Origin: Acidobacteriota bacterium
GTDB lineage: Bacteria; Acidobacteriota; Terriglobia; Acidiferrales; UBA7541
Direction of reading: 5' to 3'
DNA: 64,000 nt
Assembly: GCA_003225315.1 (NCBI GenBank)
Contig: QHZD01000022.1
Span: 62,001-126,000, forward strand
The notes below the pieces were generated by a model. The model saw only the letters and a list, made by a program, of their open reading frames with translations. It searched no databases and was not told the origin of the DNA. Every line of letters begins with the position of its first letter. Within the stretch, counting starts at the first letter, position 1. Made by a program: the position numbers and the translations under genes. Shown one piece after another: positions 1-64,000 of this stretch.

Positions 1-632
1 ACCTTGTTCCCTTTGACTTGCGCACCCTTGAGGACCGACTGGACCTCGACGACGGCCTCGTGCCAGTCCGGATCGTGTTCGGAGACGCGAGTTGTGGCCG
101 ACTTGGGCGCATTCCAGCGGTGAACGTCCGTGACACGCCCGACGACCACGAAGTCCGCTGAGTTCAGCCGGTCTTGCAGCTCTTGATCGCCGATTTGCTC
201 TTGAGCGTGTTGGTATGTCTTTTCATCGGCGCCGGCCGGCTTAGGAGTCTCGCCGCTGCTGGTCTTGAATTCGTGCCCCAATTCCTTGACGGCCACGCCG
301 GAACCAAAGATCCAGCCTTCCGTATAGAATGTAGCTTGCGCGCCTTGCTGGAAAGCAGACGGATCTTTCAACTCGACGGTGACGTTGTCGCCCTTCTTCA
401 GCGAGACTGCCGAAGGCTTTTTCAGCACACTGTCAACGCGAACCACAGCCGTTTGCGCTGATTTCGGAACGCCGGTAAAGGAAGTGGCACCCAACTGGCT
501 GACCGTACCGGCAAAGACGATGCTCGATTGTTTGATGAGGGCCACTTGATTGCCCGTCGCCTGCGGCATCGCCGCAACACCTAACAGGCTAACGCCCAGA
601 ATTCCTGCAAGAAAAAATCTCGAAGTATTCAT
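1..632 (-). CDS. Secreted protein of unknown function, partial at left edge
   Basis: The reading frame starts at ATG 632 and is still open at base 1, so about 210 N-terminal residues are visible. AGGAG lies 6 nt before the ATG. Residues 1-25 look like a Sec signal peptide. The mature part carries two similar units: residues 34-75 (VFAGTV, then VVRVDSVLK) and residues 157-210 (VVVGRVTDV, then VVEVQSVLKG). Each pairs a 'source of V/A-G-x-V' strand with a 'V-x-V-x-S-V-L-K' strand, suggesting a duplicated beta-rich domain. It lies 38 nt behind the sialidase-like gene on the same strand, so co-transcription is likely. I do not recognise a named family. Confidence 0.75.
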   Translation of the reverse strand, partial: MNTSRFFLAGILGVSLLGVAAMPQATGNQVALIKQSSIVFAGTVSQLGATSFTGVPKSAQTAVVRVDSVLKKPSAVSLKKGDNVTVELKDPSAFQQGAQATFYTEGWIFGSGVAVKELGHEFKTSSGETPKPAGADEKTYQHAQEQIGDQELQDRLNSADFVVVGRVTDVHRWNAPKSATTRVSEHDPDWHEAVVEVQSVLKGAQVKGNK

Positions 633-670
633 GCGCATCTCCTTCTTTCGCGCCATGTTGCGAATGCGCT

Positions 671-2122
671 TCAGGGTTTCACCGGAACGCTGAAGTAAAA
701 CGGATCGATGGAAATCGCCACGGGATTGCCGGAGCCGTCCGTGAGTGTCTTCGTGCTGAAGTCCGCGGCCCGCTGGTACGTCACGCCCTGGGGGAAATTA
801 GTCAGGTCCGGGGTGTTGTTGGCGCAAAACACGCCGCGAAACTCATTTCCAACCGCGAGTAGGTAATCGTAGTCCCCCAGATAGGGCAAGAATTGCTGCA
901 CGGGCGTGTTCGCCGGGACATTCGCCAAAATAAGGTCCTGTACCGTCGCGAAAGCGTCGCGCGATTGCACCACATGTGTAACCCATCGGCTGGCAGAAAG
1001 TTGCTGATAGAGCATACCAACCGTGCCGTTGTTTGCTACTGCGAGTGCGATATTTGTGGCGTTCCGGATCGTCGTGTGAGGCAGGTCGGTCTTGGACCAC
1101 GTCACGCCCCGATCCGTGGAACGCCTTACATGCAGCGTGTAAATGTCTCCTTTGCTCCCGTGGTCCGCCCAGCCGACGTACACCGTGGAACTGTTATTTG
1201 GATCGACGGCTATGGAAAGCGTAGACCCGACGCGCTCCTGCCCCAAGGTCGGCGCATTCGACCAGGGGATAGAGGCGCGCTTGACCACTATTCGCCCCGG
1301 CAATTTGTCTGACGGATCCTTCAAGGCTTGGAATGGATTGGGGCCAGTTCCTCCCTTATCATCTCGTACCACAACAACGTCGCTCGTCGCGACGGTGCCA
1401 TTAAATTTTCGCCAGCCAAAGAAAGCCACGTAGACGGTGTTGTCGGCCGCAATCGCCGGGCGAACGGATGGACCATCCTGTCCCGCGGTCTTTCGCGTTT
1501 CGATCGAAAAGGATTTATAAGTCGCGCCGCCATCCACGGATACGTCCACAGTTGCCGTGTGGCCGTTGGGCTGATTGAAATCGTTAACGCCCACGTAGAT
1601 ACGGTCCGTGTTGGAAATGCCCAAAGCTCGCACAAAGGGCTGGTCCACGTTGCCGCGTGTGGACTGCACATTCATAACTGCACTGGATGAAACATCATTC
1701 GATTCCGACTCATCAAGCGTTATGGACGCGGCGCAAGCCAGGGTGCCGGCGTGCAAGTCGCCGCGGGGATGGTTCTCACCCGTGGGCATGGCGTGCGTGA
1801 TGTCGCAAGTCATGCGCTGCACGGGAGTGATGGCGCTGAGCACCCAGGTAGCGCCAGCGTCCTCGGAAACATAAACGGGAGCATTTCCGCTTGTCGAAAA
1901 CGGATTGGGAGTGAACGCCGACGCCACCATGATCTGGGGATTGACAGTCTGCACCGCCAGGAATGGCTCACTGTCTTGATTCGTCTCTCCGCTGAGGCTC
2001 GCAGGAATTAAGTTCACAACCCTAATCCCCGAAGACTGCCCACGGACTAACGCAAATCCCGCAATCATCATGAACGCAGCAAGAGTCAGAAAGCGTAGCC
2101 AGAAGGCAGCGAGGGCTTTCAT
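671..2122 (-). CDS. Exported sialidase/BNR-repeat beta-propeller protein
   Basis: A 483-residue protein with a clear Sec signal (residues 1-29, ending around RGQ). Three Asp-box (BNR) motifs of the S-x-D-x-G-x-T-W type are visible near residues 86-93 (SEDAGATW), 195-202 (SVDGGATY) and 335-342 (STDRGVTW), which mark a sialidase-like beta-propeller. I cannot see a convincing arginine triad, so calling it an active sialidase would go too far; glycan binding or hydrolysis is the family expectation. The frame is open 120 nt further upstream, but ATG 2122 is preferred because AGGAGAG sits about 9 nt before it and the signal peptide begins there. The following gene starts 38 nt after the stop. Confidence 0.8.
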   Translation of the reverse strand: MKALAAFWLRFLTLAAFMMIAGFALVRGQSSGIRVVNLIPASLSGETNQDSEPFLAVQTVNPQIMVASAFTPNPFSTSGNAPVYVSEDAGATWVLSAITPVQRMTCDITHAMPTGENHPRGDLHAGTLACAASITLDESESNDVSSSAVMNVQSTRGNVDQPFVRALGISNTDRIYVGVNDFNQPNGHTATVDVSVDGGATYKSFSIETRKTAGQDGPSVRPAIAADNTVYVAFFGWRKFNGTVATSDVVVVRDDKGGTGPNPFQALKDPSDKLPGRIVVKRASIPWSNAPTLGQERVGSTLSIAVDPNNSSTVYVGWADHGSKGDIYTLHVRRSTDRGVTWSKTDLPHTTIRNATNIALAVANNGTVGMLYQQLSASRWVTHVVQSRDAFATVQDLILANVPANTPVQQFLPYLGDYDYLLAVGNEFRGVFCANNTPDLTNFPQGVTYQRAADFSTKTLTDGSGNPVAISIDPFYFSVPVKP

Positions 2123-2368
2123 GGGGATCGTCTCTCCTGTAGTGGTTTCCCCAATCGGACAGCACGACACCCGATGTGGGGTACGCCTGCAGGTGAGCCG
2201 GGTTGCGCATGCAAGGCATACTGTCCCGAAAACTTCAGCCAAGTTGTAACATACACCTGACCGATTTAGCGCACAATGGCTCCAGTACGTCTAGCCGAAT
2301 CTTCCTATTTTTCGTGTGTCTCGCGTTCGATTGCTTCCCGGTACTCTGCCGCGTATCATTACCGATTC

Positions 2369-4180
2369 ATGTATACGGTCCAATCGCATCTGTCCAAGTC
2401 CCGTTGCCTGCTGTTCCTCGCACTCCTGGCGTTCTCGGGGGCACTATGCCTGGGACCTAACGCCGCCACCGCCCAGGAATCGAACGAAATCCTTCCTCTC
2501 AGCCAGGTGCGCGCAGGCATGCAGGGATACGCTTACACGATTTTCGCCGGCGATCAGGTGGAAAAGTTCGACCTCGAAGTGATCGGCGTTTTGGAGAATT
2601 TTCTCGGCCCCAAGCAGTCCATCATCCTTGTGCAGTTGAAGGGACCGAAGGTTGAGCACACTGGTGTTGTCGCAGGAATGAGCGGCAGCCCGGTCTATCT
2701 CGACGGAAAACTCGCGGGCGCATTGTCGCTGAAGCTGGGCGTTTTTACCAAGGAGCCTATCGGAGGCGTTACGCCCATTCAAGACGTGCTGAACCCGCCT
2801 TCCCAAACTGCTGTAGCCCAGGCCGCCACACAGCAATTCGGGCTTCCCAGCGAAGCTTCCACTCGGACCGGGCTGCCTTCCGGCTCCGCGCTCGAGCCCA
2901 TTGAAACACCGCTCGTTTTCTCCGGTTTCCAGCCTGCAGCGCTGCAACAATTCGCAAATCAACTGCAAGGCTATGGGATCGTCGCTGCGCAAGGCGGCAC
3001 GGCGTCGCCCCGCCCCGATGATGGTCGTCTCGTGGCCGGAGACATGGCGGGCATGGTCCTGGTTCAAGGCGATGCCTCTATCAATTCCGCGTGCACGGTT
3101 ACTGCGGTTCAAGCCGATCGCGTTTATCTCTGCGGCCATCCGTTCCTGAGTCTTGGTGACATTCAGATTCCCATGGCGCGCAGCCGCGTCGTCACCACGC
3201 TCTCTTCCGATCTTGCTTCCACGAAAATCGTCAACGTTGGCGCTTCTATCGGTACAATCACCGGCGATCACCTCACGGCTGTCACCGGCAAACTCGGTGC
3301 GCCTCCCGCGATGATTCCTCTGGATCTGACGCTGCTCGTCTCTGGCGCCGCGCCTGCAAAGCAAAAGTCGCTCCATTTCGAGCTCGTCAATCATCCGAAG
3401 CTGACGCCGCTCCTCGTGGCCATCACCACGTTCAGCGGGCTCACGCAAAACTCCTTGTACGGCGAAGGCACCACGCTGCATCTTTCCGGCGAGATTCGCT
3501 TGCAAGGCCATGCGGCCGTACAAATTGAAAACACCTTTGCTCCGGGCGATTCGCTCTCTCCCGATGGATTGCCTATCGCCTTGACGATGCAAAATGTTTT
3601 TACGCGCTTGTTCGCCAATACTTTTGAACCGGCCAAGGTGGACCGCATCGCGCTCCGTGTGGAAAGCGTACCAGGCAGAAAATCATTCGCCATTGAGAGT
3701 GCGTGGCTGGAAAAAGGCGAGGCTGCTCCCGGTGAAACTCTTCGCGTGCGTGTTTTGCTGCGGCCTTATCGCGGCCCTGCTCGCGTCGAGGAAACCACCG
3801 TTCGCATTCCCGAGCAGGTTTCGAGGGGCACCACGCTGCGTATTCTGGTCAGCGACGCCGATTTGTTGAATCGCGCCTCGCGCGGATTCGCCTTTGCCGG
3901 TGCCGGCAGCGGCCCTACGGGCCTCGATCAACTCATCGCACTCTTGAATCGCGAGCGCAGGAATGACCGTCTTTACGTCGGTCTGTTCGTTCCAGCTCCC
4001 ACGCTTCTCTGGGACGACAAGGAGTTGCCGAATGTTCCTCTCTCGCAAATCAACATCGTCGACGGCCGTCCCACTCCCGGCAGCGTCCAGGTGCTGCGCG
4101 AATCGTTGGCCAGCGAAGCTTCCATCCCTCTCGGAGGTCCCGTCTCCGGCGTTATCTCTCTGAATCTGCAAGTCCGGTGA
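2369..4180 (+). CDS. SpoIVB-like (S55) peptidase domain protein, exported
   Basis: A protein of about 603 residues with a signal peptide (residues 1-35, ending near ATAQ). Residues 101-115 hold GMSGSPVYLDGKL, the serine-centred motif of S55/SpoIVB-type peptidases, and residues 251-264 hold the candidate histidine in LCGHPFLSLG. The serine motif comes before the histidine motif, the reverse of the order I know for SpoIVB. Residues 300-600 are beta-rich and unassigned. ATG 2369 gives the best signal peptide; the frame is open back to 2276, and no strong ribosome-binding site marks either start. The stop overlaps the GTG of the next gene, so the two are probably translated together. Confidence 0.75.
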   Translation: MYTVQSHLSKSRCLLFLALLAFSGALCLGPNAATAQESNEILPLSQVRAGMQGYAYTIFAGDQVEKFDLEVIGVLENFLGPKQSIILVQLKGPKVEHTGVVAGMSGSPVYLDGKLAGALSLKLGVFTKEPIGGVTPIQDVLNPPSQTAVAQAATQQFGLPSEASTRTGLPSGSALEPIETPLVFSGFQPAALQQFANQLQGYGIVAAQGGTASPRPDDGRLVAGDMAGMVLVQGDASINSACTVTAVQADRVYLCGHPFLSLGDIQIPMARSRVVTTLSSDLASTKIVNVGASIGTITGDHLTAVTGKLGAPPAMIPLDLTLLVSGAAPAKQKSLHFELVNHPKLTPLLVAITTFSGLTQNSLYGEGTTLHLSGEIRLQGHAAVQIENTFAPGDSLSPDGLPIALTMQNVFTRLFANTFEPAKVDRIALRVESVPGRKSFAIESAWLEKGEAAPGETLRVRVLLRPYRGPARVEETTVRIPEQVSRGTTLRILVSDADLLNRASRGFAFAGAGSGPTGLDQLIALLNRERRNDRLYVGLFVPAPTLLWDDKELPNVPLSQINIVDGRPTPGSVQVLRESLASEASIPLGGPVSGVISLNLQVR

Positions 4181-6510
4181 TCACTACAATGCCCAAGCCA
4201 CGATCGCGCGTAGGGTTTTTCCGAATCCTTTACCTCATCAGCCTCCTTTGCCTCCTATGCCTCCCGTCTTCCTTTGCCGAGCATACCCGTCGCTGGCGCC
4301 AGTCTGCTTACGATGAATTCCTCAAAGGGACCGCGCATGGCGTAGCGGTGCGTAGCGACGGCCGCCTGGAACTCGCGCCCAAATTCAGCCTGCTTGCCGA
4401 TGCGGATGCTTCCTATCTCTGGTCCGTCCGGCTCGATCCCAAAGGCACACTCTATGCGGCGGGCGGCTCGCCTGCGAAAGTATTTCGTTTCGATTCCTCC
4501 GGCAAAGCCACAGTCGTCTTCGATTCCACGGACCTCTCCGCACAAGCCATCGCCTTCGACTCCAAAGGGATTCTTTATGTCGGTACTTCTCCCGACGGCA
4601 AGGTTTACAAGGTCTCGGCTTCCGGCGAAAAGTCCGTTTTCTTCGATCCGAAAACAAAATACATCTGGGACCTTACTTTCTCGCCCGACGAGACTCTCTA
4701 CGTCGCCACAGGGGACAAGGGTCAGGTCTTCGCCGTTGCGCCCGATGGCAAAGGCGAGCTTTTCTACTCCAGCGACGAGGCACACATTCGCGTTCTGGCG
4801 CTCGATTCAAACGGAAACCTGATCGCCGGTACGGAACCGAGCGGCCGCATCCTGCGCATCTCCCGGAATTCCTCAAAATCTTCCGTCAAAGATTCCGCCG
4901 GGCCGAAAGCCGAAGGCTTCGTTTTCTACGAAACCTCCAAGCGAGAAATCACCTCCCTGGCTGTCGCTACTGATGGCTCCATTTACGTTTCAGCGATTGG
5001 CGAAAAGCAGCGCCCCGGGCAGGCTCCCACCACGATTATCTCGACACCGCAAGGCACGACTACCTTCACTGGCCCCGTCGTGAACCCAGGGCAAGCCCAA
5101 CCCCAGCAACCGTTCGCTTCATTTCCAGCCCTTGTCTCGAGCAGCATCTACCGCATCAGCGCCGACGGGGCACCGGAAGAGCTTTGGTCGTCTCGCGAAG
5201 ATGTCGTTTACTCCCTCGGCCTTGCATCCGATGGCCGCTTGCTGGCAGGCACGGGCAATAGCGGCGCTCTCCTCGCCATCGATGGGCACGGCGTTTTCGC
5301 GCATCTCGCCAAGTCCAGCTCAGCGCAAATCACGGGCATCGCGCGTAATTCCACGGGCAAAGTTTTCCTGTGCACCGCAAACCCGGGAAAGGTTTATTCG
5401 GTTGGCCTGGAGTACGAAGCCGAAGGCACGTTCGAATCCCGCTCCTTCGACGCGCAGCTTTTCTCGCACTGGGGACGCATCGAATGGTGGAGTCCGCCGC
5501 CGGCCGGAGCGGCTAAATCTTCAAACGCGTCGGCTGATCCACGACTGGAATTTTTTGTGCGCTCGGGGAACACGGAAGACCCTGGCCGCGAGTGGTCGCG
5601 CTGGTTCGGCCCGTACACAAAATCGGGCAGCGCAACCGAAGTACCACCTGCGCGTTTCGTGCAATGGAAGGCAATCATTCACGACGGCCGCCCTGGCGAC
5701 GGCATTGATTGGGTAAGCCTCGCGTATTTGCCACGCAATGTAGCCCCAGTCATTGATGGGATCGCGCTCCAAGATCCCGGAGTGCGCGCGCAAAGCATCT
5801 CGTCGAACCAGCCTGCGCCAGTGACACTGAAGATGCCGCCGTCGCCAAATGTTTCCGGAGTGGTGATATCGCAGAGCAGCACGCCGCCGCGTTTCGAACA
5901 GCCGCCGCAGGGCACCATGCAGAAGGGCTATCAATCTGTCGTCTGGACTGCGCATGACGACAACGACGACGAGCTGCGCTACGCGGTTTATTTTCGCGGT
6001 GAAAACGAACACGAGTGGAAATTATTGAAGGACAACCTCGAGCAGAAGTTTTATTCGTGGGATACGACGACATTGCCGGATGGAGCGTACTACTTGAAGA
6101 TTGTGGCGAGCGACGCGCCGTCGAATCCGCCAGCCCTGGCCCTAAAGGCTGAACGCGAAAGCGAGCGCTTCGAAGTGGACAACACGCCCCCTGTGGTTGA
6201 ACCGGTGAAGGCCGTGCCATATATCGACTACTCTGGTAAAAGCTATTCAAGCCGGGGAGTGAGCACTTCATTTACCGTGCGCGACGACACGAGTAGCATC
6301 GAACGCGCCCAATACAGCCTCGACGGGGGCGACTGGATTCTGGTGGCACCCGCTGCGGGAATCAGCGACTCCCTAGAAGAGCACTACGAATTTCGTCTCA
6401 CCGTGGGATTGTCGCCGGGAGAACACACTATTGCAGTGCGCGCCTACGATCGCTTCGAAAATGTTGGCAGCGGGAAAACCACGTTCACGGTTCCGGCAGC
6501 CAAACCATAG
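4177..6510 (+). CDS. Exported beta-propeller protein with C-terminal Ig-like region
   Basis: A 777-residue protein whose GTG start overlaps the TGA of the S55 peptidase gene; ATG 4189 is an alternative start. The N-terminus has a hydrophobic signal (ILYLISLLCLLCLPSSFA). Residues 60-420 contain repeated blades such as LYVGTSPDGKVYKVSASG and LYVATGDKGQVFAVAPDG, typical of NHL/WD40-like propellers. The last 250 residues contain Ig-like strands (VVWTAHDDNDDELRYAVYFR, DGAYYLKIVASDAPSNPP). No catalytic motif is recognisable. Coupling to the peptidase suggests a joint envelope role, but the function is unknown. Confidence 0.75.
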   Translation: MITTMPKPRSRVGFFRILYLISLLCLLCLPSSFAEHTRRWRQSAYDEFLKGTAHGVAVRSDGRLELAPKFSLLADADASYLWSVRLDPKGTLYAAGGSPAKVFRFDSSGKATVVFDSTDLSAQAIAFDSKGILYVGTSPDGKVYKVSASGEKSVFFDPKTKYIWDLTFSPDETLYVATGDKGQVFAVAPDGKGELFYSSDEAHIRVLALDSNGNLIAGTEPSGRILRISRNSSKSSVKDSAGPKAEGFVFYETSKREITSLAVATDGSIYVSAIGEKQRPGQAPTTIISTPQGTTTFTGPVVNPGQAQPQQPFASFPALVSSSIYRISADGAPEELWSSREDVVYSLGLASDGRLLAGTGNSGALLAIDGHGVFAHLAKSSSAQITGIARNSTGKVFLCTANPGKVYSVGLEYEAEGTFESRSFDAQLFSHWGRIEWWSPPPAGAAKSSNASADPRLEFFVRSGNTEDPGREWSRWFGPYTKSGSATEVPPARFVQWKAIIHDGRPGDGIDWVSLAYLPRNVAPVIDGIALQDPGVRAQSISSNQPAPVTLKMPPSPNVSGVVISQSSTPPRFEQPPQGTMQKGYQSVVWTAHDDNDDELRYAVYFRGENEHEWKLLKDNLEQKFYSWDTTTLPDGAYYLKIVASDAPSNPPALALKAERESERFEVDNTPPVVEPVKAVPYIDYSGKSYSSRGVSTSFTVRDDTSSIERAQYSLDGGDWILVAPAAGISDSLEEHYEFRLTVGLSPGEHTIAVRAYDRFENVGSGKTTFTVPAAKP

Positions 6511-6530
6511 CCTCAAGCCGGAATTACGAC

Positions 6531-6558
6531 CTTGTCATCCTGAGCCAAGCGAAGGATC
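6531..6558 (+). repeat. Dispersed intergenic motif, 'VILSEAKDL' type
   Basis: This short intergenic stretch (CTTGTCATCCTGAGCCAAGC, then GAAGGATC) resembles a small repeat recalled from soil and environmental bacteria, where it often appears as a spurious VILSEAKDL peptide. A degenerate relative may lie at 30491-30512 on the opposite strand. The identification is from memory of the motif, not from a search. Confidence 0.45.
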
Positions 6559-6695
6559 AACTGGCACGGGGTCACCCTCTAGAATTGGGGCTGCTCTGCA
6601 AAAGCCCAAACCCCGGACACAAAGACAAGCTATGAGTTTTTCCTATTTATGTTTGAACTGATGCTAACTGAAAACTGAGGACTCACAACTCTATT

Positions 6696-7043
6696 TCAGC
6701 TTGCCCAGTGGTCCTTGGGCGGAACCGCTTGGAACTTCTCTATTTCCGCGCCGAAGCCGATGCGGCCATCGCCGTAAGGCTCGTTGCGCACGTGGACCAC
6801 TCGGGCAGTACAGCGCATTTCCTGGGCAGAATTCCCGGTCACTTCCGCAGGCATGCGGAGAGTCGCCTCGATGGGCATGCCCACCTGCAGCGGAGCCGAC
6901 GAAGCAAAGAAGAAGCCCCCACGCGAGACGTTCAGCGCCTCTGTAAAATGTTCGGTCTTGTCCGAAGCTACGCCGAGGGATCGGAAACGCAGGGGCGTCC
7001 GAAGGTTGAGGCGGGCCAGTTGCCGACGTTCGGTTACTTTCAT
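6696..7043 (-). CDS. PilZ domain protein
   Basis: A 115-residue single-domain protein. RRQLARLNLRTPLRF near the N-terminus supplies the RxxxR element, and NVSRGGF supplies the (D/N)xSxxG element, so both c-di-GMP contact motifs of PilZ domains are intact. ATG 7043 is chosen because GGGGGAGGA lies just upstream; the frame is open further but the extra residues are not PilZ-like. It is divergent from the dehydratase gene. Its role as a c-di-GMP receptor is inferred from the family. Confidence 0.85.
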   Translation of the reverse strand: MKVTERRQLARLNLRTPLRFRSLGVASDKTEHFTEALNVSRGGFFFASSAPLQVGMPIEATLRMPAEVTGNSAQEMRCTARVVHVRNEPYGDGRIGFGAEIEKFQAVPPKDHWAS

Positions 7044-7282
7044 CTCGTCCTCCCCCGCGCGAGGAAGGTGAAGCGCGGACACTCGCGACCTTGGTGGAGG
7101 GTGCTTCCAGCCTAACAGAGCCAGCCCAGCGGTCAAGTATCAAACTTTCCATGGCCAATACGTACCAGTACCAGACTGGAAGAGAGCGCCGCACACCCGG
7201 ACGCCACGTGTGCGAGCATGCCATAATGCCTCTTTAACCGCCTGGCTTGGTGAGCTAAACGTAAGAACTGGCAAGTCTTCTT

Positions 7283-8311
7283 ATGCCCAAAGTGAGCCCT
7301 ATGAGCACAGCCCCGTCCGTCGAGACCGCCAACTACCACCCGCCCAGTTGGGAAGCCATCCTTGCGGCGCACGCTCGCATCGCGCCAAGGATCCACCGCA
7401 CACCCGTTCTGAGGTCCACGTCTTTGAACGCCATGACTGGAGCGCAGCTCTTCTTCAAATGCGAAAACCTGCAGAAAACTGGCTCATTCAAAATTCGCGG
7501 TGCGTCGAACGCGATTCTTTCACTAACCGAACAAGAGGCGGCGCGAGGGATTGTCACGCAATCGAGCGGCAATCACGGTGCTGCTGTGGCTTGTGCGGCC
7601 GCATGGCGTGGAATCCCCGCCTGGATCGTCATGCCCAGGAACGCGCCCGCCGTGAAAGCCAAGGCCATCGAGGGCTACGGCGGAAAAGTTGTTTTCTGCG
7701 AGCCGACCGTGACGGCGCGGAAGGCCACTTGCGACCATGTCCAAGCGGAAACAAGCGCGCACCTGGTACATCCCTACGACGACGATCGCATCATCGCCGG
7801 GCAGGCCACTGTTGCCACGGAGCTCCTGGAGGAAGTTGGCGACCTGGACGCCGTATTCGCTCCGGTCAGCGGCGGCGGATTGCTCAGCGGCACGTGTCTC
7901 GGCGCCAAGGGAATTCGCGCCGATGTGCGCATATTTGGCTGTGAACCCGAGCGCGCGGATGACGCTTACCGCTCTCTGACCACGGGCACTTTACAATCGC
8001 AAGACTCCAGCGACACGATCGCGGACGGCTTGCGCGCCTCGTTGGCGCCGCGCACTTTCGCGATCCTCCGCCGTCATGTGGAACGCATCCTGCTGGTCAG
8101 TGAAGAGGAAATCATTTCCGCCGCGCGGCTGGTCTGGGAGCGCATGAAAATTATCATTGAACCATCAAGCGCGGTGGCCATCGCGCCGCTACTGAGGCCA
8201 GGAGTTGTTGCATCCCTGAATCTGTCGAAACGCGCCGACGCCGCCGTCCCAAAGCTCGGCGTCATCTTTTCCGGTGGAAACGTGGACCTTTCTTCCCTTC
8301 CTTGGAAGTAA
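7283..8311 (+). CDS. PLP-dependent threonine/serine dehydratase
   Basis: A 342-residue fold-type II PLP enzyme. Lys70 in TGSFKIRGA is the Schiff-base lysine, SSGNHG (94-99) is the substrate loop, and SGGGLLSG (196-203) binds the PLP phosphate. The length fits a catabolic-type dehydratase or serine racemase without the ACT regulatory domain of biosynthetic IlvA. The expected reaction is deamination of threonine or serine to a 2-oxoacid plus ammonia. The start is uncertain: ATG 7283 and ATG 7301 are both possible and neither has a strong ribosome-binding site. The gene stands alone. Confidence 0.85.
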   Translation: MPKVSPMSTAPSVETANYHPPSWEAILAAHARIAPRIHRTPVLRSTSLNAMTGAQLFFKCENLQKTGSFKIRGASNAILSLTEQEAARGIVTQSSGNHGAAVACAAAWRGIPAWIVMPRNAPAVKAKAIEGYGGKVVFCEPTVTARKATCDHVQAETSAHLVHPYDDDRIIAGQATVATELLEEVGDLDAVFAPVSGGGLLSGTCLGAKGIRADVRIFGCEPERADDAYRSLTTGTLQSQDSSDTIADGLRASLAPRTFAILRRHVERILLVSEEEIISAARLVWERMKIIIEPSSAVAIAPLLRPGVVASLNLSKRADAAVPKLGVIFSGGNVDLSSLPWK

Positions 8312-8341
8312 CCGCGGTCCAAAGCTGGAAATTCAGCGGTT
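8310..8341. terminator. Weak hairpin between convergent genes
   Basis: AACCGC at 8310-8315 pairs with GCGGTT at 8336-8341, in the gap between the dehydratase and the convergent methyltransferase. There is no real T-tract, so terminator activity is tentative. Confidence 0.3.
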
Positions 8342-8370
8342 TTGGGGGGATTGCGCGACTCGCGTCCGGC

Positions 8371-9201
8371 TCACAGTTTCTTGGCGATAATTAGTCCGTA
8401 AACGAAATTCCCCGACGCGAAACCGGCTCGCATTGCGGTGAAAGCCTGCAGAAAATCGACAAACTCCGAACCATTTTCCGCCGCCACCTGCCAGAGTGTT
8501 TTGTTCTTCAGAATGTCCAGACACAAGTCCCAGGTCTTGGCGCAGTTCTTGTTCAGAATCTCGCTGTAAATGACTCGCATGCAATTTGACTTCACGAACT
8601 CGTCGTAATCTTGCATGGTCTCCAGTTCAACCAGCATGCCCTTTTCAATCGGCTGGATGAATTTCTTGTGCTCGTGTTCGCCGAGCTGCTCCTTCTTGAA
8701 CCAATCGGTGACGGCTAGCGTCCCGCCCGATTCCAGGCACTTCGCGGCTGATGCAAAGAATTTTTGTTTTTGCGGATAGTGCGAAATGGATTCAATCGAC
8801 CAAACAACATCGAAAGTCTCGTCAAATCTCATCTCCTCGGCATCCATCAGCGCGAACTTTGCGTTCACCCCTTCGAGGGCCGCCGCCTTCCGCGCCATTT
8901 CCACTTGAACGGGAGAAATCGTGATCCCGGTCGCCTCCGCGCCATACTTCCTGGCTAGGTAGATACTGCTTGCGCCAAACCCGCATCCGGCGTCGAGGAT
9001 CTTGCGCCCCGGCACGAGCGCGGCTAGGTGCGCGAGATGTTCAATAAGCTGAACCTGAGCCTGTTCTTTGGTTTCTTCCCCGCTTACCCAATAACCGTGA
9101 TGCAGGTGTTCGCCCCACAGCTCGCGGTAGTAGGGGCTTGTACGGTCGTAGTGATCTCTGACTATTTCTTTATCGGCATAGCGAGATGTTTCGCAGGACA
9201 T
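8371..9201 (-). CDS. SAM-dependent methyltransferase (class I)
   Basis: A 276-residue Rossmann-fold methyltransferase. Motif I is ILDAGCGFGAS at residues 68-78, followed by acidic motif II (ATGITISPVQVEMA) and the FDVVWSIESISHYPQK block. The N-terminus (YDRTSPYYRELWGEHLHHGY) resembles small-molecule methyltransferases of the tocopherol, geranyl-diphosphate and sterol type. The substrate cannot be read from sequence. ATG 9201 is chosen over the in-frame TTG 9207 because AAGAGG lies 6 nt before it. Confidence 0.8.
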   Translation of the reverse strand: MSCETSRYADKEIVRDHYDRTSPYYRELWGEHLHHGYWVSGEETKEQAQVQLIEHLAHLAALVPGRKILDAGCGFGASSIYLARKYGAEATGITISPVQVEMARKAAALEGVNAKFALMDAEEMRFDETFDVVWSIESISHYPQKQKFFASAAKCLESGGTLAVTDWFKKEQLGEHEHKKFIQPIEKGMLVELETMQDYDEFVKSNCMRVIYSEILNKNCAKTWDLCLDILKNKTLWQVAAENGSEFVDFLQAFTAMRAGFASGNFVYGLIIAKKL

Positions 9202-9813
9202 GATCAACCTCTTGGATTCACTCCGATCTTTTTGCCCGGGCTACTTGTGCGCGGTTGGCGGCTCGCCCGTATCGGAGCCGGCAACTTTGTCCGCTCTTGA
9301 AACGCGACGGCAAACTCGAAGCCTCATTAGGGCAGGATTCTGCCGTCCGGTTCAGCGATGCGCACAATCTCCTAGAAACACTGGAATAGCTATCGGGTCT
9401 TCACTCTATTTGATCACTAGGTGATTATTGCCATCGCAGACGTCTCTTTGCAAATTATTTTGGACACTCGTGCCGCAAATTAACAAACTCCGCCACAGGG
9501 TGTTCCAGATTCATGCACTATTTGTGCAAGGAACTGGACAAGTGTGTGCATACTGCGAGAGTGCGAACATCTCTTTATCATAGAAAACACAGTACTTATG
9601 CGCCCGTGAATTTGGATAGCTACTTGCTCTACCCATCAGCGGGAGGCCGACCTTACAAGCAGCTTCGTGGACCTTCGAAATACCGGCCAAGACTCTCAAA
9701 ATTCGCCTAGCCTCCTCCTCACTCCCCCCGCCCCGGGTGCTTCCCCACAAGCACTCGGGGCCTTCCTTTACTCCGTTTCCCAAGTTGACACTGTCGAGCC
9801 GCAACCCTGCCGT
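9202..9813. other. Gene-poor intergenic region
   Basis: About 610 bp with no convincing gene; the open frames here lack ribosome-binding sites and family features. It contains a short inverted repeat at 9413-9425 (ATCAC-TAG-GTGAT) that could be a protein-binding site, and a hairpin at 9731-9760. I see no RNA gene. Confidence 0.5.
9731..9760. terminator. GC-rich hairpin, possible terminator
   Basis: CCCCG-G-GTGCTT pairs with AAGCAC-T-CGGGG across a 6-nt loop, with one mismatch. A pyrimidine-rich run follows on the plus strand, but no clean T-tract exists on either side. It lies 3' of the minus-strand gene ending at 9814. Confidence 0.35.
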
Positions 9814-10356
9814 CTAATACTGCCTTTGTTCATCCCAGGCTCTCACTTCATCTTCCACTGAGAAGTTCTCCGACGGCGACATGGCAAACCGAGTGTCCAG
9901 CTGATAGGCCTGTGCTTCCAGCGGTATCGCGATCCAGGAACGGAACTTCACAAATCCTCGAACGTAAAGTTCCGTGTAACGGTCAAGGCCAAGAAGAGCC
10001 ATTTGCGCGGCATGGACCAGTCCGTGGAAGAGCGTTCGCAGCATAATTTCATCGTGAAAAACAATCACGTCCAGGTAAGTAACGGAAGCCATGTGCACGA
10101 AGTCAGGGAAGTTGCCGGAACTGAGAGCCATGGCTTCGGCATAAAAAGGCGGCGGCGGGATGCGTGCGCCTTTGAGAATAATCGTCCTGACGCTGCCAAG
10201 CAAAGTCCCCGAGAAATAAGCCTGTACGCTCGTCTTCCATCCAGGGGCCAGTGGCTCGCTCGCGCGAAAATAGAGTTCTCTCTCCCGGCGTAGATATGCC
10301 GCCACTCCGGAAATCATCTCAGCGACGCGCACCTCTGGTAGTTCAACAGGATCCAT
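9814..10356 (-). CDS. Metallopeptidase-like protein with degenerate HExxH (HGLVH)
   Basis: A 180-residue soluble protein. Residues 111-115 read HGLVH, followed by GLDRYTELYVRGF and IPLEAQAYQLDTRF (Glu147 in LEAQA). The layout resembles small gluzincin-like proteins with HELVH-x-x-Q and a downstream Glu, but the catalytic Glu of the zinc motif is Gly here, so hydrolysis is unlikely although zinc binding may persist. ATG 10356 is used; an in-frame TTG at 10416 is less likely. Family recognition is by motif and general pattern only. Confidence 0.6.
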   Translation of the reverse strand: MDPVELPEVRVAEMISGVAAYLRRERELYFRASEPLAPGWKTSVQAYFSGTLLGSVRTIILKGARIPPPPFYAEAMALSSGNFPDFVHMASVTYLDVIVFHDEIMLRTLFHGLVHAAQMALLGLDRYTELYVRGFVKFRSWIAIPLEAQAYQLDTRFAMSPSENFSVEDEVRAWDEQRQY

Positions 10357-10535
10357 CGCAATTCGGCTTTCCCCACAGTTGAGCCGGACTCTACTCTTCC
10401 AGGTTCCACTCGTCAATGAAATGAGAGAAGGCGCACAGGAAATTCAGCGGTGGGAGAAACTCAAAGGCCAAGCGTCCCGATCGTGTCGATCAGATCGAGT
10501 CTCACGTCTCTGTAGTCGAACGAAATTATGGAAGA

Positions 10536-10787
10536 TTATTTTTCCTTGAGCTTCAGCTTTCCTTCGGCCTTGTTTTCCTCGAGGAACGTGCGAAGTTGCG
10601 GTACTGCCTCTAGCAGCCGGATCCATTGTTCATAGTAGAGCGTCACGGGAAAACGCCCCAAGCCGTACACGCTAACACCCCCTTTTTCGCCGACGCGGAA
10701 CTCCAGCGAGCCGCTGCGGCGTCCGCCTCCCTGCTTTTCCATCTCCGCTAGTTTTGCTTTCAGTTCTTCGTATGTTGGCTCAGCCAT
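10536..10787 (-). CDS. Small conserved protein with GVSVYGLGRFPVTLY motif
   Basis: An 83-residue protein. The N-terminus (residues 1-20) is a short charged helix, and the core GVSVYGLGRFPVTLYYEQW resembles a widespread small uncharacterised bacterial family. The end is lysine/glutamate-rich. ATG 10787 is chosen because AGGAG sits 6 nt upstream. No function is known to me. Confidence 0.75.
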   Translation of the reverse strand: MAEPTYEELKAKLAEMEKQGGGRRSGSLEFRVGEKGGVSVYGLGRFPVTLYYEQWIRLLEAVPQLRTFLEENKAEGKLKLKEK

Positions 10788-11006
10788 GGCGTCTCCTGTC
10801 GTGGATCGAGTCGGAACAGAATTATACAATGTGTTTCGCTTTGCTGGTCTGCGGACTATGCTCTTCCCCAGGATGCGACCTCGATGCCGAATGCAACGGC
10901 CCCTGAACCGTGCGGGCATCCTATCCGGATGGAATGCCATCCAATTCCTTGAGTGTGGTTAGGTCCAGGGATTTCCAACGTTTCCCAGGTCGAGGGAGAC
11001 AAACTC

Positions 11007-12035
11007 ATGGTGCACTACCCAGTAGAGTTGGAAAGCATCGGAGCAATTTTGCGCCTCGCAGGCGTCATGGCCCTGGCCGCATGCCTCAGCGCAGGCGCCT
11101 ACGCGCAGGGGCAAGACCAGAGCCAACAGCAAAGCGAATCGCAGAAGCAATCGCAAGATGCGCCGCCTAGACCGCCCAAGCCGACCTACGCCTCGCAAGA
11201 TGCGGACAGGCCGCCGTATTCTCACGACAGGCCAGCGCAGAACGCTCCCGACACACCACCCGCTGCCGCTCCGCAAACTCAATCCGTTCCCGGCGCTCTA
11301 ACTGTCCCTGCCGGAACAATCCTCCTGGTGCGTATCAATGACTACCTTTCCAGCGACCATAACCAGATCGGCGACCATTTCACCGCTGTTCTGGAAAACC
11401 CTCTCGTCGTCAATGGCTGGGTGGTCGCCCGCCGCGGCCAGGTGCTCGTTGGCCAGGTCAAAAAAGCGCGCAAAGCCGGCCGCATCAAAGGCACTTCCGA
11501 GCTTGGCGTCGAGCTAACCGATCTCACTGTCGTCGACGGCCGCCAAGTTCCCATTCTCACTGAGTTATGGAAAGGCTCCGGCGGAACTTCGCATGGCCAG
11601 GACGCCGCGACCATTGGCACCACCACTGGACTCGGCGCGATCATCGGCGCCGCTGCCGACTGGGGCACTGGCGCAGCCATCGGCGCTGGAGCCGGCGCAG
11701 CAGCTGGCATCGGCGCAGTGCTGCTCACGCGCGGCCGCCCCACCATTCTCGCGCCCGAAGAGCAATTGAGCTTTCGCCTGGTTGATCCTGTCCGCGTTGA
11801 CACCACGCAAAGCCAGCAAGCGTTTCAGCACGTCACGCAGCAGGATTTTGACGGTGGGAAATTGGAGCGCCGCGGCCCGCGCCGCGTAGCCGGTGGGTAT
11901 CCCTATCCCGGCCCATACGGCTATCCCTGCGGTTACTACGGTCCGTGTTACGCCTATCCCGGCTTCGTGGGGTTTTACAGTGGTTGGGGCTGGGGCCCAG
12001 GCTTCTACGGCCGGCGCGGTTTCCGTCACTACTAA
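11007..12035 (+). CDS. Exported glycine-zipper protein with TrbI/VirB10-like core
   Basis: A 342-residue protein with a signal peptide ending near AYAQ. A Gln/Pro-rich linker (about residues 30-95) leads to a domain containing VPAGTILLVRIND, GDHFTAVLENPL, GQVLVGQVKKARKAGR and LGVELTDLTVVDG, the same architecture as the lipoprotein at 41552-42232 and reminiscent of VirB10/TrbI beta-barrels. A glycine zipper (GAIIGAAADWGTGAAIGAG) follows, then a Gly/Tyr/Pro-rich tail. GGGAG lies upstream of ATG 11007. The role is unknown; an envelope location is inferred. Confidence 0.7.
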   Translation: MVHYPVELESIGAILRLAGVMALAACLSAGAYAQGQDQSQQQSESQKQSQDAPPRPPKPTYASQDADRPPYSHDRPAQNAPDTPPAAAPQTQSVPGALTVPAGTILLVRINDYLSSDHNQIGDHFTAVLENPLVVNGWVVARRGQVLVGQVKKARKAGRIKGTSELGVELTDLTVVDGRQVPILTELWKGSGGTSHGQDAATIGTTTGLGAIIGAAADWGTGAAIGAGAGAAAGIGAVLLTRGRPTILAPEEQLSFRLVDPVRVDTTQSQQAFQHVTQQDFDGGKLERRGPRRVAGGYPYPGPYGYPCGYYGPCYAYPGFVGFYSGWGWGPGFYGRRGFRHY

Positions 12036-12636
12036 GGTTGCTGACCTCGCTTGAACAGACGCCAGGAATCGCAGACGTCCTCCTTCAACGTGTTTCCAAA
12101 TGTCGGCCGACTGTCGCGATTTTGACTCGAACCGCTGGAATAAAAGAATCATTCAAACGGTACAAATTAAGGAAAGATGGGTTTCTCCAAGAGCGGACAC
12201 CTCGAGTATTCAAGCGAGGCACGGCTTCAAATTCGGAAGCGAGAATGCATCCTGGGGAGTTTTCTTTGCATCAGAATTGCCATGAACTCGGCGAGTGGGT
12301 GTTGTCCCAGTTCATGAAAAAATTAATGAGTAAATATCCGAGCGGGCTCGGGCGTCGTCAAACGTCTTATGATTGGCCGCGTCGACTGTGCTTACAGTCG
12401 CCAAGTAGTTGACGGTTTTACAGTCGCCAGCAATGGCAGTCGCAAAGAAAAACGTACTAGAGAGTCTTTAAAAAGCTTGTGATATTCTTTACCCGTTTAC
12501 TGGTGAATCGCTTTCGGTCCAGGCCCCGTCCGCGAGAAGCCCTTTGTACGAGTTCTTACCCGGTGTTAATGGCAACTCTTTCAGTCCGGATGTTTTGAGT
12601 TGCAACTGAATTCAAATCTGCGGCGTGGGGCGGGCT
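12036..12636. other. Intergenic region upstream of sedolisin
   Basis: About 600 bp with no convincing gene. Between 12393 and 12436 the motif CAGTCGC(CA) occurs three times, possibly a small repeat or binding-site array. No near-consensus promoter was found for the downstream gene. Confidence 0.45.
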
Positions 12637-15600
12637 ATGAAACTCCAATCTTTGATCCTTCGCAATTCCCTCTTCGTTCTTGTTCTGACTATGGCGCTCC
12701 CGGCATTTCGCGCCGCCGCGCAAACCAAGCCGAATAGCGCGCCGGCGGCTCAAGCCGCAGCCATCCCCGCGCGAATCACCCAGGCAATTGACGAAACGCA
12801 ACTCGTGCGCCTCCGCGGCAACGTGCACCCTCTCGCCCGCCCCGAATTCGATCGGGGGCCCGTCTCCGATGCCACGCCTATGGACCGCATGCTGCTGGTT
12901 TTGCAGCGCGGCCCTGATCAGGAAGCCGCACTTCGCCAGTTCATGGACGAGCAGCAAATGAAGGACTCGCCTAATTTTCAGAAATGGCTCACTCCCCAGG
13001 AATTTGCCAAGCTTTATGGCCCCGCCGACGCCGATATCCAGACGGTCACCGATTGGCTGACGCGCCAGGGCTTTCACAACCTGAGAGTAGGCGCTGGCCG
13101 AACAGTGATTGAGTTTTCCGGAAACGTGGGCCAAGTTCGGAATACGTTCCACACGGAAATCCATCGCTTCAATGTGAACGGAGAAGCGCGCCAGGCCAAC
13201 GTGGCCGATCCGCAAATTCCGGCCGCGCTGACTCCGGTCGTCGCAGGCGTCGTATCCCTGCACAACTTCCCGACGAAGTCGATGCGGCATACCGTTGGCG
13301 CCTTCACGCGAAACGCGGATGGAACAGTGACTCCGCAATTCACCGGCAGCACCAACCAGTTCTTTGCAGTCGGGCCCGCTGACTTTGCAAAGATTTACAA
13401 CATTCCTTCGACGCTGGACGGGACCGGCGGGAAGATAGCGATCATCGGATTTTCGAGTATTGATGTTAACGACGCGCGTGCCTTTCGCACTTTGTTTGGC
13501 CTGCCCGCGAACGATCCAGTTATCGTGAACAATGGCCCGGACCCGGGAATCAACGGCGAAGAGGGTGAAGCCGATCTGGACGTGCAATGGTCGGGTGCGG
13601 TTGCGCCAAAAGCACAGATTGATTATGTGCTCTCCGAAGGCACTCTGACCTCGGACCCGCTGTTCCTGGGCGCCGAGTATGTTGTCGATAACAATTCGGA
13701 TGACGCGATGAGCTTGAGTTTTGGCGTGTGCGAAGCCGGCCTAAGCGCTGCTGCCAATGCGTTCCTCAATTCCCTTTGGGAGCAAGCCGCGGCACAAGGA
13801 ATCACGGTGACCGTCTCCGCCGGAGACAACGGAGGGGCGGGTTGTGACGATTTTAATATTCCGGCCCCTGCCGCATCGGGACTTGCGGTCAATGGTATCG
13901 CGTCAACGCCCTTCAACATTGCCGTGGGTGGAACGGATTTTGACGACGCGGGCAATCAGGCGGCGTTCTGGAATCAAAACCCGGGAGCTAATGATCCAGC
14001 CACGCGCTTGTCCGCCAAGGGATACATTCCTGAAATCCCGTGGAATGATTCGTGCGGGGCCACGGCGACGAGTTCCACTCTCAACACCGTCTGCGCGCTC
14101 CAGACCGGCGATCCCCTCCTGAACATTGTGGCCGGCAGTGGTGGTCCAAGTGCTATTTATCCGAAGCCTTCGTGGCAAAACGGACTGACGCCGGCGGATT
14201 CCCATCGTGACCTGCCCGATGTTTCTTTGTTTGCAAGCGACGGACCGAACAGTAAAAGCTTCTACGTAGTCTGTGAAGCAGATGCCGTGAGTAACCCGAG
14301 TACCTCGTGCGCCTCTAGCGGGTCATTCACCTTTCTGGGCGTCGGAGGGACTTCCGCTTCTGCGCCGAGCTTTGCAGGAATCATCGCCCTCATTGGGCAA
14401 TCTGAGTTCAATGCCGGCAGAAGCCGGCGTCAGGGTAACGCAAACCTGGTGCTCTATAAGATCGCAGCCACAGCGGCAAATAGCTGCAATTCCTCGACAA
14501 CGCCGCTGACGGGCTCAACAACCTGCGCTTTCTACGATGTGACAAAGGGCAATAATTCGGTTCCCTGCGCGGCAAATTCTCCGGCCGGAACTTCCCCCAA
14601 TTGCAGCAGCACCACCGCTGGCACCAACGGCGTCCTTGTTAGCCCCGCATCCCCCACAACTCCAGCATGGACCACGGCAACCGGTTACGACCTCGCGACC
14701 GGCCTTGGCTCCGTGAACGTTGCCAACCTTGCCACGCAATGGCCGCTCGCCTTGGGGAGCTTTAAAGGCACGACGTCCACTCTATTGATCAATAACAGCG
14801 CGACGCCAGCTGCAATCACGCACGGAACTGCAGTGACGGCAAAAGTAACCGTTGCCGTCGTGGCTCCGGCAACTGGGACGCCGACAGGCGACGTGTCTGT
14901 ATTGGCGCCGACGACGGTAGGCGGTGGGAATAACGGCGGGACACTTTCCGGCGGAACAGTGACCATCAATGGGGTGATCTTGCCGGGCGGAACATATAAT
15001 GCGACCGCGCATTACGCGGGCGATGGGACCTTTGCTGCCAGTGACTCTGCCGGTGTGCCGATCACCGTCAACAAAGAAAACAGCCTGCTGCAAATGGGCA
15101 TCGTCACTTTCGATATCGCTACAGGCAATATCACCAGCACGAACGGGACTTCCTTCATGTATGGGTCACCCTACATCTTGCGTTTTGACATTTTGAATAG
15201 ATTGGGAACTAACGCGAATTGCCATCCTGTCGTGGTAACAGGCCAGACACCTACAACAGCAGGCTGCGCCTTCGACGCAACTGGCACGGTAACCATCACG
15301 GACTCCTTCAACGGAGCGGCGCCCGCTCCGCTGGACGAGGGAACCTTTCCTATCAACAGCGAGGGCCATGCGGAAGATCAGCCCATTCAGCTTCCAGCGG
15401 GAACTCACGCGCTATCGGCGACCTACTCTGGCGACATCAGCTACAACCCGCCTGTCGCGGCCACCACGGACAACGTTACGGTCACGAAGGCAACCACCGG
15501 CACAGCCACTGTTCCCAGCGCCTCCACCGTCACTTCAGGCACGCCCATGACGTTGACGGCAACCATCAGTTCCCAAAGCAATAGTGTGGTGGGTCCGGGC

Positions 15601-16671
15601 GGAACGGTGACGTTCTCTGATGGCGGCACGCAAATCGGGAGTCCCGTCAATGTTGTGCCGGCAGGGGCTTCGGCTCTTGCCTTTGCCAACGGAACAGCAG
15701 CGCTGACATGGACGTTCAGCTCGACAGGTTCCCACAGCATCACCGCTGTCTACAGTGGCGATACAAATTACGCGACGTCCAGCGCAACGGCGATTAGCGT
15801 CACCGTGACGCCCTCTGGTTCTTTCACCATCAGCGGCAGCGCTGTGACTGCTACGGCGGGAGCCAGCGGCACGTCTACCATTACTGTAACCCCAACCGGC
15901 GGGTTTACCGGCACCGTCAACGTAACTTGCCCGGCTGCCGCGTTGCCCCCTGGCGTCACTTGCTCGCCAAGTCCGCTTGCCATAAACGTCACGGGCACTG
16001 CTGCGGTGACTGGCACACTGACGCTAAACGTGACCGCCCCATCGTCAACTCTGACAGCCTCCGCAGTGCCCTCCGATCGCATCCTCTACGCGGCCGGGGC
16101 GATCCCCCCAGGCGGAGGTACGGGCTGGTGGACTCTTAGCGCCGGTACCGGTCTTGCCGCGCTGGTTCTGCTCTTCCTGCCGGGGCGGAAGCGTTATCGT
16201 GTAGCCCTCGGCTTGGGCCTTGTTTGCATCCTCAGCTTCGCCTTGGGTTGCGGTGGCTACGGCGGAGGTGGTGGCGGAGGCGGCCCGGTTGCCACGACCA
16301 CCACGATAACCGTGGCGGCTCCCGCAAAGGTAGCCTTCAACACGCCGCAGAACACCTTTGCGTTTACCGTAAGCGTCACTGGAGGAACCCCGAACGGGCA
16401 AGTGCAACTCTACGACGGCGTAGTCAATGCCAATAACGTGCTGGGTAGCCCGGTTTCAGTCTCCAACGGCTCAGCGAAGTTTAATAGTTCTGGTTTGCTG
16501 GTGGGCACGCATTCTATCATCGCGGCGTACCTCGGGGACGCCTATACGAAGGCTTCACAGAGTGGCGCGTTAGCGGTTACCGTGACGGGACAAACCACTT
16601 TTGTCATTACATCAACGCCGCCTCCGTCCAATCCCAATGGCTCGGCGACGGTCAACATCACCATCAACTGA
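12637..16671 (+). CDS. Sedolisin (S53, kumamolisin-like) protease with Ig-like repeats
   Basis: A 1344-residue secreted protease. Order: signal peptide (about 1-29), pro-kumamolisin domain (about 45-215), S53 catalytic domain (about 240-705), then Ig-like repeats. The catalytic set is complete: Glu311 and Asp315 in GEADLDVQW, Asp397 in SAGDNGG and Ser573 in GGTSASAP. Calcium-site-like YDLATGLGSVNV closes the domain. Ig-like units show repeated TATYSGD/TAVYSGD strands. Near residues 1161-1215 two hydrophobic segments flank PGRKRYR and end in LGCGG plus a glycine run, followed by one more Ig-like unit. ATG 12637 is favoured over GTG 12625 by the G-rich upstream sequence. Extracellular protein degradation at acidic pH is the family expectation. 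Confidence 0.9.
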   Translation: MKLQSLILRNSLFVLVLTMALPAFRAAAQTKPNSAPAAQAAAIPARITQAIDETQLVRLRGNVHPLARPEFDRGPVSDATPMDRMLLVLQRGPDQEAALRQFMDEQQMKDSPNFQKWLTPQEFAKLYGPADADIQTVTDWLTRQGFHNLRVGAGRTVIEFSGNVGQVRNTFHTEIHRFNVNGEARQANVADPQIPAALTPVVAGVVSLHNFPTKSMRHTVGAFTRNADGTVTPQFTGSTNQFFAVGPADFAKIYNIPSTLDGTGGKIAIIGFSSIDVNDARAFRTLFGLPANDPVIVNNGPDPGINGEEGEADLDVQWSGAVAPKAQIDYVLSEGTLTSDPLFLGAEYVVDNNSDDAMSLSFGVCEAGLSAAANAFLNSLWEQAAAQGITVTVSAGDNGGAGCDDFNIPAPAASGLAVNGIASTPFNIAVGGTDFDDAGNQAAFWNQNPGANDPATRLSAKGYIPEIPWNDSCGATATSSTLNTVCALQTGDPLLNIVAGSGGPSAIYPKPSWQNGLTPADSHRDLPDVSLFASDGPNSKSFYVVCEADAVSNPSTSCASSGSFTFLGVGGTSASAPSFAGIIALIGQSEFNAGRSRRQGNANLVLYKIAATAANSCNSSTTPLTGSTTCAFYDVTKGNNSVPCAANSPAGTSPNCSSTTAGTNGVLVSPASPTTPAWTTATGYDLATGLGSVNVANLATQWPLALGSFKGTTSTLLINNSATPAAITHGTAVTAKVTVAVVAPATGTPTGDVSVLAPTTVGGGNNGGTLSGGTVTINGVILPGGTYNATAHYAGDGTFAASDSAGVPITVNKENSLLQMGIVTFDIATGNITSTNGTSFMYGSPYILRFDILNRLGTNANCHPVVVTGQTPTTAGCAFDATGTVTITDSFNGAAPAPLDEGTFPINSEGHAEDQPIQLPAGTHALSATYSGDISYNPPVAATTDNVTVTKATTGTATVPSASTVTSGTPMTLTATISSQSNSVVGPGGTVTFSDGGTQIGSPVNVVPAGASALAFANGTAALTWTFSSTGSHSITAVYSGDTNYATSSATAISVTVTPSGSFTISGSAVTATAGASGTSTITVTPTGGFTGTVNVTCPAAALPPGVTCSPSPLAINVTGTAAVTGTLTLNVTAPSSTLTASAVPSDRILYAAGAIPPGGGTGWWTLSAGTGLAALVLLFLPGRKRYRVALGLGLVCILSFALGCGGYGGGGGGGGPVATTTTITVAAPAKVAFNTPQNTFAFTVSVTGGTPNGQVQLYDGVVNANNVLGSPVSVSNGSAKFNSSGLLVGTHSIIAAYLGDAYTKASQSGALAVTVTGQTTFVITSTPPPSNPNGSATVNITIN

Positions 16672-16701
16672 CCTTGGTCTGCCCAGCAAACAGAAAGTCA
16701 A

Positions 16702-16730
16702 GGGGCCCCGGAATTCCGGGACCCCTCTTT
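16702..16730 (+). terminator. Rho-independent terminator of the sedolisin gene
   Basis: GGGG-C-CCCGG and CCGGG-A-CCCC form a stem around AATT at 16702-16725, followed by TCTTT. It begins 30 nt after the sedolisin stop. Confidence 0.8.
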
Positions 16731-16815
16731 AGTTCGGTAGTGGTCAGTTTGAATTTTCTTAATCGTGACAAATAGGAGTCAAGATCAAACTGGCCTATTC
16801 TCTAGTTCCTTTTCC

Positions 16816-16844
16816 TTGACGGTTGGCCGCTTCTCTGGTACTCT
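16816..16844 (+). promoter_or_regulatory. Promoter-like block of dispersed element, copy A
   Basis: TTGACG at 16816 and TACTCT at 16839 are separated by 17 nt. No plus-strand gene follows. The surrounding bases (TTTTCCTTGAC, CTGGTAC, TTAGG) match the promoter block at 45411-45451 in order and spacing, so it seems to be part of a repeated element. Confidence 0.45.
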
Positions 16845-16941
16845 TGGCTTAGGTAAGGTTGTCGTTAATCCTACAGCCCCCGGTTCCGCGTCCAAGCCCT
16901 CAACGCAAACCATCAAGCCCGTCGCACAATTTTGGTGCAAC

Positions 16942-17059
16942 CTAAGTCCCTTTAGAATCAACGCCTACAGAGCATGCCCGCAAGTGTTGATTCTAAACCA
17001 CTTACATAAACACTAAGTCCTTTAGATGCAACACTTACCAAAAACACGGGGGAGGGGGT
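16942..17059 (+). repeat. Dispersed non-coding element, copy A (inverted-repeat block)
   Basis: This 118-bp block is strongly similar to 45572-45689, which has the same length. It begins CTAAGTCCCTTTAGAATCAAC and carries arms TTTAGAATCAAC (16951-16962) and GTTGATTCTAAA (16986-16997). It continues with a second CTAAGTCCTTTAGATGCAAC unit and ends in a G-rich run (GGGGGAGGGGG). The G-run stops 1 nt from the stop codon of the minus-strand PilZ gene. Confidence 0.85.
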
Positions 17060-17060
17060 G

Positions 17061-17456
17061 TCAGTTCGGGTTCGGAGGAAAGACGATATTCCAGAACAGC
17101 GGCGCGGGAGATAGAAATTCGACAGGAACGAGTGATCCTTCCTGGTTCATCTGCGGCGGACGAACCACGTTCACTTCGACCTTCTGCTGCGTTCGGGGAT
17201 TCTCCAAGGTGAACTTGGTGCCTTGCGGAATGCCCTCTTTGAGAATGATCATCCCGCCCGTAGCGCTCACCGTGTGAGTGAATCCCTCGATGCCCTTGGG
17301 ATTGTTAGCGATGTGGACCACGACTGGCATTCGCAGCAGCACGCGCTGCGCGCGGCGGCGTTCTTCGGCGGTGGGCTGCCGCGTCAAGCCTGGGCGCACG
17401 CCAGTTGGGCGTGCGCCGACTATTGCTCCGGGTTTGGCGTACGGCGAAGGCTTCAC
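17061..17456 (-). CDS. PilZ-like protein, translationally coupled
   Basis: A 131-residue protein. After a Pro/Arg-rich leader of about 40 residues comes a PilZ-like core: RRRAQRVLLRMPVVV (RxxxR present) and HTVSATGGMI, where the Asp/Asn of (D/N)xSxxG is replaced by Thr. The C-terminus is hydrophobic (LFWNIVF). The frame is open to 17540, but GTG 17456 overlaps the TGA of the preceding PilZ gene as GTGA, the likely coupled start. c-di-GMP binding is doubtful because of the altered motif. Confidence 0.75.
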   Translation of the reverse strand: MKPSPYAKPGAIVGARPTGVRPGLTRQPTAEERRRAQRVLLRMPVVVHIANNPKGIEGFTHTVSATGGMIILKEGIPQGTKFTLENPRTQQKVEVNVVRPPQMNQEGSLVPVEFLSPAPLFWNIVFPPNPN

Positions 17457-17797
17457 AGTTCGAGTCCCCAGAAATCCATTTCCGGCGCGACCAGCTCGAC
17501 GCCGTATTCCCAGCCATCGGGGCGCTGATTGCCCTTCCACACGATGATCGCGGCGTTGCTGGTATGGGAGATCAAATTGGTAAGTGCCAGCCGGTGCTCC
17601 AGGCCGAGCTCGTGCTTAATGACGACCATGCATCCATAAGGGTTGACGACCCGCGTGTGCGCTTCAACACTGATGCGCTTGCTGGTCTCGTCGTCCCATT
17701 CGAGACGCACGGGCACCCGGGAATTCATCCGGCGTCCACGGCGCTTCTCGTGGTGCCGGGAGCCAAGACGCTTGGTTTCACGCACCTTTAGCTGCAT
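17453..17797 (-). CDS. PilZ-like protein, degenerate motif
   Basis: A 114-residue protein of PilZ type: RRMNSRVPVRLEW gives an RxxxR-like element, while the second motif reads VVNPYGCMVV without the conserved serine. The end (EYGVELVAPEMDFWGLEL) matches the usual last strands and helix. GAGG sits just before ATG 17797. It is the first gene of a two-gene unit with 17061-17456, overlapping by 4 nt. Such degenerate PilZ proteins often do not bind c-di-GMP. Confidence 0.75.
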   Translation of the reverse strand: MQLKVRETKRLGSRHHEKRRGRRMNSRVPVRLEWDDETSKRISVEAHTRVVNPYGCMVVIKHELGLEHRLALTNLISHTSNAAIIVWKGNQRPDGWEYGVELVAPEMDFWGLEL

Positions 17798-17908
17798 TTT
17801 CGCCTCTACCTTGCCATGCTAGAGTTGAGGGCGAAAAGGGTCAATGGTACGAATTTCCGCGTTCGCGCAAACAAGTAGCTGTCCTAATGGACAGGTGAAA
17901 ACAATGGA

Positions 17909-18805
17909 GTGGGACAGGCAGTGAAAAACCTGATCGTCAACGCGGATGACCTCGGGTGGACGGACGGCGTAAACCGCGGCATCGTCGAGGCATTCCACCA
18001 CGGGATTGTCACCAGCGCTTCGCTGCTCGCCAATGGCGCCGCGTTTGCAGGGGGCGCTGAAGCCGCGCGCTCGGCTCCCGGCCTGGGGATAGGAGTGCAT
18101 CTGAATTTGAGCGACGGTCCCCCCGTCGCTGATAGGAAAACCGTTAGGAGTCTTCTGAATGGAGACGGCGAATTCGCGGGCGGCCCTGAGAGCTTGCTTC
18201 TGGGGCGTGCGCGCCGCGGGATCGCGCTCGCGGAAGTGGAAACTGAGTGGGACGCACAAATTCGCACAATTCACGATGCTGGAATTGCACCGACGCACCT
18301 CGACGGGCACAAGCACGTGCACATGCTGCCGGGATTTTTTGAGATTGCATTGAGGCTCGCGAAGCGGCATGGCATTGGCGCGATTCGCGTTTCACTGGAG
18401 GCGTCGAGCTTGCGCGCGGCTCTTGCTTCCGGCACAAAGCGGAATGCCGCGGTGATTATGAAACAGGGCGTCCAGGCGCGCGGACTAAAACTGCTGGCGC
18501 GGGATGCGCGCGAGCAAGCCCAGCGCGCGGGAATTTCCACTGCCGATTATTTTTGCGGAATCGCGCAAACCGGCAAGTTCACTCGCGAGGGCGTTGAGCA
18601 ATTTCTGAAGAGTCTGCCTGATGGGACGACGGAGCTGATGTGCCACCCAGGTTACGCGGATGCCGCGCTGCAAAAATCTCCCACGCGGCTGCAGAATTCG
18701 CGCCAGATCGAGTTGAAGATTCTTACCGACACAGGGATCAGAAATCTTGTCGCATCGCTGGGGATTCGCCTGATAGACTATGGCTTCGTGTCCCAGGAAG
18801 CATAA
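17909..18805 (+). CDS. ChbG/HpnK family carbohydrate deacetylase
   Basis: A 298-residue YdjC-fold enzyme. NADDLGWTDGVNRG (from residue 11) supplies the metal-binding Asp pair, GVHLNLSDGPP and THLDGHKHVHMLP supply the metal histidines, and CHPGY closes the active site. Members remove N-acetyl groups from chito-oligosaccharides or from a hopanoid headgroup precursor (HpnK). The adjacent glycosyltransferase 20 nt downstream favours a lipid-linked sugar role, but no other hopanoid gene is in the window. GTG 17909 is taken as the start; GTG 17921 is equally plausible. Confidence 0.8.
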   Translation: MGQAVKNLIVNADDLGWTDGVNRGIVEAFHHGIVTSASLLANGAAFAGGAEAARSAPGLGIGVHLNLSDGPPVADRKTVRSLLNGDGEFAGGPESLLLGRARRGIALAEVETEWDAQIRTIHDAGIAPTHLDGHKHVHMLPGFFEIALRLAKRHGIGAIRVSLEASSLRAALASGTKRNAAVIMKQGVQARGLKLLARDAREQAQRAGISTADYFCGIAQTGKFTREGVEQFLKSLPDGTTELMCHPGYADAALQKSPTRLQNSRQIELKILTDTGIRNLVASLGIRLIDYGFVSQEA

Positions 18806-18825
18806 AAGAGGTACCGCGCGAGAGA

Positions 18826-19848
18826 ATGGCTAGCGATTCGTCCATCCAGTATTCCATTGTCGTTCCGTTCTTCAATGAACAGGAAAACATCCCAGCTCTC
18901 TACATGAAGCTTACCGAAGTGATGGACGGGATCGGCGAACCGTACGAATTGGTGTTTGTGGACGACGGCAGCAAGGACGATTCGTTCAAAGTTCTTTCTG
19001 ACATCTTCGAGCACGACCGGCGCGTAAACCTGGTGAGGCTGCGGCGGAATTTCGGGCAGACCCCAGCGCTGAAAGCGGGTTTTGATTTTGCGCGCGGCGA
19101 AGTCATCATTTCGATGGACGGCGATTTGCAGCACGACCCGGAAGAAATTCCGCGCTTTCTGGAAAAAATCGAAGAAGGTTTCGACCTGGTGAGCGGCTGG
19201 CGTCACAACCGGCGGGATCACTGGTTGATGCGCCAGCTTCCCAGCCGCGCCGCCAACTGGATGATGGCGAAACTTTCGGGAATCGACCTTCACGATTTTG
19301 GAACCACGTTTAAGGCCTACCGCCGCGAGATCATTCAGGAAATTCAGCTTTACGGCGAGCTGCACCGGTTCATCCCGGCGCTGGCAAGTTCGACCGGGGC
19401 GAGAATCGCGGAAGTGCCCATCGAAAATCTCCATCGCAAGAGCGGAAAGTCCAATTACGGAATCGGGCGCACCATTCGGGTTTTTCTGGATTTGATTATC
19501 GTCAAATTTTTATTGGACTATTCGACGCGGCCGTTGCAATTTTTCGGTTTGCTCGGCGTGGCCGGGATGGGCTTTGGTTCCCTGCTCGCCTGTTTCCTGG
19601 CTTACGAAAAGTTTTATCTGCACCAGTCTATCATGGCGGAACACGGCCCATTGATGATGCTGTCGGTAGCACTGTTTATCAGCGGCGTGCAGTTTTTTTC
19701 GATGGGACTCCTCGGCGAAATTATTGCGCGTACTTACTATGAATCACAGAACAAGCCCATTTACGCGCTGCGCGAAGTGAAGAGCCACCGCAAGGAAATG
19801 GGCGACTCGGCGGAGTCGACGCGCCCTTCCGGCAATCCTGACCGCTAG
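18826..19848 (+). CDS. GT2 glycosyltransferase of the polyprenyl-phosphate (GtrB/ArnC) type
   Basis: A 340-residue membrane-anchored GT-A enzyme: VDDGS at residues 45-49 and the metal/nucleotide motif MDGDLQHDPEE at 97-107, then GTTFKAYRREII and RKSGKSNYG. Two C-terminal membrane helices (FGLLGVAGMGFGSLLACFLA and LMMLSVALFISGVQFFSMGL) fit transferases that load a sugar onto undecaprenyl phosphate at the inner membrane. ATG 18826 is used, preceded by GAGAGA. It follows the deacetylase gene by 20 nt, so the two probably form one unit in lipid or glycan decoration. Confidence 0.85.
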   Translation: MASDSSIQYSIVVPFFNEQENIPALYMKLTEVMDGIGEPYELVFVDDGSKDDSFKVLSDIFEHDRRVNLVRLRRNFGQTPALKAGFDFARGEVIISMDGDLQHDPEEIPRFLEKIEEGFDLVSGWRHNRRDHWLMRQLPSRAANWMMAKLSGIDLHDFGTTFKAYRREIIQEIQLYGELHRFIPALASSTGARIAEVPIENLHRKSGKSNYGIGRTIRVFLDLIIVKFLLDYSTRPLQFFGLLGVAGMGFGSLLACFLAYEKFYLHQSIMAEHGPLMMLSVALFISGVQFFSMGLLGEIIARTYYESQNKPIYALREVKSHRKEMGDSAESTRPSGNPDR

Positions 19849-19917
19849 AAGTTTCCCTCGAAAACATTTCTTGCACGCATCGGAAAGTTTGTTGGCGCTC
19901 GCCCGGATTTGACGCAC

Positions 19918-20445
19918 TCAAGAATGTCGGGCGATTTTCCGGTATTCCCCGCGGAAATAAAGTAACGGTTCGCCTTCTTCCATCTCCGCGTCCTCCACTT
20001 CTCCAATAAAAATACTGTGGTCGCCGGCGACGTGCGACGCAATCACCCTGCAACTCATCTGGAGAAGCGTGCCGTCGACGACGTGGGCCCCGCTGGGAGT
20101 CTGCCGAAAATGGATCCCCAGCCGCTGTTCGGTTTCGGCGTTGTGTTCTTTTTTTGCGAAGTATTCGGAAATGGCCTGTTGATTGTGTTTCAGGACGCTG
20201 ACGCCAAACTGTTTTTTCTTTTGCAACAGCGAATACATGTTGGCGCGGTGGTCGACGCAAACAAGAATCAGCATGGGATCGAGCGAAACAGACGTAAAAG
20301 AGTTGGCGGTCATGCCGTGAATTTTGCCCGGCTCGCGCTCGACAGTAACGACGGTCACGCCGGTGGTGAAATAGCCCAGAGCTTTGCGGAATTCGGATGA
20401 CGAGAGTGAGGAGGTTGGCATCTTGGAAGTTTTTGAAGATACCAT
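19918..20445 (-). CDS. Flavin reductase-like FMN-binding protein
   Basis: A protein of about 175 residues with a split-barrel flavin reductase fold: FRKALGYFTTGVTVVT, GMTANSFTSVSLDPMLILVCVD and HSIFIGEVEDAE are the family signatures. Such proteins supply reduced FMN to partner oxygenases or act as oxidoreductases themselves. It is divergent from the F420-dependent NADP reductase, and an F420 link is possible but not shown. Start choice is open between ATG 20445 and ATG 20421; neither has a clear ribosome-binding site. Confidence 0.8.
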   Translation of the reverse strand: MVSSKTSKMPTSSLSSSEFRKALGYFTTGVTVVTVEREPGKIHGMTANSFTSVSLDPMLILVCVDHRANMYSLLQKKKQFGVSVLKHNQQAISEYFAKKEHNAETEQRLGIHFRQTPSGAHVVDGTLLQMSCRVIASHVAGDHSIFIGEVEDAEMEEGEPLLYFRGEYRKIARHS

Positions 20446-20541
20446 ACTGGGTGCGCGAAAAGCGAAGCAGTGGTTTCGAGCCAAAAATGCTTTGTCCGTG
20501 ATTTTGGATGAGCATCGAGATTTGAAACGGGGTGAATCTTC

Positions 20542-21219
20542 ATGGCGAGGAAAATCGCGATTGTGGGCGGAACGGGAGCGGAAGGCTCCGGGCTGGCGTA
20601 TCGCTTGGCGAAAGCTGGTGAGCACATTTTGATAGGCTCACGCGACGCAGCGCGCGGGCAGGAAACCGCAAGACTTTTGCGAGAACGCATTGGCAGCGGA
20701 GCGCAGATCGAAGGATTGGACAATGCTTCCGCCGCGGCGGCATGCGAGATCGCAATCTTAACAGTTCCTTTCTCTGGAGCGGCGACGCTGCTGAAACAAT
20801 TGAAGAGTGCCTGGAAGCCGGGAACGATTGTGATTGATACGACCGTGCCACTTGCCGCGACGGTCGGCGGCGCCGCAACGCGCATGCTGGGAGTTTGGCA
20901 AGGATCGGCGGCGGAACAGACCCAGGAGCTTTTGCCTGCGGGCGTGAGTTTGGCAGCAGCGTTTCAGAATCTTGGCGCGGAAGTGCTTGCGAGCGATAGT
21001 CCTGTCGACTGCGACGTTCTAGTGTGCAGCGATGATGACAAGGCCAAGCAAGTTGCATCCGAATTGGTCGGCAAGATTCCCGGCGCGTGCGCGTTGAACG
21101 CCGGGAAGCTGGAGAACGCGCGGATCGTGGAATCGCTGACAGCACTCCTGATTGGGTTGAATATGCGCTACAAAGTCCACGCCGCCGGGATTCGTTTCAC
21201 CGGGCTACCTACAAAGTGA
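20542..21219 (+). CDS. npdG: NADPH-dependent F420 reductase
   Basis: A 225-residue Rossmann enzyme. GGTGAEGSGLAYRLAKAG (residues 9-26) and IGSRD form the NADP site; ILTVPFSGAATLL and IDTTVPL match F420H2:NADP oxidoreductases (Fno/NpdG), and the end RYKVHAAGIRFTGL is typical. It transfers hydride between NADPH and coenzyme F420. GGGGTGA lies 6 nt before the ATG. The F420 biosynthesis genes cofD, cofG and cofE lie 3.5-7 kb downstream, which supports the assignment. Confidence 0.88.
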   Translation: MARKIAIVGGTGAEGSGLAYRLAKAGEHILIGSRDAARGQETARLLRERIGSGAQIEGLDNASAAAACEIAILTVPFSGAATLLKQLKSAWKPGTIVIDTTVPLAATVGGAATRMLGVWQGSAAEQTQELLPAGVSLAAAFQNLGAEVLASDSPVDCDVLVCSDDDKAKQVASELVGKIPGACALNAGKLENARIVESLTALLIGLNMRYKVHAAGIRFTGLPTK

Positions 21220-21296
21220 CAGGGCTTTTTCGCAGGCGCGTCCCAAATGATGGAAGGGACATAAGAGTCCTCGCACTAACGAGAAAGCCAGAGGGG

Positions 21297-22670
21297 TCAG
21301 GCCTTGGTTTGGATAGCGGAGGAGCGACCACCCGTATTGGAATAGGCCGAGTAAAGCAGCGTGCGCTGACAAAATGGGAGGAAGCCAAGACCAGCGGCAC
21401 AAAGCAGGACAAGCCCCTGGAGCTGGCCGAGAAAGAGCAAGGGCGTAGCGGTCCAAACCGCATCGAGCAACAACACAGCGGGAAACAGCAAGCGGAATTT
21501 CACGCCGAGGTCGGGATAGTCGAAGGCCAAGGCGGTGAGCTGGTAAAGACGCACTGGAACGCCGAGTCCCGCAGCCATCAGCAACACTCCGCCCAGGAGA
21601 GGTGAAGCATATCGCTCTTGGCTGACGCGGAGCACATCGTGGAATTTGTAGAGCGCCAGCGCGTACATCGCCAGGTAAGAGACTTGAATGAGCATCAGCA
21701 GCGCTCGGACCGTACTGCGCGATATCGAAAGAGGCGATGCAGGCCCGGCAGCCGCGACGGCAGAGGTACGTCCCGACGGTTCGAGGCTTCGACGCAAAGC
21801 TGCCAGATCGAGAGCAAGGTCGCGAGCCGATACGTAGCGCTCGTCAATGCGCTTGCGCAGACATTTCTGCAGGATGCGTCCGAGTTCGTGTGGAGCCACG
21901 GAATTCTGCTGCTCAAGTGGTGGTGCTTCTTCCTTGAGGATGTTGGCGATGGTTGAAGAGGCGGACTGACCGAGAAAGGGGTTGTGCCCCGTGGCCATTT
22001 CGTACATCACGAGACCTAGTGCGTAAAGATCGGTACGCGCGTCCACGGGCTCGCCTTCCAGCTGCTCCGGAGCCATGTAGCCGACTGTGCCCACGAGCAA
22101 GCCGGCCTCCGTGGAGAGCGTGGCCGTATCCGCTCCCGTGGCGCCGATGCTTACCTTGGAGGCCAGCGGCCGAAGAAGTTTGGCCAGGCCAAAATCGAGA
22201 ACCTTTACTTGGCCGGGGGATGTCACGAAGAGATTCGCGGGCTTGATATCGCGATGAATGATCCCTTTTGCATGCGCGACATCCAGCGCCTCGGAGATCT
22301 GCGTGCCGACGTTCAGGAGCCAGGCGATATTGAAGGGCTTCCTGCCGATGTAATACTTGAGCGTCTGGCCTTCGAGTAGCTCCATGACGATAAAGAACAC
22401 GCCCTCGTGCTCATCGATAGCGTGGATCGTGCAGATATGGGGATGGTTCAGGGCAGATGCGGCACGAGCTTCCCGCCGAAAACGATCGACAGCCTGGTGG
22501 TCTCTGGAAAGCTCTTCGGGTAGGAATTTCAGCGCCACCAGGCGACCCAAGTTGGTGTCCTCGGCCTTGTAGACGACACCCATTCCTCCGCCACCCAGCT
22601 TGTCAAGGATTCGAAAGTGCGAAATGGTCTGTCCGACCATAATAGGAATAGCTTGCTCTTGGCGGGCCAT
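21297..22670 (-). CDS. Membrane Ser/Thr protein kinase (Hanks type)
   Basis: A 457-residue kinase. The catalytic domain (about 18-285) is complete: GGGGMGVVYKA loop, Lys48 in VALKF, HRDIKPANL at 139-147, DFG at 159-161 and APE at 200-202. After a linker, about four hydrophobic segments (roughly 330-450) replace the usual PASTA sensor, so any signal is probably read in or at the membrane. ATG 22670 is used although the frame is open to 22907; GGGGCC lies upstream. Targets are unknown. Confidence 0.85.
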   Translation of the reverse strand: MARQEQAIPIMVGQTISHFRILDKLGGGGMGVVYKAEDTNLGRLVALKFLPEELSRDHQAVDRFRREARAASALNHPHICTIHAIDEHEGVFFIVMELLEGQTLKYYIGRKPFNIAWLLNVGTQISEALDVAHAKGIIHRDIKPANLFVTSPGQVKVLDFGLAKLLRPLASKVSIGATGADTATLSTEAGLLVGTVGYMAPEQLEGEPVDARTDLYALGLVMYEMATGHNPFLGQSASSTIANILKEEAPPLEQQNSVAPHELGRILQKCLRKRIDERYVSARDLALDLAALRRSLEPSGRTSAVAAAGPASPLSISRSTVRALLMLIQVSYLAMYALALYKFHDVLRVSQERYASPLLGGVLLMAAGLGVPVRLYQLTALAFDYPDLGVKFRLLFPAVLLLDAVWTATPLLFLGQLQGLVLLCAAGLGFLPFCQRTLLYSAYSNTGGRSSAIQTKA

Positions 22671-22973
22671 CTTAGGCCCCGACCGTTGGCAAGTCAAATG
22701 GAGGCAGCTCCAAGCCCTTGGATTCCGTTGGCATACCCCAAGGAAGAATTGTTTGAGGAGTATGCTCCCCGAGCGGCTGGTAGTGAAGGCGGAAGTGTCC
22801 GGCCAAGAAGACGGTGTCAGGTGATTCTTGCGTGGTGGAGGCTCTAACTTCCGAGTCGAGCTGCGCCATTCGCTTTGTTTCCCTCCACAATTGGCTCGCG
22901 CAGACATGGACTGAAAAGTGCCACGGACAGTGTCAGGTAGTTTGGCGATTGCGAGTGGGCAGAGGAGGCCGCC
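22671..22973. other. Intergenic region
   Basis: About 300 bp between the kinase start and the small gene at 22974. I find no near-consensus promoter, RNA gene or repeat here; it presumably holds divergent promoters. Confidence 0.4.
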
Positions 22974-23144
22974 ATGCAGAAAGCAATGTTAGCCGGGTTC
23001 TTGGCGTTCGCGGCTTCGTTTGGTACTTCCTCCTTTGTGAAACAGCTCTCTACACAGTTTTTATTCGTTGCGCCAACGTTTGGGGCAGTGCAGAATGAGG
23101 GTCATTCCACGGTAATCCTTCCTATTCTAGAGAGGTCTATATGA
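22974..23144 (+). CDS. Small protein (56 aa), coupled to HtrA-like protease
   Basis: The frame encodes 56 residues beginning MQKAMLAGFLAFAASFG, a possible signal or membrane segment, then polar sequence ending LERSI. The ribosome-binding site is near perfect (AGGAGG, 6 nt before ATG 22974). Its TGA overlaps the ATG of the protease gene as ATGA, the usual geometry of translational coupling. It could be a real small envelope peptide or a leader that sets protease translation. No family is recognised. Confidence 0.6.
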   Translation: MQKAMLAGFLAFAASFGTSSFVKQLSTQFLFVAPTFGAVQNEGHSTVILPILERSI

Positions 23145-23518
23145 ACTCCGCAAAAATGTTAGCCGTGGCCGCTTTCTTTGTTTTCCCTTTGTCTACGGCA
23201 ATCGCACAGACCACCGCACCGACGCTGTCCGGGGATCAGGTCGTGGAACGAGTTTCGCCTTCCGCTGTGTCCATTCTTGTCGGCAAAGGTGACGGCCAAC
23301 TTGCAGGCGTGGCCTCCGGCGTGATTATTCGGAGCGATGGCGTGATCCTCACAGCTAATCATGTTGTGAAAGGGATGCGCGAAGTGCAAGTGCGACTCAA
23401 AAGCGGCGAAATCCAAGACCAGGTTGAATTGATCGCATCCGATGAACGACGCGACAGTGGCGGCGTTGCGCATCGCCGCCACGGGGCTTCCAGTGCTGCC
23501 CATCGGCAACTCCGCTAA
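23141..23518 (+). CDS. HtrA/Deg-like serine protease, 5' part, frameshifted
   Basis: The N-terminal part of a trypsin-like (S1C) protease: signal peptide to about residue 23, SASGVIIRSDG-type strand (GVASGVIIRSDGVILT) and the catalytic His in TANHVVKG. At base 23456 an extra A shifts the frame right after DERRD, and the remaining 20 residues to the stop are out of frame. Dropping one base would join it to the frame of 23442-24662 as RRD-VAALRI, the expected catalytic Asp region. It is an assembly error, a true frameshift mutation or a programmed shift; sequence alone cannot tell. Confidence 0.75.
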   Translation: MNSAKMLAVAAFFVFPLSTAIAQTTAPTLSGDQVVERVSPSAVSILVGKGDGQLAGVASGVIIRSDGVILTANHVVKGMREVQVRLKSGEIQDQVELIASDERRDSGGVAHRRHGASSAAHRQLR

Positions 23519-24662
23519 CGCGCCATCCGGCGCGACGGTCTTTGTCGTATCGAACGCCCTCGGCTTACCGTGGACGGCATCCTCCGGCATCTTGAGCGCC
23601 ACACGGATGGCCGACGATGTGCCCGGGGCCGGTAGTGGCTACCGGATTTTGCAGTTCACCGCGCCGTTGGCGCCCGGATCCAGCGGCGGCGTGCTCGTGG
23701 ATGCCGAGGCTAAGATACTCGGAATCGTCGTCGGATCATTGAACGTTGGCCAGAACGTCAATTTTGCCGTGCCAATCGACAGCATCGCCGCCCTCGCCAA
23801 TGTGTCTGGCGGCACGCGCTTTGACTCGGGCGCGCGTCTGCAACCTTTCGGCGCCAAAGCCACGTCTGCTGCAGCGGCTCCTTCCAACCCTACAGTACCA
23901 GTGTCTCCTCCTGGATTGACTCTGCCTCGCCCAGAACAACGGCAAATTCACACCGTCTCGGTGCATTCCAAAACGATTTATCTACGGCGCGAGCGGCTGC
24001 AGGATGATATTCACAAGACGGCCATGTTTCCGCAACTTGGAGTACGCTTCGCTGATTACGGGCAAACAGCCGATATCGCGATTACCGTCGACCGACCTGT
24101 TATGACCTTTGACTGGACCTACACGCTGGTTTATCAGCCGCGGTCGTTGACACTCGCTTCAGGGACGGTTGAAGCAACGGATGAATTCGACGCAGGGCCC
24201 AAGTTGGCGGCAGTGATTGTGGAACAGCTCGCAGCTGCCGTGCTGCTGCCGCGCGGAGAACTGGACAAGCCAACCGGAGCATCTACGGCGAGCAGTTCTG
24301 GGCTTCGCAGCGGGGGGAGCGATGCCGATGAAATTGTGCGCACAGCTCATTCGATATTCGTGGAATCGCACACTATCTGGATGAAAGGCAACTTGCTGCA
24401 AGACGCGCTTTACACTCGTCCCGAGATACGCGAGTGGGGAGTCCGCATCATTGACGACCGCAACGAGGCCGACATCTATATTGATGTCACCAGGCCTTGG
24501 CTGACGTATGACTGGATCTTCAAAATGATCAGCCCGAAAACGGGCATGGTCCTCGGTACAGGAAAAGTCACCGCAATTGATGGTCCGGCAGCGGCGCAGC
24601 GGCTGGCGATCGATATCGTCAATCGAATCCGCAGCGCTCGGTCAGTTCCAGCGACACCGTGA
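23442..24662 (+). CDS. HtrA/Deg-like serine protease, 3' part, with duplicated C-terminal domain
   Basis: This frame holds the rest of the S1C protease: VAALRIAATGLPVLPIG, the nucleophile in APGSSGGVLVD and the last barrel strands (GQNVNFAVPIDS). No PDZ domain follows. Instead two related units occur, starting at VHSKTIYLRRERLQDDI and AHSIFVESHTIWMKGNLLQD; both contain (A)DI-I/Y-I-x-V-x-R-P-x-x-T-x-D-W and a later SGTV/GTGKVTA strand. As it stands the ATG at 23442 lies inside the protease domain, so a separately made product would lack the catalytic His. Read with the upstream frame, the triad is complete. Confidence 0.75.
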   Translation: MNDATVAALRIAATGLPVLPIGNSANAPSGATVFVVSNALGLPWTASSGILSATRMADDVPGAGSGYRILQFTAPLAPGSSGGVLVDAEAKILGIVVGSLNVGQNVNFAVPIDSIAALANVSGGTRFDSGARLQPFGAKATSAAAAPSNPTVPVSPPGLTLPRPEQRQIHTVSVHSKTIYLRRERLQDDIHKTAMFPQLGVRFADYGQTADIAITVDRPVMTFDWTYTLVYQPRSLTLASGTVEATDEFDAGPKLAAVIVEQLAAAVLLPRGELDKPTGASTASSSGLRSGGSDADEIVRTAHSIFVESHTIWMKGNLLQDALYTRPEIREWGVRIIDDRNEADIYIDVTRPWLTYDWIFKMISPKTGMVLGTGKVTAIDGPAAAQRLAIDIVNRIRSARSVPATP

Positions 24663-24716
24663 TGTCGTGGGCGAACGGTGTTGGCTCTACTCAAAATAGT
24701 TCAGAACATAGGAACG

Positions 24717-24739
24717 AGGGCGCAGCGGCGCTGCGCCCT
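24717..24739. terminator. 10-bp perfect stem between convergent genes
   Basis: AGGGCGCAGC pairs perfectly with GCTGCGCCCT across a GGC loop, in the 100-bp gap between the protease gene and the end of cofD. There is no T-tract, so it may be a weak two-way terminator or a short palindromic repeat. Confidence 0.45.
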
Positions 24740-24763
24740 ACTGTCCGGCTCGGAAGGCGATCC

Positions 24764-25720
24764 CTACAAGGGAAGAGCTGGAGGTAAGGATAGGAGATCA
24801 CGGGCGAGTTTGCGTTTGTGGGCAAGGGTTTTCATGACGGTGGGGAGAACGGCGACTTGCATGCCGAGGGCGGAAATGGCGGCGGATTGCGATTTATCGG
24901 CAGGATCGATGACGAAGGTGCCCGTGAAATCGGCATAGAGTTTGGCCACGCCGAGCGCGGAAGAATCACGGCCGAGCTGGGCGAGCATTTTGTCGGAGGG
25001 GCCTTTTAGGGATTTGCCACCGACGATGGGGCAGACGGCGAAAACTTTTTCCTTGTTGGCGCGAAGTTCCTCGCGGATTCCAGGCACGGCGAGAATCGGG
25101 CCGATACTGATCAGCGGATTGCTGGGGCAGATCAGGATGCGGTCGGCATCGCGAATCGCCTCGAGAACGCCGGGAGCTGGACGCGCGGATTCCACACTTG
25201 CGAAACGAATTCCCTTCACGACGGCTTCGGTGCGGCGCTTGACGAGATATTCCTGGAAATGCAGCGGGCCTTCGCTCGAATCGATGATCGTGGGAACGGG
25301 ACTGTCTGACATCGGCAGAATGCGGGATTTGACCCCGAGAGCGAGTCGAATGGAGTCGGCAGCTTCTGAGAGAGTTTTTCCTTCGGCAAGCGAGGCAGTA
25401 CGATGGATGTGCGTGGCCAGGTCGCGGTCGCCGAGGTTGAACCAATTGGGACGGCCATACGCTGCGAGGTGTTTCAGCGCGTGAAAAGTTTCGCCGCGAA
25501 ATCCCCAGCCTTTTGCTGCATCGACAATTCCCGCAAGCGTGTAGGTGACAATGTCGAGGTCCGGCGAAATTTTCAGGCCGTGGAGAACGATATCGTCACC
25601 AGTGTTGACGATGATGGTCAGCAAACCCGGGTCCATCACTTCGTAAAGACCCAGCAGAAGTTTTGAAGCGCCAACGCCGCCGGCAACCGCGGCGATTTTC
25701 AGCTTTGGTTTTGAGGGCAT
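24764..25720 (-). CDS. cofD: 2-phospho-L-lactate transferase (F420 biosynthesis)
   Basis: A 318-residue CofD/FbiA protein. AAVAGGVGASKLLLGL at the N-terminus, NTGDD with the surrounding loop, NWFNLGDRDLATH and CPSNPLISIGPIL are signature blocks for binding the guanylated donor and the deazaflavin FO. It joins the phospholactyl-type side chain to FO to give F420-0. It is the last gene of cofE-cofG-cofD; only 8 nt separate the cofG stop from its ATG. Confidence 0.92.
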   Translation of the reverse strand: MPSKPKLKIAAVAGGVGASKLLLGLYEVMDPGLLTIIVNTGDDIVLHGLKISPDLDIVTYTLAGIVDAAKGWGFRGETFHALKHLAAYGRPNWFNLGDRDLATHIHRTASLAEGKTLSEAADSIRLALGVKSRILPMSDSPVPTIIDSSEGPLHFQEYLVKRRTEAVVKGIRFASVESARPAPGVLEAIRDADRILICPSNPLISIGPILAVPGIREELRANKEKVFAVCPIVGGKSLKGPSDKMLAQLGRDSSALGVAKLYADFTGTFVIDPADKSQSAAISALGMQVAVLPTVMKTLAHKRKLARDLLSLPPALPL

Positions 25721-25728
25721 GAAGAATT

Positions 25729-26880
25729 TCAGATGCGGGCGGCGTGGGCGGCGTCACGCGCGAATCCATCGGGACCGGCAATTTCCGCAACGCGATTGCC
25801 GACGCACGGAGAAAGAAATTCCTGGCAATGGACAAATTCGGGATAGAGCGCGAGGCGTTCGCGCAGAGTGAAACCACGGGACTCGGTTTCAGTTTGCAAG
25901 CGGGCGATTTGCGGCCAGGCGGCTTCAGGGTTGATGAAATCCTTGGTGACCGGAGAAATGCCACCCCAGTCGTTGATGCCGGCTTCGAGCAAGCGCGGGA
26001 AATCGTCGTAGCTCAGGTTCGGAGGCGCCTGAATGTTCATGTGCGGACCAAGGATCAGGCGGGCAAGAGCGATGGTACGCAGCATGTCTTCGAGAGATGG
26101 CTCGGGATGAGCGGCCATGGGGATATCCGGCTTGGCGCGGAAATTCTGGATGATGACTTCCTGGATGTGGCCGTACTTTTCGTGGAGCGCCTGAATGGCG
26201 AAGAGAGAGTCGATGCGCTCTTCCATGGTCTCGCCGATGCCGATCAGGATGCCCGTCGTAAACGCCATGGAGAGCTTCCCTGCTTCTTCGATGGTGCGGA
26301 GACGAAGCGCGGGAACTTTGTCCGGTGCTTTGGCATGCGGAAGGCCGTCGCGCATCAGTCGCGGGCTTACGTTTTCAAGCATCAAGCCGACGCTGGCGTT
26401 CGAATTTTTCAGACGAGCAAGAGCGGCGTGGTCCATCACGCCAGGATTGGCGTGAGGAAGCAGGCCGGTTTTTTTGAGGACGAGTTCGCACATGGCGGCG
26501 AGATAGTCGAGGGTGCGCGCATAGCCTTGAGCACGGAGGAATTCGCGGGCCTCGGGAAAAATCTTTTCGGGCTGATCGCCGAGGCTGAAGAGAGCTTCCT
26601 TGCAGCCCGCAGCGCTGCCGCGTTCGGCGAGAGCAAGGACTTCGTCAGGGGTCATGAAATGGGCGCCGGGCTGGCCGGGGTCTTTGCGAAAAGTACAGTA
26701 ACTGCAGTAATCGCGGCAAAGAGTGGTGAGCGGGATGAAAACCTTTTTCGAGAAAGTGATGACCGTTCCCTTGCCTTGGGCGCGGAGTTCGGTGGCAGCG
26801 GCAAGAAGTTCGTGCAGCGGAGATTTCACGGCCAGTTGAATGGCGTCTTCGCGCGTGACGGGATGGACCGTGGTGAGCAT
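25729..26880 (-). CDS. cofG: FO synthase subunit CofG (radical SAM)
   Basis: A 383-residue radical SAM enzyme. Cys55, Cys59 and Cys62 in LCRDYCSYCTF form the CxxxCxxC cluster site, followed by LFSLGDQPEK and PHANPGVM of the CofG family. With CofH it makes the deazaflavin FO from tyrosine and the flavin precursor. It is the single-domain form, not the fused FbiC of mycobacteria, so a separate CofH is needed and is not in this window. Its length matches CofG rather than FbiC. Confidence 0.92.
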   Translation of the reverse strand: MLTTVHPVTREDAIQLAVKSPLHELLAAATELRAQGKGTVITFSKKVFIPLTTLCRDYCSYCTFRKDPGQPGAHFMTPDEVLALAERGSAAGCKEALFSLGDQPEKIFPEAREFLRAQGYARTLDYLAAMCELVLKKTGLLPHANPGVMDHAALARLKNSNASVGLMLENVSPRLMRDGLPHAKAPDKVPALRLRTIEEAGKLSMAFTTGILIGIGETMEERIDSLFAIQALHEKYGHIQEVIIQNFRAKPDIPMAAHPEPSLEDMLRTIALARLILGPHMNIQAPPNLSYDDFPRLLEAGINDWGGISPVTKDFINPEAAWPQIARLQTETESRGFTLRERLALYPEFVHCQEFLSPCVGNRVAEIAGPDGFARDAAHAARI

Positions 26881-26912
26881 TCGGGAGGTAGCTAGGGCTA
26901 CAAGGGGAATTT

Positions 26913-26950
26913 AACACAGAGCACGCAGGGACGCAGAGAGCACAGAGAAG
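26913..26950. repeat. CACAGAG-type intergenic repeat
   Basis: Between cofE and cofG, repeats of CA(C)AGAG/GCAGGGACGCAGAGAG occur, a low-complexity purine-rich motif recalled from intergenic regions of many environmental genomes. It interrupts an otherwise tight operon. Confidence 0.45.
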
Positions 26951-26955
26951 AAAGA

Positions 26956-27756
26956 TCAGCGGAACAGATCCTCGGCGGCGGGGCGGATGATGCTGGTGGC
27001 GGGTTCGGCGGAGGGCTTGTAGGGATAGCCGCGAATGAGAATGACGGGAAAACCTTCGGACTTGTCCATGAGCAGGCCGGCGGCAGCAGCGAGTTCGTCG
27101 GCCACGGCGAGAATGGTGGCGGTGAGAGGCTTGCCGTCGCGGTCACGCGTGCCGCGCAAATCGTGCAGGACCGGGACGCCGGACGCGCCGATGGCGACGT
27201 TCGTCAAGCCAAGACGCCAGGGGCGGCCAAACGTGTCGCTGATGATGACGGCGACGCGCTTGCCGGTGCGTTTGCGAAGGGCGGCGGCCAGATTTTTCGC
27301 GGACTGGTCGGGATCCCGGGGAAGCAGGGTCACGATGTCGTCGCCGGGAACATTCGAATGGTCGACGCCGGCATTGGCGCAGACGTAGCCGTGACGCGTT
27401 TCGGCAATCAACACAGGATCGGTGCGAACGAGACGCCTTGATTCGGTCAGGATCACCTCCACAAGACGAGGATCTTTTTTTTGCCGCTCTGCGATGGCCC
27501 GTGCTTGCGGGGAGGGCTCGATCGTTTCCAAATTGACAACCGCGCCTTCCGCTTTCGAAACGATTTTTTGCGCGACGACGAGAACGTCGCCGTTTTCGTA
27601 ATGCATGCGCGCTTTTCGGGCGGCGCTTGTTATTTGTTCACAGAGATCGTCGCCGCCGCGAATCTCAGGTATGCCGGGAAGGCGAAACAGGCGCACATCA
27701 GGATTGACAGCAGGAGACTTCCTAGTGGAAGCGCGAGAGTTGGAACGCTTGGCCAT
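26956..27756 (-). CDS. cofE: Coenzyme F420-0:L-glutamate ligase
   Basis: A 266-residue CofE-type ligase. LPGIPEIRGGDDL, VLVVAQKIVSKAEG, ANAGVDHSNVPG and ISDTFGRPWRLGLTNVAIG are the conserved blocks. It adds glutamates to F420-0 using GTP. It has only the ligase domain and lacks the C-terminal nitroreductase-like domain of actinobacterial FbiB, so polyglutamylation length is probably set differently. First gene of the cofE-cofG-cofD unit; ATG 27756 has no strong ribosome-binding site. Confidence 0.92.
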   Translation of the reverse strand: MAKRSNSRASTRKSPAVNPDVRLFRLPGIPEIRGGDDLCEQITSAARKARMHYENGDVLVVAQKIVSKAEGAVVNLETIEPSPQARAIAERQKKDPRLVEVILTESRRLVRTDPVLIAETRHGYVCANAGVDHSNVPGDDIVTLLPRDPDQSAKNLAAALRKRTGKRVAVIISDTFGRPWRLGLTNVAIGASGVPVLHDLRGTRDRDGKPLTATILAVADELAAAAGLLMDKSEGFPVILIRGYPYKPSAEPATSIIRPAAEDLFR

Positions 27757-27820
27757 GATCGCGGAAGAGGAATCTTACGCGAGCCGAGAGGACGTTTCAC
27801 CTGCGAAAAACCGAACGCGT

Positions 27821-27859
27821 GAAAAAGAAAACGGGCGCTCGCTTTCCAGCAACGCCCGT
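27821..27859 (-). terminator. Rho-independent terminator of the first FecR/DUF6600-like gene
   Basis: On the minus strand ACGGGCG (27859-27853) pairs with CGCCCGT (27837-27831), followed by TTTCTTTTTC. It lies 28 nt after the stop of the 27888-30323 gene. Confidence 0.85.
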
Positions 27860-27887
27860 CCGAAAGGTGCTCGACCCTGAGTGGAGA

Positions 27888-30323
27888 CTAGCCGCGGTGC
27901 GGCTTGTCGTCTTTTGGCTTGTCCTTGGACGCCTTGTTATCCGGCTTGTCTTTCGGACGTTCCTGCTTCTGTCGTTCCTGTTGCTGTTTTTGTTCCAGTT
28001 TCTGCTGCTGCTGGTCGTGTCTCTGCTCGAGTTGCTGGAGCTGCTGCTGTTGTCTCTGGTCGATCTGTTGCTGGCGTTGTTGTTCAGCGTTTTGCTGAGC
28101 CGCTTTCTGCCGTTCCTGAATCTGTTGCTGCTCGGCCTGCTGGCGCTGTTGTTGGCGTTGCTGGTCAGCGTTTTCCTGAGCCGCTCTCTGCCGCTCCTGA
28201 ACCTGCGGCTGCTCGACTTGCTGGCGCTGCTGTGGCTGGTTTTGTTCGACTCTCTGCCTTCTGGCATCCTCAGGATTGTTCTGCTGAATCTTCTGCTGCT
28301 CCTTGACCTGTTTCTGCTCGACCTTTTGACGCTCCTGATCCTGTTTTTGGCGGAGTTGGTCGAGTTGCTGCTGGTGCTTCTGTTCGAGCTGCGGGTTGAC
28401 GTCGTTCGGCCTGGAGTCATTCGGGCGCGACGAAGGCGGACGGTCGTTGTAGGCCCTCGGGTTGCCAGGCCTGCCAGAGTTACCTGGAGCGTTGCCACTA
28501 TTGCCAGGGGCGTTTCCAGAGTTGGCTGGAGGATTCACGGGCTGGTTCGGAGGATTCCCCGGAACGGAATTGTTCATCGAGGACGGGCGATTGTTGTCGT
28601 TTCTATCGTTTCTATCATTGCGCGGGTTGCTCCGGATATTGGCCGGATTATTCTGCGCGTTGGCCGGGTTATTCGGCGCGTTGTCCGCAGGACGATTGGC
28701 CTGAACGCCTCGCGGCGAGCCCGGTTGGACCGGCGGGGCAATCCTTATGTTGGGACGCGACTGTTGATCGTTCTCGACTCCTGCTCGACGCATCTGAGAA
28801 ACAGCCGGCGGCATGCCGCCATTGGCTTGAATCACTTGCTGCTGCTTCGTAAAGGAAACCGGCGTTGGCGGAGGAGCAGTCCTCGCCACAACCGGGCGGC
28901 TCATTGCAGAGGCAGGCGGGCGCGCGCGCGCTTCCACACCGGCACCGAGCACGCTGCGCTGCTGGGGCGCAACGGTAGGAGTGGTCGGATTAACCTGCGC
29001 CGACTCGATTTCGCGGCGATCAATCTTCATCATGTGTCGGTCGACAGGCTGCGCCGATGTAAACGCTTCGTGTGAAGTGACGGTTACAGCGTTCGGCGCG
29101 GTCTGGTTCACGTACCGGATGTTGGTGACGTTTTTGTTGACGACGACATAGTTGTAGTAATTGTTGACGACGACGTTGTTCACGGTCGTATTGGAGACGT
29201 TGACGTTTGTGACGTAAGTGCGGCTGACGCGATAAGAAGGCACATAGACTTCACGCGGCGCAAGCGGGAACCAGGCGACGCCGACTCCACCGCCCCCACC
29301 GACTCCGATGCCGACGCTGAAGTGCGGCCCGCCGACCCAGGCCACGAGAGCAGGAGCGTAAACCGGACGCACGTAGGCTACGCCAACGACGGCGCGGGGC
29401 GCGCACGGCACCCAGCCCCAGACCCCGCCGACAGCAACCCAGCGGCCGTAATGGAAGGGAGCAAAGCCCCAAGGCTCATTGTCGACCCACGTCCAGCCCC
29501 AAGGCGAAATCCAAACCCAGTGGCCGTAGCGATAGGGAGCCCAGCCCACGACGGTGGTGTGCGGAAACCAAACGGTGCCATATTCGGGAACGGGGCGCCA
29601 GCCGCCGTATTCGTCGAGGTCTTCGTAACCAATCACATCCGAAGAGACGTAGCGGGAGGATTGTGCGTGATCTTCGCGGCGGTCGCGGTCACGGCACCAG
29701 TGGTCAAAGTCGTCGTCATCGTTGCCGAAGCTTTGAATGTCAGCGTCGAGCTGGTCAATTCCGGCGAAAGTGCCAGTTTCCCGCGAATGAATGGTATATG
29801 CCGAGCCGCCGCCGGTGACCTCGCCCTGGCCGTCGCGAACAACGACGACAGTGGTGTCGCCGGCTTCGTTGACGTCGACTTTATAGTTGCCCGGGCGAAG
29901 AACGGAGAAGGCGAGGTTGGGCGTATCAATTTCAAGAGTTTCGTCGTTTTCGAGCCGCCGCACGCGTACGTTTAAGGTGCCTTCGGTGATGCGGATTTGC
30001 GCGGTGCGGTCGTCGAGATTCAAGAACGAAAAGCCGGTATTGCTGGAAAGGCGGATCGCCGCGGAGCCGATGTTCAGCTCGGCACGCGAACGGTTATCGG
30101 TCCAAAGCTTGTCACCGGTAGTGATAGGGCGGTTGACTACGGCGGTGACCCAATCGTCGGTGCCTGCGGGATTGAAGGAAACGTTGCCGTGCGTATAGCT
30201 GAGGCGAGCGACGCGGCTAGGCGGATCGTCGTCATCATCGGCAGCGGCGCGTTGCGGCGCAAACAGAGCCACTGCCAGCGCGACGCTGAGCAGGCTCGTT
30301 AATCTGAGCAGATGTTTTCTCAT
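27888..30323 (-). CDS. FecR/DUF6600-like envelope protein with Gln-rich coiled-coil tail
   Basis: An 811-residue exported protein (signal 1-28, ending RAAA). Residues about 40-190 are a FecR-like domain (RVARLSYTHGNVSF, GDKLWTDNRSRAELNIGSAAI, NLAFSVLRPGNYKVDV). Residues 230-300 hold the Trp/Tyr-rich YGGWRPVPEYGTVW and WVWISPWGWTWVDNEPWGF blocks that I associate with DUF6600. Poly-Val/Asn strands follow, then an Asn/Pro-rich stretch, and from about 620 a Gln/Arg/Glu coiled coil ending in Lys/Asp. AGGAGAG precedes ATG 30323. It is a paralogue of the neighbouring gene 30659-32992. The role is unknown; an envelope or surface scaffold is inferred. Confidence 0.8.
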   Translation of the reverse strand: MRKHLLRLTSLLSVALAVALFAPQRAAADDDDDPPSRVARLSYTHGNVSFNPAGTDDWVTAVVNRPITTGDKLWTDNRSRAELNIGSAAIRLSSNTGFSFLNLDDRTAQIRITEGTLNVRVRRLENDETLEIDTPNLAFSVLRPGNYKVDVNEAGDTTVVVVRDGQGEVTGGGSAYTIHSRETGTFAGIDQLDADIQSFGNDDDDFDHWCRDRDRREDHAQSSRYVSSDVIGYEDLDEYGGWRPVPEYGTVWFPHTTVVGWAPYRYGHWVWISPWGWTWVDNEPWGFAPFHYGRWVAVGGVWGWVPCAPRAVVGVAYVRPVYAPALVAWVGGPHFSVGIGVGGGGGVGVAWFPLAPREVYVPSYRVSRTYVTNVNVSNTTVNNVVVNNYYNYVVVNKNVTNIRYVNQTAPNAVTVTSHEAFTSAQPVDRHMMKIDRREIESAQVNPTTPTVAPQQRSVLGAGVEARARPPASAMSRPVVARTAPPPTPVSFTKQQQVIQANGGMPPAVSQMRRAGVENDQQSRPNIRIAPPVQPGSPRGVQANRPADNAPNNPANAQNNPANIRSNPRNDRNDRNDNNRPSSMNNSVPGNPPNQPVNPPANSGNAPGNSGNAPGNSGRPGNPRAYNDRPPSSRPNDSRPNDVNPQLEQKHQQQLDQLRQKQDQERQKVEQKQVKEQQKIQQNNPEDARRQRVEQNQPQQRQQVEQPQVQERQRAAQENADQQRQQQRQQAEQQQIQERQKAAQQNAEQQRQQQIDQRQQQQLQQLEQRHDQQQQKLEQKQQQERQKQERPKDKPDNKASKDKPKDDKPHRG

Positions 30324-30658
30324 GTCGGAATCTCTCCTGAAACCTGAGCGGCCGTGATTCCATTGCGCCGCGTCAGTTGACGTTCCTGGGTAAGTTGCCT
30401 GGACTTACTCCAAACAGTAGCACTTCATCGTTAGAGAGCATTGGCTGTGCATTCTCCCCATGTCGAAACAGCAAATGCCAGTAACGAAATCCTTCACTTC
30501 ATCTAACACCAGCGGGCGGGAAGAGTTGTGTGGGTGCCGTGCCGGGAATCGTTGAACAGGTGGGATGGGAGGCCGAGAGAATTTCAATTGCAGTGCATGC
30601 CGAAAAGCAAAAGGCCCGTCCGGTTTTAGCGAGCGGGCCTTTGAATTTGAGAAGGAGA
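30324..30658. other. Region between the two FecR/DUF6600-like paralogues
   Basis: About 335 bp that hold the upstream gene's terminator (30601-30642), the promoter zone of 27888-30323, a short inverted repeat (GTAAGT at 30390, ACTTAC at 30403) and a possible degenerate copy of the 6531-type repeat near 30491. No gene is seen. Confidence 0.5.
30601..30642 (-). terminator. Rho-independent terminator of the second FecR/DUF6600-like gene
   Basis: On the minus strand AAAGGCCCG pairs with CGGGCCTTT (9 bp) around a 15-nt loop, followed by TGCTTTTC. It sits directly after the stop of the 30659-32992 gene. Confidence 0.85.
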
Positions 30659-32992
30659 TTAGTGTCGACCGTGAGAGCTGGACCCTCCACCGCCGTGTGA
30701 ACTTCCGCCACCTCCGCTACTGTGTGAACCGCCACCACTGCTGTGTGAACTTCCGCCACCTCCACTACTATGCGAACTGCCACCGCTATAGCTACGGCCT
30801 CCGCCACCTCCACCGCTATAGCTGCGGCTGCCACCTCCGCCGCCGCTATAGCTGCGGCTGGGAGCGGAATAGGACGGTGTGGAGTAGGAGCGAGACGGAG
30901 CCGGATAGCTGCGGCTCGGGGCGGAATACGTTCGCGGCTCCGAGTAAGAGCGAGAGGGCGGCGGACTGTAAGAGCGCGGCTGCTGCGAATAACCGCGATT
31001 GTTGTTGAAAGGTTGCGAACGCTGCGGCGGCTCGTACGCGCGGCCGCTGTTCGAATTGCTCGGACGATTGCTGTTGGAGCTGGGCGTCGACGCCGAAGGC
31101 CGTGACGACTGGCCGTTGGAAGGCGCGGGTTGCCCGCCCCCGCGTGCCCAGGGCGGACGGTTCGTATCGCTCATGCGCGCGGTTTGCGCCGGCACAGTCG
31201 TGGTTGACCGATTGGAGTTTCCGAAACCTGCGGGCGCGCGGCCACGATCCGTTGCATTTCCTTGAGCCTCCCAAGTGCGCGGGCTATTGCCGGCGCGCTG
31301 CGAAGCCGTATTGCCCATGACACTGGCGGACGTTCGGTTGGAGTTGGACATCGCCGAAGGCGGCCGATTCTGCGAAAGCTCCCGCTGACGAGTCATCTGC
31401 GAAGTAGCGGGCGTGCTATTGAAACGGCCGTTCATCGCGGGGGAATTGCCCGGACGATTGTATGTAGCGGGCGCGTTGTTGCGCGTGGGCATGTTCTGCT
31501 GCGTGGCCAAGCGCTGACTCATGCCGCTGTTCACAGGCGCATTGCCAGAGCGGCCGGGAGTCAGACCGGCGCTGTTGACGGTATGAACGCGCATTTGGGA
31601 TGTCCCTGCCGCCGGTGCGGTGCGCGCGATTACGGCGCGGTTCTGAACCGAGGCCGGGGGCCGGGCGACGTTCGATCGCATATTTACCGAGCCCAGCGCG
31701 CTGTGCGGCGTGGCATGGATACCGACTGAGTTGGTCACCTGGGCGCCGCGCAGTGCAGCCGGCGTGAGATGCGTGGCTCCACGGTTGATGGCCTGGCCGT
31801 TCATGAAGGCGTTGCGATTCGCGACGGTTACGGCATTCACGTTGTGGGCGTTCACAAAATTGACGTTACGAATGTTGGTGTTGAACACGTTCCTGTTGCG
31901 GATGAACGTGTTGCGCACATTGATTCGTTCAACGAAGTCATGACGGCAACGGAACCAGGGAAAGAACGGTTCGCCAAAGCCGAGCGGGAACCAGCCGACT
32001 CCGAAACCAAACCCACCGCCGAAAAAGCCGACAAACGCGGGGCCATAGACCGGATACCCAAAAGCCGGGCCCGGGCACCAGCCCCAGCGGCCACCGAAAT
32101 AGTTCCAGCGGCCATAGTGGTACGGCGCAAAGCCCCACGGTGAATAGTCAACCCAGGTCCAGCCCCACGGGCCGACCCAGTTCCAATAACCGTAGCTGTA
32201 AGGAGCCCAGCCAATCGCAACTTCGCGCGGATACCAAACGTGGCCGTATTCCGGCTCATCGCGCCAGTCGCCATAGTCGTCGAGGTCGTCATAGCCGACC
32301 ATATCGCGCGAAACGTATTTCGCGGAGACAGAATGGTCTTCCTTCAAGTCGCGCTCGGCTGCCCAGCGATCGAGGCCATCGGGACCAGGCGCCTTCTCAA
32401 TACTGTATTGAATGTTTTCCGTGCCGTTAAATTCGGCGCGCTCACCGGGATGAACTTCGTAAGTCTTGCCACCGGCGGTGACTTCGCCTTCGCCGCGAAT
32501 CACGGTCACGCGGGCGGAGTCGCCGTTTTCGTTCACGTCAACGCGAAAAGCGCCTGCTTCCTTGACGGTGAATGCAAGATTCGGAGCGTCCACTTCGTAG
32601 AGGTCGCCCTGGCGAAGTTCGCTAACGCGGAAATTGACGCTGCCTTCCGCGAGGCGCATTTGCGTGACGCCCTGGTCGAGATTGAGGAAGGAAAGAGCGG
32701 TCATGCTGCCCAAGTGGATGGAGGCCACACCAGCTTGCAATTCGGCGCGGGAGTCTTTGTCGACCCAGATCTTGTCGCCGATGGTCACGGGACGGTTTTT
32801 CGCGGCGCTGCCCCAATCACCTTGCCCACCGGGCTGCAGAGAAACGGAACCATCGACATAGCTGATGCGGGCGACGCGCGTGGGCGGGTCTTTTTCTTCG
32901 TCTGCTCGCGCCTTCGGAGCCGCAAAACTCAAGAGACCGGCGAAACACAGGAGCATGCTGAGGCTGCTTTTACCTGTGAATGTCTTTTTCAT
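30659..32992 (-). CDS. FecR/DUF6600-like envelope protein with Ser/Tyr/Gly-rich tail
   Basis: A 777-residue exported protein (signal 1-30, ending PKARA). It shares the FecR-like domain (RVARISYVDGSVSL, GDKIWVDKDSRAELQAG, NLAFTVKEAGAFRVDV) and the Trp-rich block (WNWVGPWGWTWVDYSPWGF) with its neighbour, but the tail differs: a long Asn/Arg/Pro region, then RSYS/PAPSRSYS repeats and finally Gly/Ser/His runs (SSHSSGGGG). Tandem duplication with tail exchange is the simplest reading. The low-complexity tail suggests a flexible surface segment. It has its own terminator, so the two copies are separate units. Confidence 0.8.
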   Translation of the reverse strand: MKKTFTGKSSLSMLLCFAGLLSFAAPKARADEEKDPPTRVARISYVDGSVSLQPGGQGDWGSAAKNRPVTIGDKIWVDKDSRAELQAGVASIHLGSMTALSFLNLDQGVTQMRLAEGSVNFRVSELRQGDLYEVDAPNLAFTVKEAGAFRVDVNENGDSARVTVIRGEGEVTAGGKTYEVHPGERAEFNGTENIQYSIEKAPGPDGLDRWAAERDLKEDHSVSAKYVSRDMVGYDDLDDYGDWRDEPEYGHVWYPREVAIGWAPYSYGYWNWVGPWGWTWVDYSPWGFAPYHYGRWNYFGGRWGWCPGPAFGYPVYGPAFVGFFGGGFGFGVGWFPLGFGEPFFPWFRCRHDFVERINVRNTFIRNRNVFNTNIRNVNFVNAHNVNAVTVANRNAFMNGQAINRGATHLTPAALRGAQVTNSVGIHATPHSALGSVNMRSNVARPPASVQNRAVIARTAPAAGTSQMRVHTVNSAGLTPGRSGNAPVNSGMSQRLATQQNMPTRNNAPATYNRPGNSPAMNGRFNSTPATSQMTRQRELSQNRPPSAMSNSNRTSASVMGNTASQRAGNSPRTWEAQGNATDRGRAPAGFGNSNRSTTTVPAQTARMSDTNRPPWARGGGQPAPSNGQSSRPSASTPSSNSNRPSNSNSGRAYEPPQRSQPFNNNRGYSQQPRSYSPPPSRSYSEPRTYSAPSRSYPAPSRSYSTPSYSAPSRSYSGGGGGSRSYSGGGGGGRSYSGGSSHSSGGGGSSHSSGGGSHSSGGGGSSHGGGGSSSHGRH

Positions 32993-33061
32993 GACGAACC
33001 CTCGGTTCTCGGTCGGAACGCGGGCCGCTGTGGCCCTCTCTACTAATGAGACGTTCTAGCC

Positions 33062-33092
33062 GATGGGAGCGTAACATCGAATGGCTCCCATC
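33062..33092. promoter_or_regulatory. Hairpin upstream of the FecR/DUF6600-like gene
   Basis: GATGGGAGC (33062-33070) pairs with GCTCCCATC (33084-33092) around a 13-nt loop, 70 nt before the start of 30659-32992. It could be a leader structure or a terminator; there is no T-tract. Confidence 0.35.
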
Positions 33093-33234
33093 AGGTATAA
33101 CACCGCAATGGGAAAGAAGTTGCCCACGGGGACGGCCGGGCCCAGGCTGCGTTCGGTAAAGATGGCCAACGCTCCTGCCATTTATAAATCACTTAGAATC
33201 TGTATTTTAGAGCAGGCGTGGGCCAGCCCTGACG

Positions 33235-34200
33235 CTACCTTAGCGTCGAATAGAGGGCTTGCTTCCACCGCTTGTTGTCGATGGTCCAGTAGAGTTTGGT
33301 TTTCTTACCGCGTTCCAGGACCGGTGCCCAAACAGCACGATTGCGGTCGTTCCCAGCCACATTGAGGCGGTCCACCACGGTCATACCCAAGGTCAATTCG
33401 CTGGAAGTCTCCACGTCCACATAGTGGTCGCTTTGCTGCGTGACGATGGTTGGGTCCAGCGCGATGGACATGGCGACGGGGTCTGGCAATGAAATTCCGC
33501 GCTCGCCGGTCTGCTCAAAGTATGCTTCCTTGGCGCGGCTATTGCATTCAATCGCGAAGCGCGCTTGCGGCGTGCCAAAACTCAGCACGTGCTTGATGTC
33601 GTCTGGATTCAGGGCCGCTTCACCACGACAAAGATGCCATCCGACTAGCTCGACCGGAAGTCCGCTCCGGAGCACGATTCGCGCCGCTTCGGGATCGCAC
33701 CAGATGTTGTACTCGGCAGCGGGAGTCACGTTGCCCTCGCAGCAGGGAGCGCCGCCCATGACGACACAGCGGCCGACCTTAGAGGCGATGCCGGGATTGC
33801 GCTGCAAAGCCAAAGCAGTGTTTGTCAGCGGTCCCAGCGTCACCAGCACGAGGCCGGGATTGGAATCGATGGTCTCGATGATGGCATCTGCTGCGTGGAG
33901 TTTTTCGCGCTCCTTCTTCGGGGCCGGGTAACCGTGGTCTCCCAGGCCATCGCGCCCATGGAACCAGTGGGCGCTCTGGTGCGGGCGATTCAGGGGCTTC
34001 TCCGCGCCCATGAAAACGGGAACGTTCGCGCGGCAAAGTTCCGCAGTGTACAGAGCGTTGCGCGTGGATTGCTGAACGGAAACATTTCCGGCAACGGTAG
34101 TAATGGCCAGCACGCGTACCAGGGGAGAGCGTAGCGCCATGATCAGGGCTACGGCGTCGTCGGAAGCGGTGTCGGTATCAATCAGGAAGAGTGGTTTCAC
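33235..34200 (-). CDS. Nucleoside hydrolase (IunH/RihA type)
   Basis: A 321-residue enzyme. DTDTASDDAVAL near the N-terminus is the calcium-binding DxDxxxDD cluster, GPLTNTALAL and EYNIWCDPEAARIVL are further family blocks. It splits the N-glycosidic bond of ribonucleosides for salvage. Base preference cannot be read from sequence. It stands alone on the minus strand. Confidence 0.9.
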   Translation of the reverse strand: MKPLFLIDTDTASDDAVALIMALRSPLVRVLAITTVAGNVSVQQSTRNALYTAELCRANVPVFMGAEKPLNRPHQSAHWFHGRDGLGDHGYPAPKKEREKLHAADAIIETIDSNPGLVLVTLGPLTNTALALQRNPGIASKVGRCVVMGGAPCCEGNVTPAAEYNIWCDPEAARIVLRSGLPVELVGWHLCRGEAALNPDDIKHVLSFGTPQARFAIECNSRAKEAYFEQTGERGISLPDPVAMSIALDPTIVTQQSDHYVDVETSSELTLGMTVVDRLNVAGNDRNRAVWAPVLERGKKTKLYWTIDNKRWKQALYSTLR

Positions 34201-34264
34201 GCGGCGTAGGATAGCAAACCCGGCGCGAGGCCGCGCTCAAAAACAATTTAGTCCGATGGCTCGA

Positions 34265-34723
34265 TCACCTGGAGAATCGCCGTACGCTAAGGGATATGGG
34301 AAGTCCGACACAGAAGATATGTATGACCACGCCGATAATCATCATCTTCATGGAAAACGGACGCTTGGCGGCAGCGGAGAGTGGCACCACGATGCGGTTC
34401 ATGAAGAAATAAACGGCCACGCCATAAAGAGCACCAAAAACGACTGCGTGCTCTATCAAGGGGCGAATAGCGCGGCTCGCTACAAAAAAGACCGTAGCCG
34501 CTCCATATGCGATGACGAAGTGACAAAGAAGCCCAAGCAGCGCCGTCACGAGTCCGCCGTCGAGCGCCTTCGGCCCGAGCAACCCGCTGGCAATTCCTTG
34601 CAGCAAGCGCATAGGCTTGAGGCCCAAGTATCCGTAGACGATGAGCGCAGCCGTAATGTCCAGGACGCCGCACGCAAACCCGGCCCACAGCACTGCAAGC
34701 ATAGCGTTTGGGTCTTTCTCCAA
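34265..34723 (-). CDS. Four-helix membrane protein of unknown function
   Basis: A 152-residue hydrophobic protein with four predicted membrane helices and short polar loops (LLQGIASGLLGPKAL, FMNRIVVPLSAAAKRPFS). Its start appears to be TTG 34723, because GGAGG lies 5 nt before it; the next in-frame ATG (34702) lacks such a site. It resembles an uncharacterised family of small acidobacterial and proteobacterial membrane proteins. No function is known. Confidence 0.65.
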   Translation of the reverse strand: MEKDPNAMLAVLWAGFACGVLDITAALIVYGYLGLKPMRLLQGIASGLLGPKALDGGLVTALLGLLCHFVIAYGAATVFFVASRAIRPLIEHAVVFGALYGVAVYFFMNRIVVPLSAAAKRPFSMKMMIIGVVIHIFCVGLPISLSVRRFSR

Positions 34724-34882
34724 GAAAACCTCCGTTGCTGTGTCACAAAATCTGCCCGCAAGCTTACACCACAGACTTCACTTTTCCGGTAACCGCGTCG
34801 CGGGTCCAAGTGAAGCTGGATGAATTCTGAACCATTCTCCTGTATGCCGCGTTGGGCGTAGACTATTTAAGGATTTCAAGCT

Positions 34883-35806
34883 ATGGGGCTGTTTTTCTTT
34901 CTTGTGGCTATGCTTGGTTGGCCTGTCGAGCTTCGAGTAGAAGTCCGTAATTCCGAAGTGTGGGTGATCCGTGATGGAAATGGGTATCAGCTCACTCACG
35001 ACGGAAAATCTAAATTGCAAGCGGAACTGTCACCCGGGAAGACCCGAATCGCCTACTATGAACAATGCATAGAAGCAGAACATTGCACGCCCACGGTTAT
35101 CATCCTCGACCTCGAAGGGAAACCAATTGTTTCCTTCCAGCCGAAGCACGGGGCCGTTCCGCCAGTAGAACCTTGCTCTAACATTCTTTCCATTGCGTGG
35201 GTTGGGAACAACGCAGTTGCAGCCATCTGCCATATCAATCCATCCGTGAGCGAATACATCGAGACTGACCTATCCACTGAGCAAACGGTCAGCGACCTCA
35301 TCGGATATGACTTCACGATCTCACCCAACGGCAAAGAGGTCGCGCATGTCGGCTGGATCCCTCACTTTGCGCCACCGTATGCCCAGAGCAACTATCTACA
35401 AGTTGATAACACGACTATTTATCCGCTTCCAAAGGGGACGAAACCTATCGAGCAGAAGGATCTGCGAGATCCGCCAGAAGTCGTTCTTCAAAAGGGCCTG
35501 ACTTACAGCGGCATCCATGACTTTGTGCCAGGGATGTTCTGGGCGCCTGACTCTCAGCGGATTGCTCTAGTCGATTGCATCTATGACTGGAAGGCAAACC
35601 ATCCTGGATCGCTAACAGCCGGAGATGGGGAAGACTCTAACCGCCGATGCTCGCTCGCTGTTGTTTCGAAGAATGGGGAGGCTGCATTGTTCCCTCTGAG
35701 TGACTTGTCCGTTGATGACATTCGAAAGATGTCCATGTCGTGGACCAGCCCGCACAAACTCTCGCTTAGCATGGGCAACGTAACTAAGGCCTTCACTGTC
35801 CGATAA
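34883..35806 (+). CDS. Exported WD40/propeller-like protein of unknown function
   Basis: A 307-residue protein with a short hydrophobic N-terminus (GLFFFLVAMLGW) and repeating strand patterns (YQLTHDGKSKLQAELSPGKTRIAYYE, FTISPNGKEVAHVGW, MFWAPDSQRIALVDC) of the TolB/WD40-like PD40 type. No catalytic motif is present. It stands alone. Confidence 0.65.
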   Translation: MGLFFFLVAMLGWPVELRVEVRNSEVWVIRDGNGYQLTHDGKSKLQAELSPGKTRIAYYEQCIEAEHCTPTVIILDLEGKPIVSFQPKHGAVPPVEPCSNILSIAWVGNNAVAAICHINPSVSEYIETDLSTEQTVSDLIGYDFTISPNGKEVAHVGWIPHFAPPYAQSNYLQVDNTTIYPLPKGTKPIEQKDLRDPPEVVLQKGLTYSGIHDFVPGMFWAPDSQRIALVDCIYDWKANHPGSLTAGDGEDSNRRCSLAVVSKNGEAALFPLSDLSVDDIRKMSMSWTSPHKLSLSMGNVTKAFTVR

Positions 35807-35952
35807 CGGGTTCTCCAGCACCAAAACATGTAATTCATGGAATAGCTGCAAAGCCTGACAAACGCCAGAGTTTCCCGGCATCTCATTGCAAATGCGAGTC
35901 AGCCCGAATTGATCTTAGTCTTAGTAAACCGGCGGTCGATCTTCTCGCTTTG

Positions 35953-36636
35953 TTAAGCGTGCTGGCCGTTTCCGCCGATCTGGTAGCCAACGCCGCGAAT
36001 CGTTCGAATGAGGGCGCGCTCGTAGCCGGAATCCACTTTGCGGCGAAGATAGTTGATGTACACATCCACGACATTGGTCATGGTGTCAAAATTGAGTTTC
36101 CAAACCTGCTCGACAATGGCGCTGCGGGAAACGGGCTGGCCCTCGTGGCGCATCAGGAATTCCAGCAAGGCAAATTCCTTGGGGCTGAGATCGATGCTGC
36201 GGCTCCCGCGGCGCACGGTGTGGCTGACGCGGTCGACTTCGAGGTCTTCGACGTGGAGAATCGAGCGCGCTGGCCGGCTTCCCCTGCGGAGCACGGCCCG
36301 GATGCGCGCGGCAAGTTCGGCAAAGGCGAACGGTTTCGCGAGGTAATCGTCCGCCCCGGCTTCCAGTCCGCAAACACGCTCCTCCAGCATGCTGGAGTCG
36401 GTCACGATCACCACGGGCAAATCCGGGCGCTTGGAGCGGATTCCGCGCAGGACGTCCAGCCCGCCGATTCCCGGCAGATTTAGATCAAGGAGCACGAGAT
36501 CGTACGCCGGGTCGGAAGCCAGTTGTTCGGCTTCTTTTCCGTTCGAAACGACATGCACGGCAAATTGCTCTTGCTGCAGCCGCTGGCGCAGAAATTCCGC
36601 TAGCGGCGCGTCAGCTTCAGCGACAAGAATGCGCAT
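35953..36636 (-). CDS. OmpR-family response regulator
   Basis: A 227-residue two-domain regulator. The receiver (1-118) has the acidic pair Glu7/Asp9, phospho-acceptor Asp51 in LLDLNLPG and Lys101 in YLAKPF. The winged helix (about 130-225) shows LSPKEFALLEFLMRHEGQPVSR and TNVVDVYINYLRRKVD. No partner kinase is adjacent; the nearest is at 38895-41156. ATG 36636 is chosen; the upstream open frame to 36762 has no domain content. Confidence 0.88.
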   Translation of the reverse strand: MRILVAEADAPLAEFLRQRLQQEQFAVHVVSNGKEAEQLASDPAYDLVLLDLNLPGIGGLDVLRGIRSKRPDLPVVIVTDSSMLEERVCGLEAGADDYLAKPFAFAELAARIRAVLRRGSRPARSILHVEDLEVDRVSHTVRRGSRSIDLSPKEFALLEFLMRHEGQPVSRSAIVEQVWKLNFDTMTNVVDVYINYLRRKVDSGYERALIRTIRGVGYQIGGNGQHA

Positions 36637-36974
36637 CGGCTCACACAAAACACTTAGATTTTGGAAGGGGGTGCATTCAGTTTGGGCGGAGTACGGAAGA
36701 GTGTCAAGACAATGCTGGCGTGCGTTAGCACAAAGCACATCACGGATGTGCAGCCGATTCAAATTGAATGGCGAAACAGGACATTTCGTTCCATTGTGGG
36801 AAGGAATCCGCCTCTGAAACCATTTTTCAACTTCCAGAACGTACCTGTTGTTTGTCTGCTACTAATTGCCTGAATTTGCTGGACTTTCGAGGGATAGAAA
36901 CACGCCAAAAATGGTCTCCCGCGTGCACCTGCTTCCCTTTCTCTGAACAGGATAGAGGGAGTCGTGGCACGCTC
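36637..36974. other. Divergent intergenic region between regulators
   Basis: About 340 bp between the response regulator and the HD-GYP gene. The HD-GYP frame is open from 36768, but residues before 36975 have no family features. No clear promoter or repeat is seen. Confidence 0.4.
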
Positions 36975-38210
36975 GTGATAAGCAACGATGCAGAACGGCA
37001 TTTGACCACCGGCCTAATTACTCCGGCTCATCCCGGCGTTCTTCGAGTGCTGATCGTGGACGACGAAGCTTCCGTCCGAAAAGTCATGGCAGCGGTACTT
37101 GCGCAGCTTGGGCTTCCCTGCGAAACGGCGGCCGGCGGCGAAGAAGCGCTCCATGTCCTGGAAACGCGCCAGATCGATGCGGTAATTTCCGACCTGCAAA
37201 TGCCCGGAATGTCCGGACTGGAACTGCTAACGAAAGTGAGGCGGCTCCATCCGCAACTGGTGTTCCTGATGGTCACGGGAGTGGACGACGTCCGAGTCGG
37301 CGTGCAAGCGATGCAACAGGGCGCGGACGACTACATCGTCAAGCCTCTGCAGGTGGATGGAAATATCCTTTTGGCCAGCCTCGCGCGCGCAAGGCGCGTG
37401 AAGCGCCTGGAACAGGAAGTCGAAAACTACCGTCACCACCTGGAAGAAATCGTCGCTGAGCAAACCCAGCAGCTTCGAGACGCTTTGCGCCAAATCGAGC
37501 GCAGCTATGACCACACGCTCGAAGCCCTGGGCGCCGCCATCGATCTGCGGGATAGTCCCACGGCTGGGCACTCCCGGCGCGTGTTCCTTTATTCAGTGGA
37601 AATTGCCAAGACCATGGGCGGCCTGGAGGCGCAGATGAGAAATATCGGCATGGGCGCGTGGCTCCACGACATCGGCAAACTTGCCATCTCCGACGGCATC
37701 CTTCTCAAGCCCGGAGCTCTTACCGATGAGGAACGCCGCGTGATGCAGCAGCACGCGCAGATTGGGTACGACCTGGTAAAAGGCATCCCGTTTCTCGCGG
37801 AGGCCGCGGAAATTATTTACGCGCATCATGAGCGCTGGGACGGAAGCGGATATCCGAGAGGCTTAAAGACAGAGGAAATTCCCGTAGGCGCGAGAATTTT
37901 CGCCGTGGTGGATACGTTTGATGCCATGACCTCCGATCGACCTTATCGCAGGGCACTTCCATTCAAAGCATCACAAGAAGTGATAGAACGAGGAGCGGGA
38001 AAACAGTACGACACGCAGACAGCAGAGGCTTTCTTGAGTATTCCTGACAAAACCTGGGAAACGATACGCCGCGAAACAGCATCCAGCCACGCTTATGGAA
38101 TGGCAACGGCAAGAGACATTCACGCGCTTAGCGGCATGATCAAACATGCGCTGATGTTGGGAATAATTTGGATCGGCAAAGGTGGTCTGGCAGTGACTTG
38201 CCGCGCGTGA
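36975..38210 (+). CDS. Response regulator with HD-GYP c-di-GMP phosphodiesterase domain
   Basis: A protein of about 411 residues. The receiver has Asp73 in ISDLQMPG and Lys123 in YIVKPL. A coiled-coil linker (about 135-185) leads to the HD-GYP domain with AGHSRRV, HDIGK at 231-235, YAHHERWDGSGYP with GYP at 292-294, and FDAMTSDRPYR. It should hydrolyse c-di-GMP under control of a kinase. The start is uncertain: GTG 36975 has a GAGGGAG site at 13 nt, while ATG 36768 would add 69 unrelated residues. It converges with the REC-PilZ gene, leaving 5 nt between the stops. Confidence 0.85.
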   Translation: MISNDAERHLTTGLITPAHPGVLRVLIVDDEASVRKVMAAVLAQLGLPCETAAGGEEALHVLETRQIDAVISDLQMPGMSGLELLTKVRRLHPQLVFLMVTGVDDVRVGVQAMQQGADDYIVKPLQVDGNILLASLARARRVKRLEQEVENYRHHLEEIVAEQTQQLRDALRQIERSYDHTLEALGAAIDLRDSPTAGHSRRVFLYSVEIAKTMGGLEAQMRNIGMGAWLHDIGKLAISDGILLKPGALTDEERRVMQQHAQIGYDLVKGIPFLAEAAEIIYAHHERWDGSGYPRGLKTEEIPVGARIFAVVDTFDAMTSDRPYRRALPFKASQEVIERGAGKQYDTQTAEAFLSIPDKTWETIRRETASSHAYGMATARDIHALSGMIKHALMLGIIWIGKGGLAVTCRA

Positions 38211-38215
38211 AAAAG

Positions 38216-38881
38216 CTACTGCAAGACCCACGGCCCATTTTTTTCGGAGAAGCGGCACCCATAGCGGTAGAGTGGCGCCGCCTTGGCCTCTGCGTGCACG
38301 ATTTCCGCTTTGCCCACGCGTTCGCCGCCGCGCGAAGTCATGTAGACGTCCACCATGGAGTGAATGGAGAGTTCCTTGTTGCACGTGCACGAAAACCCGG
38401 TAAGACTGACGTTTTCCGTTGTCGCAACCTCATCGAAATCATTCGCATGCGCATCTTTGCCTCGAAGCTTCAGCAGCACACGCAATCGTACCCGCACCTC
38501 GGTTCGGGAAACGTAGCGGGAGGTCTTAATGATTCCCTTGAGGCACGTTTTGAGAGCGTCAAAATCCACGGGCTTTTCAAAGTATGCCGCGGCGCCCAAC
38601 TGCTTGCAGTGTTCCTTGGTCTGCGCGCCTCCTTCGCCGCTCACAATCACTACCGGAATCGGCTGCGTGCGGCTGAACGAGGTGAACGTCTGACATAGTT
38701 CATAGCCGGAATACTTGGGCATGCGCAAATCGAGAAGGATGGCGTCGGGCCGGTGCTCCAGGGCGAGAGCCAAGCCTTGTTCGGGTTCTCCGGTGCCAAT
38801 GACTTCGTAGGTCTCGCTAAGTTCCAGGTGCATCAGCCGCCGCAGCGCTTGGTCATCATCAACAATCAGGAGCTTTCCCAT
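38216..38881 (-). CDS. Response regulator with PilZ output domain
   Basis: A 221-residue protein with a receiver (Asp51 in LLDLRMPKYSG, Lys103 in FEKPV) fused to a PilZ-type domain: SRTEVR supplies RxxxR and NVSLTG supplies NxSxxG. It would combine a phosphorelay input with c-di-GMP binding. AGGAGG lies 9 nt before ATG 38881. The hybrid kinase gene ends 13 nt upstream, so the pair is an operon and probably a cognate system. Confidence 0.85.
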   Translation of the reverse strand: MGKLLIVDDDQALRRLMHLELSETYEVIGTGEPEQGLALALEHRPDAILLDLRMPKYSGYELCQTFTSFSRTQPIPVVIVSGEGGAQTKEHCKQLGAAAYFEKPVDFDALKTCLKGIIKTSRYVSRTEVRVRLRVLLKLRGKDAHANDFDEVATTENVSLTGFSCTCNKELSIHSMVDVYMTSRGGERVGKAEIVHAEAKAAPLYRYGCRFSEKNGPWVLQ

Positions 38882-38894
38882 TTATCAGCACCTC

Positions 38895-41156
38895 CTATCG
38901 GCGAGAAGGGGAACTGCTTCCCACGTGGTCTAACTCCGCTTTCGAAGCGGGCGGCGCTTTCTTGGCGCCATCCAGAACTTCGCGGACCTTACTTATCAGG
39001 ACTTCTTCGGTGAACGGCTTATGCAAAAGGTTGGTTCCCTCCTGAAGGACTCCGTGTCCCGCGATGAAGCTATCGGTGTAGCCGGACATGAAGAGGACTT
39101 TCAGTCCGGGCTGGCGCATCGACAATTGCTCGGCTAGAACTCGGCCATTCATTCCAGGCATCACCACATCCGTGAGCAGGAGGTCGAAACTGCCGGAGTG
39201 ACCGGCTGCAATCTCTAGAGCTGCTTCTCCACTGGAGGCTGACAACACGCGGAAGCCGTTTGATTCTAGAAAAGCCTGCGCCAATTTCCGAAGAGGATCC
39301 GCGTCTTCCACAAGAAGAATCATTTCTGATCCTTGTGGATTCTCTCTTGCTTCGGACTTGAGTTTGGCAACGGGATCCTGCTCGGCGTCCAGGTATCTCG
39401 GGAGGTAGATCTGAAATGTCGACCCTTTGCCCGGTGCGCTTTCCACCCAGATATATCCGTTGCTCTGCTTCACCACGCCGTATACGGTTGCGAGACCGAG
39501 GCCGGTGCCTTCTCCGACTTTCTTGGTGGTAAAAAACGGTTCGAAAATATGCGCGATGGTCTCGGGACTCATGCCCGTCCCAGAGTCCGCGATAGAGAGC
39601 ATCACGTAACTTCCTGCCTTGGAGCCTGGGTGATCGCGTGTGAACGCATGGTCTATTTCCATGTTGGTGGTTTGGATGTGGAGATTCCCGCCCGAAGGCA
39701 TGGCGTCCCTGGCATTCACCGCCAGATTCATGATCACCTGTTCGATCTGGCTCTGGTCGGCTTTGACGTTTCCAAGTTCCGGATTCAGAGACAAGGACAC
39801 GTTGATATCCTCGCCAAGAAGGCGCGGAAGCATTTTCTCCATGTCCGATACCAGCGAATTCAAACTGAGGACGGAGGGCGACAGAACCTGTTGCCTGCTG
39901 AAAGCCAGCAACTGGCGCGTAAGCGAGGCAGCCCGCTGGCCCGCTTTTTCGATTTCCGTAGCAAATTCGTAGGTCGGCTGAGTCTTGTCCAGGGACTTTT
40001 TCAGGACGCCGCTGTACCCAATGATGACTCCAAGCAGATTGTTAAAGTCATGAGCGATCCCGCCCGAGAGCCTCCCGATGGCCTCCATCTTCTGGGCCAT
40101 TCGCAGTTGGCGCTCCAGGGTTCGTCTTTCGGTCACGTCTTCCGCAAACACCTCAAAGTAATCAGGACCGCCGTCCTTGCTATCCACGCGGTGGCCCGAG
40201 CATCGTACGACGATAGGCTCGCCACTCCGCTGCTTCCATTCCAACTCGATGTCGTTCATGACGTTGGATTCAGCCAGGAGCTCATTCATTCGTTCATAAT
40301 CCACCGAGTTGCGAAAGACTTGCGTCGCTAGATCCGCCTTGAACAGTTCTTGCAAGGTTTCGTACCCCAGCATTCTTTGAAGGGCCGGATTCACTTCCAG
40401 AAATTGGCCCGTCAATGTCGCCCGGTAAATTCCGTACGGCGCTCCCTCTACCAAAGCGCGGAAACTCCCTTCCGAACGCGACAATGCCTCCTGCGCCTTT
40501 TTGCGCTCCGTAATGTCGCGGTTCACAATCAGAAGTTTTTCCGGGTGGCCTCTTTCATTGCGGATGACACTGGCAACGGATTCCAGCACCATCCAATCGC
40601 CATTCTGGTGGCGAAAGCGATATTCCAGTATGGTTCCCGCTCCCGTCTCTCTGGCTTCCTTGGCGGCATTCCTGACCTTGTCGCGGTCTTCGGGATGAAT
40701 CTGCTCAAATCCCGTTGACACTTGAAGTTCTTCAGGCGAATACCCCAGTATTCTTTGATAGGAAAGGCTGTTGAAAATCCTGCGGCCTTCCAGATCCACG
40801 ACGGCAATCATGTCCGCCGCATTCTCGCTGATCAAATGAAAGAGCTCCTCTCGTTCGATCAGTTGCCGGCGAATGCGATGAATTTGCAAATGTTGATAGA
40901 TGGTGTAGAGATCGAACAAGAAAACGAGGGCGACAAGACCACGCACAGCTTGCGGAAGAACATATAGGGAATGGAAGTCTGTTGAGGGCGACAGATTGGG
41001 GAGCAGAAACGAAGCCAGTGCGGCAGTGAGCAGTAATGTGATGATAGCTGCCGTTACCCACAACCACCATTCACGGCGCTCGATGACACGAAAGTTCGCT
41101 CTCAAGGCGTTAGCCCCTGCGTCTTGAGAACCGGGCGTTGTCTTGCCGTCTTTCAT
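38895..41156 (-). CDS. Hybrid PAS sensor histidine kinase with C-terminal receiver
   Basis: A 753-residue membrane sensor: two N-terminal helices (about 31-53 and 66-88), two PAS domains (about 105-220 and 230-345), HisKA with His369 in GIAHDFNNLL, a HATPase_c domain and a receiver with Asp663 in LLTDVVMPG and Lys713. The receiver-bearing kinase feeds back on itself or relays to the REC-PilZ protein encoded 13 nt downstream. The signal is unknown. Confidence 0.88.
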   Translation of the reverse strand: MKDGKTTPGSQDAGANALRANFRVIERREWWLWVTAAIITLLLTAALASFLLPNLSPSTDFHSLYVLPQAVRGLVALVFLFDLYTIYQHLQIHRIRRQLIEREELFHLISENAADMIAVVDLEGRRIFNSLSYQRILGYSPEELQVSTGFEQIHPEDRDKVRNAAKEARETGAGTILEYRFRHQNGDWMVLESVASVIRNERGHPEKLLIVNRDITERKKAQEALSRSEGSFRALVEGAPYGIYRATLTGQFLEVNPALQRMLGYETLQELFKADLATQVFRNSVDYERMNELLAESNVMNDIELEWKQRSGEPIVVRCSGHRVDSKDGGPDYFEVFAEDVTERRTLERQLRMAQKMEAIGRLSGGIAHDFNNLLGVIIGYSGVLKKSLDKTQPTYEFATEIEKAGQRAASLTRQLLAFSRQQVLSPSVLSLNSLVSDMEKMLPRLLGEDINVSLSLNPELGNVKADQSQIEQVIMNLAVNARDAMPSGGNLHIQTTNMEIDHAFTRDHPGSKAGSYVMLSIADSGTGMSPETIAHIFEPFFTTKKVGEGTGLGLATVYGVVKQSNGYIWVESAPGKGSTFQIYLPRYLDAEQDPVAKLKSEARENPQGSEMILLVEDADPLRKLAQAFLESNGFRVLSASSGEAALEIAAGHSGSFDLLLTDVVMPGMNGRVLAEQLSMRQPGLKVLFMSGYTDSFIAGHGVLQEGTNLLHKPFTEEVLISKVREVLDGAKKAPPASKAELDHVGSSSPSRR

Positions 41157-41488
41157 TTTCTCGATCTGCGATTACGAGTCGTATTGGCCTGGATCGCGAA
41201 TCAGCAGGGCTTCCCCGTGAAAAGATGGTGCAAGTTGTGTGCCAAGGCCGGACCGGGGCCTTCGCGCACGATTCGACCGACTGCCCTCCCACACCGGCAC
41301 GCGCTCTTCTTCAATTCGCTGATTCTCTTGGTTGTTTGCGATTCGCGGGCTTAGGAATCAGCTCGGCAAGATTGGAGTTCTCTAATCAAAACCGAAATGC
41401 GTCAATATCTTGGGTCTCAGAATTTGCAAAGGGTACCAGTTTGGGACAAAGCCGTCGTTTTTGAACCCGCCGATTTGCGCGTACTAAA

Positions 41489-41516
41489 TTGACTTCATAC
41501 CAGATGAGCGTATCTT
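41489..41516 (+). promoter_or_regulatory. Sigma70-type promoter of the lipoprotein gene
   Basis: TTGACT at 41489-41494 and TATCTT at 41511-41516 are 16 nt apart. The predicted start is about 30 nt before ATG 41552, with GGAGG in between. The rest of the 395-bp gap upstream (41157-41551) shows no gene. Confidence 0.65.
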
Positions 41517-41551
41517 TAGAGAATAAAGCTTTCCAGCCCGTGGAGGATTTA

Positions 41552-42232
41552 ATGAACCGCCGTCTTCTTGCTCTACTATCGCTCTGTGCTTTTTCCATTG
41601 GCGCGGTGGTTGTGGGATGCCAAAAAGCAGCTGATCAGCAGTCCAGCCCGGACGCCAGCACTACCCCGTCTGTGACGGAAGCGGCAAAGACCGCCGTCAA
41701 GAAGGCCATCGAACCGAAACCTCTGGTCATCCCTGCTGACACTGTGATCTCCGTTGTTTTGGATCAAACCATTAGCTCGAAAACCAGCAAGGCCGGGGAC
41801 AAGTTCACAGCGACCGTCGAATCACCTATCGAAATCGAAGGAAAGATCGCCATTCCGAAGAGCGCTCGCGCAGAGGGCGTTGTGAGAGAGGCAAAGGCCG
41901 CCGGCCGCTTCAAAGGCGGCGCCGCGCTGGCTCTCGAGCTCACCAGCGTTGAGGTCCACGGGAAGAATCATGAGATTCAGACCTCCGGTGCAAGCATGTC
42001 CAGCAAAGGCAAGGGCAAGCGCACCGCTGCCATGGTGGGCGGTGGCGCGGCTGGTGGCGCGGCCATCGGTGCGGTTGCTGGCGGCGGCAAAGGCGCTGCC
42101 ATCGGCGCGTTGATCGGTGCAGCGGCAGGCACAGGCGGCGCTGGATTGACTGGCAATCGCGACATTACCCTGAACGCGGAGACGCCGCTCGATTTCAAAC
42201 TGCTGCGGCCTGTAACGATCAGGCAAAAGTAG
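41552..42232 (+). CDS. Glycine-zipper lipoprotein with TrbI/VirB10-like core
   Basis: A 226-residue lipoprotein: signal ending VVVGC with Cys23 as the lipid site. [50 protein letters not shown] and [12 protein letters not shown] match the domain of 11007-12035 block by block, followed by a glycine zipper ([18 protein letters not shown]). The two are paralogues, one lipid-anchored and one soluble-exported. GGAGG lies 5 nt before ATG 41552 and a good promoter lies upstream. Confidence 0.8.
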
Positions 42233-42391
42233 CTTGTAAGTTTTTTTTACCTCTGACAGGATTTGTCTTGGCGGTGACCCCTGTCCAACCGTGCGGGCTC
42301 CCTTGCTATGGCCTCGATTCGTTCTGAGGGAGCCGGTTAACCCGCGTAACTTCCCTATCCTCTTTGCGTAATAGAATTGAGCGGCCCAACC

Positions 42392-43093
42392 ATGTCCACT
42401 GCACCCATGCTTATTCAGGCTGAGAGTGTGTCCCGCGAATATCGGCTGGGCGAAACCGTCATTCGCGCCGTCGACGCCGTCTCCCTCCGCATTGAACAAG
42501 GTGAATTCCTCGCCCTCTTGGGAAGCTCCGGCTCCGGCAAGTCAACGCTGTTGAGCATGATGGCCGGCCTTGATCGCCCCACCTCCGGCGCGATCCGCGT
42601 ACGAGAGCGCAACCTCGCCGAATTGGAAGCGGACGAACTTGCGCGTTATCGCCGCGAGACTGTCGGCATGGTTTTCCAATCTTTCAATCTGCTGCCGCGC
42701 ATGACGCTCGAGGAAAATGTGGAGTTGCCGTTGCGTCTCGCCGAAGTGGATCGCAGCGACCGGCAATCCCGCGTTGCCGAAGCGCTGGAGCGCGTGGGGC
42801 TCGCCGCACGAAGGCAGCACCGGCCGAGCGAACTCTCCGGCGGCGAGCAGCAACGCGGCGCGTTGGCGCGCGCGCTTGTGAATCGCCCGGCAATTCTGTT
42901 CGCCGATGAGCCGACAGGAAATCTCGACAGCGTAAACGGCGAACAAATCCTGCTCCTGCTGCGAGAGATTCAGCACTCCTTGGGAATGACCATCATCATG
43001 GTCACGCACGAACGGCCTCTTGCCGAAAGGTTTGCGAATCGCATTGCACAGCTCTCCGATGGACGCCTCGTCAGCGACGGAGCGCAGCGTTGA
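42392..43093 (+). CDS. ABC transporter ATP-binding protein (LolD/MacB type)
   Basis: A 233-residue ATPase: Walker A GSSGSGKST at 44-52, Q-loop FQSFNLLPRMT, signature LSGGEQQR, Walker B ILFADEPTGNLDS and switch His in VTHERPLAERF. The EPTGNLDS form is typical of the LolD/MacB/FtsE group, which pairs with FtsX-like permeases. ATG 42392 is used; the in-frame TTG at 42377 is less likely. Its stop overlaps the TTG start of the permease gene. Confidence 0.9.
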   Translation: MSTAPMLIQAESVSREYRLGETVIRAVDAVSLRIEQGEFLALLGSSGSGKSTLLSMMAGLDRPTSGAIRVRERNLAELEADELARYRRETVGMVFQSFNLLPRMTLEENVELPLRLAEVDRSDRQSRVAEALERVGLAARRQHRPSELSGGEQQRGALARALVNRPAILFADEPTGNLDSVNGEQILLLLREIQHSLGMTIIMVTHERPLAERFANRIAQLSDGRLVSDGAQR

Positions 43094-44454
43094 AAACGCG
43101 AGACCTGAGCGAACTCGCCGTGCGCAATTTGCGCGAAGCTGTGCTTCGCAATTCGCTTACCACGCTTGGCGTTGCCGTCGGCGTGGCTTCCTTGGTGGCG
43201 ATGCTATCGCTGGGTGTCGGACTGCAAACCCTGGCCTCGCAGCGCCTCACGCGTTCTGGCTTGTTCGACGCCGTGTTCGTTACATCGCTGCGCAATTTTC
43301 GTGGGCCAAGACAGCCTCCTCCGCCGGATTCCGCGGCAAAACGAGAATCGCGCGCCTTGGACGATGATGCGCGCCAGCAACTCAGCAAACTCTCGAACGT
43401 CACGGAAGTCTACCCGCAAATCCGGTTTATCACCGATGTGCGCTACGTGGGCAAGTCCGAATCGACTTCCGTGCTCGGTTTGCCTGATTCTTCGCGCTCC
43501 AGCGGCGCATTTGAAGGGATGACCGGCAAGTATTTTTCATCGCCCGCCGCGGAGGAAGCCATTCTCCAACTTGAATTTGCAAAGTTACTCGCCGACCAGC
43601 CGTCATCGCTCGTAGGAAAAGATTTGACTCTGCGTTACGCGGAACGCGCCGCGCTCTCGAAGGACGCCGACGATGAAGCCCTTCTCGATGCCATGATGGG
43701 CTCCGGCAAACCCGGCGGCATCTCCATAGTTCCGCGCGAAAAGACCCTGCGCATTGTTGGCATCACCGAGTCGGATCCTTCGGCAGGGATCGGCGGGTTC
43801 GGTGGCGCGCGAGTATACCTTCCGCTGAAGACCGCAGAGCAACTCCATGTCGCTCAGCCGGACGACGTGCAAGCCTTCCTCTCGGGCAATCCCGCGAAGC
43901 CTTCCTACATGGCCATGACCGTGCGCGTCCGTTCGCCCAAGGATGTCCCGCAAGTCGAAGCGGCGATCAAGCAATTGGGCTTCGCCACGTTTTCTTTGCT
44001 GGACGCTACCAAGAGTCTCCGGCTCGTCTTCACCGTCTTCGATCTCTTCCTCGGCCTCTTCGGAAGCCTTGCGCTCACCGTCGCTTCACTGGGCATCATC
44101 AACACTCTAGTGATGGCCATCCTCGAACGCCGCCGCGAAATCGGCATATTGAAAGCGCTTGGCGCAACCGACCGCGACGTGCGCAGCCTTTTCTTTGCGG
44201 AAGCCGGCGCTATGGGACTCTTTGGCGGCGTTTTTGGCGTAGCGCTCGGCTGGCTGATCGGTTCCGCGCTGACTTGGGGCACCACCATTTATCTTCATCG
44301 GCAGAATCTGCCCGGCGTAAAAATTTCCTATGTCCCCTGGTGGCTGGCGCTAAGCGCCATCGGGTTCGCGATCATCGTCAGCCTCGTCGCAGGACTCTAC
44401 CCCGCGTCCCGCGCCGCCCGCCTCAATCCCGTCGAAGCCCTCCGCTACGAATGA
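43090..44454 (+). CDS. FtsX-like permease of ABC exporter
   Basis: A 454-residue membrane protein: one N-terminal helix (about 25-46), a large periplasmic domain of MacB type (about 50-300) and three C-terminal helices, the last ending GLYPASRAARLNPVEALRYE, the usual FtsX tail. It starts at TTG 43090, overlapping the ATPase stop as TTGA, so translation is coupled. The pair would move a lipid, lipoprotein or other substrate by mechanotransmission; no periplasmic adaptor is next to it. Confidence 0.88.
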   Translation: MKTRDLSELAVRNLREAVLRNSLTTLGVAVGVASLVAMLSLGVGLQTLASQRLTRSGLFDAVFVTSLRNFRGPRQPPPPDSAAKRESRALDDDARQQLSKLSNVTEVYPQIRFITDVRYVGKSESTSVLGLPDSSRSSGAFEGMTGKYFSSPAAEEAILQLEFAKLLADQPSSLVGKDLTLRYAERAALSKDADDEALLDAMMGSGKPGGISIVPREKTLRIVGITESDPSAGIGGFGGARVYLPLKTAEQLHVAQPDDVQAFLSGNPAKPSYMAMTVRVRSPKDVPQVEAAIKQLGFATFSLLDATKSLRLVFTVFDLFLGLFGSLALTVASLGIINTLVMAILERRREIGILKALGATDRDVRSLFFAEAGAMGLFGGVFGVALGWLIGSALTWGTTIYLHRQNLPGVKISYVPWWLALSAIGFAIIVSLVAGLYPASRAARLNPVEALRYE

Positions 44455-44489
44455 TTCGCGAGCACTGTTGGTGGTCAGCTTAGAGCACG

Positions 44490-45281
44490 TCAGAGCTCAA
44501 TCGTTCTGACTTTGAATTCGGCGTATTTTCTCTTCAGAACGCTGAGTTTGGGCATGGTCTTTTGCAGGGAAAGCGTATAGTCAGACTTCGCCTTGGCTAG
44601 ACAGCCTTTCTTTTCGTAGACCATCGCTCGATTGAAGTACACCCAAGCGTTCTCCGGACACAGCGATATTGAACGGTCGAATTCCGCCATCGAACGCTCA
44701 AAATCACCAAGCCCCGCGTGGGCAACAGCTCTACCGTTGAAAGAGTAGGCTTGGATCTGTGTTCTCCACAATGGGTCCAAGGTTGTGTTCTGTTCTAGAC
44801 TCTCATGCACAAAATCTAGGTCTTTGATTGCCCTGCCGTATTCTCCGCACTCCGCCAACACTTGTCCGCGCCCCATATGGGCAAAAATCTCGTTCGGGTC
44901 TAATTCCAGCGCAGTAGAATAATCGTCGATCGACTGCCGAAGCTCCCCGGAGTACCAAAGCGAACCAGCGCGCAACGTGTAAGCTCTCACATGGTTGGGA
45001 TTGAGCTTCAGGTACTTTGAGAAAAATTCCGTCCCGTCTCGATACTGTTCCGTTAGTGTCCAAGTCTGCGCCAAAAGCCCTAATAGCCAATTCAAGACCG
45101 CTACGTCCCCGATCTCATTTCTTTGTTCGAGAGCCTTTAGGAGCTGTTCTCTTGCGGCAAGGCATTCACCCTGTTGGATGAACGAATATGCCAGTTCGCC
45201 GCGGCGCTTTACAGCGCCGGGGACTGGCCTGTTACCTGCGTCTCGACGGAGCCGTTCTCGAAGCGACCTCAAAAGACCCAT
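44490..45281 (-). CDS. TPR-repeat protein
   Basis: A 263-residue soluble protein with at least four tetratricopeptide repeats (for example VRAYTLRAGSLWYSGELRQS, IFAHMGRGQVLAECGEYGRA, AWVYFNRAMVYEKKGCLAKA). No enzyme domain is present. ATG 45281 is chosen because GGAGG lies 7 nt before it. Partners are unknown. Confidence 0.75.
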   Translation of the reverse strand: MGLLRSLRERLRRDAGNRPVPGAVKRRGELAYSFIQQGECLAAREQLLKALEQRNEIGDVAVLNWLLGLLAQTWTLTEQYRDGTEFFSKYLKLNPNHVRAYTLRAGSLWYSGELRQSIDDYSTALELDPNEIFAHMGRGQVLAECGEYGRAIKDLDFVHESLEQNTTLDPLWRTQIQAYSFNGRAVAHAGLGDFERSMAEFDRSISLCPENAWVYFNRAMVYEKKGCLAKAKSDYTLSLQKTMPKLSVLKRKYAEFKVRTIEL

Positions 45282-45414
45282 ACGCTGCCCTCCCCAGTAA
45301 TACTTCATTTTACTGAACCGGGTTGTGACATATAACCAGCGAGAAGTCAGTGGCGCTAATCGCTCAACTCCTGCAAGCCGCCCAATTGAAACTTACCCAT
45401 CATCATAATTTTCC

Positions 45415-45442
45415 TTGACTCTAACAACCCTGCTGGTACAAT
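45415..45442 (+). promoter_or_regulatory. Near-consensus sigma70 promoter of a very short unit
   Basis: TTGACT (45415-45420) and TACAAT (45437-45442) are separated by 16 nt. A strong intrinsic terminator follows only 29 nt after the -10 box. The sequence around it is shared in part with 16811-16851. Confidence 0.65.
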
Positions 45443-45448
45443 TCGTTT

Positions 45449-45500
45449 TAGGAAAAACTGTATTTGGAGTGCGGGAGCTTGCTCCCGCTTTTCTTTTTTT
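45449..45500 (+). ncRNA. Predicted small RNA of about 50 nt
   Basis: The interval from the predicted start of transcription to the end of the T-tract is about 50 nt and has no open frame. It consists of an A-rich leader (GGAAAAACTGTATTTGGAGT) and the terminator hairpin. It is isolated: the minus-strand TPR gene lies on one side and the repeat block on the other. It is inferred from promoter and terminator only. Confidence 0.4.
45471..45500 (+). terminator. Strong rho-independent terminator
   Basis: GCGGGAGC pairs perfectly with GCTCCCGC over a TT turn (45471-45488), followed by TTTTCTTTTTTT. No plus-strand gene precedes it within 1 kb. Confidence 0.85.
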
Positions 45501-45571
45501 GGCTTGGTTCTCGGCTAGACCGATTCCAGCATCTGTTGAGATTCTGCATTTCTGCGGAATTCTAGCGCATT

Positions 45572-45689
45572 CTAAGTCCCTTTAGAATCAACACTTATGT
45601 GAACTGCCTGTATGTGTTGATTCTAAACCACTTACATTAGACTCTAAGTTCTTTAGATGCAACAATTATGAAAAATAGGCGGTGGGGGG
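45572..45689 (+). repeat. Dispersed non-coding element, copy B (inverted-repeat block)
   Basis: This 118-bp block matches 16942-17059. The arms TTTAGAATCAACAC (45581-45594) and GTGTTGATTCTAAA (45614-45627) are perfect over 14 bp here. The shared CCACTTACAT, CTAAGT and CTTTAGATGCAACA follow, ending in a G-rich run (GGCGGTGGGGGG). It sits 126 nt before pcaF. Nothing else is seen in the 45282-45815 gap apart from the promoter-terminator unit. Confidence 0.85.
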
Positions 45690-45815
45690 TACGCACCTGG
45701 TACAGACCGGGCGCATCCCTGACAGAATAGCCGGGAGCATTCCAGACACTCTGAGCCAAGTGACGCGTGTCAGCGCTCTTCTGTATAAGATAGAGGGGAA
45801 ATTCCAAGGATAACC

Positions 45816-47021
45816 ATGGAGACTGCCTACGTCTGCGACGCCATCCGAACGCCCTTCGGCCGGTATGGTGGATCGCTTGCCTCGATTCGCACCGACGATC
45901 TCGCGGCGATTCCCCTCAAGGCCCTGGTCGAGCGCAACGCAGGCGTCGACTGGAGCGCCGTGGACGATGTCGTCTACGGCTGCGCCAATCAAGCCGGCGA
46001 AGACAATCGCAACGTTGCTCGGATGGCGCTCTTGCTGGCGGGTTTACCCAAGGAGGTGCCGGGCACAACGGTCAATCGCCTCTGCGGCTCAAGCATGGAC
46101 GCCGTTGCGTCCGCCGCGCGGGCGATCAAGTCCGGCGAAGCCGATCTCGTGATTGCCGGCGGCGTCGAGAGCATGTCGCGCGCGCCCTTCGTCATCGCCA
46201 AGGCGGACAGCGCCTACTCGCGCTCGTTGAAAATGGAAGACACCACGCTCGGCTGGCGATTCATCAACCCTCTGATGAAAGCCAAATACGGCGTCGATTC
46301 CATACCGGAGACCGGCGAAAACGTCGCCGAAGAATTTCGCATCTCGCGCAAGGACCAGGATCTTTTCGCGCTCCGGAGCCAGCAGCGCGCCGCCGACGCC
46401 ATCCGTAGCTGCAGATTGACGCAGGAAATTGTGGCCGTGCCCATCCCGCAAAAGAGCGGCGATCCCCTGCTCTTTTCGCAGGACGAGCATCCTCGTCCCG
46501 ACACGACACTGGAAGCCCTCTCCAAATTAAAACCGATCGTGAAACCTAATGGCACCATCACCGCCGGAAATGCTTCGGGCGTGAACGATGGGGCTTGCGC
46601 ATTACTGTTAGCCTCAGAGGCGGCGGTGAAACGGCATAAATTGACACCGAAGGCCAGAGTCGTAGCTTCTGCCGCCGCTGGGGTCGCTCCGCGAATCATG
46701 GGCATGGGGCCAGTTCCCGCGACGCGCAAGGTTCTGGCCAAAGCCGGATTGTCGCTCGCTCAAATGGACGTCGTGGAATTGAATGAGGCATTCGCCTCGC
46801 AGGCGCTGGCCGTGCTGCGCGATTTGAAAATCCCGGACGACGCGGCACACGTGAATCCCAACGGCGGCGCGATTGCCATCGGGCACCCGTTAGGTGCGAG
46901 CGGAGCGCGGCTTGTAACCACTGCCCTTTACCAACTCCTGCGAACGAACGGCAAATATGCGCTCTGCGCCATGTGCATCGGCGTAGGTCAAGGAATTGCC
47001 CTGATCTTGGAACGCGTTTAG
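45816..47021 (+). CDS. pcaF: Thiolase, probably 3-oxoadipyl-CoA thiolase
   Basis: A 401-residue thiolase with Cys90 in [11 protein letters not shown], His357 in GHPLGASGA and Cys387 in [25 protein letters not shown] and the length favour PcaF-type 3-oxoadipyl-CoA thiolase over general acetyl-CoA acetyltransferase. The enol-lactonase gene follows by 56 nt, placing the pair in the beta-ketoadipate pathway for aromatic compounds, where PcaF yields acetyl-CoA and succinyl-CoA. The CoA-transferase and upstream pca genes are not in the window. Confidence 0.85.
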
Positions 47022-47077
47022 CATCGCCGGCTACCCGCGAGCTTCGGCGAAATTCTCCCGGAGGAAGAGTAACCTCA

Positions 47078-47857
47078 ATGCCCATCCTTAAATCTGGAGA
47101 AGCCGGGATTCATTACGCGTTGGAAGGCCAGAGTGGATTGCCCGTGCTGGTCTTTTCAAATTCCCTCGGCGCGAACCATTCCATGTGGGACCAGCAAGCT
47201 TCCGAATTTCGCAAAAAGTTCCGCATCCTTCGCTACGATACGAGAGGTCACGGCCAGTCCTCTTCCACTCCTGGCCCTTACTCGACCGAGCTTCTCGCGA
47301 AAGACGTCATTGCATTGCTGGATGCCCTGGATTTGGACCGCGTCCATTTTTGCGGCTTATCTATGGGTGGAATGATCGGTATGTGGCTGGGAGTCCACGC
47401 GCCGGGACGACTCAATAAACTTGTGCTGTGCAACACTGGCGCAAGGATTGGAACCATCGAAACGTGGAATGCGCGTATCGAAGCAGTTCAAAAACGTGGC
47501 ATGTCCTCTGTTGCTCCTGCCATTATCGAGCGATGGTTCACTCCGGCCTTTCGCCAGAAAGCGCCGAACACGATGGCAAATATTCTCAAAATGATTAAGG
47601 AAGCAAACCCTGGGGGCTATGCCGCCTGCTGCGCGGCCATTCGCGATTTCGATTGCCGCGAACAATTAAGCAAGATTCACGCGCCAACTCTGGTGATTTC
47701 CGGAGGGCACGATCCGGCAACGCCTCCTCAAGACGGGCGCTTTCTCGCGCAACAGATTCCCGGAGCGCGCTACGTTGAGCTCAATGCCGCGCACCTCTCC
47801 AATATCGAGGCTCAAGATCGCTTCAACGATGAACTTGCTGCCTTTCTGAATTCCTAA
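47078..47857 (+). CDS. pcaD: 3-oxoadipate enol-lactonase
   Basis: A 259-residue alpha/beta hydrolase. Ser95 in GLSMGG is the nucleophile; YDTRGHGQSS and FSNSLGANHSMWDQQ are typical of PcaD, GHDPATPP carries the acid and AAHLSNIE the histidine. It opens 3-oxoadipate enol-lactone to 3-oxoadipate. GGAGGAAGAG lies upstream of ATG 47078. It is coupled to pcaF by position. Confidence 0.85.
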   Translation: MPILKSGEAGIHYALEGQSGLPVLVFSNSLGANHSMWDQQASEFRKKFRILRYDTRGHGQSSSTPGPYSTELLAKDVIALLDALDLDRVHFCGLSMGGMIGMWLGVHAPGRLNKLVLCNTGARIGTIETWNARIEAVQKRGMSSVAPAIIERWFTPAFRQKAPNTMANILKMIKEANPGGYAACCAAIRDFDCREQLSKIHAPTLVISGGHDPATPPQDGRFLAQQIPGARYVELNAAHLSNIEAQDRFNDELAAFLNS

Positions 47858-47942
47858 GAATTCGCGGGGACTCCTGCCTGCTTTTGCGCTTGCTCCGTGG
47901 ACGCTCGGAATGTCGGAAAACTCTTTTCCATTTCCTTTTGGC

Positions 47943-49661
47943 CTATTTCCATTTTTCCTGGCCTTCCACGATCGTAATGTAGCGGTTTATGGGAAGGTCC
48001 GTAAAACGCTGCGTCGTCCCTCCAGGCATCTGCCACTTCACTTCAAGCCAGTCGATTTTTTCCCGCTTTCCCAGCCCCAGCACCATTCGAGGGTCATGCG
48101 AAGAAAGATAGCTTCCTCCGCCGACTTTCATGCGGCTGCGTTTCAGGTCTCCCGCCTGATAGGTGACAACCGCCCCAACGGCGTCCGGATTGGACTTTTT
48201 CCCTCTGAGATGAATTCCCAGCCAGTGATTCTGCCTGCCGGCATTGTTGCGGAGAAGTAGTGGCGCGCCATTATTGACGGAAATCAGAACGTCAACCGCC
48301 CCGTCGTTATCGAAATCACCCAAAGCCATGCCCCGTGCCGCCAGGGATCGCGAAAAGATGGCGCCACTTTGATCGCTGACATTCTTAAAATCATTGCCCG
48401 TATTGCGAAAAAGCAGCATGCGTTCACGGTACGTAACACCCGTCACGCGCCCGTCGATACGATCATCCGGGTGGCCGTTGCAGAGTAGCAAATCCATGTC
48501 GCCGTCATTATCAAAATCAAAAAACTTTAGTCCCCAACCACTAAGGAGTTTGGTCGCCGATGCTATGCCTGTGGGAAGCGCGACATCGCGGAAACTCTCA
48601 TCCCTGTTGTTGTGGTAGAGCGAGAACATCTCTTGATCGACATTTGCAACGAAGAGATCGACCCAGCCATCCTGATCGTAGTCGGCGGCGTCGACTCCCA
48701 TTCCCGAACGCGGACGGCCATAGGGGCTATAGCCGACGCCGGAGACCAAGCCAATTTCTTCAAATTGCCCTTGGCGGTTGGCAAAGAGACAGTTGGCGAC
48801 AGTGTCGTTGGCGACGAACAGATCCTGCCAGCCATCGTTGTTGATGTCACAGGCGACGACGCCCCATGCTTTGGCCATGAAGTTGGCGATGCCGGTTTCC
48901 TTGCTTACGTCCGTGAAGGTACCGTCGCCATTGTTGCGGAAGAGCCAGCAGGGCATAGGATCGTAGACGCGTGGAATGCAATACCAGCGCTCATGCGTGG
49001 TGAGGTTGCCGCACCACTGATTCTTGGATTTGCTGAAATTAACGAAGCGGCAGACGAAGAGATCGAGGCGACCATCATTGTTGTAGTCGAACCAGACAGC
49101 GCTGGTAGCCCAGCCGGGGGCAGCAACACCGGCTTTTGCGGTGACATCTGTGAAGGTGCCATCGCCATTGTTGTGATACAGAACACTTCGGCCGTATTGT
49201 GTGACATAAAGATCTGAAAAGCCGTCACCGTCGTAGTCACCGGCGGCCACACCCATACCGTACACGTTTCCTGGAACGCCGGCTTTTTCGGTGACGTCCG
49301 TAAACGTGCCGTCACGGTTGTTGCGATAGAGTGCATTACGCAGGGGCGGATTGGGATTGTAAAAGTCACAGGCGCCGCTATTCACAAGATAGATGTCCAT
49401 CCAACCGTCGTTGTCGTAATCGAAGAAAGCGCAGCCTGCTCCAGTGGTTTCAGGGAGGTACATTTCCGGAGAGCGGCCGTTTACGTGTGACCAGGAAATC
49501 CCGCTGGCGGAGGGAGGAATTTCTGAGAATGCGGAAACAACGACGCCGGAGGCCCAGTTTGTCCGCGAAATTCCTCCCATCGCTGCAGCACCGAGCACGA
49601 TCCGCAGAAAGTCTCTGCGTGGAAGAAAATCAAAGTACCTGGGAATAGCGGGAAGCCTCAA
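47943..49661 (-). CDS. CRTAC1/ASPIC-UnbV FG-GAP repeat protein, Tat-exported
   Basis: A 572-residue beta-propeller protein. [16 protein letters not shown] near residues 15-30 is a twin-arginine signal. At least seven FG-GAP/VCBS blades with [11 protein letters not shown]-like calcium loops follow, then a C-terminal ASPIC/UnbV domain ([37 protein letters not shown]). It starts at ATG 49661, overlapping the stop of the sister gene as ATGA. It is the last gene of the TonB operon. Function is unknown; a role in binding exported ligands is inferred. Confidence 0.85.
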
Positions 49662-51358
49662 GGAAGCGACTCCCCTTTGGAGACCTTTCGCGCAAATCGC
49701 TGGAGCGCCAACTGGCCGGAACCTTCCTGGATTTGATAAAACTTATCGGCGTCCACATCGTGAAATACTTGTCGCACCCCGCTGGGCCACTTGACCTCGA
49801 TGGTCTCCGCCTTCGTCGCTTTCCCTAGCCCGAAATGAACCCGAAGATCACTTTGCGAAAGATAGCTCCCACCACCCGCGATCTCGCGGATTTGCGAGAG
49901 GCTGCCGGCCAGAACGCGGATGCGGCCTCCCATTGCATCGCGATTACTCTTCGTGCCTACCAGCTTAAAGTTGAGGAAATGGTTGCCGTTGCCTCCACCG
50001 TTGTGCAGCAGCAAGGGAGGGTCCCCATTGTTGCCCACAACCACATCCGCGAATCCATCATTGTCGAAGTCTGCGAACGCCACGCCTCGCCCGACGTATG
50101 GCGTTTGGAGTCCGCTGCCAGCGGTCTTCGTCGTTTCCGTGAACTTGCCGTTACGCTCATTGTGGAACAGAGAGTTGATCTGCTTGAAGTGAACGTCCGG
50201 CGAGACCTGCTCCACTTCTGGATAAACATGGCCATTGGCGATGAATAGATCAAGCCAGCCATCGTTATCATAGTCGAAGAAGCCGCCGCCAAAGCTAAGT
50301 ACGTCTCGAGTAGGAACTGTGATCCCAGCCTGATCACTGACCTCGTCAAACGAGCCCTTTCCATCGTTGTGCCAAAGATGATCGGAGTTCTTCTGGAAAT
50401 CCGTGATGAAGAGATCGAGCCAGCCGTCATTGTCGTAGTCGCCCAGGGAAATGCACATAGCAGCCATCACGCTTCCACGAGCGGTCAGACCCATCCCGGT
50501 GATCGTTCCAATCTCATCGAACTTGCCGTTGCGCTCGTTGTGGTAAAGAAACGCGTTCAGTCCATCGTTGGCCACGAACAGATCGGGCCAGCCGTCGTTG
50601 TCGTAGTCAGCCGCCCCCACGGCAAGATTCTTGCCCTTCGGATCGTAGACTCCCACGGCCTTCGTTACGTTTGTGAAAGTGCCATCGCCGTTGTTGTGGT
50701 AGAGAATGTCGGGAGTACCTTTGTAAGCGGTCGGGGGACAACTCGTGCGCACGCCGCTAATGATGCAGTACCGCGGACTATCAGGCCCTATGTCGACGTA
50801 GCCCCCAACGTAGAGATCGAGCCGGCCGTCGCGGTCGTAATCAAAAAAAGTGGCGCCGGAATGAAAGAGCGTCCCGAATTCCGTTCCCGCCACGCCGGCC
50901 TTGTCTGTAACATCTGTGAACGTACCGTTGCCGTTGTTGTGATAGAGAACGTTTCGACCGTACTGAGTGATGTAAAGATCGGGAAATCCGTCGTTGTCGT
51001 AATCACCCCAAACGCAACCGAGGCCGTAGCCCGTGCCGGGAACTCCAGATGCTTCGGTAATATCTGTGAAGGTGCCATCGCCATTGTTCCGATAAAGCGC
51101 GTTGCGCACCGAAATGCCGCGATTATACAGGTCCCGCCCATTGACGAAGTAAATGTCCGGAAAACCATCGGCATCGAAATCCGCAACGCAAACGCCAGGA
51201 CCAAATATCTCTCGATTGATGGGAATTCCTTCGTTACCTCTGAAGTGGGTGAACTTGATTCCGGCCGCGGCAGTTACATTCGTGAACTGTATGGAACCCG
51301 GCCATGGAGCTTGGGCATGCAGGTGTGCAGTATAAGTGAGCCCGGCGGCCATCGTCAT
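49658..51358 (-). CDS. CRTAC1/ASPIC-UnbV FG-GAP repeat protein, Sec-exported
   Basis: A protein of about 566 residues with the same design as 47943-49661: repeated [11 protein letters not shown]-like FG-GAP loops and a C-terminal ASPIC/UnbV domain ([37 protein letters not shown]). The N-terminus ([16 protein letters not shown]) looks like a Sec signal, with no Arg-Arg pair. The frame is open to 51691 but overlaps the TPR gene; ATG 51358 or TTG 51361 is the likely start, with no strong ribosome-binding site. Confidence 0.8.
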
Positions 51359-51530
51359 CAAGAAGAGAGCAGAATGTAAGATCGCTTCTGGATGATAAAA
51401 GCATTGGCGGCCAAATATCGAGAACCGCAATTGTAGCGTCTTCTCACACGTTCTTGGCGCACTGGCGGATTCCACGGTCCGACCTCTTGCCCACTCCGGT
51501 TCTCCGTTAGATTCAGGGATTGTGGACTGG

Positions 51531-52538
51531 CTAACTCTGGGGCTCCGGCTTTTGAGCGCCCTGACCGGGGGATTGCTTCTGCAGAGCGTCCGCGGCTCTC
51601 TGTTTTTCCTGTTCGAGCTTCTCGGTAGTTTCTTTCTGAAGCGCGGCTTCCCTCTTCGCGTCATCCTTTCGTCCGGCGCGGCTGTAGGCAATCGCTAGCT
51701 GATAGTGCCCGGCGGGGTTTCCGGACTGGAGTTTCACATAACCCTCCAACGGGGGAATCGCTTCCGCAAATTTTCCCGCGGAAACATAAGCACTGCCGAG
51801 CCCGAGGGCCGCCTCGGCAAGGCTCGCATCCAGCTTTGCAGCACGAGAAAAATGTTGGATAGCCTCATCCCATTGCTGCCTTTGAGCAGAAAGCTCACCC
51901 AAAATGTACTCGGCGCCAGCATTGTTGGGCTCGATCTTGAGTTCCTCTTCGAATTCTTTTCTGGCATCCGCAGAAGTCGTTGGTACCTCCGGTTTGGAGA
52001 GTATCAGCCGCCCGATGCGAAAATGTATTCCCGGCAAATGTGCGTTCTGCTCGAGAATCAATCGATATTCCGCTGCGGCGTCATCCCACTTGCCTTGCAT
52101 CTCGAGCGCCTCGGCATTCAGTTCGTGTGCCTGGTAGGAAGAAGCCGCTGTCCGCGCGAGTTGCAATGAGGCACGGGCCGAGAGATCTGAGTAAGCATGC
52201 GTTGTGACGTACAAAACATCGGGATCGTCAGGAAATTCCCGATTGAGCCAGAGCAGCGCGTTAAGTGCAGTCTCCACTTGATCAAGGGAAAGTGCGCAGC
52301 GGGTTATCGCGAGACCCATCTTTAGCTTCGTTGGTTTGTCCGCGGTTACAGATGCGGATTTTTTGAGGAGAGGCAGCGCTTCCCTGCAGCGCCCCTTTTC
52401 GGCAAGGTCAAGCCCACCGTGCGCCGTGGAAAAAGGTGCCGAGGCTGTACTCTTCCGGGGAGCTTGCGAAAAAGTTGCCGCGGGTAGCAGCGCAAGAAGG
52501 ATGGGGACGACAATTGTCGTGCGGCGTCTTGTGAGCAT
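51531..52538 (-). CDS. Exported TPR-repeat protein
   Basis: A 335-residue protein with a signal peptide (ending ATFSQ) and TPR units through residues 35-290 (LNAEALEMQGKWDDAAAEYR, AGAEYILGELSAQRQQWDEA, AEAALGLGSAYVSAGKFAEA), then a charged coiled tail. It follows the TonB receptor gene by 56 nt and precedes the CRTAC1 genes. This receptor-TPR-CRTAC1 order is common in Acidobacteriota. It may scaffold periplasmic partners. Confidence 0.8.
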   Translation of the reverse strand: MLTRRRTTIVVPILLALLPAATFSQAPRKSTASAPFSTAHGGLDLAEKGRCREALPLLKKSASVTADKPTKLKMGLAITRCALSLDQVETALNALLWLNREFPDDPDVLYVTTHAYSDLSARASLQLARTAASSYQAHELNAEALEMQGKWDDAAAEYRLILEQNAHLPGIHFRIGRLILSKPEVPTTSADARKEFEEELKIEPNNAGAEYILGELSAQRQQWDEAIQHFSRAAKLDASLAEAALGLGSAYVSAGKFAEAIPPLEGYVKLQSGNPAGHYQLAIAYSRAGRKDDAKREAALQKETTEKLEQEKQRAADALQKQSPGQGAQKPEPQS

Positions 52539-52594
52539 ACAAAAAACGGGGCAGGCGGGGGGTGATCGCCCGCCCCATTATACGTGGTTTGGAG

Positions 52595-55500
52595 CTAGTA
52601 GTAGAACTTCAGCGCAAACTGGATGTTCCTAGGGTCTTGCGCGCTCGTAATCTGCCCCATTGTGCCTCCAAGATTCATATTCGGTGCGTTGAGGTTGACG
52701 TGATTGAAGGCGTTCACGAAATCGCTACGGAACTGAAGCTTGTACCGTTCCGTAAGTTGAAAGTTTTTTTGCAAGCTTAGGTCGAGATCGGCGTACCCTG
52801 GACCACGCAACCAGCCTAGTTGGGCTGGGCAACTCCCAAACGTGCCGGCTGCCGGAACGCTGAAATTGCCGTTGTTGGTAAACCATTGTATGCCGTTGAC
52901 TCCGGGCGTCGAGATTGGCACGCGTCCCTGGACTTGGGCAATGGAGACGCAATTGGGACGCGAGCTGCGAGAATTTGTTCCAGACTGGTCGCCGCTGCCA
53001 TAAGGAGTCATCGGGAAACCCTTACGCAAGGAGAGGATCGGGCTCACCGTCCAACCCCCCACGACGGCGTTCACCACCTTGTTCATGTTGCTGCCATACG
53101 CTTTGCCGCGTCCCACGGGCAACTCATAGATTGCGTAGGATGAAAGAATATGCGTCGCATCGTAATAGCACGGCGCCCATTCAGCCTTGGCGTTGTAGAT
53201 GTTCTGCCAGTACGGTGAAGCGGTCGTGGCTTCCGCTCCCCAAGAACCATAGTAGCCGCTGTTGTTGGTCATGCACTTCGAGTAGGTGTATGCCACCTGA
53301 TACTGCAAGCCTTTGCTCATCTGCTTTTGCAGCACGGCTTGCAATGCGTTGTAAGTCATGTTGCCGTTCGATTGCGTGCCAGAAGTGAACTTCGATATAG
53401 TACCGAGGAGCGGAGCGTTGTTTGCGAAGAACGAGCTCGGAGCCGTACACGGAGCAGGGCAGGTTGCGCTTGGAGTGAGCAGTTGGCGCTGCGAGTAGGA
53501 GAACGGCACCATCAAGTGCGTTCCTCGCTGACCAACATAGCCAATCTGAAACGTCGTGTTGCCCCAGAACTGGCGCTGCACCGTCAGGTTCCACTGATCA
53601 GACAGGGCAGGCTGTACATTTGGATCCCAAACACGAAGCAACGCGCCCGCAAAGCAAGAATAGTTCGGGCAAGTCGTTCCCGTCGAAGTTGTCCCCACAA
53701 TACCGTCCGAGGCGGTAGTTGCCGGCAACGGGACGCCGTGGTACGGGACGTCTAATTCCGCGGGATTGAAGGGTGGGTTAATCGGCAAGCGCAGATTCGT
53801 GCCCGTTCCTTCGAGATAAGAGGAAATGGTAAACGCGCCGCGCAGAACCGTGTGTCCACCCAGCATCGCTGGGGTCCACGCAAAACCGAGGCGAGGCTGG
53901 AAGTCCTTGCCTCCATAGACTCCTTTGTAGAGAGCCCGGCTGGCTCCATTCTGGTTCGCAAAGACGATCTGTTGGGTCTTGAGGTCATAATTCACCTGCT
54001 GGTTATTTGTTTCCACCCAAGGCGTGTGCGCCTCGTAGCGCAAGCCAGCATTCACCGTCAGCCGATCCGTGAGCCGCCAAGTATCCTGGGCGTATCCGGC
54101 AAAGATTTTGGACGATTGCTCCCAGGTTCGCCCCGTGCTCAGCCCCCGCCCGAACTCCGTGGGAAGGCCGAGGAAAAAGTCAGCCATACCCTCGCCGGAG
54201 TTGGTTAAGGCATTGGTAGCAGCAGAAGCGGTGAAATTACTCGTGAAGTCCATTAGCCCTAGTTCACCGTTGTTGCCTGAATAAAAGGTCTTAATGGGCT
54301 GATCCCAGTACTGGAAGCCGAACTTTATGGAATGCCGGCCGCGCGTGTAAATGAGCGAATCGTCCAGTTGCCAGACGTGGTCGTCAAAGCTCTGCGTGAC
54401 CAAGCTGTTGCCCAACCCAGTTGGGTTTCCACTTCCAGCGTCTAAGATGTTCCCTACATTTAAAGCAAGCAGCCCATTCAGCCCGCTGGGGTTTCCATTC
54501 CCTATTCCGATTGAGTTTCCAAATGCGCCAACTCCCGAAACGAAACTTGCGCCGGTGTTCAGGGTGATATGGCTCCAGCCGAGTCGAGCGTCATTCACTA
54601 AACTGGAATTGATTGTCCGGGTCCAGTCACCCACGGTGTTCCAGATCGGGGCCGTCGAAGAGCCGTTGCCGATGAGCGGCTGCGAGTTTGTACTGGGATT
54701 GTTCTGATAGGCTCGCGTGAAGCGACCCGATACGCGATCTTTATCGGAGAACTGATAGTCCACCTTGATGTCGCCTTGGTTCGAATTTAACAACGAGGAG
54801 GTCGTATTGAGAGCGTTCTGCTGTAAGTTGTTGTTGATGGTGGCCGGGTACAGCGACGAAGCGAACAGAGCCTTCGCGACCGGACTGATCATACTGGCTG
54901 GAATAATGTTGCCCGCGAACGCAGTTCGTGGCGTCGCGGCTACGCAGGCAGTGCCATTTTGCCCGCTAGTTCCCTGACAGGGGTTGTAAAGTTGGATGGC
55001 TTTCTGCGTTAGCAACTGCGAAAAGTCTCCGTTTCGCTCGGCGGTAGTGAACACCGTTATCTTGCCCGTCGAGCTGGGGTGGTCAAACCGCTGTCCCTGG
55101 TAGTCAACAAAGAAGAATAGCTTATTCTTGAAGACCGGTCCGCCGAGAGTCCCTCCGAACATGTTCCACCGGAGCTTGTCGCGGGCCGTGCCGCTGAAAT
55201 TATTGGCCCAGCTGTTCGCGTTCAATTTGTCGTTGCGGAAGAATTCCCAGACGTCGCCGTGGTAGCTGTTCGTACCAGACTTGACGCTGACGCTGACGAT
55301 TCCGCCTTCGAAATTCCCGAACTCGGCGGAGGCGTTATTGGTGATGAGATTGAATTCCTCGATGGCGTCAGGGGCGGGCGTGTATCCAAGCAGGTTGTCC
55401 GAAACCTGGTTATTGTCCATGCCATCGAGCAGGAAATTGTTGGATTGCTCGCGGTTCCCGTTAATTAGCGGCCGGCCGCCGCTGCTGGTGTTACTGCCAG

Positions 55501-56032
55501 TGTTTAGGCTGTGGGGATCCGTCGTGACTGTGCCGGGGGCCAGCAACGTCAACTCCACGTAGTTGCGCGTCGCTAATGGAATCGCTTCGTTGGTGGCCGA
55601 ATTGATAATGGTATCGACCTGCGTGGTTTCCGTCTTCAGAATGGGAGCGGCACCCGTCACCTCAACGCTTTGGGCGACCTGGCCGACTTTCAGTGCCACG
55701 TCGATGCGCGCGACTTGGTTCAAGGTGAGGACAAATGCCGCGTACGCGACCGAAGCGAACCCCGGCTTTTCCACTTTCAGTTCATAACTGCCGACCGGGA
55801 GTTGCGCGATGCGATAGATACCGGACTCGTTGGTCACCGACGTATAGGTAAGCCCGCGTTCCACCGACTTTGCGGTAACCGTGGCGCCAACGACAGCCGC
55901 GCCGGTCGGATCCATTACTGTTCCCGTGATTGATGCAGTTACTTCCTGTCCTCCCACTGGATTCGCTGCGCACAGCAGCGCCACCAGCGTCAAACACACA
56001 AGCCCCAACCCCATGGACTGTAGCTTTTTCAT
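52595..56032 (-). CDS. Oar-type TonB-dependent receptor with carboxypeptidase-like N-domain
   Basis: A 1145-residue outer-membrane protein. Signal peptide 1-29 (ending VGGQ), carboxypeptidase-regulatory-like domain (ASITGTVMDPTGAAVVGATV, about 30-115), plug-like region (about 120-260, LDGMDNNQ) and a long beta-barrel ending FALKFYY with a terminal aromatic residue. These receptors import or bind polymers or large nutrients; the ligand is unknown. GGAGG lies 7 nt before ATG 56032. It heads the four-gene minus-strand operon and is divergent from the GntR regulator. Confidence 0.9.
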   Translation of the reverse strand: MKKLQSMGLGLVCLTLVALLCAANPVGGQEVTASITGTVMDPTGAAVVGATVTAKSVERGLTYTSVTNESGIYRIAQLPVGSYELKVEKPGFASVAYAAFVLTLNQVARIDVALKVGQVAQSVEVTGAAPILKTETTQVDTIINSATNEAIPLATRNYVELTLLAPGTVTTDPHSLNTGSNTSSGGRPLINGNREQSNNFLLDGMDNNQVSDNLLGYTPAPDAIEEFNLITNNASAEFGNFEGGIVSVSVKSGTNSYHGDVWEFFRNDKLNANSWANNFSGTARDKLRWNMFGGTLGGPVFKNKLFFFVDYQGQRFDHPSSTGKITVFTTAERNGDFSQLLTQKAIQLYNPCQGTSGQNGTACVAATPRTAFAGNIIPASMISPVAKALFASSLYPATINNNLQQNALNTTSSLLNSNQGDIKVDYQFSDKDRVSGRFTRAYQNNPSTNSQPLIGNGSSTAPIWNTVGDWTRTINSSLVNDARLGWSHITLNTGASFVSGVGAFGNSIGIGNGNPSGLNGLLALNVGNILDAGSGNPTGLGNSLVTQSFDDHVWQLDDSLIYTRGRHSIKFGFQYWDQPIKTFYSGNNGELGLMDFTSNFTASAATNALTNSGEGMADFFLGLPTEFGRGLSTGRTWEQSSKIFAGYAQDTWRLTDRLTVNAGLRYEAHTPWVETNNQQVNYDLKTQQIVFANQNGASRALYKGVYGGKDFQPRLGFAWTPAMLGGHTVLRGAFTISSYLEGTGTNLRLPINPPFNPAELDVPYHGVPLPATTASDGIVGTTSTGTTCPNYSCFAGALLRVWDPNVQPALSDQWNLTVQRQFWGNTTFQIGYVGQRGTHLMVPFSYSQRQLLTPSATCPAPCTAPSSFFANNAPLLGTISKFTSGTQSNGNMTYNALQAVLQKQMSKGLQYQVAYTYSKCMTNNSGYYGSWGAEATTASPYWQNIYNAKAEWAPCYYDATHILSSYAIYELPVGRGKAYGSNMNKVVNAVVGGWTVSPILSLRKGFPMTPYGSGDQSGTNSRSSRPNCVSIAQVQGRVPISTPGVNGIQWFTNNGNFSVPAAGTFGSCPAQLGWLRGPGYADLDLSLQKNFQLTERYKLQFRSDFVNAFNHVNLNAPNMNLGGTMGQITSAQDPRNIQFALKFYY

Positions 56033-56145
56033 GTCGAATCCTCCGATTCGAAGCCGTTGGCCACCCAACAGCTTCTCCTCTTGATTGAATCTCTCGACTG
56101 GCAACCGGCACCCTGGGGGCCCGCGATGGGGCCGAATGGCGCATA

Positions 56146-56155
56146 GCTATATAGC
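56146..56155. promoter_or_regulatory. Palindromic operator candidate
   Basis: GCTATATAGC is a perfect 10-bp palindrome that overlaps the -10 box of the minus-strand promoter. A related CTATAGCATTTTTT occurs at 56212-56225. It is a candidate site for the divergent GntR regulator; no binding data are implied. Confidence 0.4.
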
Positions 56156-56174
56156 ACTATTTTTCGCTTGTCAA
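56146..56174 (-). promoter_or_regulatory. Promoter of the TonB receptor operon
   Basis: On the minus strand TTGACA (56174-56169) and TATAGC (56151-56146) are 17 nt apart. The -35 box overlaps the -35 of the plus-strand promoter, so the two polymerases could compete. Confidence 0.55.
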
Positions 56175-56196
56175 GACTTTTTTTCTGCTTTATAAA
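56168..56196 (+). promoter_or_regulatory. Promoter of the GntR-nagB unit
   Basis: TTGTCA (56168-56173) and TATAAA (56191-56196) are separated by 17 nt. Transcription would start near 56203, leaving a leader of about 170 nt before ATG 56374. Confidence 0.6.
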
Positions 56197-56373
56197 GGCT
56201 CTCAGATACGTCTATAGCATTTTTTGCCGCTGCTCTATATCACCGAGGGCCCTGGAGGAACCCGGGGACGTTTCGGAGCCGCACCTCCGCAACGATTGTC
56301 CCCGCGTTTGGTAGTAAAACCGCGTTCCATGCAAATGCCCACGAACGCGACACGGGGCAGTTCGGGAGAACGA

Positions 56374-57096
56374 ATGACCGCGAAAAATCGCAATGGCCAG
56401 CCCGCCTACCAGAGAATTCAGGGCGCCATCCGCAAGCGCATCGATTCGGGGCAGTTGCATCCGGGTGACGCCGTCGCTTCCGAGCGTGACCTCGCCAAAA
56501 TTCATCAGGTCAGCCTCATGACCGCCCGTCACGCTCTTGCGTCGCTCGAGCGCGAAGGAATTGTCGAGCGGCGCCGCGGCATCGGAACTTTTGTCGCCGC
56601 CCCAAAAATTCACTTCAATAAACTGATGAGCTATACCGAGCAAATGTCCAGCCGCAGCCTGATCGCCGGCTCCAAGGTGCTCTTCGCAAAAGTGCTCGAC
56701 AATGAAAACGAAGCGGCCGCGCGGCTCTCTCTTCCTCCCACCAGCCACATCATCAAGCTGGAGCGCTTGCGTCATGCCGCCGGCGAACCCTTTGCTCTGG
56801 AAACCTGCTACCTCGACGCTGCTGAATTTCCAGGCCTCTTGGACGCCCCCATCAGCCGCGATTCTCTCTTCGGAATTCTCGAGCGCGATTACAAAGTCGA
56901 ACTCGGCTATGCCGATGAAGAAGTTGATGCCACTGCGGCCGATCCGAGAATCGCCGAGACTCTCTCCATTCCCCGCCGCGATCCCCTGCTGCGCATTCGC
57001 CAGGTTATCTATTCCACCAAAGGCCGGCCGATCATGTATGTGCTGGGCTTCTATCGTTCGGACCGTCACAACCTCGTCATTCGCCGGTTCCGGTAA
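56374..57096 (+). CDS. GntR-family regulator with UTRA domain
   Basis: A 240-residue repressor. Winged helix at about 10-80 (SGQLHPGDAVASERDLAKIH, VSLMTARHALASLEREGIVE) and UTRA ligand domain at about 95-235 (RLRHAAGEPFALETCYL, PLLRIRQVIYSTKGRPIMY). HutC/YvoA-type regulators of this build often respond to amino-sugar phosphates. nagB lies 75 nt downstream. GGGAG is 6 nt before ATG 56374; upstream ATGs at 56329 and 56335 are less likely. Confidence 0.88.
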   Translation: MTAKNRNGQPAYQRIQGAIRKRIDSGQLHPGDAVASERDLAKIHQVSLMTARHALASLEREGIVERRRGIGTFVAAPKIHFNKLMSYTEQMSSRSLIAGSKVLFAKVLDNENEAAARLSLPPTSHIIKLERLRHAAGEPFALETCYLDAAEFPGLLDAPISRDSLFGILERDYKVELGYADEEVDATAADPRIAETLSIPRRDPLLRIRQVIYSTKGRPIMYVLGFYRSDRHNLVIRRFR

Positions 57097-57170
57097 TGCA
57101 GACAAATTCCTTTCGCTGGCTCAAATCTGTCTCAGTTGATGCGTAATACTCAGTTCAGAGAGGACGCCGC

Positions 57171-57965
57171 ATGCTGGTAATCCTGAAGCGCGACGACGAA
57201 GAAATCAGCCGCCAGGCCGCGCAACTCATCGCCAGTGGCATACACAAGAAACCTGCATTGACGCTGGGATTGGCCACGGGCAGCACCATGGTCGGCGTTT
57301 ACAAGCAGCTCGTGCATCTTCACAAACAGGGCTCGCTCGATTTCTCACGCGTCATAACCTTTAACCTTGATGAGTATCTTGGGCTTGCCGCTGCTCATCC
57401 TCAGAGCTTTCATTATTTCATGGAGGAAAATCTCTTCGCCCACATCAATGTGAACCCTCGTAACGTCCACATTCCCGACGGAACCATCCGCGGCAATTAC
57501 GATCAGTACTGCGCGTCTTACGAAGAGTCCATCCGGAAAGCCGGAGGCATCGACCTTCAGCTTCTGGGAATCGGGCGTAACGGCCACATTGGTTTCAATG
57601 AGCCGACCTCCAGCATCGGCTCCCGCATGCGCCTGAAGGTCTTGAGCAAGGAAACGTTGGACGACAACGCAAAATTCTTTGCGCCCGGTGAGGAGAGTCC
57701 GCGCTGCGCCATCACCATGGGCATCGGCACCATCCTGGAGGCGCGTAAAATTATCTTGCTCGCCGCCGGCGCAGCGAAGTCCGCTGCGGTCGCGAAGTCC
57801 ATCGAAGGCCCAATCACCTCCGCGGTCTCCGCTTCCGCCCTTCAATTGCATCCCGAGGTGACTTTCATCATCGATGACGCCGCGGCGGCGCAACTTACCC
57901 AGCGCGACTACTATCACCGCGTGCTCGAAATGACCGCTCTCTTGACTCCCGATCGCCTCGGGTAA
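57171..57965 (+). CDS. nagB: Glucosamine-6-phosphate deaminase
   Basis: A 264-residue NagB: GLATGSTMVGVYKQL phosphate loop, NLDEYLGL with the catalytic Asp, GIGRNGHIGFNEP, and the amino-sugar pocket around HPEVTFIIDDAAA. It converts glucosamine-6-phosphate to fructose-6-phosphate and ammonia. Placement behind a GntR/UTRA regulator fits amino-sugar catabolism. nagA is not present. Confidence 0.92.
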   Translation: MLVILKRDDEEISRQAAQLIASGIHKKPALTLGLATGSTMVGVYKQLVHLHKQGSLDFSRVITFNLDEYLGLAAAHPQSFHYFMEENLFAHINVNPRNVHIPDGTIRGNYDQYCASYEESIRKAGGIDLQLLGIGRNGHIGFNEPTSSIGSRMRLKVLSKETLDDNAKFFAPGEESPRCAITMGIGTILEARKIILLAAGAAKSAAVAKSIEGPITSAVSASALQLHPEVTFIIDDAAAAQLTQRDYYHRVLEMTALLTPDRLG

Positions 57966-58068
57966 ATCCAACTCCTCTCTCTCGACTTGACCCTGAACAC
58001 AATTACAGGTCCGATTTGCCGTAAACTTGGTGTCCAGGTATCAGTGAGGAGTCGCACTGCGCGAACGC

Positions 58069-58689
58069 ATGAAACCTCCAAAGCTCTTCCCCATGTTCCT
58101 AAAGCTTGCCGCTAGGCCATGCCTCGTCGTGGGAGCGGGCGCCATCGCCGAGTCCAAAATCGCCAGCCTTCTTGAGGCCGGCGCTCGCGTGCGAGTTGTT
58201 GCGCCCGAAGCGACGGAGCAAGTCCGTTCCTGGGCGGCATCCAAAACCATCGAATGGCATCAGCGGCCATTCCAGCCTGCCGATCTCGAAAGCATGTTCT
58301 TGGTGATTGCAGCCACGTCCTCCACTGAACTTCACGAGCGCATTTACAAGGAAGCAACCCAGCGCGGCGTGCTCTGCAACATCGTGGATGTTCCCGCTCT
58401 ATGCGATTTCTACTACCCTTCCGTCGTCCAGCGTGGGGCGCTGCAGATCGCCATTTCGACCGCTGGGCAAAGCCCGGCCCTCGCCCAGCGCCTCAGGAAG
58501 CAACTCGAAGATCAGTTCGGCCCGGAATACGAAGAATGGCTCGCGCAGCTAGGCGAAGCTCGCGATAAGCTCCGTTCCGCCAACGCGAATCCTGAGCAAC
58601 GCAAACGCCTGCTGCACGAGGATGCCAGCGAGGAAGCTTTCGAAGCCTTCCTGCGAAATCGCCGCCAGAAGAAACTCCAAGGCAAGTAG
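58069..58689 (+). CDS. Precorrin-2 dehydrogenase (siroheme synthase N-domain type)
   Basis: A 206-residue protein like Met8p and the N-domain of CysG: CLVVGAGAIAESKIASLLEAGA NAD site, CNIVDVPALCDFYYPSVVQRGALQIAISTAGQSP core and a helical C-terminal part (PEYEEWLAQLGEARDKL). It oxidises precorrin-2 to sirohydrochlorin with NAD and may chelate iron. It lacks the methyltransferase half of CysG. A truncated SUMT and hemD follow. Confidence 0.85.
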   Translation: MKPPKLFPMFLKLAARPCLVVGAGAIAESKIASLLEAGARVRVVAPEATEQVRSWAASKTIEWHQRPFQPADLESMFLVIAATSSTELHERIYKEATQRGVLCNIVDVPALCDFYYPSVVQRGALQIAISTAGQSPALAQRLRKQLEDQFGPEYEEWLAQLGEARDKLRSANANPEQRKRLLHEDASEEAFEAFLRNRRQKKLQGK

Positions 58690-58895
58690 TCCTGGTACTT
58701 CGCGAACAGTCCATTTCGCCCTCTTCTCATCAATATTTTCGATTCATCAAATTCATACTTTCGCGCCTTCCCGTACCATCGGCGGTGCTAGTGTTGCATT
58801 GTTGTATCAGCGGTGGCCGCCTGTTGGGATTGCTGCCGCTAGAAGGGCCGCTGGCCCAGGCCGGCGGCGGGATTGCATCCAATCCAGGTGCTGCT

Positions 58896-59288
58896 ATGAA
58901 GGGAAAAGTCTACTTGATGGGGGCCGGTTCAGGAGATCCTGATCTTCTGTCGGCCCAGGCTGTGCGCGTGCTGCGCGCTGCCGAAGTCGTCTTGCATGAC
59001 GACCCGGTTTCGCCGGAAATCCTTGAATTTGTGCCCGCCTCGGCGCAAGTGCGCAATGTGCACAAGCTTGGCTTGCAAGCAAACAGTCTCCAGGAAAAAG
59101 TTCATTCCCTGCTCATCGCCGCCGCGCGGGATGGACACTATGTCGTGCGCCTTAAAACGGGCGATGCCCTCTCCGCTGCTCAGGCCGACGACGAGACAGT
59201 AGCTCTCGCTGAGGCGGGAGTCGATTTCGAAATGATTCCCCAGGCCGGATCGGCCGTGGGAGCCGCCGCAGGCGCAAACTCGCGCTGA
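58896..59288 (+). CDS. Truncated uroporphyrinogen-III methyltransferase-like protein
   Basis: A 130-residue protein matching only the N-terminal half of SUMT/CobA (usually about 250 residues). VYLMGAGSGDPDLLSAQAVR and LHDDPVSPEIL resemble the N-terminal SUMT blocks, but the normally conserved KGGDPFVFGRGGEE loop is KTGDALSAAQADDE. It stops where PGVTSA and the C-terminal lobe would follow (IPQAGSAVGAAAGANSR). The altered loop and missing lobe argue against SAM methyltransfer. It may be a relic or a reused half domain. ATG 58896 is the start. Confidence 0.7.
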   Translation: MKGKVYLMGAGSGDPDLLSAQAVRVLRAAEVVLHDDPVSPEILEFVPASAQVRNVHKLGLQANSLQEKVHSLLIAAARDGHYVVRLKTGDALSAAQADDETVALAEAGVDFEMIPQAGSAVGAAAGANSR

Positions 59289-59297
59289 GGGCTCCGC

Positions 59298-59318
59298 ACT
59301 AGTCTCATTTAGACTAGT
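59298..59318. terminator. Hairpin between convergent tetrapyrrole genes
   Basis: ACTAGTCT (59298-59305) pairs with AGACTAGT (59311-59318) over a 5-nt loop, in the 37-bp gap between the SUMT-like gene and hemD. A TGTTGT run follows on the plus strand. Confidence 0.5.
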
Positions 59319-59325
59319 TGTTGTC

Positions 59326-60195
59326 TCATCGGGCAGAAGTAGCTCCCTGCCTCTTCCGACAAAGCAGTTCAGCGGCTTGTTCGGAGGCCTCTTTCACCAA
59401 ATAGCCCATCTTTGGATGCGAGGGTTCGAGATCGGCCTGGATCCCGCGCCGCCCCAATTCTTCTGAAGTGGTCGGCCCGATAGAAGCCACAACTGCGCGC
59501 GCGAGACCGTTCTTCACTGCTTCCTCCACCTTCATCTGGGCGGCAACCTGGAACAGATGGATCGCTTGAACTGCGGTCGTAAAGAGCGTCACTTCCACAG
59601 TTCCTTCGGCGATTGCTTTAATTGCCGCGCGCAGAGGCGCCAAGTCGTGCGGCAACGCCCATTGATAAACAGGCACGCGCGTCACTTGCGCGCCTCGCTC
59701 GCGCAGACCAGCCAGTAATTCAGGATTGGAAACGCCGTATTCCTGAACAGCGACTCGAGCCCCTTGCAAACTCAGTCCTTGCGAATTCTTGGCCGCATCG
59801 TCGAGTGCGCTCAACAGTTCATGCCAGGTATTCGGCTCGGGCGCGGTGATCGCGGGAGTGATGCCGATTTCGCGCAGGGCCGCGACGGGCTTCGGCCCGC
59901 GCGCCACGACTTTCACACGCTGAAGCGATGCGATGTATTCTTCGCGTTTGTGTGCCGTCTCGACAACATTCAATAGGGCCCGGGTTCCCACACCGGTCAG
60001 GAAAATGACCATGTCGAATTTGCCCTCGATAAGCCCCGCCGCGAACGCCAAAGCTTCCGTGTTCGACTCCAGCGGCACTTCCCGCATGGAAGGCGCAACG
60101 ATTGCCTCCCCGCCGTAGGTGGTGATCAATTTGGCCATCTCTGGAGCGCGGCGGCTTTCCAGTGACAACACTCGCAATCCCGCAAATCCGCTCAC
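59326..60195 (-). CDS. hemD: Uroporphyrinogen-III synthase
   Basis: A 289-residue HemD-type protein with two lobes: LRVLSLESRRAPEMAKL, FDMVIFLTGVGTRALLNVV, VKVVARGPKPVAALREIG, YQWALPHDLAPL and VVASIGPTTSEELGRRG are family blocks. It closes and inverts ring D of hydroxymethylbilane. The start is GTG 60195; no ribosome-binding site is visible and an AT-rich TAGATAAT box lies about 12 nt upstream, so a very short or absent leader is possible. It is convergent with the siroheme genes. Confidence 0.85.
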   Translation of the reverse strand: MSGFAGLRVLSLESRRAPEMAKLITTYGGEAIVAPSMREVPLESNTEALAFAAGLIEGKFDMVIFLTGVGTRALLNVVETAHKREEYIASLQRVKVVARGPKPVAALREIGITPAITAPEPNTWHELLSALDDAAKNSQGLSLQGARVAVQEYGVSNPELLAGLRERGAQVTRVPVYQWALPHDLAPLRAAIKAIAEGTVEVTLFTTAVQAIHLFQVAAQMKVEEAVKNGLARAVVASIGPTTSEELGRRGIQADLEPSHPKMGYLVKEASEQAAELLCRKRQGATSAR

Positions 60196-60394
60196 AATAA
60201 TTGATTATTATCTAGAAATGTGCATCCTGCCAGCTTCAATTGGGCGCGGCCCAAAATCAGGTAAATCCCTGGGAGGCTTAGGGTGTTCGCCCGATTGTAT
60301 CTTCGTGGCCCCCCGTTAGAGTTCACTCGAGGCTTGTGTGGCGTCCCAGGCTTTCTAGATCGCGCACACAACTCCGCAGGCCCCAAGGTGAGAC

Positions 60395-60754
60395 GTGGCA
60401 GCCGCGCAGGTGGGTCCCCTGTATTCCCGAAGAATGGTTTCACGCGTTGAAACGCACGAGCATGTGTGGGTCTGCTGGCGATGCGAAGGAACCGAAGACG
60501 TTTCCCGCGTTTGCGATCTAAGCGTGGGCGGATTGTTCCTCTCCACGGCGACCCCACGGCGAGTAGGCGCAAGAGCCAAGATTGATTTTCTTGTTCCCGA
60601 AGGACAGATCCGCGCCGAAGCCGTCGTGCAGCATCAGGTTCCCAACGGTGGCCTCGGCTTAAAGTTCACCGCGATAACCGACCAGGACTGCCCCCACTTG
60701 ATCGCCTTGATAAACAGGATTGGCGCCCCGCCAACTCCTCCGCGCGCGAACTAG
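60395..60754 (+). CDS. PilZ domain protein
   Basis: A protein of about 119 residues. RRMVSRVETHEHVWV supplies RxxxR and CDLSVGGLFL supplies DxSxxG, so the c-di-GMP motifs are intact; NGGLGLKFTAI is the usual late strand. GTG 60395 is kept as start because ATG 60434 would cut into the arginine motif. It stands alone between hemD and the aldose epimerase. Confidence 0.8.
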   Translation: MAAAQVGPLYSRRMVSRVETHEHVWVCWRCEGTEDVSRVCDLSVGGLFLSTATPRRVGARAKIDFLVPEGQIRAEAVVQHQVPNGGLGLKFTAITDQDCPHLIALINRIGAPPTPPRAN

Positions 60755-60787
60755 CGCGCTTGGCTTGTTGTTTTCTTCCGGCCATAG

Positions 60788-61936
60788 TTACTTTTCCGCG
60801 GAAAACTTATACGTCGTGATGGTGTGGTAGCGCTCGCCGGTATTCAGGACGACGGACGGAAATTTCGGCTGGTTCGGCGAATCGGGAAAGTGCTGCGTTT
60901 CCAGGCAGAACGCGGACCGTTTCGGATACGTCGCGCCACCTTTCCCCGCAGCTTTGCCATCGAGAAAATTTCCAGTATAAAACTGAACACCTAGCTCCGT
61001 GGTCCAGACCTCCAGTACACGCCCCGAAGTGGGTTCGACAACGCGCACGGCCAAGGATTCGCTGGAGCCGGCTGAGCGGCGCAGGACAAAATTGTGGTCG
61101 TATCCGCCGCCGAGCTTCAGCTGCTCATCGTCCTGGCTAATGCGCGCGCCGATCGCCGTGGATTTGCGAAAATCGAACGGAGTGCCAGCGACGTCGCGCA
61201 GTTCCCCCGTGGGAATCAATCCGGAATCCACCGGGGTGAATTTGTCAGCCTCAATCGTCATCAGGTGGCCGAGAATATCGCCGTTACCTTGCCCAGCGAG
61301 ATTGAAGTAAGAGTGGTTGGTCAGATTGACCACGGTTTTCTTGTCGGTGGTAGCGGAGTATTCGATCTTCAACGCGTTTGCATCCGTCCAGGTATACGTG
61401 ACGGTGACTTTCAAATTTCCGGGGAAGCCTTCCTCGCCATCTTTGCTGAGGTAGGAAAGCTCAAGCGACTGGCCGTCTTTCTTGGAAAGAGTTTTGGCTG
61501 TCCATACCGCTTTGTTGAAGCCCTTGACGCCGCCGTGCAGGCTGTTCTCGCCGTTGTTTTTCGCAAGCGTGTAGGTCTTGCCGTCCAGCACAAACTGCGC
61601 ATGGCCGATGCGGTTTCCGTAGCGGCCAACCAGCGCGCCGAAATAACTTTTGTCATTGACGTACCCGTCGATTCCATCGTAACCGAGGACCACGTCGGCG
61701 AGCTTGCCGCCGCGGTCCGGAACCTTGAGCGAGACGACTGCCCCGCCATAGTTCGTGATGGAGACTTCCGCTCCGTTCTTATTCGTGAGCACAAAAAGAT
61801 CGGCCGGCTGGCCATCGGGAGTTTTCCCAAAGGATTTTTTAGTTGTCGAACCAGATTGAGATTTTGCGCCAGCCGGCGACAGAGTGGTCATAAGCAACGC
61901 TCCCGAAAAAATTGTAACCGCCATCAAACACTTCAT
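60788..61936 (-). CDS. galM: Aldose 1-epimerase, exported
   Basis: A 382-residue GalM. His134 in NSLHGG, His208 in LTNHSYFNLAG and Glu346 in FCLETQHFP are the catalytic and binding residues. It interconverts alpha and beta anomers. A signal peptide (1-24, ending PAGA) places it outside the cytoplasm, unlike E. coli GalM. GGGGGA precedes ATG 61936. It follows the sugar-binding protein and kinase genes on the same strand. Confidence 0.9.
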   Translation of the reverse strand: MKCLMAVTIFSGALLMTTLSPAGAKSQSGSTTKKSFGKTPDGQPADLFVLTNKNGAEVSITNYGGAVVSLKVPDRGGKLADVVLGYDGIDGYVNDKSYFGALVGRYGNRIGHAQFVLDGKTYTLAKNNGENSLHGGVKGFNKAVWTAKTLSKKDGQSLELSYLSKDGEEGFPGNLKVTVTYTWTDANALKIEYSATTDKKTVVNLTNHSYFNLAGQGNGDILGHLMTIEADKFTPVDSGLIPTGELRDVAGTPFDFRKSTAIGARISQDDEQLKLGGGYDHNFVLRRSAGSSESLAVRVVEPTSGRVLEVWTTELGVQFYTGNFLDGKAAGKGGATYPKRSAFCLETQHFPDSPNQPKFPSVVLNTGERYHTITTYKFSAEK

Positions 61937-62024
61937 TCGAGTCCCCCGTATGCATCGCTTTCCGGTTGCAGCACGGAATCGCGTCAATAATTTTACTTGC
62001 TGGCGCGCATTTTCGCTCAATGAA

Positions 62025-62942
62025 TTATTCATTCGCAGGATGCCGCGGAGCGAGCTTTTCGATGGCGGGAAATGGCGCGGAGGCGGTGAAGGAATGCTCC
62101 GGAACGGCGGTCCCGGAGCGCAGTGCTTTCGCCATCAAGGTCATCGCTTCTCCCGTGTTGGGCGGGACAATCACCGTGGCGGCCAATTGCCCGGTACGAA
62201 CCCACGCCTGGCCCGTTCTGGGCACTCCATCGCAACCGATGATGGGAATGCCAAGCCACTGGTCCCGCTCCGGATCGGGAATCGTCTCATCGATCGCTTT
62301 GCGCGCGCCGATGCCCATAGCGTCATTCTGGGCGACGATCAGGTCAATACGCAACCGCTGGGCGGCCATCAAGCGGAGCCACGAACAAACGCTTTGGTGA
62401 GCGCTTTCTTCGGTCCACCGGCCTCGCAAGGTAGTTACGTGCACGTTGGGCGCGAGCAGTTCCTGGAGCCCCGTATAGCGTTCGCGGGAGACCGAACTGA
62501 CCGAGGGTCCTTGAATGAGGAGGATCGAGCCGCCTCGGGGAAGAAGAGCGGCGACCTGGCGGCCCTGAATCCGGCCAACTTCTACTTGATCGGCGCTCAC
62601 GGAAAAAACGGGAGAGCGAGCAGTCTTGCGAAGCTCGATAGCGTATTCGGCGTGACGACTGAGAATGGCCCAGCCGATACCGGTGCCCGCGGCAGTTTTA
62701 GCGACTTGCGGAAAGGACGTGGCACCGACAGGCTCGACGAGGATTCCGCTGGGCCGAAGAGACGGTTCCGCCTGAATGGCTTTGAGCAGCTGGGTGCTTT
62801 GCGTGATGGCGTCGTCGTTGGCATAAATGATCTGGACCTCGACATCGAGTTCCGCGGCGGCAGCTTTCGCGGCCGCAGCTTGTTCCATCTGATAGTCGTT
62901 GTCCTTGGTTATCAGGGAGACCAGAAAACGCAAAGTGGTCAT
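62025..62942 (-). CDS. Periplasmic-binding-protein-like sugar sensor without signal peptide
   Basis: A 305-residue protein of the LacI/ribose-binding type (Peripla_BP_4): TKDNDYQMEQAAAAKAAAAE, SGILVEPVGATSFPQVAKTA, SADQVEVGRIQGRQVAALL and IVAQNDAMGIGARKAIDE. It begins MTTLRFLVSLITKDNDYQ with no signal peptide, and GGAGG lies 6 nt before this ATG, so the start looks correct. It may act in the cytoplasm as a sugar sensor. No ABC permease or ATPase is adjacent. It lies between the kinase and galM. Confidence 0.8.
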   Translation of the reverse strand: MTTLRFLVSLITKDNDYQMEQAAAAKAAAAELDVEVQIIYANDDAITQSTQLLKAIQAEPSLRPSGILVEPVGATSFPQVAKTAAGTGIGWAILSRHAEYAIELRKTARSPVFSVSADQVEVGRIQGRQVAALLPRGGSILLIQGPSVSSVSRERYTGLQELLAPNVHVTTLRGRWTEESAHQSVCSWLRLMAAQRLRIDLIVAQNDAMGIGARKAIDETIPDPERDQWLGIPIIGCDGVPRTGQAWVRTGQLAATVIVPPNTGEAMTLMAKALRSGTAVPEHSFTASAPFPAIEKLAPRHPANE

Positions 62943-63023
62943 CCGCTACCTCCGCCGTCCCAAAAAAGCCAAATCACCAGCGCCGTGAAGACATGAAGAA
63001 TTGCGAATCCAGCCGCGCGTGGT

Positions 63024-64000
63024 TTAGCGAATTGTATGAGCATGCGCCGACTCGGATAGTTGAATCAAGCCGGGGAGCAGATTTCCAAATTCGGCGTCTT
63101 GAGGCCGGCCGAAGGCAAAATAAACCTTGCTGTAAAGCGCGTAGAGCTTGTCGTAAACGGCCTTCGCCGAAACTTGCGGCTGAAAAACTTTGTACTGCGG
63201 GCAGATTCTGTCTTGCGCTTCCTCTACGGTCTTGAAAACGCCCGCGGCGAGAAAGGCAAAAATGGCCGAACCTAGGCTGACCACATTGCCCGCGGGAACG
63301 AGCACGGGCCTGCCCAGCACATTCGCATACACCTGATTTAGGACATCGTTTTTCTGGGGAATCCCGCCGGCGTTGATGACACGCCGGACGATGACGCCGT
63401 GCTCTTCCATGCGATCGAGAATGACTCGCGTGTGCAATGCAGTGCCTTCAATGGCGGCGAACAATTCGTCCTGCGCGGTGGTCTGCAGATTCCAGCCGAA
63501 GGTAATGCCACGCAAGTTTGGATTTACCAGAACCGTGCGGTCGCCGTTGTCCCAGGTGATGCGGAGAAGGCCGGTTTGGCCGGCGCGATGGTTTTCCAGT
63601 CCACGGGAGAGAGTCGGCACGTCGGTTCCGGCGCGCGTAGCGATGGATTGGAAAATATCGCCTACCGCAGAAAGACCGGCCTCAATGCCGGTACGCTGCG
63701 GGTGCACGCTGCCTTGGACAACACCGCATACTCCGGGAACCAAACGCACTGACGGTGTGATCCCGATAATGCAGGTGGAGGTTCCGACGACATTCACGAT
63801 GTCTTCGCTGCGGCAACCGGCGCCAATGGCATCCCAGTGCGCATCGAACGCGCCGACAGGAATGGGAATACCAGGCTTCAAACCGAGTTGCTGCGCCCAG
63901 TGAGGCGAAAGCCGGCCTGCGAGCTGATTGGAAGCAGCGAATTCACCGTTGATTTTTTCGCGCACTCCAGCGAAGAGTGGGTCTACCTTGACGAGAAAAT
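63024..64000 (-). CDS. FGGY carbohydrate kinase, ribulokinase-like, partial at right edge
   Basis: The frame is open through base 64000, so the N-terminal part lies beyond the window; about 325 C-terminal residues are visible. GAFDAHWDAIGAGCRSEDIVN, VVGTSTCIIG, GGIPQKNDVLNQVYANVLG and GSAIFAFLAAGVF match the second actin-like domain of ribulokinase (AraB). It phosphorylates a ketopentose such as ribulose. The sugar-binding protein and galM follow on the same strand, giving a pentose-use operon. araB is likely but the N-domain is unseen. Confidence 0.85.
   Translation of the reverse strand, partial: FLVKVDPLFAGVREKINGEFAASNQLAGRLSPHWAQQLGLKPGIPIPVGAFDAHWDAIGAGCRSEDIVNVVGTSTCIIGITPSVRLVPGVCGVVQGSVHPQRTGIEAGLSAVGDIFQSIATRAGTDVPTLSRGLENHRAGQTGLLRITWDNGDRTVLVNPNLRGITFGWNLQTTAQDELFAAIEGTALHTRVILDRMEEHGVIVRRVINAGGIPQKNDVLNQVYANVLGRPVLVPAGNVVSLGSAIFAFLAAGVFKTVEEAQDRICPQYKVFQPQVSAKAVYDKLYALYSKVYFAFGRPQDAEFGNLLPGLIQLSESAHAHTIR

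Follow-up and report, generated by a model that had tools for sequence, protein, structure and literature searches.

REPtrons consist of a RAYT transposase gene together with dispersed REPs (PMC3733652). Why cells keep gene-plus-repeat systems of this kind is, in our view, an open puzzle. Attenuator leaders of autoregulated genes are built from a promoter, an early intrinsic terminator and a leader with a G-rich ribosome-binding region, and integron attC sites are defined by RYYYAAC/GTTRRRY ends and the IntI integrase. We analysed a 64-kb stretch of an Acidobacteriota genome (the window; its source genome is called G000 below), in which an earlier note had picked out a composite non-coding element present in two copies. 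Both stretches belong to a real family of some forty intergenic elements in this genome, and our literature searches returned no paper on it. The family probably belongs to a gene-plus-repeat system; the protein concerned is an undescribed one with a zinc knuckle, here named ZKP, and its gene lies outside the window. This associated gene and an intrinsic terminator in the second copy are features beyond those described in the earlier note.

Anatomy of the window copies and their family

Both stretches were read directly, and the blocks were found in the order first reported for them. Copy 1 occupies positions 16806-17058 of the forward strand through the end of its G-run, its 5' end, 10 nt ahead of the -35, resting on an analogy with related promoters; among paralogues with copy 1-type promoters homology begins 10-11 nt ahead of the -35, a point at which copy 1 itself gave no match. 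A sigma70-type promoter at 16816-16844 (TTGACG at 16816-16821, a spacing of 17 nt and TACTCT at 16839-16844; score 11.9) is followed, before the array, by a small hairpin GCACAATTTTGGTGC at 16924-16938, which by eye is also present in L002, in L086 (imperfect) and in contig C184 of the sister MAG G013. The array comprises unit A in forward orientation (16942-16968, with the hairpin 5' arm TTTAGAATCAAC at 16951-16962), unit B as an inverted copy (16980-17005, with the 3' arm GTTGATTCTAAA at 16986-16997) and unit C, again forward (17013-17038, CTAAGTCCTTTAGATGCAACACTTAC), and runs into an A-run and G-run at 17039-17058 (CAAAAACACGGGGGAGGGGG).

Copy 2, on the same strand, spans 45405-45689 through the end of its G-run, with the 5' end placed by the same analogy. 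It carries a sigma70-type promoter at 45415-45442 (TTGACT at 45415-45420, 16 nt and TACAAT at 45437-45442; score 16.2), an intrinsic terminator GCGGGAGCTTGCTCCCGC at 45471-45500, which has a T-rich tail and a stem ending 46 nt after the -10, a hairpin at 45572-45635 made of units A (core 45581-45593) and B (core 45615-45627), unit C at 45644-45669 (CTAAGTTCTTTAGATGCAACAATTAT) and an A-run plus G-run at 45670-45689. When TTTAGAATCAACA was searched for in the window with up to two mismatches, all six matches fell within these two stretches, a number reached by none of 100 shuffles (mean 0.66). Past the G-run of three loci in two genomes (45690-45760 of the window, about 1555-1630 of L046 and about 2060-2120 of L179) stands another intergenic repeat, ACCGGGCACATCCCTGACA ... 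ACCGGGAGCATCCCTGACA, which occurs in variant forms.

The family shares one order of parts, namely, in most copies, a sigma70-type promoter, sometimes an intrinsic terminator, a variable leader, units A (forward), B (inverted) and C (forward), an A-run and a G-run; the units are about 25 nt long, lie in both orientations and number about 2-6 per element, and many copies carry TTATGGTTAACCAG a few bases past the G-run. Distant relatives such as G009 and G010 keep this grammar, as judged by eye, with other letters and other unit numbers. To count copies of the 118-bp block, a covariance model (R1) was used. Of the 76 copies collected, 55 went into it, 21 poor, diverged or redundant rows having been left out of alignment A2, so that R1 leans to well-formed copies. 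At 80 bits or more there were at least 41 copies in G000 and at least 38 in G013. Both are lower bounds, 150 candidates having been scored in each genome out of 730 and 695 at first look, respectively, and the copies include some of the model's own training sequences. In a blast search of G000, a 121-base query matched 75 times at E<=1, all lengths counted, and 40 of 70 candidates were scored. Further genomes were reached both by DNA search (25 of 61 genomes with element matches) and by model (11 of 151), each count including the source genome and one genome outside the genus, and the expectation that many intergenic copies would be met in related genomes was thereby borne out. As judged from these sequence matches, the signal of the element fades beyond the genus. 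The exact DNA pattern was found in 31 contig stretches among named records, all titled Acidobacteria, many of them gp2 and one gp1; the named records of the family are mostly subdivision 2 Acidobacteriota. Viral contigs gave no match to the DNA pattern of the element.

Coding potential had been described as absent, and genes called in this analysis overlapped none of the 41 G000 copies. The strands of the upstream and downstream genes at these copies were +/- in 12 cases, -/- in 10, +/+ in 10 and -/+ in 5, with 4 copies having no upstream call. Rfam 15 gave no match at gathering score in the window, and a single sub-threshold match on the other strand was the only one of its kind among seven related loci.

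The promoter-like block proved to be a genuine feature of the family. Promoter scores of at least 10 were obtained for 31 of 41 G000 copies and 29 of 38 G013 copies, against 61/410 and 61/380 Markov-shuffled controls, 7/41 and 12/38 reverse-strand controls and 5/37 and 5/34 control segments taken further upstream (P 2.6e-8 for the G000 copies versus the further-upstream segments). A score of 14 was reached by 18 copies in G000 and 23 in G013 and by none of the reverse-strand and further-upstream controls. Terminator hairpins with a T-rich tail lay within 110 nt of the -10 at 9 of 31 (G000) and 7 of 29 (G013) promoters, the stem ending 46-56 nt after the -10 in 15 of 16, and were found in 0/31 and 0/29 upstream control windows. 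One compensatory change in a terminator stem was observed between sister loci, and one leader-terminator stretch was identical over about 85 nt in a locus 89% identical overall. The promoters fall into several 5' subfamilies, and within each of these the paralogues become homologous at much the same distance ahead of the -35. A similar IS-like end, which we take to be IS21-like, adjoins three G000 elements 17-18 nt before the -35 (C33:275, L128; C40:52167, L101; C49:314, L132), and another adjoins G000 C34:180 and G013 C168 at 14 nt.

The pairing of the arms, noted at the outset, was confirmed in both window copies (RNA fold z of -3.42 and -3.26 against shuffles). The accompanying proposal of a structured RNA with covarying stems held only in part and weakly, in that the covariation score and the cells with two-sided changes stood above all 500 shuffles and above slides, but the 11 covarying pairs, against a shuffle mean of 10.4, were equalled or exceeded in 234 of 500 shuffles, and the number of pair types was reached by 275 of 500. 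Covariation was not convincing as proof of an RNA, and these pair statistics do not establish selection on RNA structure. The two-sided changes cluster at two pairs, in 14 and 13 of the 55 sequences, and these pairs separate two subfamilies; pairing comes for free because the arms are two opposite-orientation copies of one repeat unit. RNAalifold returned no structure for the full set of 76 sequences.

That the element might consist of two modules was also upheld. At the locus corresponding to window copy 1, G013 keeps the flanks (89 and 95% identical) and the array, and its promoter/leader stretch is unalignable with that of G000 and belongs to another promoter subfamily. Promoter, units and G-run are one element, yet its 5' and 3' halves have been exchanged between loci.

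A zinc-knuckle protein gene beside the arrays

One-sided matches led to a common ORF between the promoter/terminator and the array, that of ZKP. The protein has a CCCH knuckle (C-x9-C-x11-C-x2-H), a helical-looking domain (alignment A5) and a proline-rich tail, the latter two of which gave no family, and the ZKP query gave no convincing match in Pfam, PHROG or NCBIfam. Zf-primase/Mcm10 (PF09329) matched weakly over the knuckle, with a best E of 8.3e-5 and 11 of 29 members at E<=0.1; the first member scored 16.9 bits against a cut-off of 28.8. A profile search of the PDB placed the MCM10 chain 7y01 at E 0.028, ranked after two chains that matched the helical part only. The profile and database comparisons of ZKP returned no recognised catalytic or transposase domain. 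ZKP was found in 23 of the 61 genomes and, at E<=1e-6, in 34 of the 200 genomes sampled from the class (10 of 82 genera), and similar proteins are presumably abundant in Terriglobus and its kin. By profile search no ORF of the window matched ZKP; none was confirmed in viruses and none matched in plasmids. G000 itself has three ZKP genes, or nine by profile, versus at least 41 elements; one ZKP ORF lies around C1:287577-287984.

An array was detected with R1 (E<=0.05) at 17 of 30 ZKP loci, where 0.78 would be expected at the element density of G000. Thirteen of the 17 lay 76-579 nt behind the ZKP match on the same strand, two lay before it on the same strand and two were on the other strand. 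Units could be recognised by eye at nine more loci, behind the gene at L258, L263, L266, L270, L278 and L279 and before it at L261, L262 and L280, and were not seen by eye at L257, L269, L271 and L274. Several ZKP ORFs (L251, L253, L230) end inside unit A. A strict unit pattern, which was written after some of the tested loci had been read and which misses known arrays, matched at 22 of 59 ZKP loci and 0 of 33 control segments, with five matches in the window as background. R1 (E<=0.05) also matched 13 of another 41 ZKP loci, a set that overlaps the first in part of its DNA, and matched none of the six further ZKP-like genes of G000 (L301-L306).

The order of array and ORF differs between genera, and in other genera the array stands in the ZKP 5' leader (L294, L296, L297, L316). 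At four loci of one other family, drawn from three genomes (L299, L300, L318, L319), reading by eye gives a -10 (TACAAT) and a terminator ahead of the ZKP gene, with a G-run 5-7 nt from its ATG; neither R1 nor the strict pattern found units at these loci, and L318 has an in-frame stop before the knuckle. Co-presence of ZKP and element was significant over the 61 genomes (P 1e-4) and not within the genus (P 0.18), and the 98% complete genome G011 gave 16 matches to the element, with no ZKP reaching E<=1e-6.

The reading that we favour, to which we give a probability of about 0.43, is that the window copies are gene-less members of the family descended from a ZKP control/recognition module, as part of a gene-plus-repeat system. 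ZKP, through its CCCH knuckle of nucleic-acid type, would bind the units in DNA or in leader RNA, and at ZKP loci such binding would give autoregulation, with conditional termination at the early terminator and the G-run at the ribosome-binding site. The layout before the ATG at the four loci of the other family suggests a ribosome-binding region as the origin of the G-run and an attenuator as that of the early terminator. Copies lacking the ORF would be non-autonomous, would have spread by a copying route and would then have been mostly inherited in place between close relatives.

Flanks of the element and alternative readings

Orthologues of 30 of the 41 G000 copies were present in G013. Identity fell below 0.55 at -450 to -300 in 17 of 28 orthologous loci with data, and was at least 0.8 at +60 to +350 past the model end in 29 of 30. 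Twenty-four loci could be tested on both flanks over up to 3 kb; cover there was 0.43 towards the promoter against 0.94 beyond the G-run (Wilcoxon P 2.7e-4), and it dropped below one half at 14 of these loci on the promoter side and at none on the other. On the promoter side, inspection by eye showed, among other differences, a HicBA-like pair, a block of three genes, a gene truncated in G013 and, between terminator and array, a small ORF. Other loci showed an exchange of gene blocks or a break common to two loci. The element marks loci of one-sided synteny break, and at many loci of this one genome pair the promoter side appears to gain, lose or exchange DNA, the G-run side apparently staying joined to the neighbouring gene. 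In a comparison of G000 or G013 with G023 or G024 (20 plus 20 sampled copies), homology confined to the promoter side was found in three pairs (G023) and one (G024), and homology confined to the G-run side in four and three; a further pair was too short for a call. With G023 and G024, then, one-sided homology runs both ways and does not repeat the polarity, which rests on one genome pair.

At L125 (the G000:C1:101359 region), by eye, a HicBA-like toxin-antitoxin pair lies upstream in G000 and is absent from G013. A single locus in G024 (L239) has its upstream and downstream flanks at two different G000 elements (L114 and L119), a rearrangement with its break at the element. Enrichment of defence genes on the promoter side was considered and dropped, as PADLOC and Pfam tallies gave no clear excess: with up to three genes per side, PADLOC families numbered 26 among 72 upstream proteins and 42 among 72 of 103 downstream proteins, the former including Argonaute and MzaA and the latter, in the part shown, being mostly PD-T4-6. 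Of the upstream neighbour proteins, one hits class I Argonaute models, at best with 2.8e-168, and one MzaA (4.9e-76); the tally does not assign members, and by reading one of these neighbours is perhaps L120:4779-6224.

The family could be an ordinary MITE, that is, a DNA transposon that is non-autonomous and has subterminal repeats, its transposase residing on another IS, the promoter being an old transposase promoter and ZKP a captured passenger. We consider this unlikely, although it is the strongest of the alternatives. The likeness to a MITE drawn in the earlier note may find some backing in the inverted unit halves near both ends, imperfect and subfamily-dependent as these are, and the defined 5' ends of each subfamily, the inward promoter, the older paralogous pairs at 82-89% identity inside one genome and the few places common to more distant species point the same way. 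Against it, no clean empty site was found among the presence/absence loci compared; moreover, the large share of copies common to the sister genome argues against it, and the ZKP genes adjoin differently spelt arrays in several genera, which is hard to reconcile with a chance passenger.

Rather improbable, in our judgement, is a cis-acting RNA or DNA device kept at each locus for its own function, for instance an insulator or a transcription stop through an R-loop at the G-run, to which the ZKP link would be historical only. R-loop formation at a G-run has parallels in ColE1 and mitochondrial CSBII. By eye the element is more conserved than the surrounding intergenic DNA in three species at one locus, promoter and G-run are kept in diverged subfamilies, and at 19 of 41 copies a boundary of the next gene, be it its start or its end, lies no more than 70 nt from the model end, all of which would suit such a device. 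However, the neighbouring genes lie in either orientation (25 opposite, 16 same), and at one sister locus the array is missing with promoter and terminator kept.

Lower still in our estimate comes a transposase-free two-part system, in which the knuckle protein would recognise the 25-nt units, drive the spread of gene-less promoter-array elements and turn their promoter side into a site of directed DNA exchange, to which the gain of toxin-antitoxin and other gene blocks and the IS-like ends, whose distance from the -35 hardly varies, would belong. Were the transposase-free reading true, the element would be a new kind of genome-shuffling element.

RAYT (Y1_Tnp) loci of four genomes served as a matched control for the ZKP loci. 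R1 arrays were present at 3 of 12, where 0.32 would be expected (P 0.004), and this was not significantly different from the 17 of 30 at ZKP loci (P 0.09). A close same-strand downstream array (<=600 nt, a threshold chosen afterwards) was found at 13 of 30 ZKP loci versus 0 of 12 RAYT loci (P 0.008); at any distance the difference was not significant (P 0.16). Because RAYT loci also exceed the element density and the ZKP difference is not significant, the closeness of arrays to ZKP may partly reflect repeat-rich intergenic DNA. Because of the arrays at 3 of 12 loci, RAYT as the sole driver stays among the rivals. TIR-flanked RAYT-like genes, one of them with a repeat family, are described in Acidobacteria (PMC3733652); nonetheless, the possibility that the units are recognition hairpins of a present or past Y1 transposase (RAYT or TIRYT) is the least probable of those weighed, given that nine of the 12 loci are without an array, that the arrays lie 0.6-1.3 kb from the RAYT gene on one side and once on the other strand, that by eye other palindromes stand beside that gene (of GTAG type at L205, of GGGTGGGGC type at L202 and another at L208) and that the units bear no GTAG tag. 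At L205 (700-2100), L320 and L021, GTAG-type palindromes (TGTAGCTCACCCCTTCAGGGGTGAGG) together with a RAYT gene form a separate REP-like system in the same genome.

Comparison with known systems

If the ZKP-derived module that we favour is the correct reading, the family would be a second, unrelated gene-repeat pairing with a small zinc-knuckle protein in the place of the transposase, and hence an independent case for comparison, in which the repeat itself carries promoters and attenuator-like terminators. It would also give a first lead for the ZKP protein family.

The knuckle of ZKP resembles the Mcm10/primase CCCH zinc finger in its weak profile score, and its spacing presumably matches that of Mcm10. 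The units, by eye, are without an attC-type GTTRRRY end. In common with attenuator leaders, the four distant ZKP loci share by eye the order of promoter, terminator and G-rich leader; unlike such leaders, copies without a downstream gene are dispersed. The element is short, dispersed and free of an ORF, as are MITEs of bacterial IS, and recalls them in its imperfectly inverted ends; it differs in having its own conserved promoter and in arrays that lie close to a gene that is no recognised transposase, and neither a clean empty site nor a target duplication was seen at the loci compared. As in REPtrons, a chromosomal gene has adjoining repeats and many gene-less repeat copies lie between genes elsewhere; here, in contrast, the gene encodes a zinc-knuckle protein in which no Y1 domain and only a weak zinc finger in Pfam were found, the unit consensus carries by eye neither a GTAG nor a CGTC tag, with GTAG palindromes occurring separately in G000, and the element is a module of 250-450 bp with a promoter, a G-run and sometimes a terminator.
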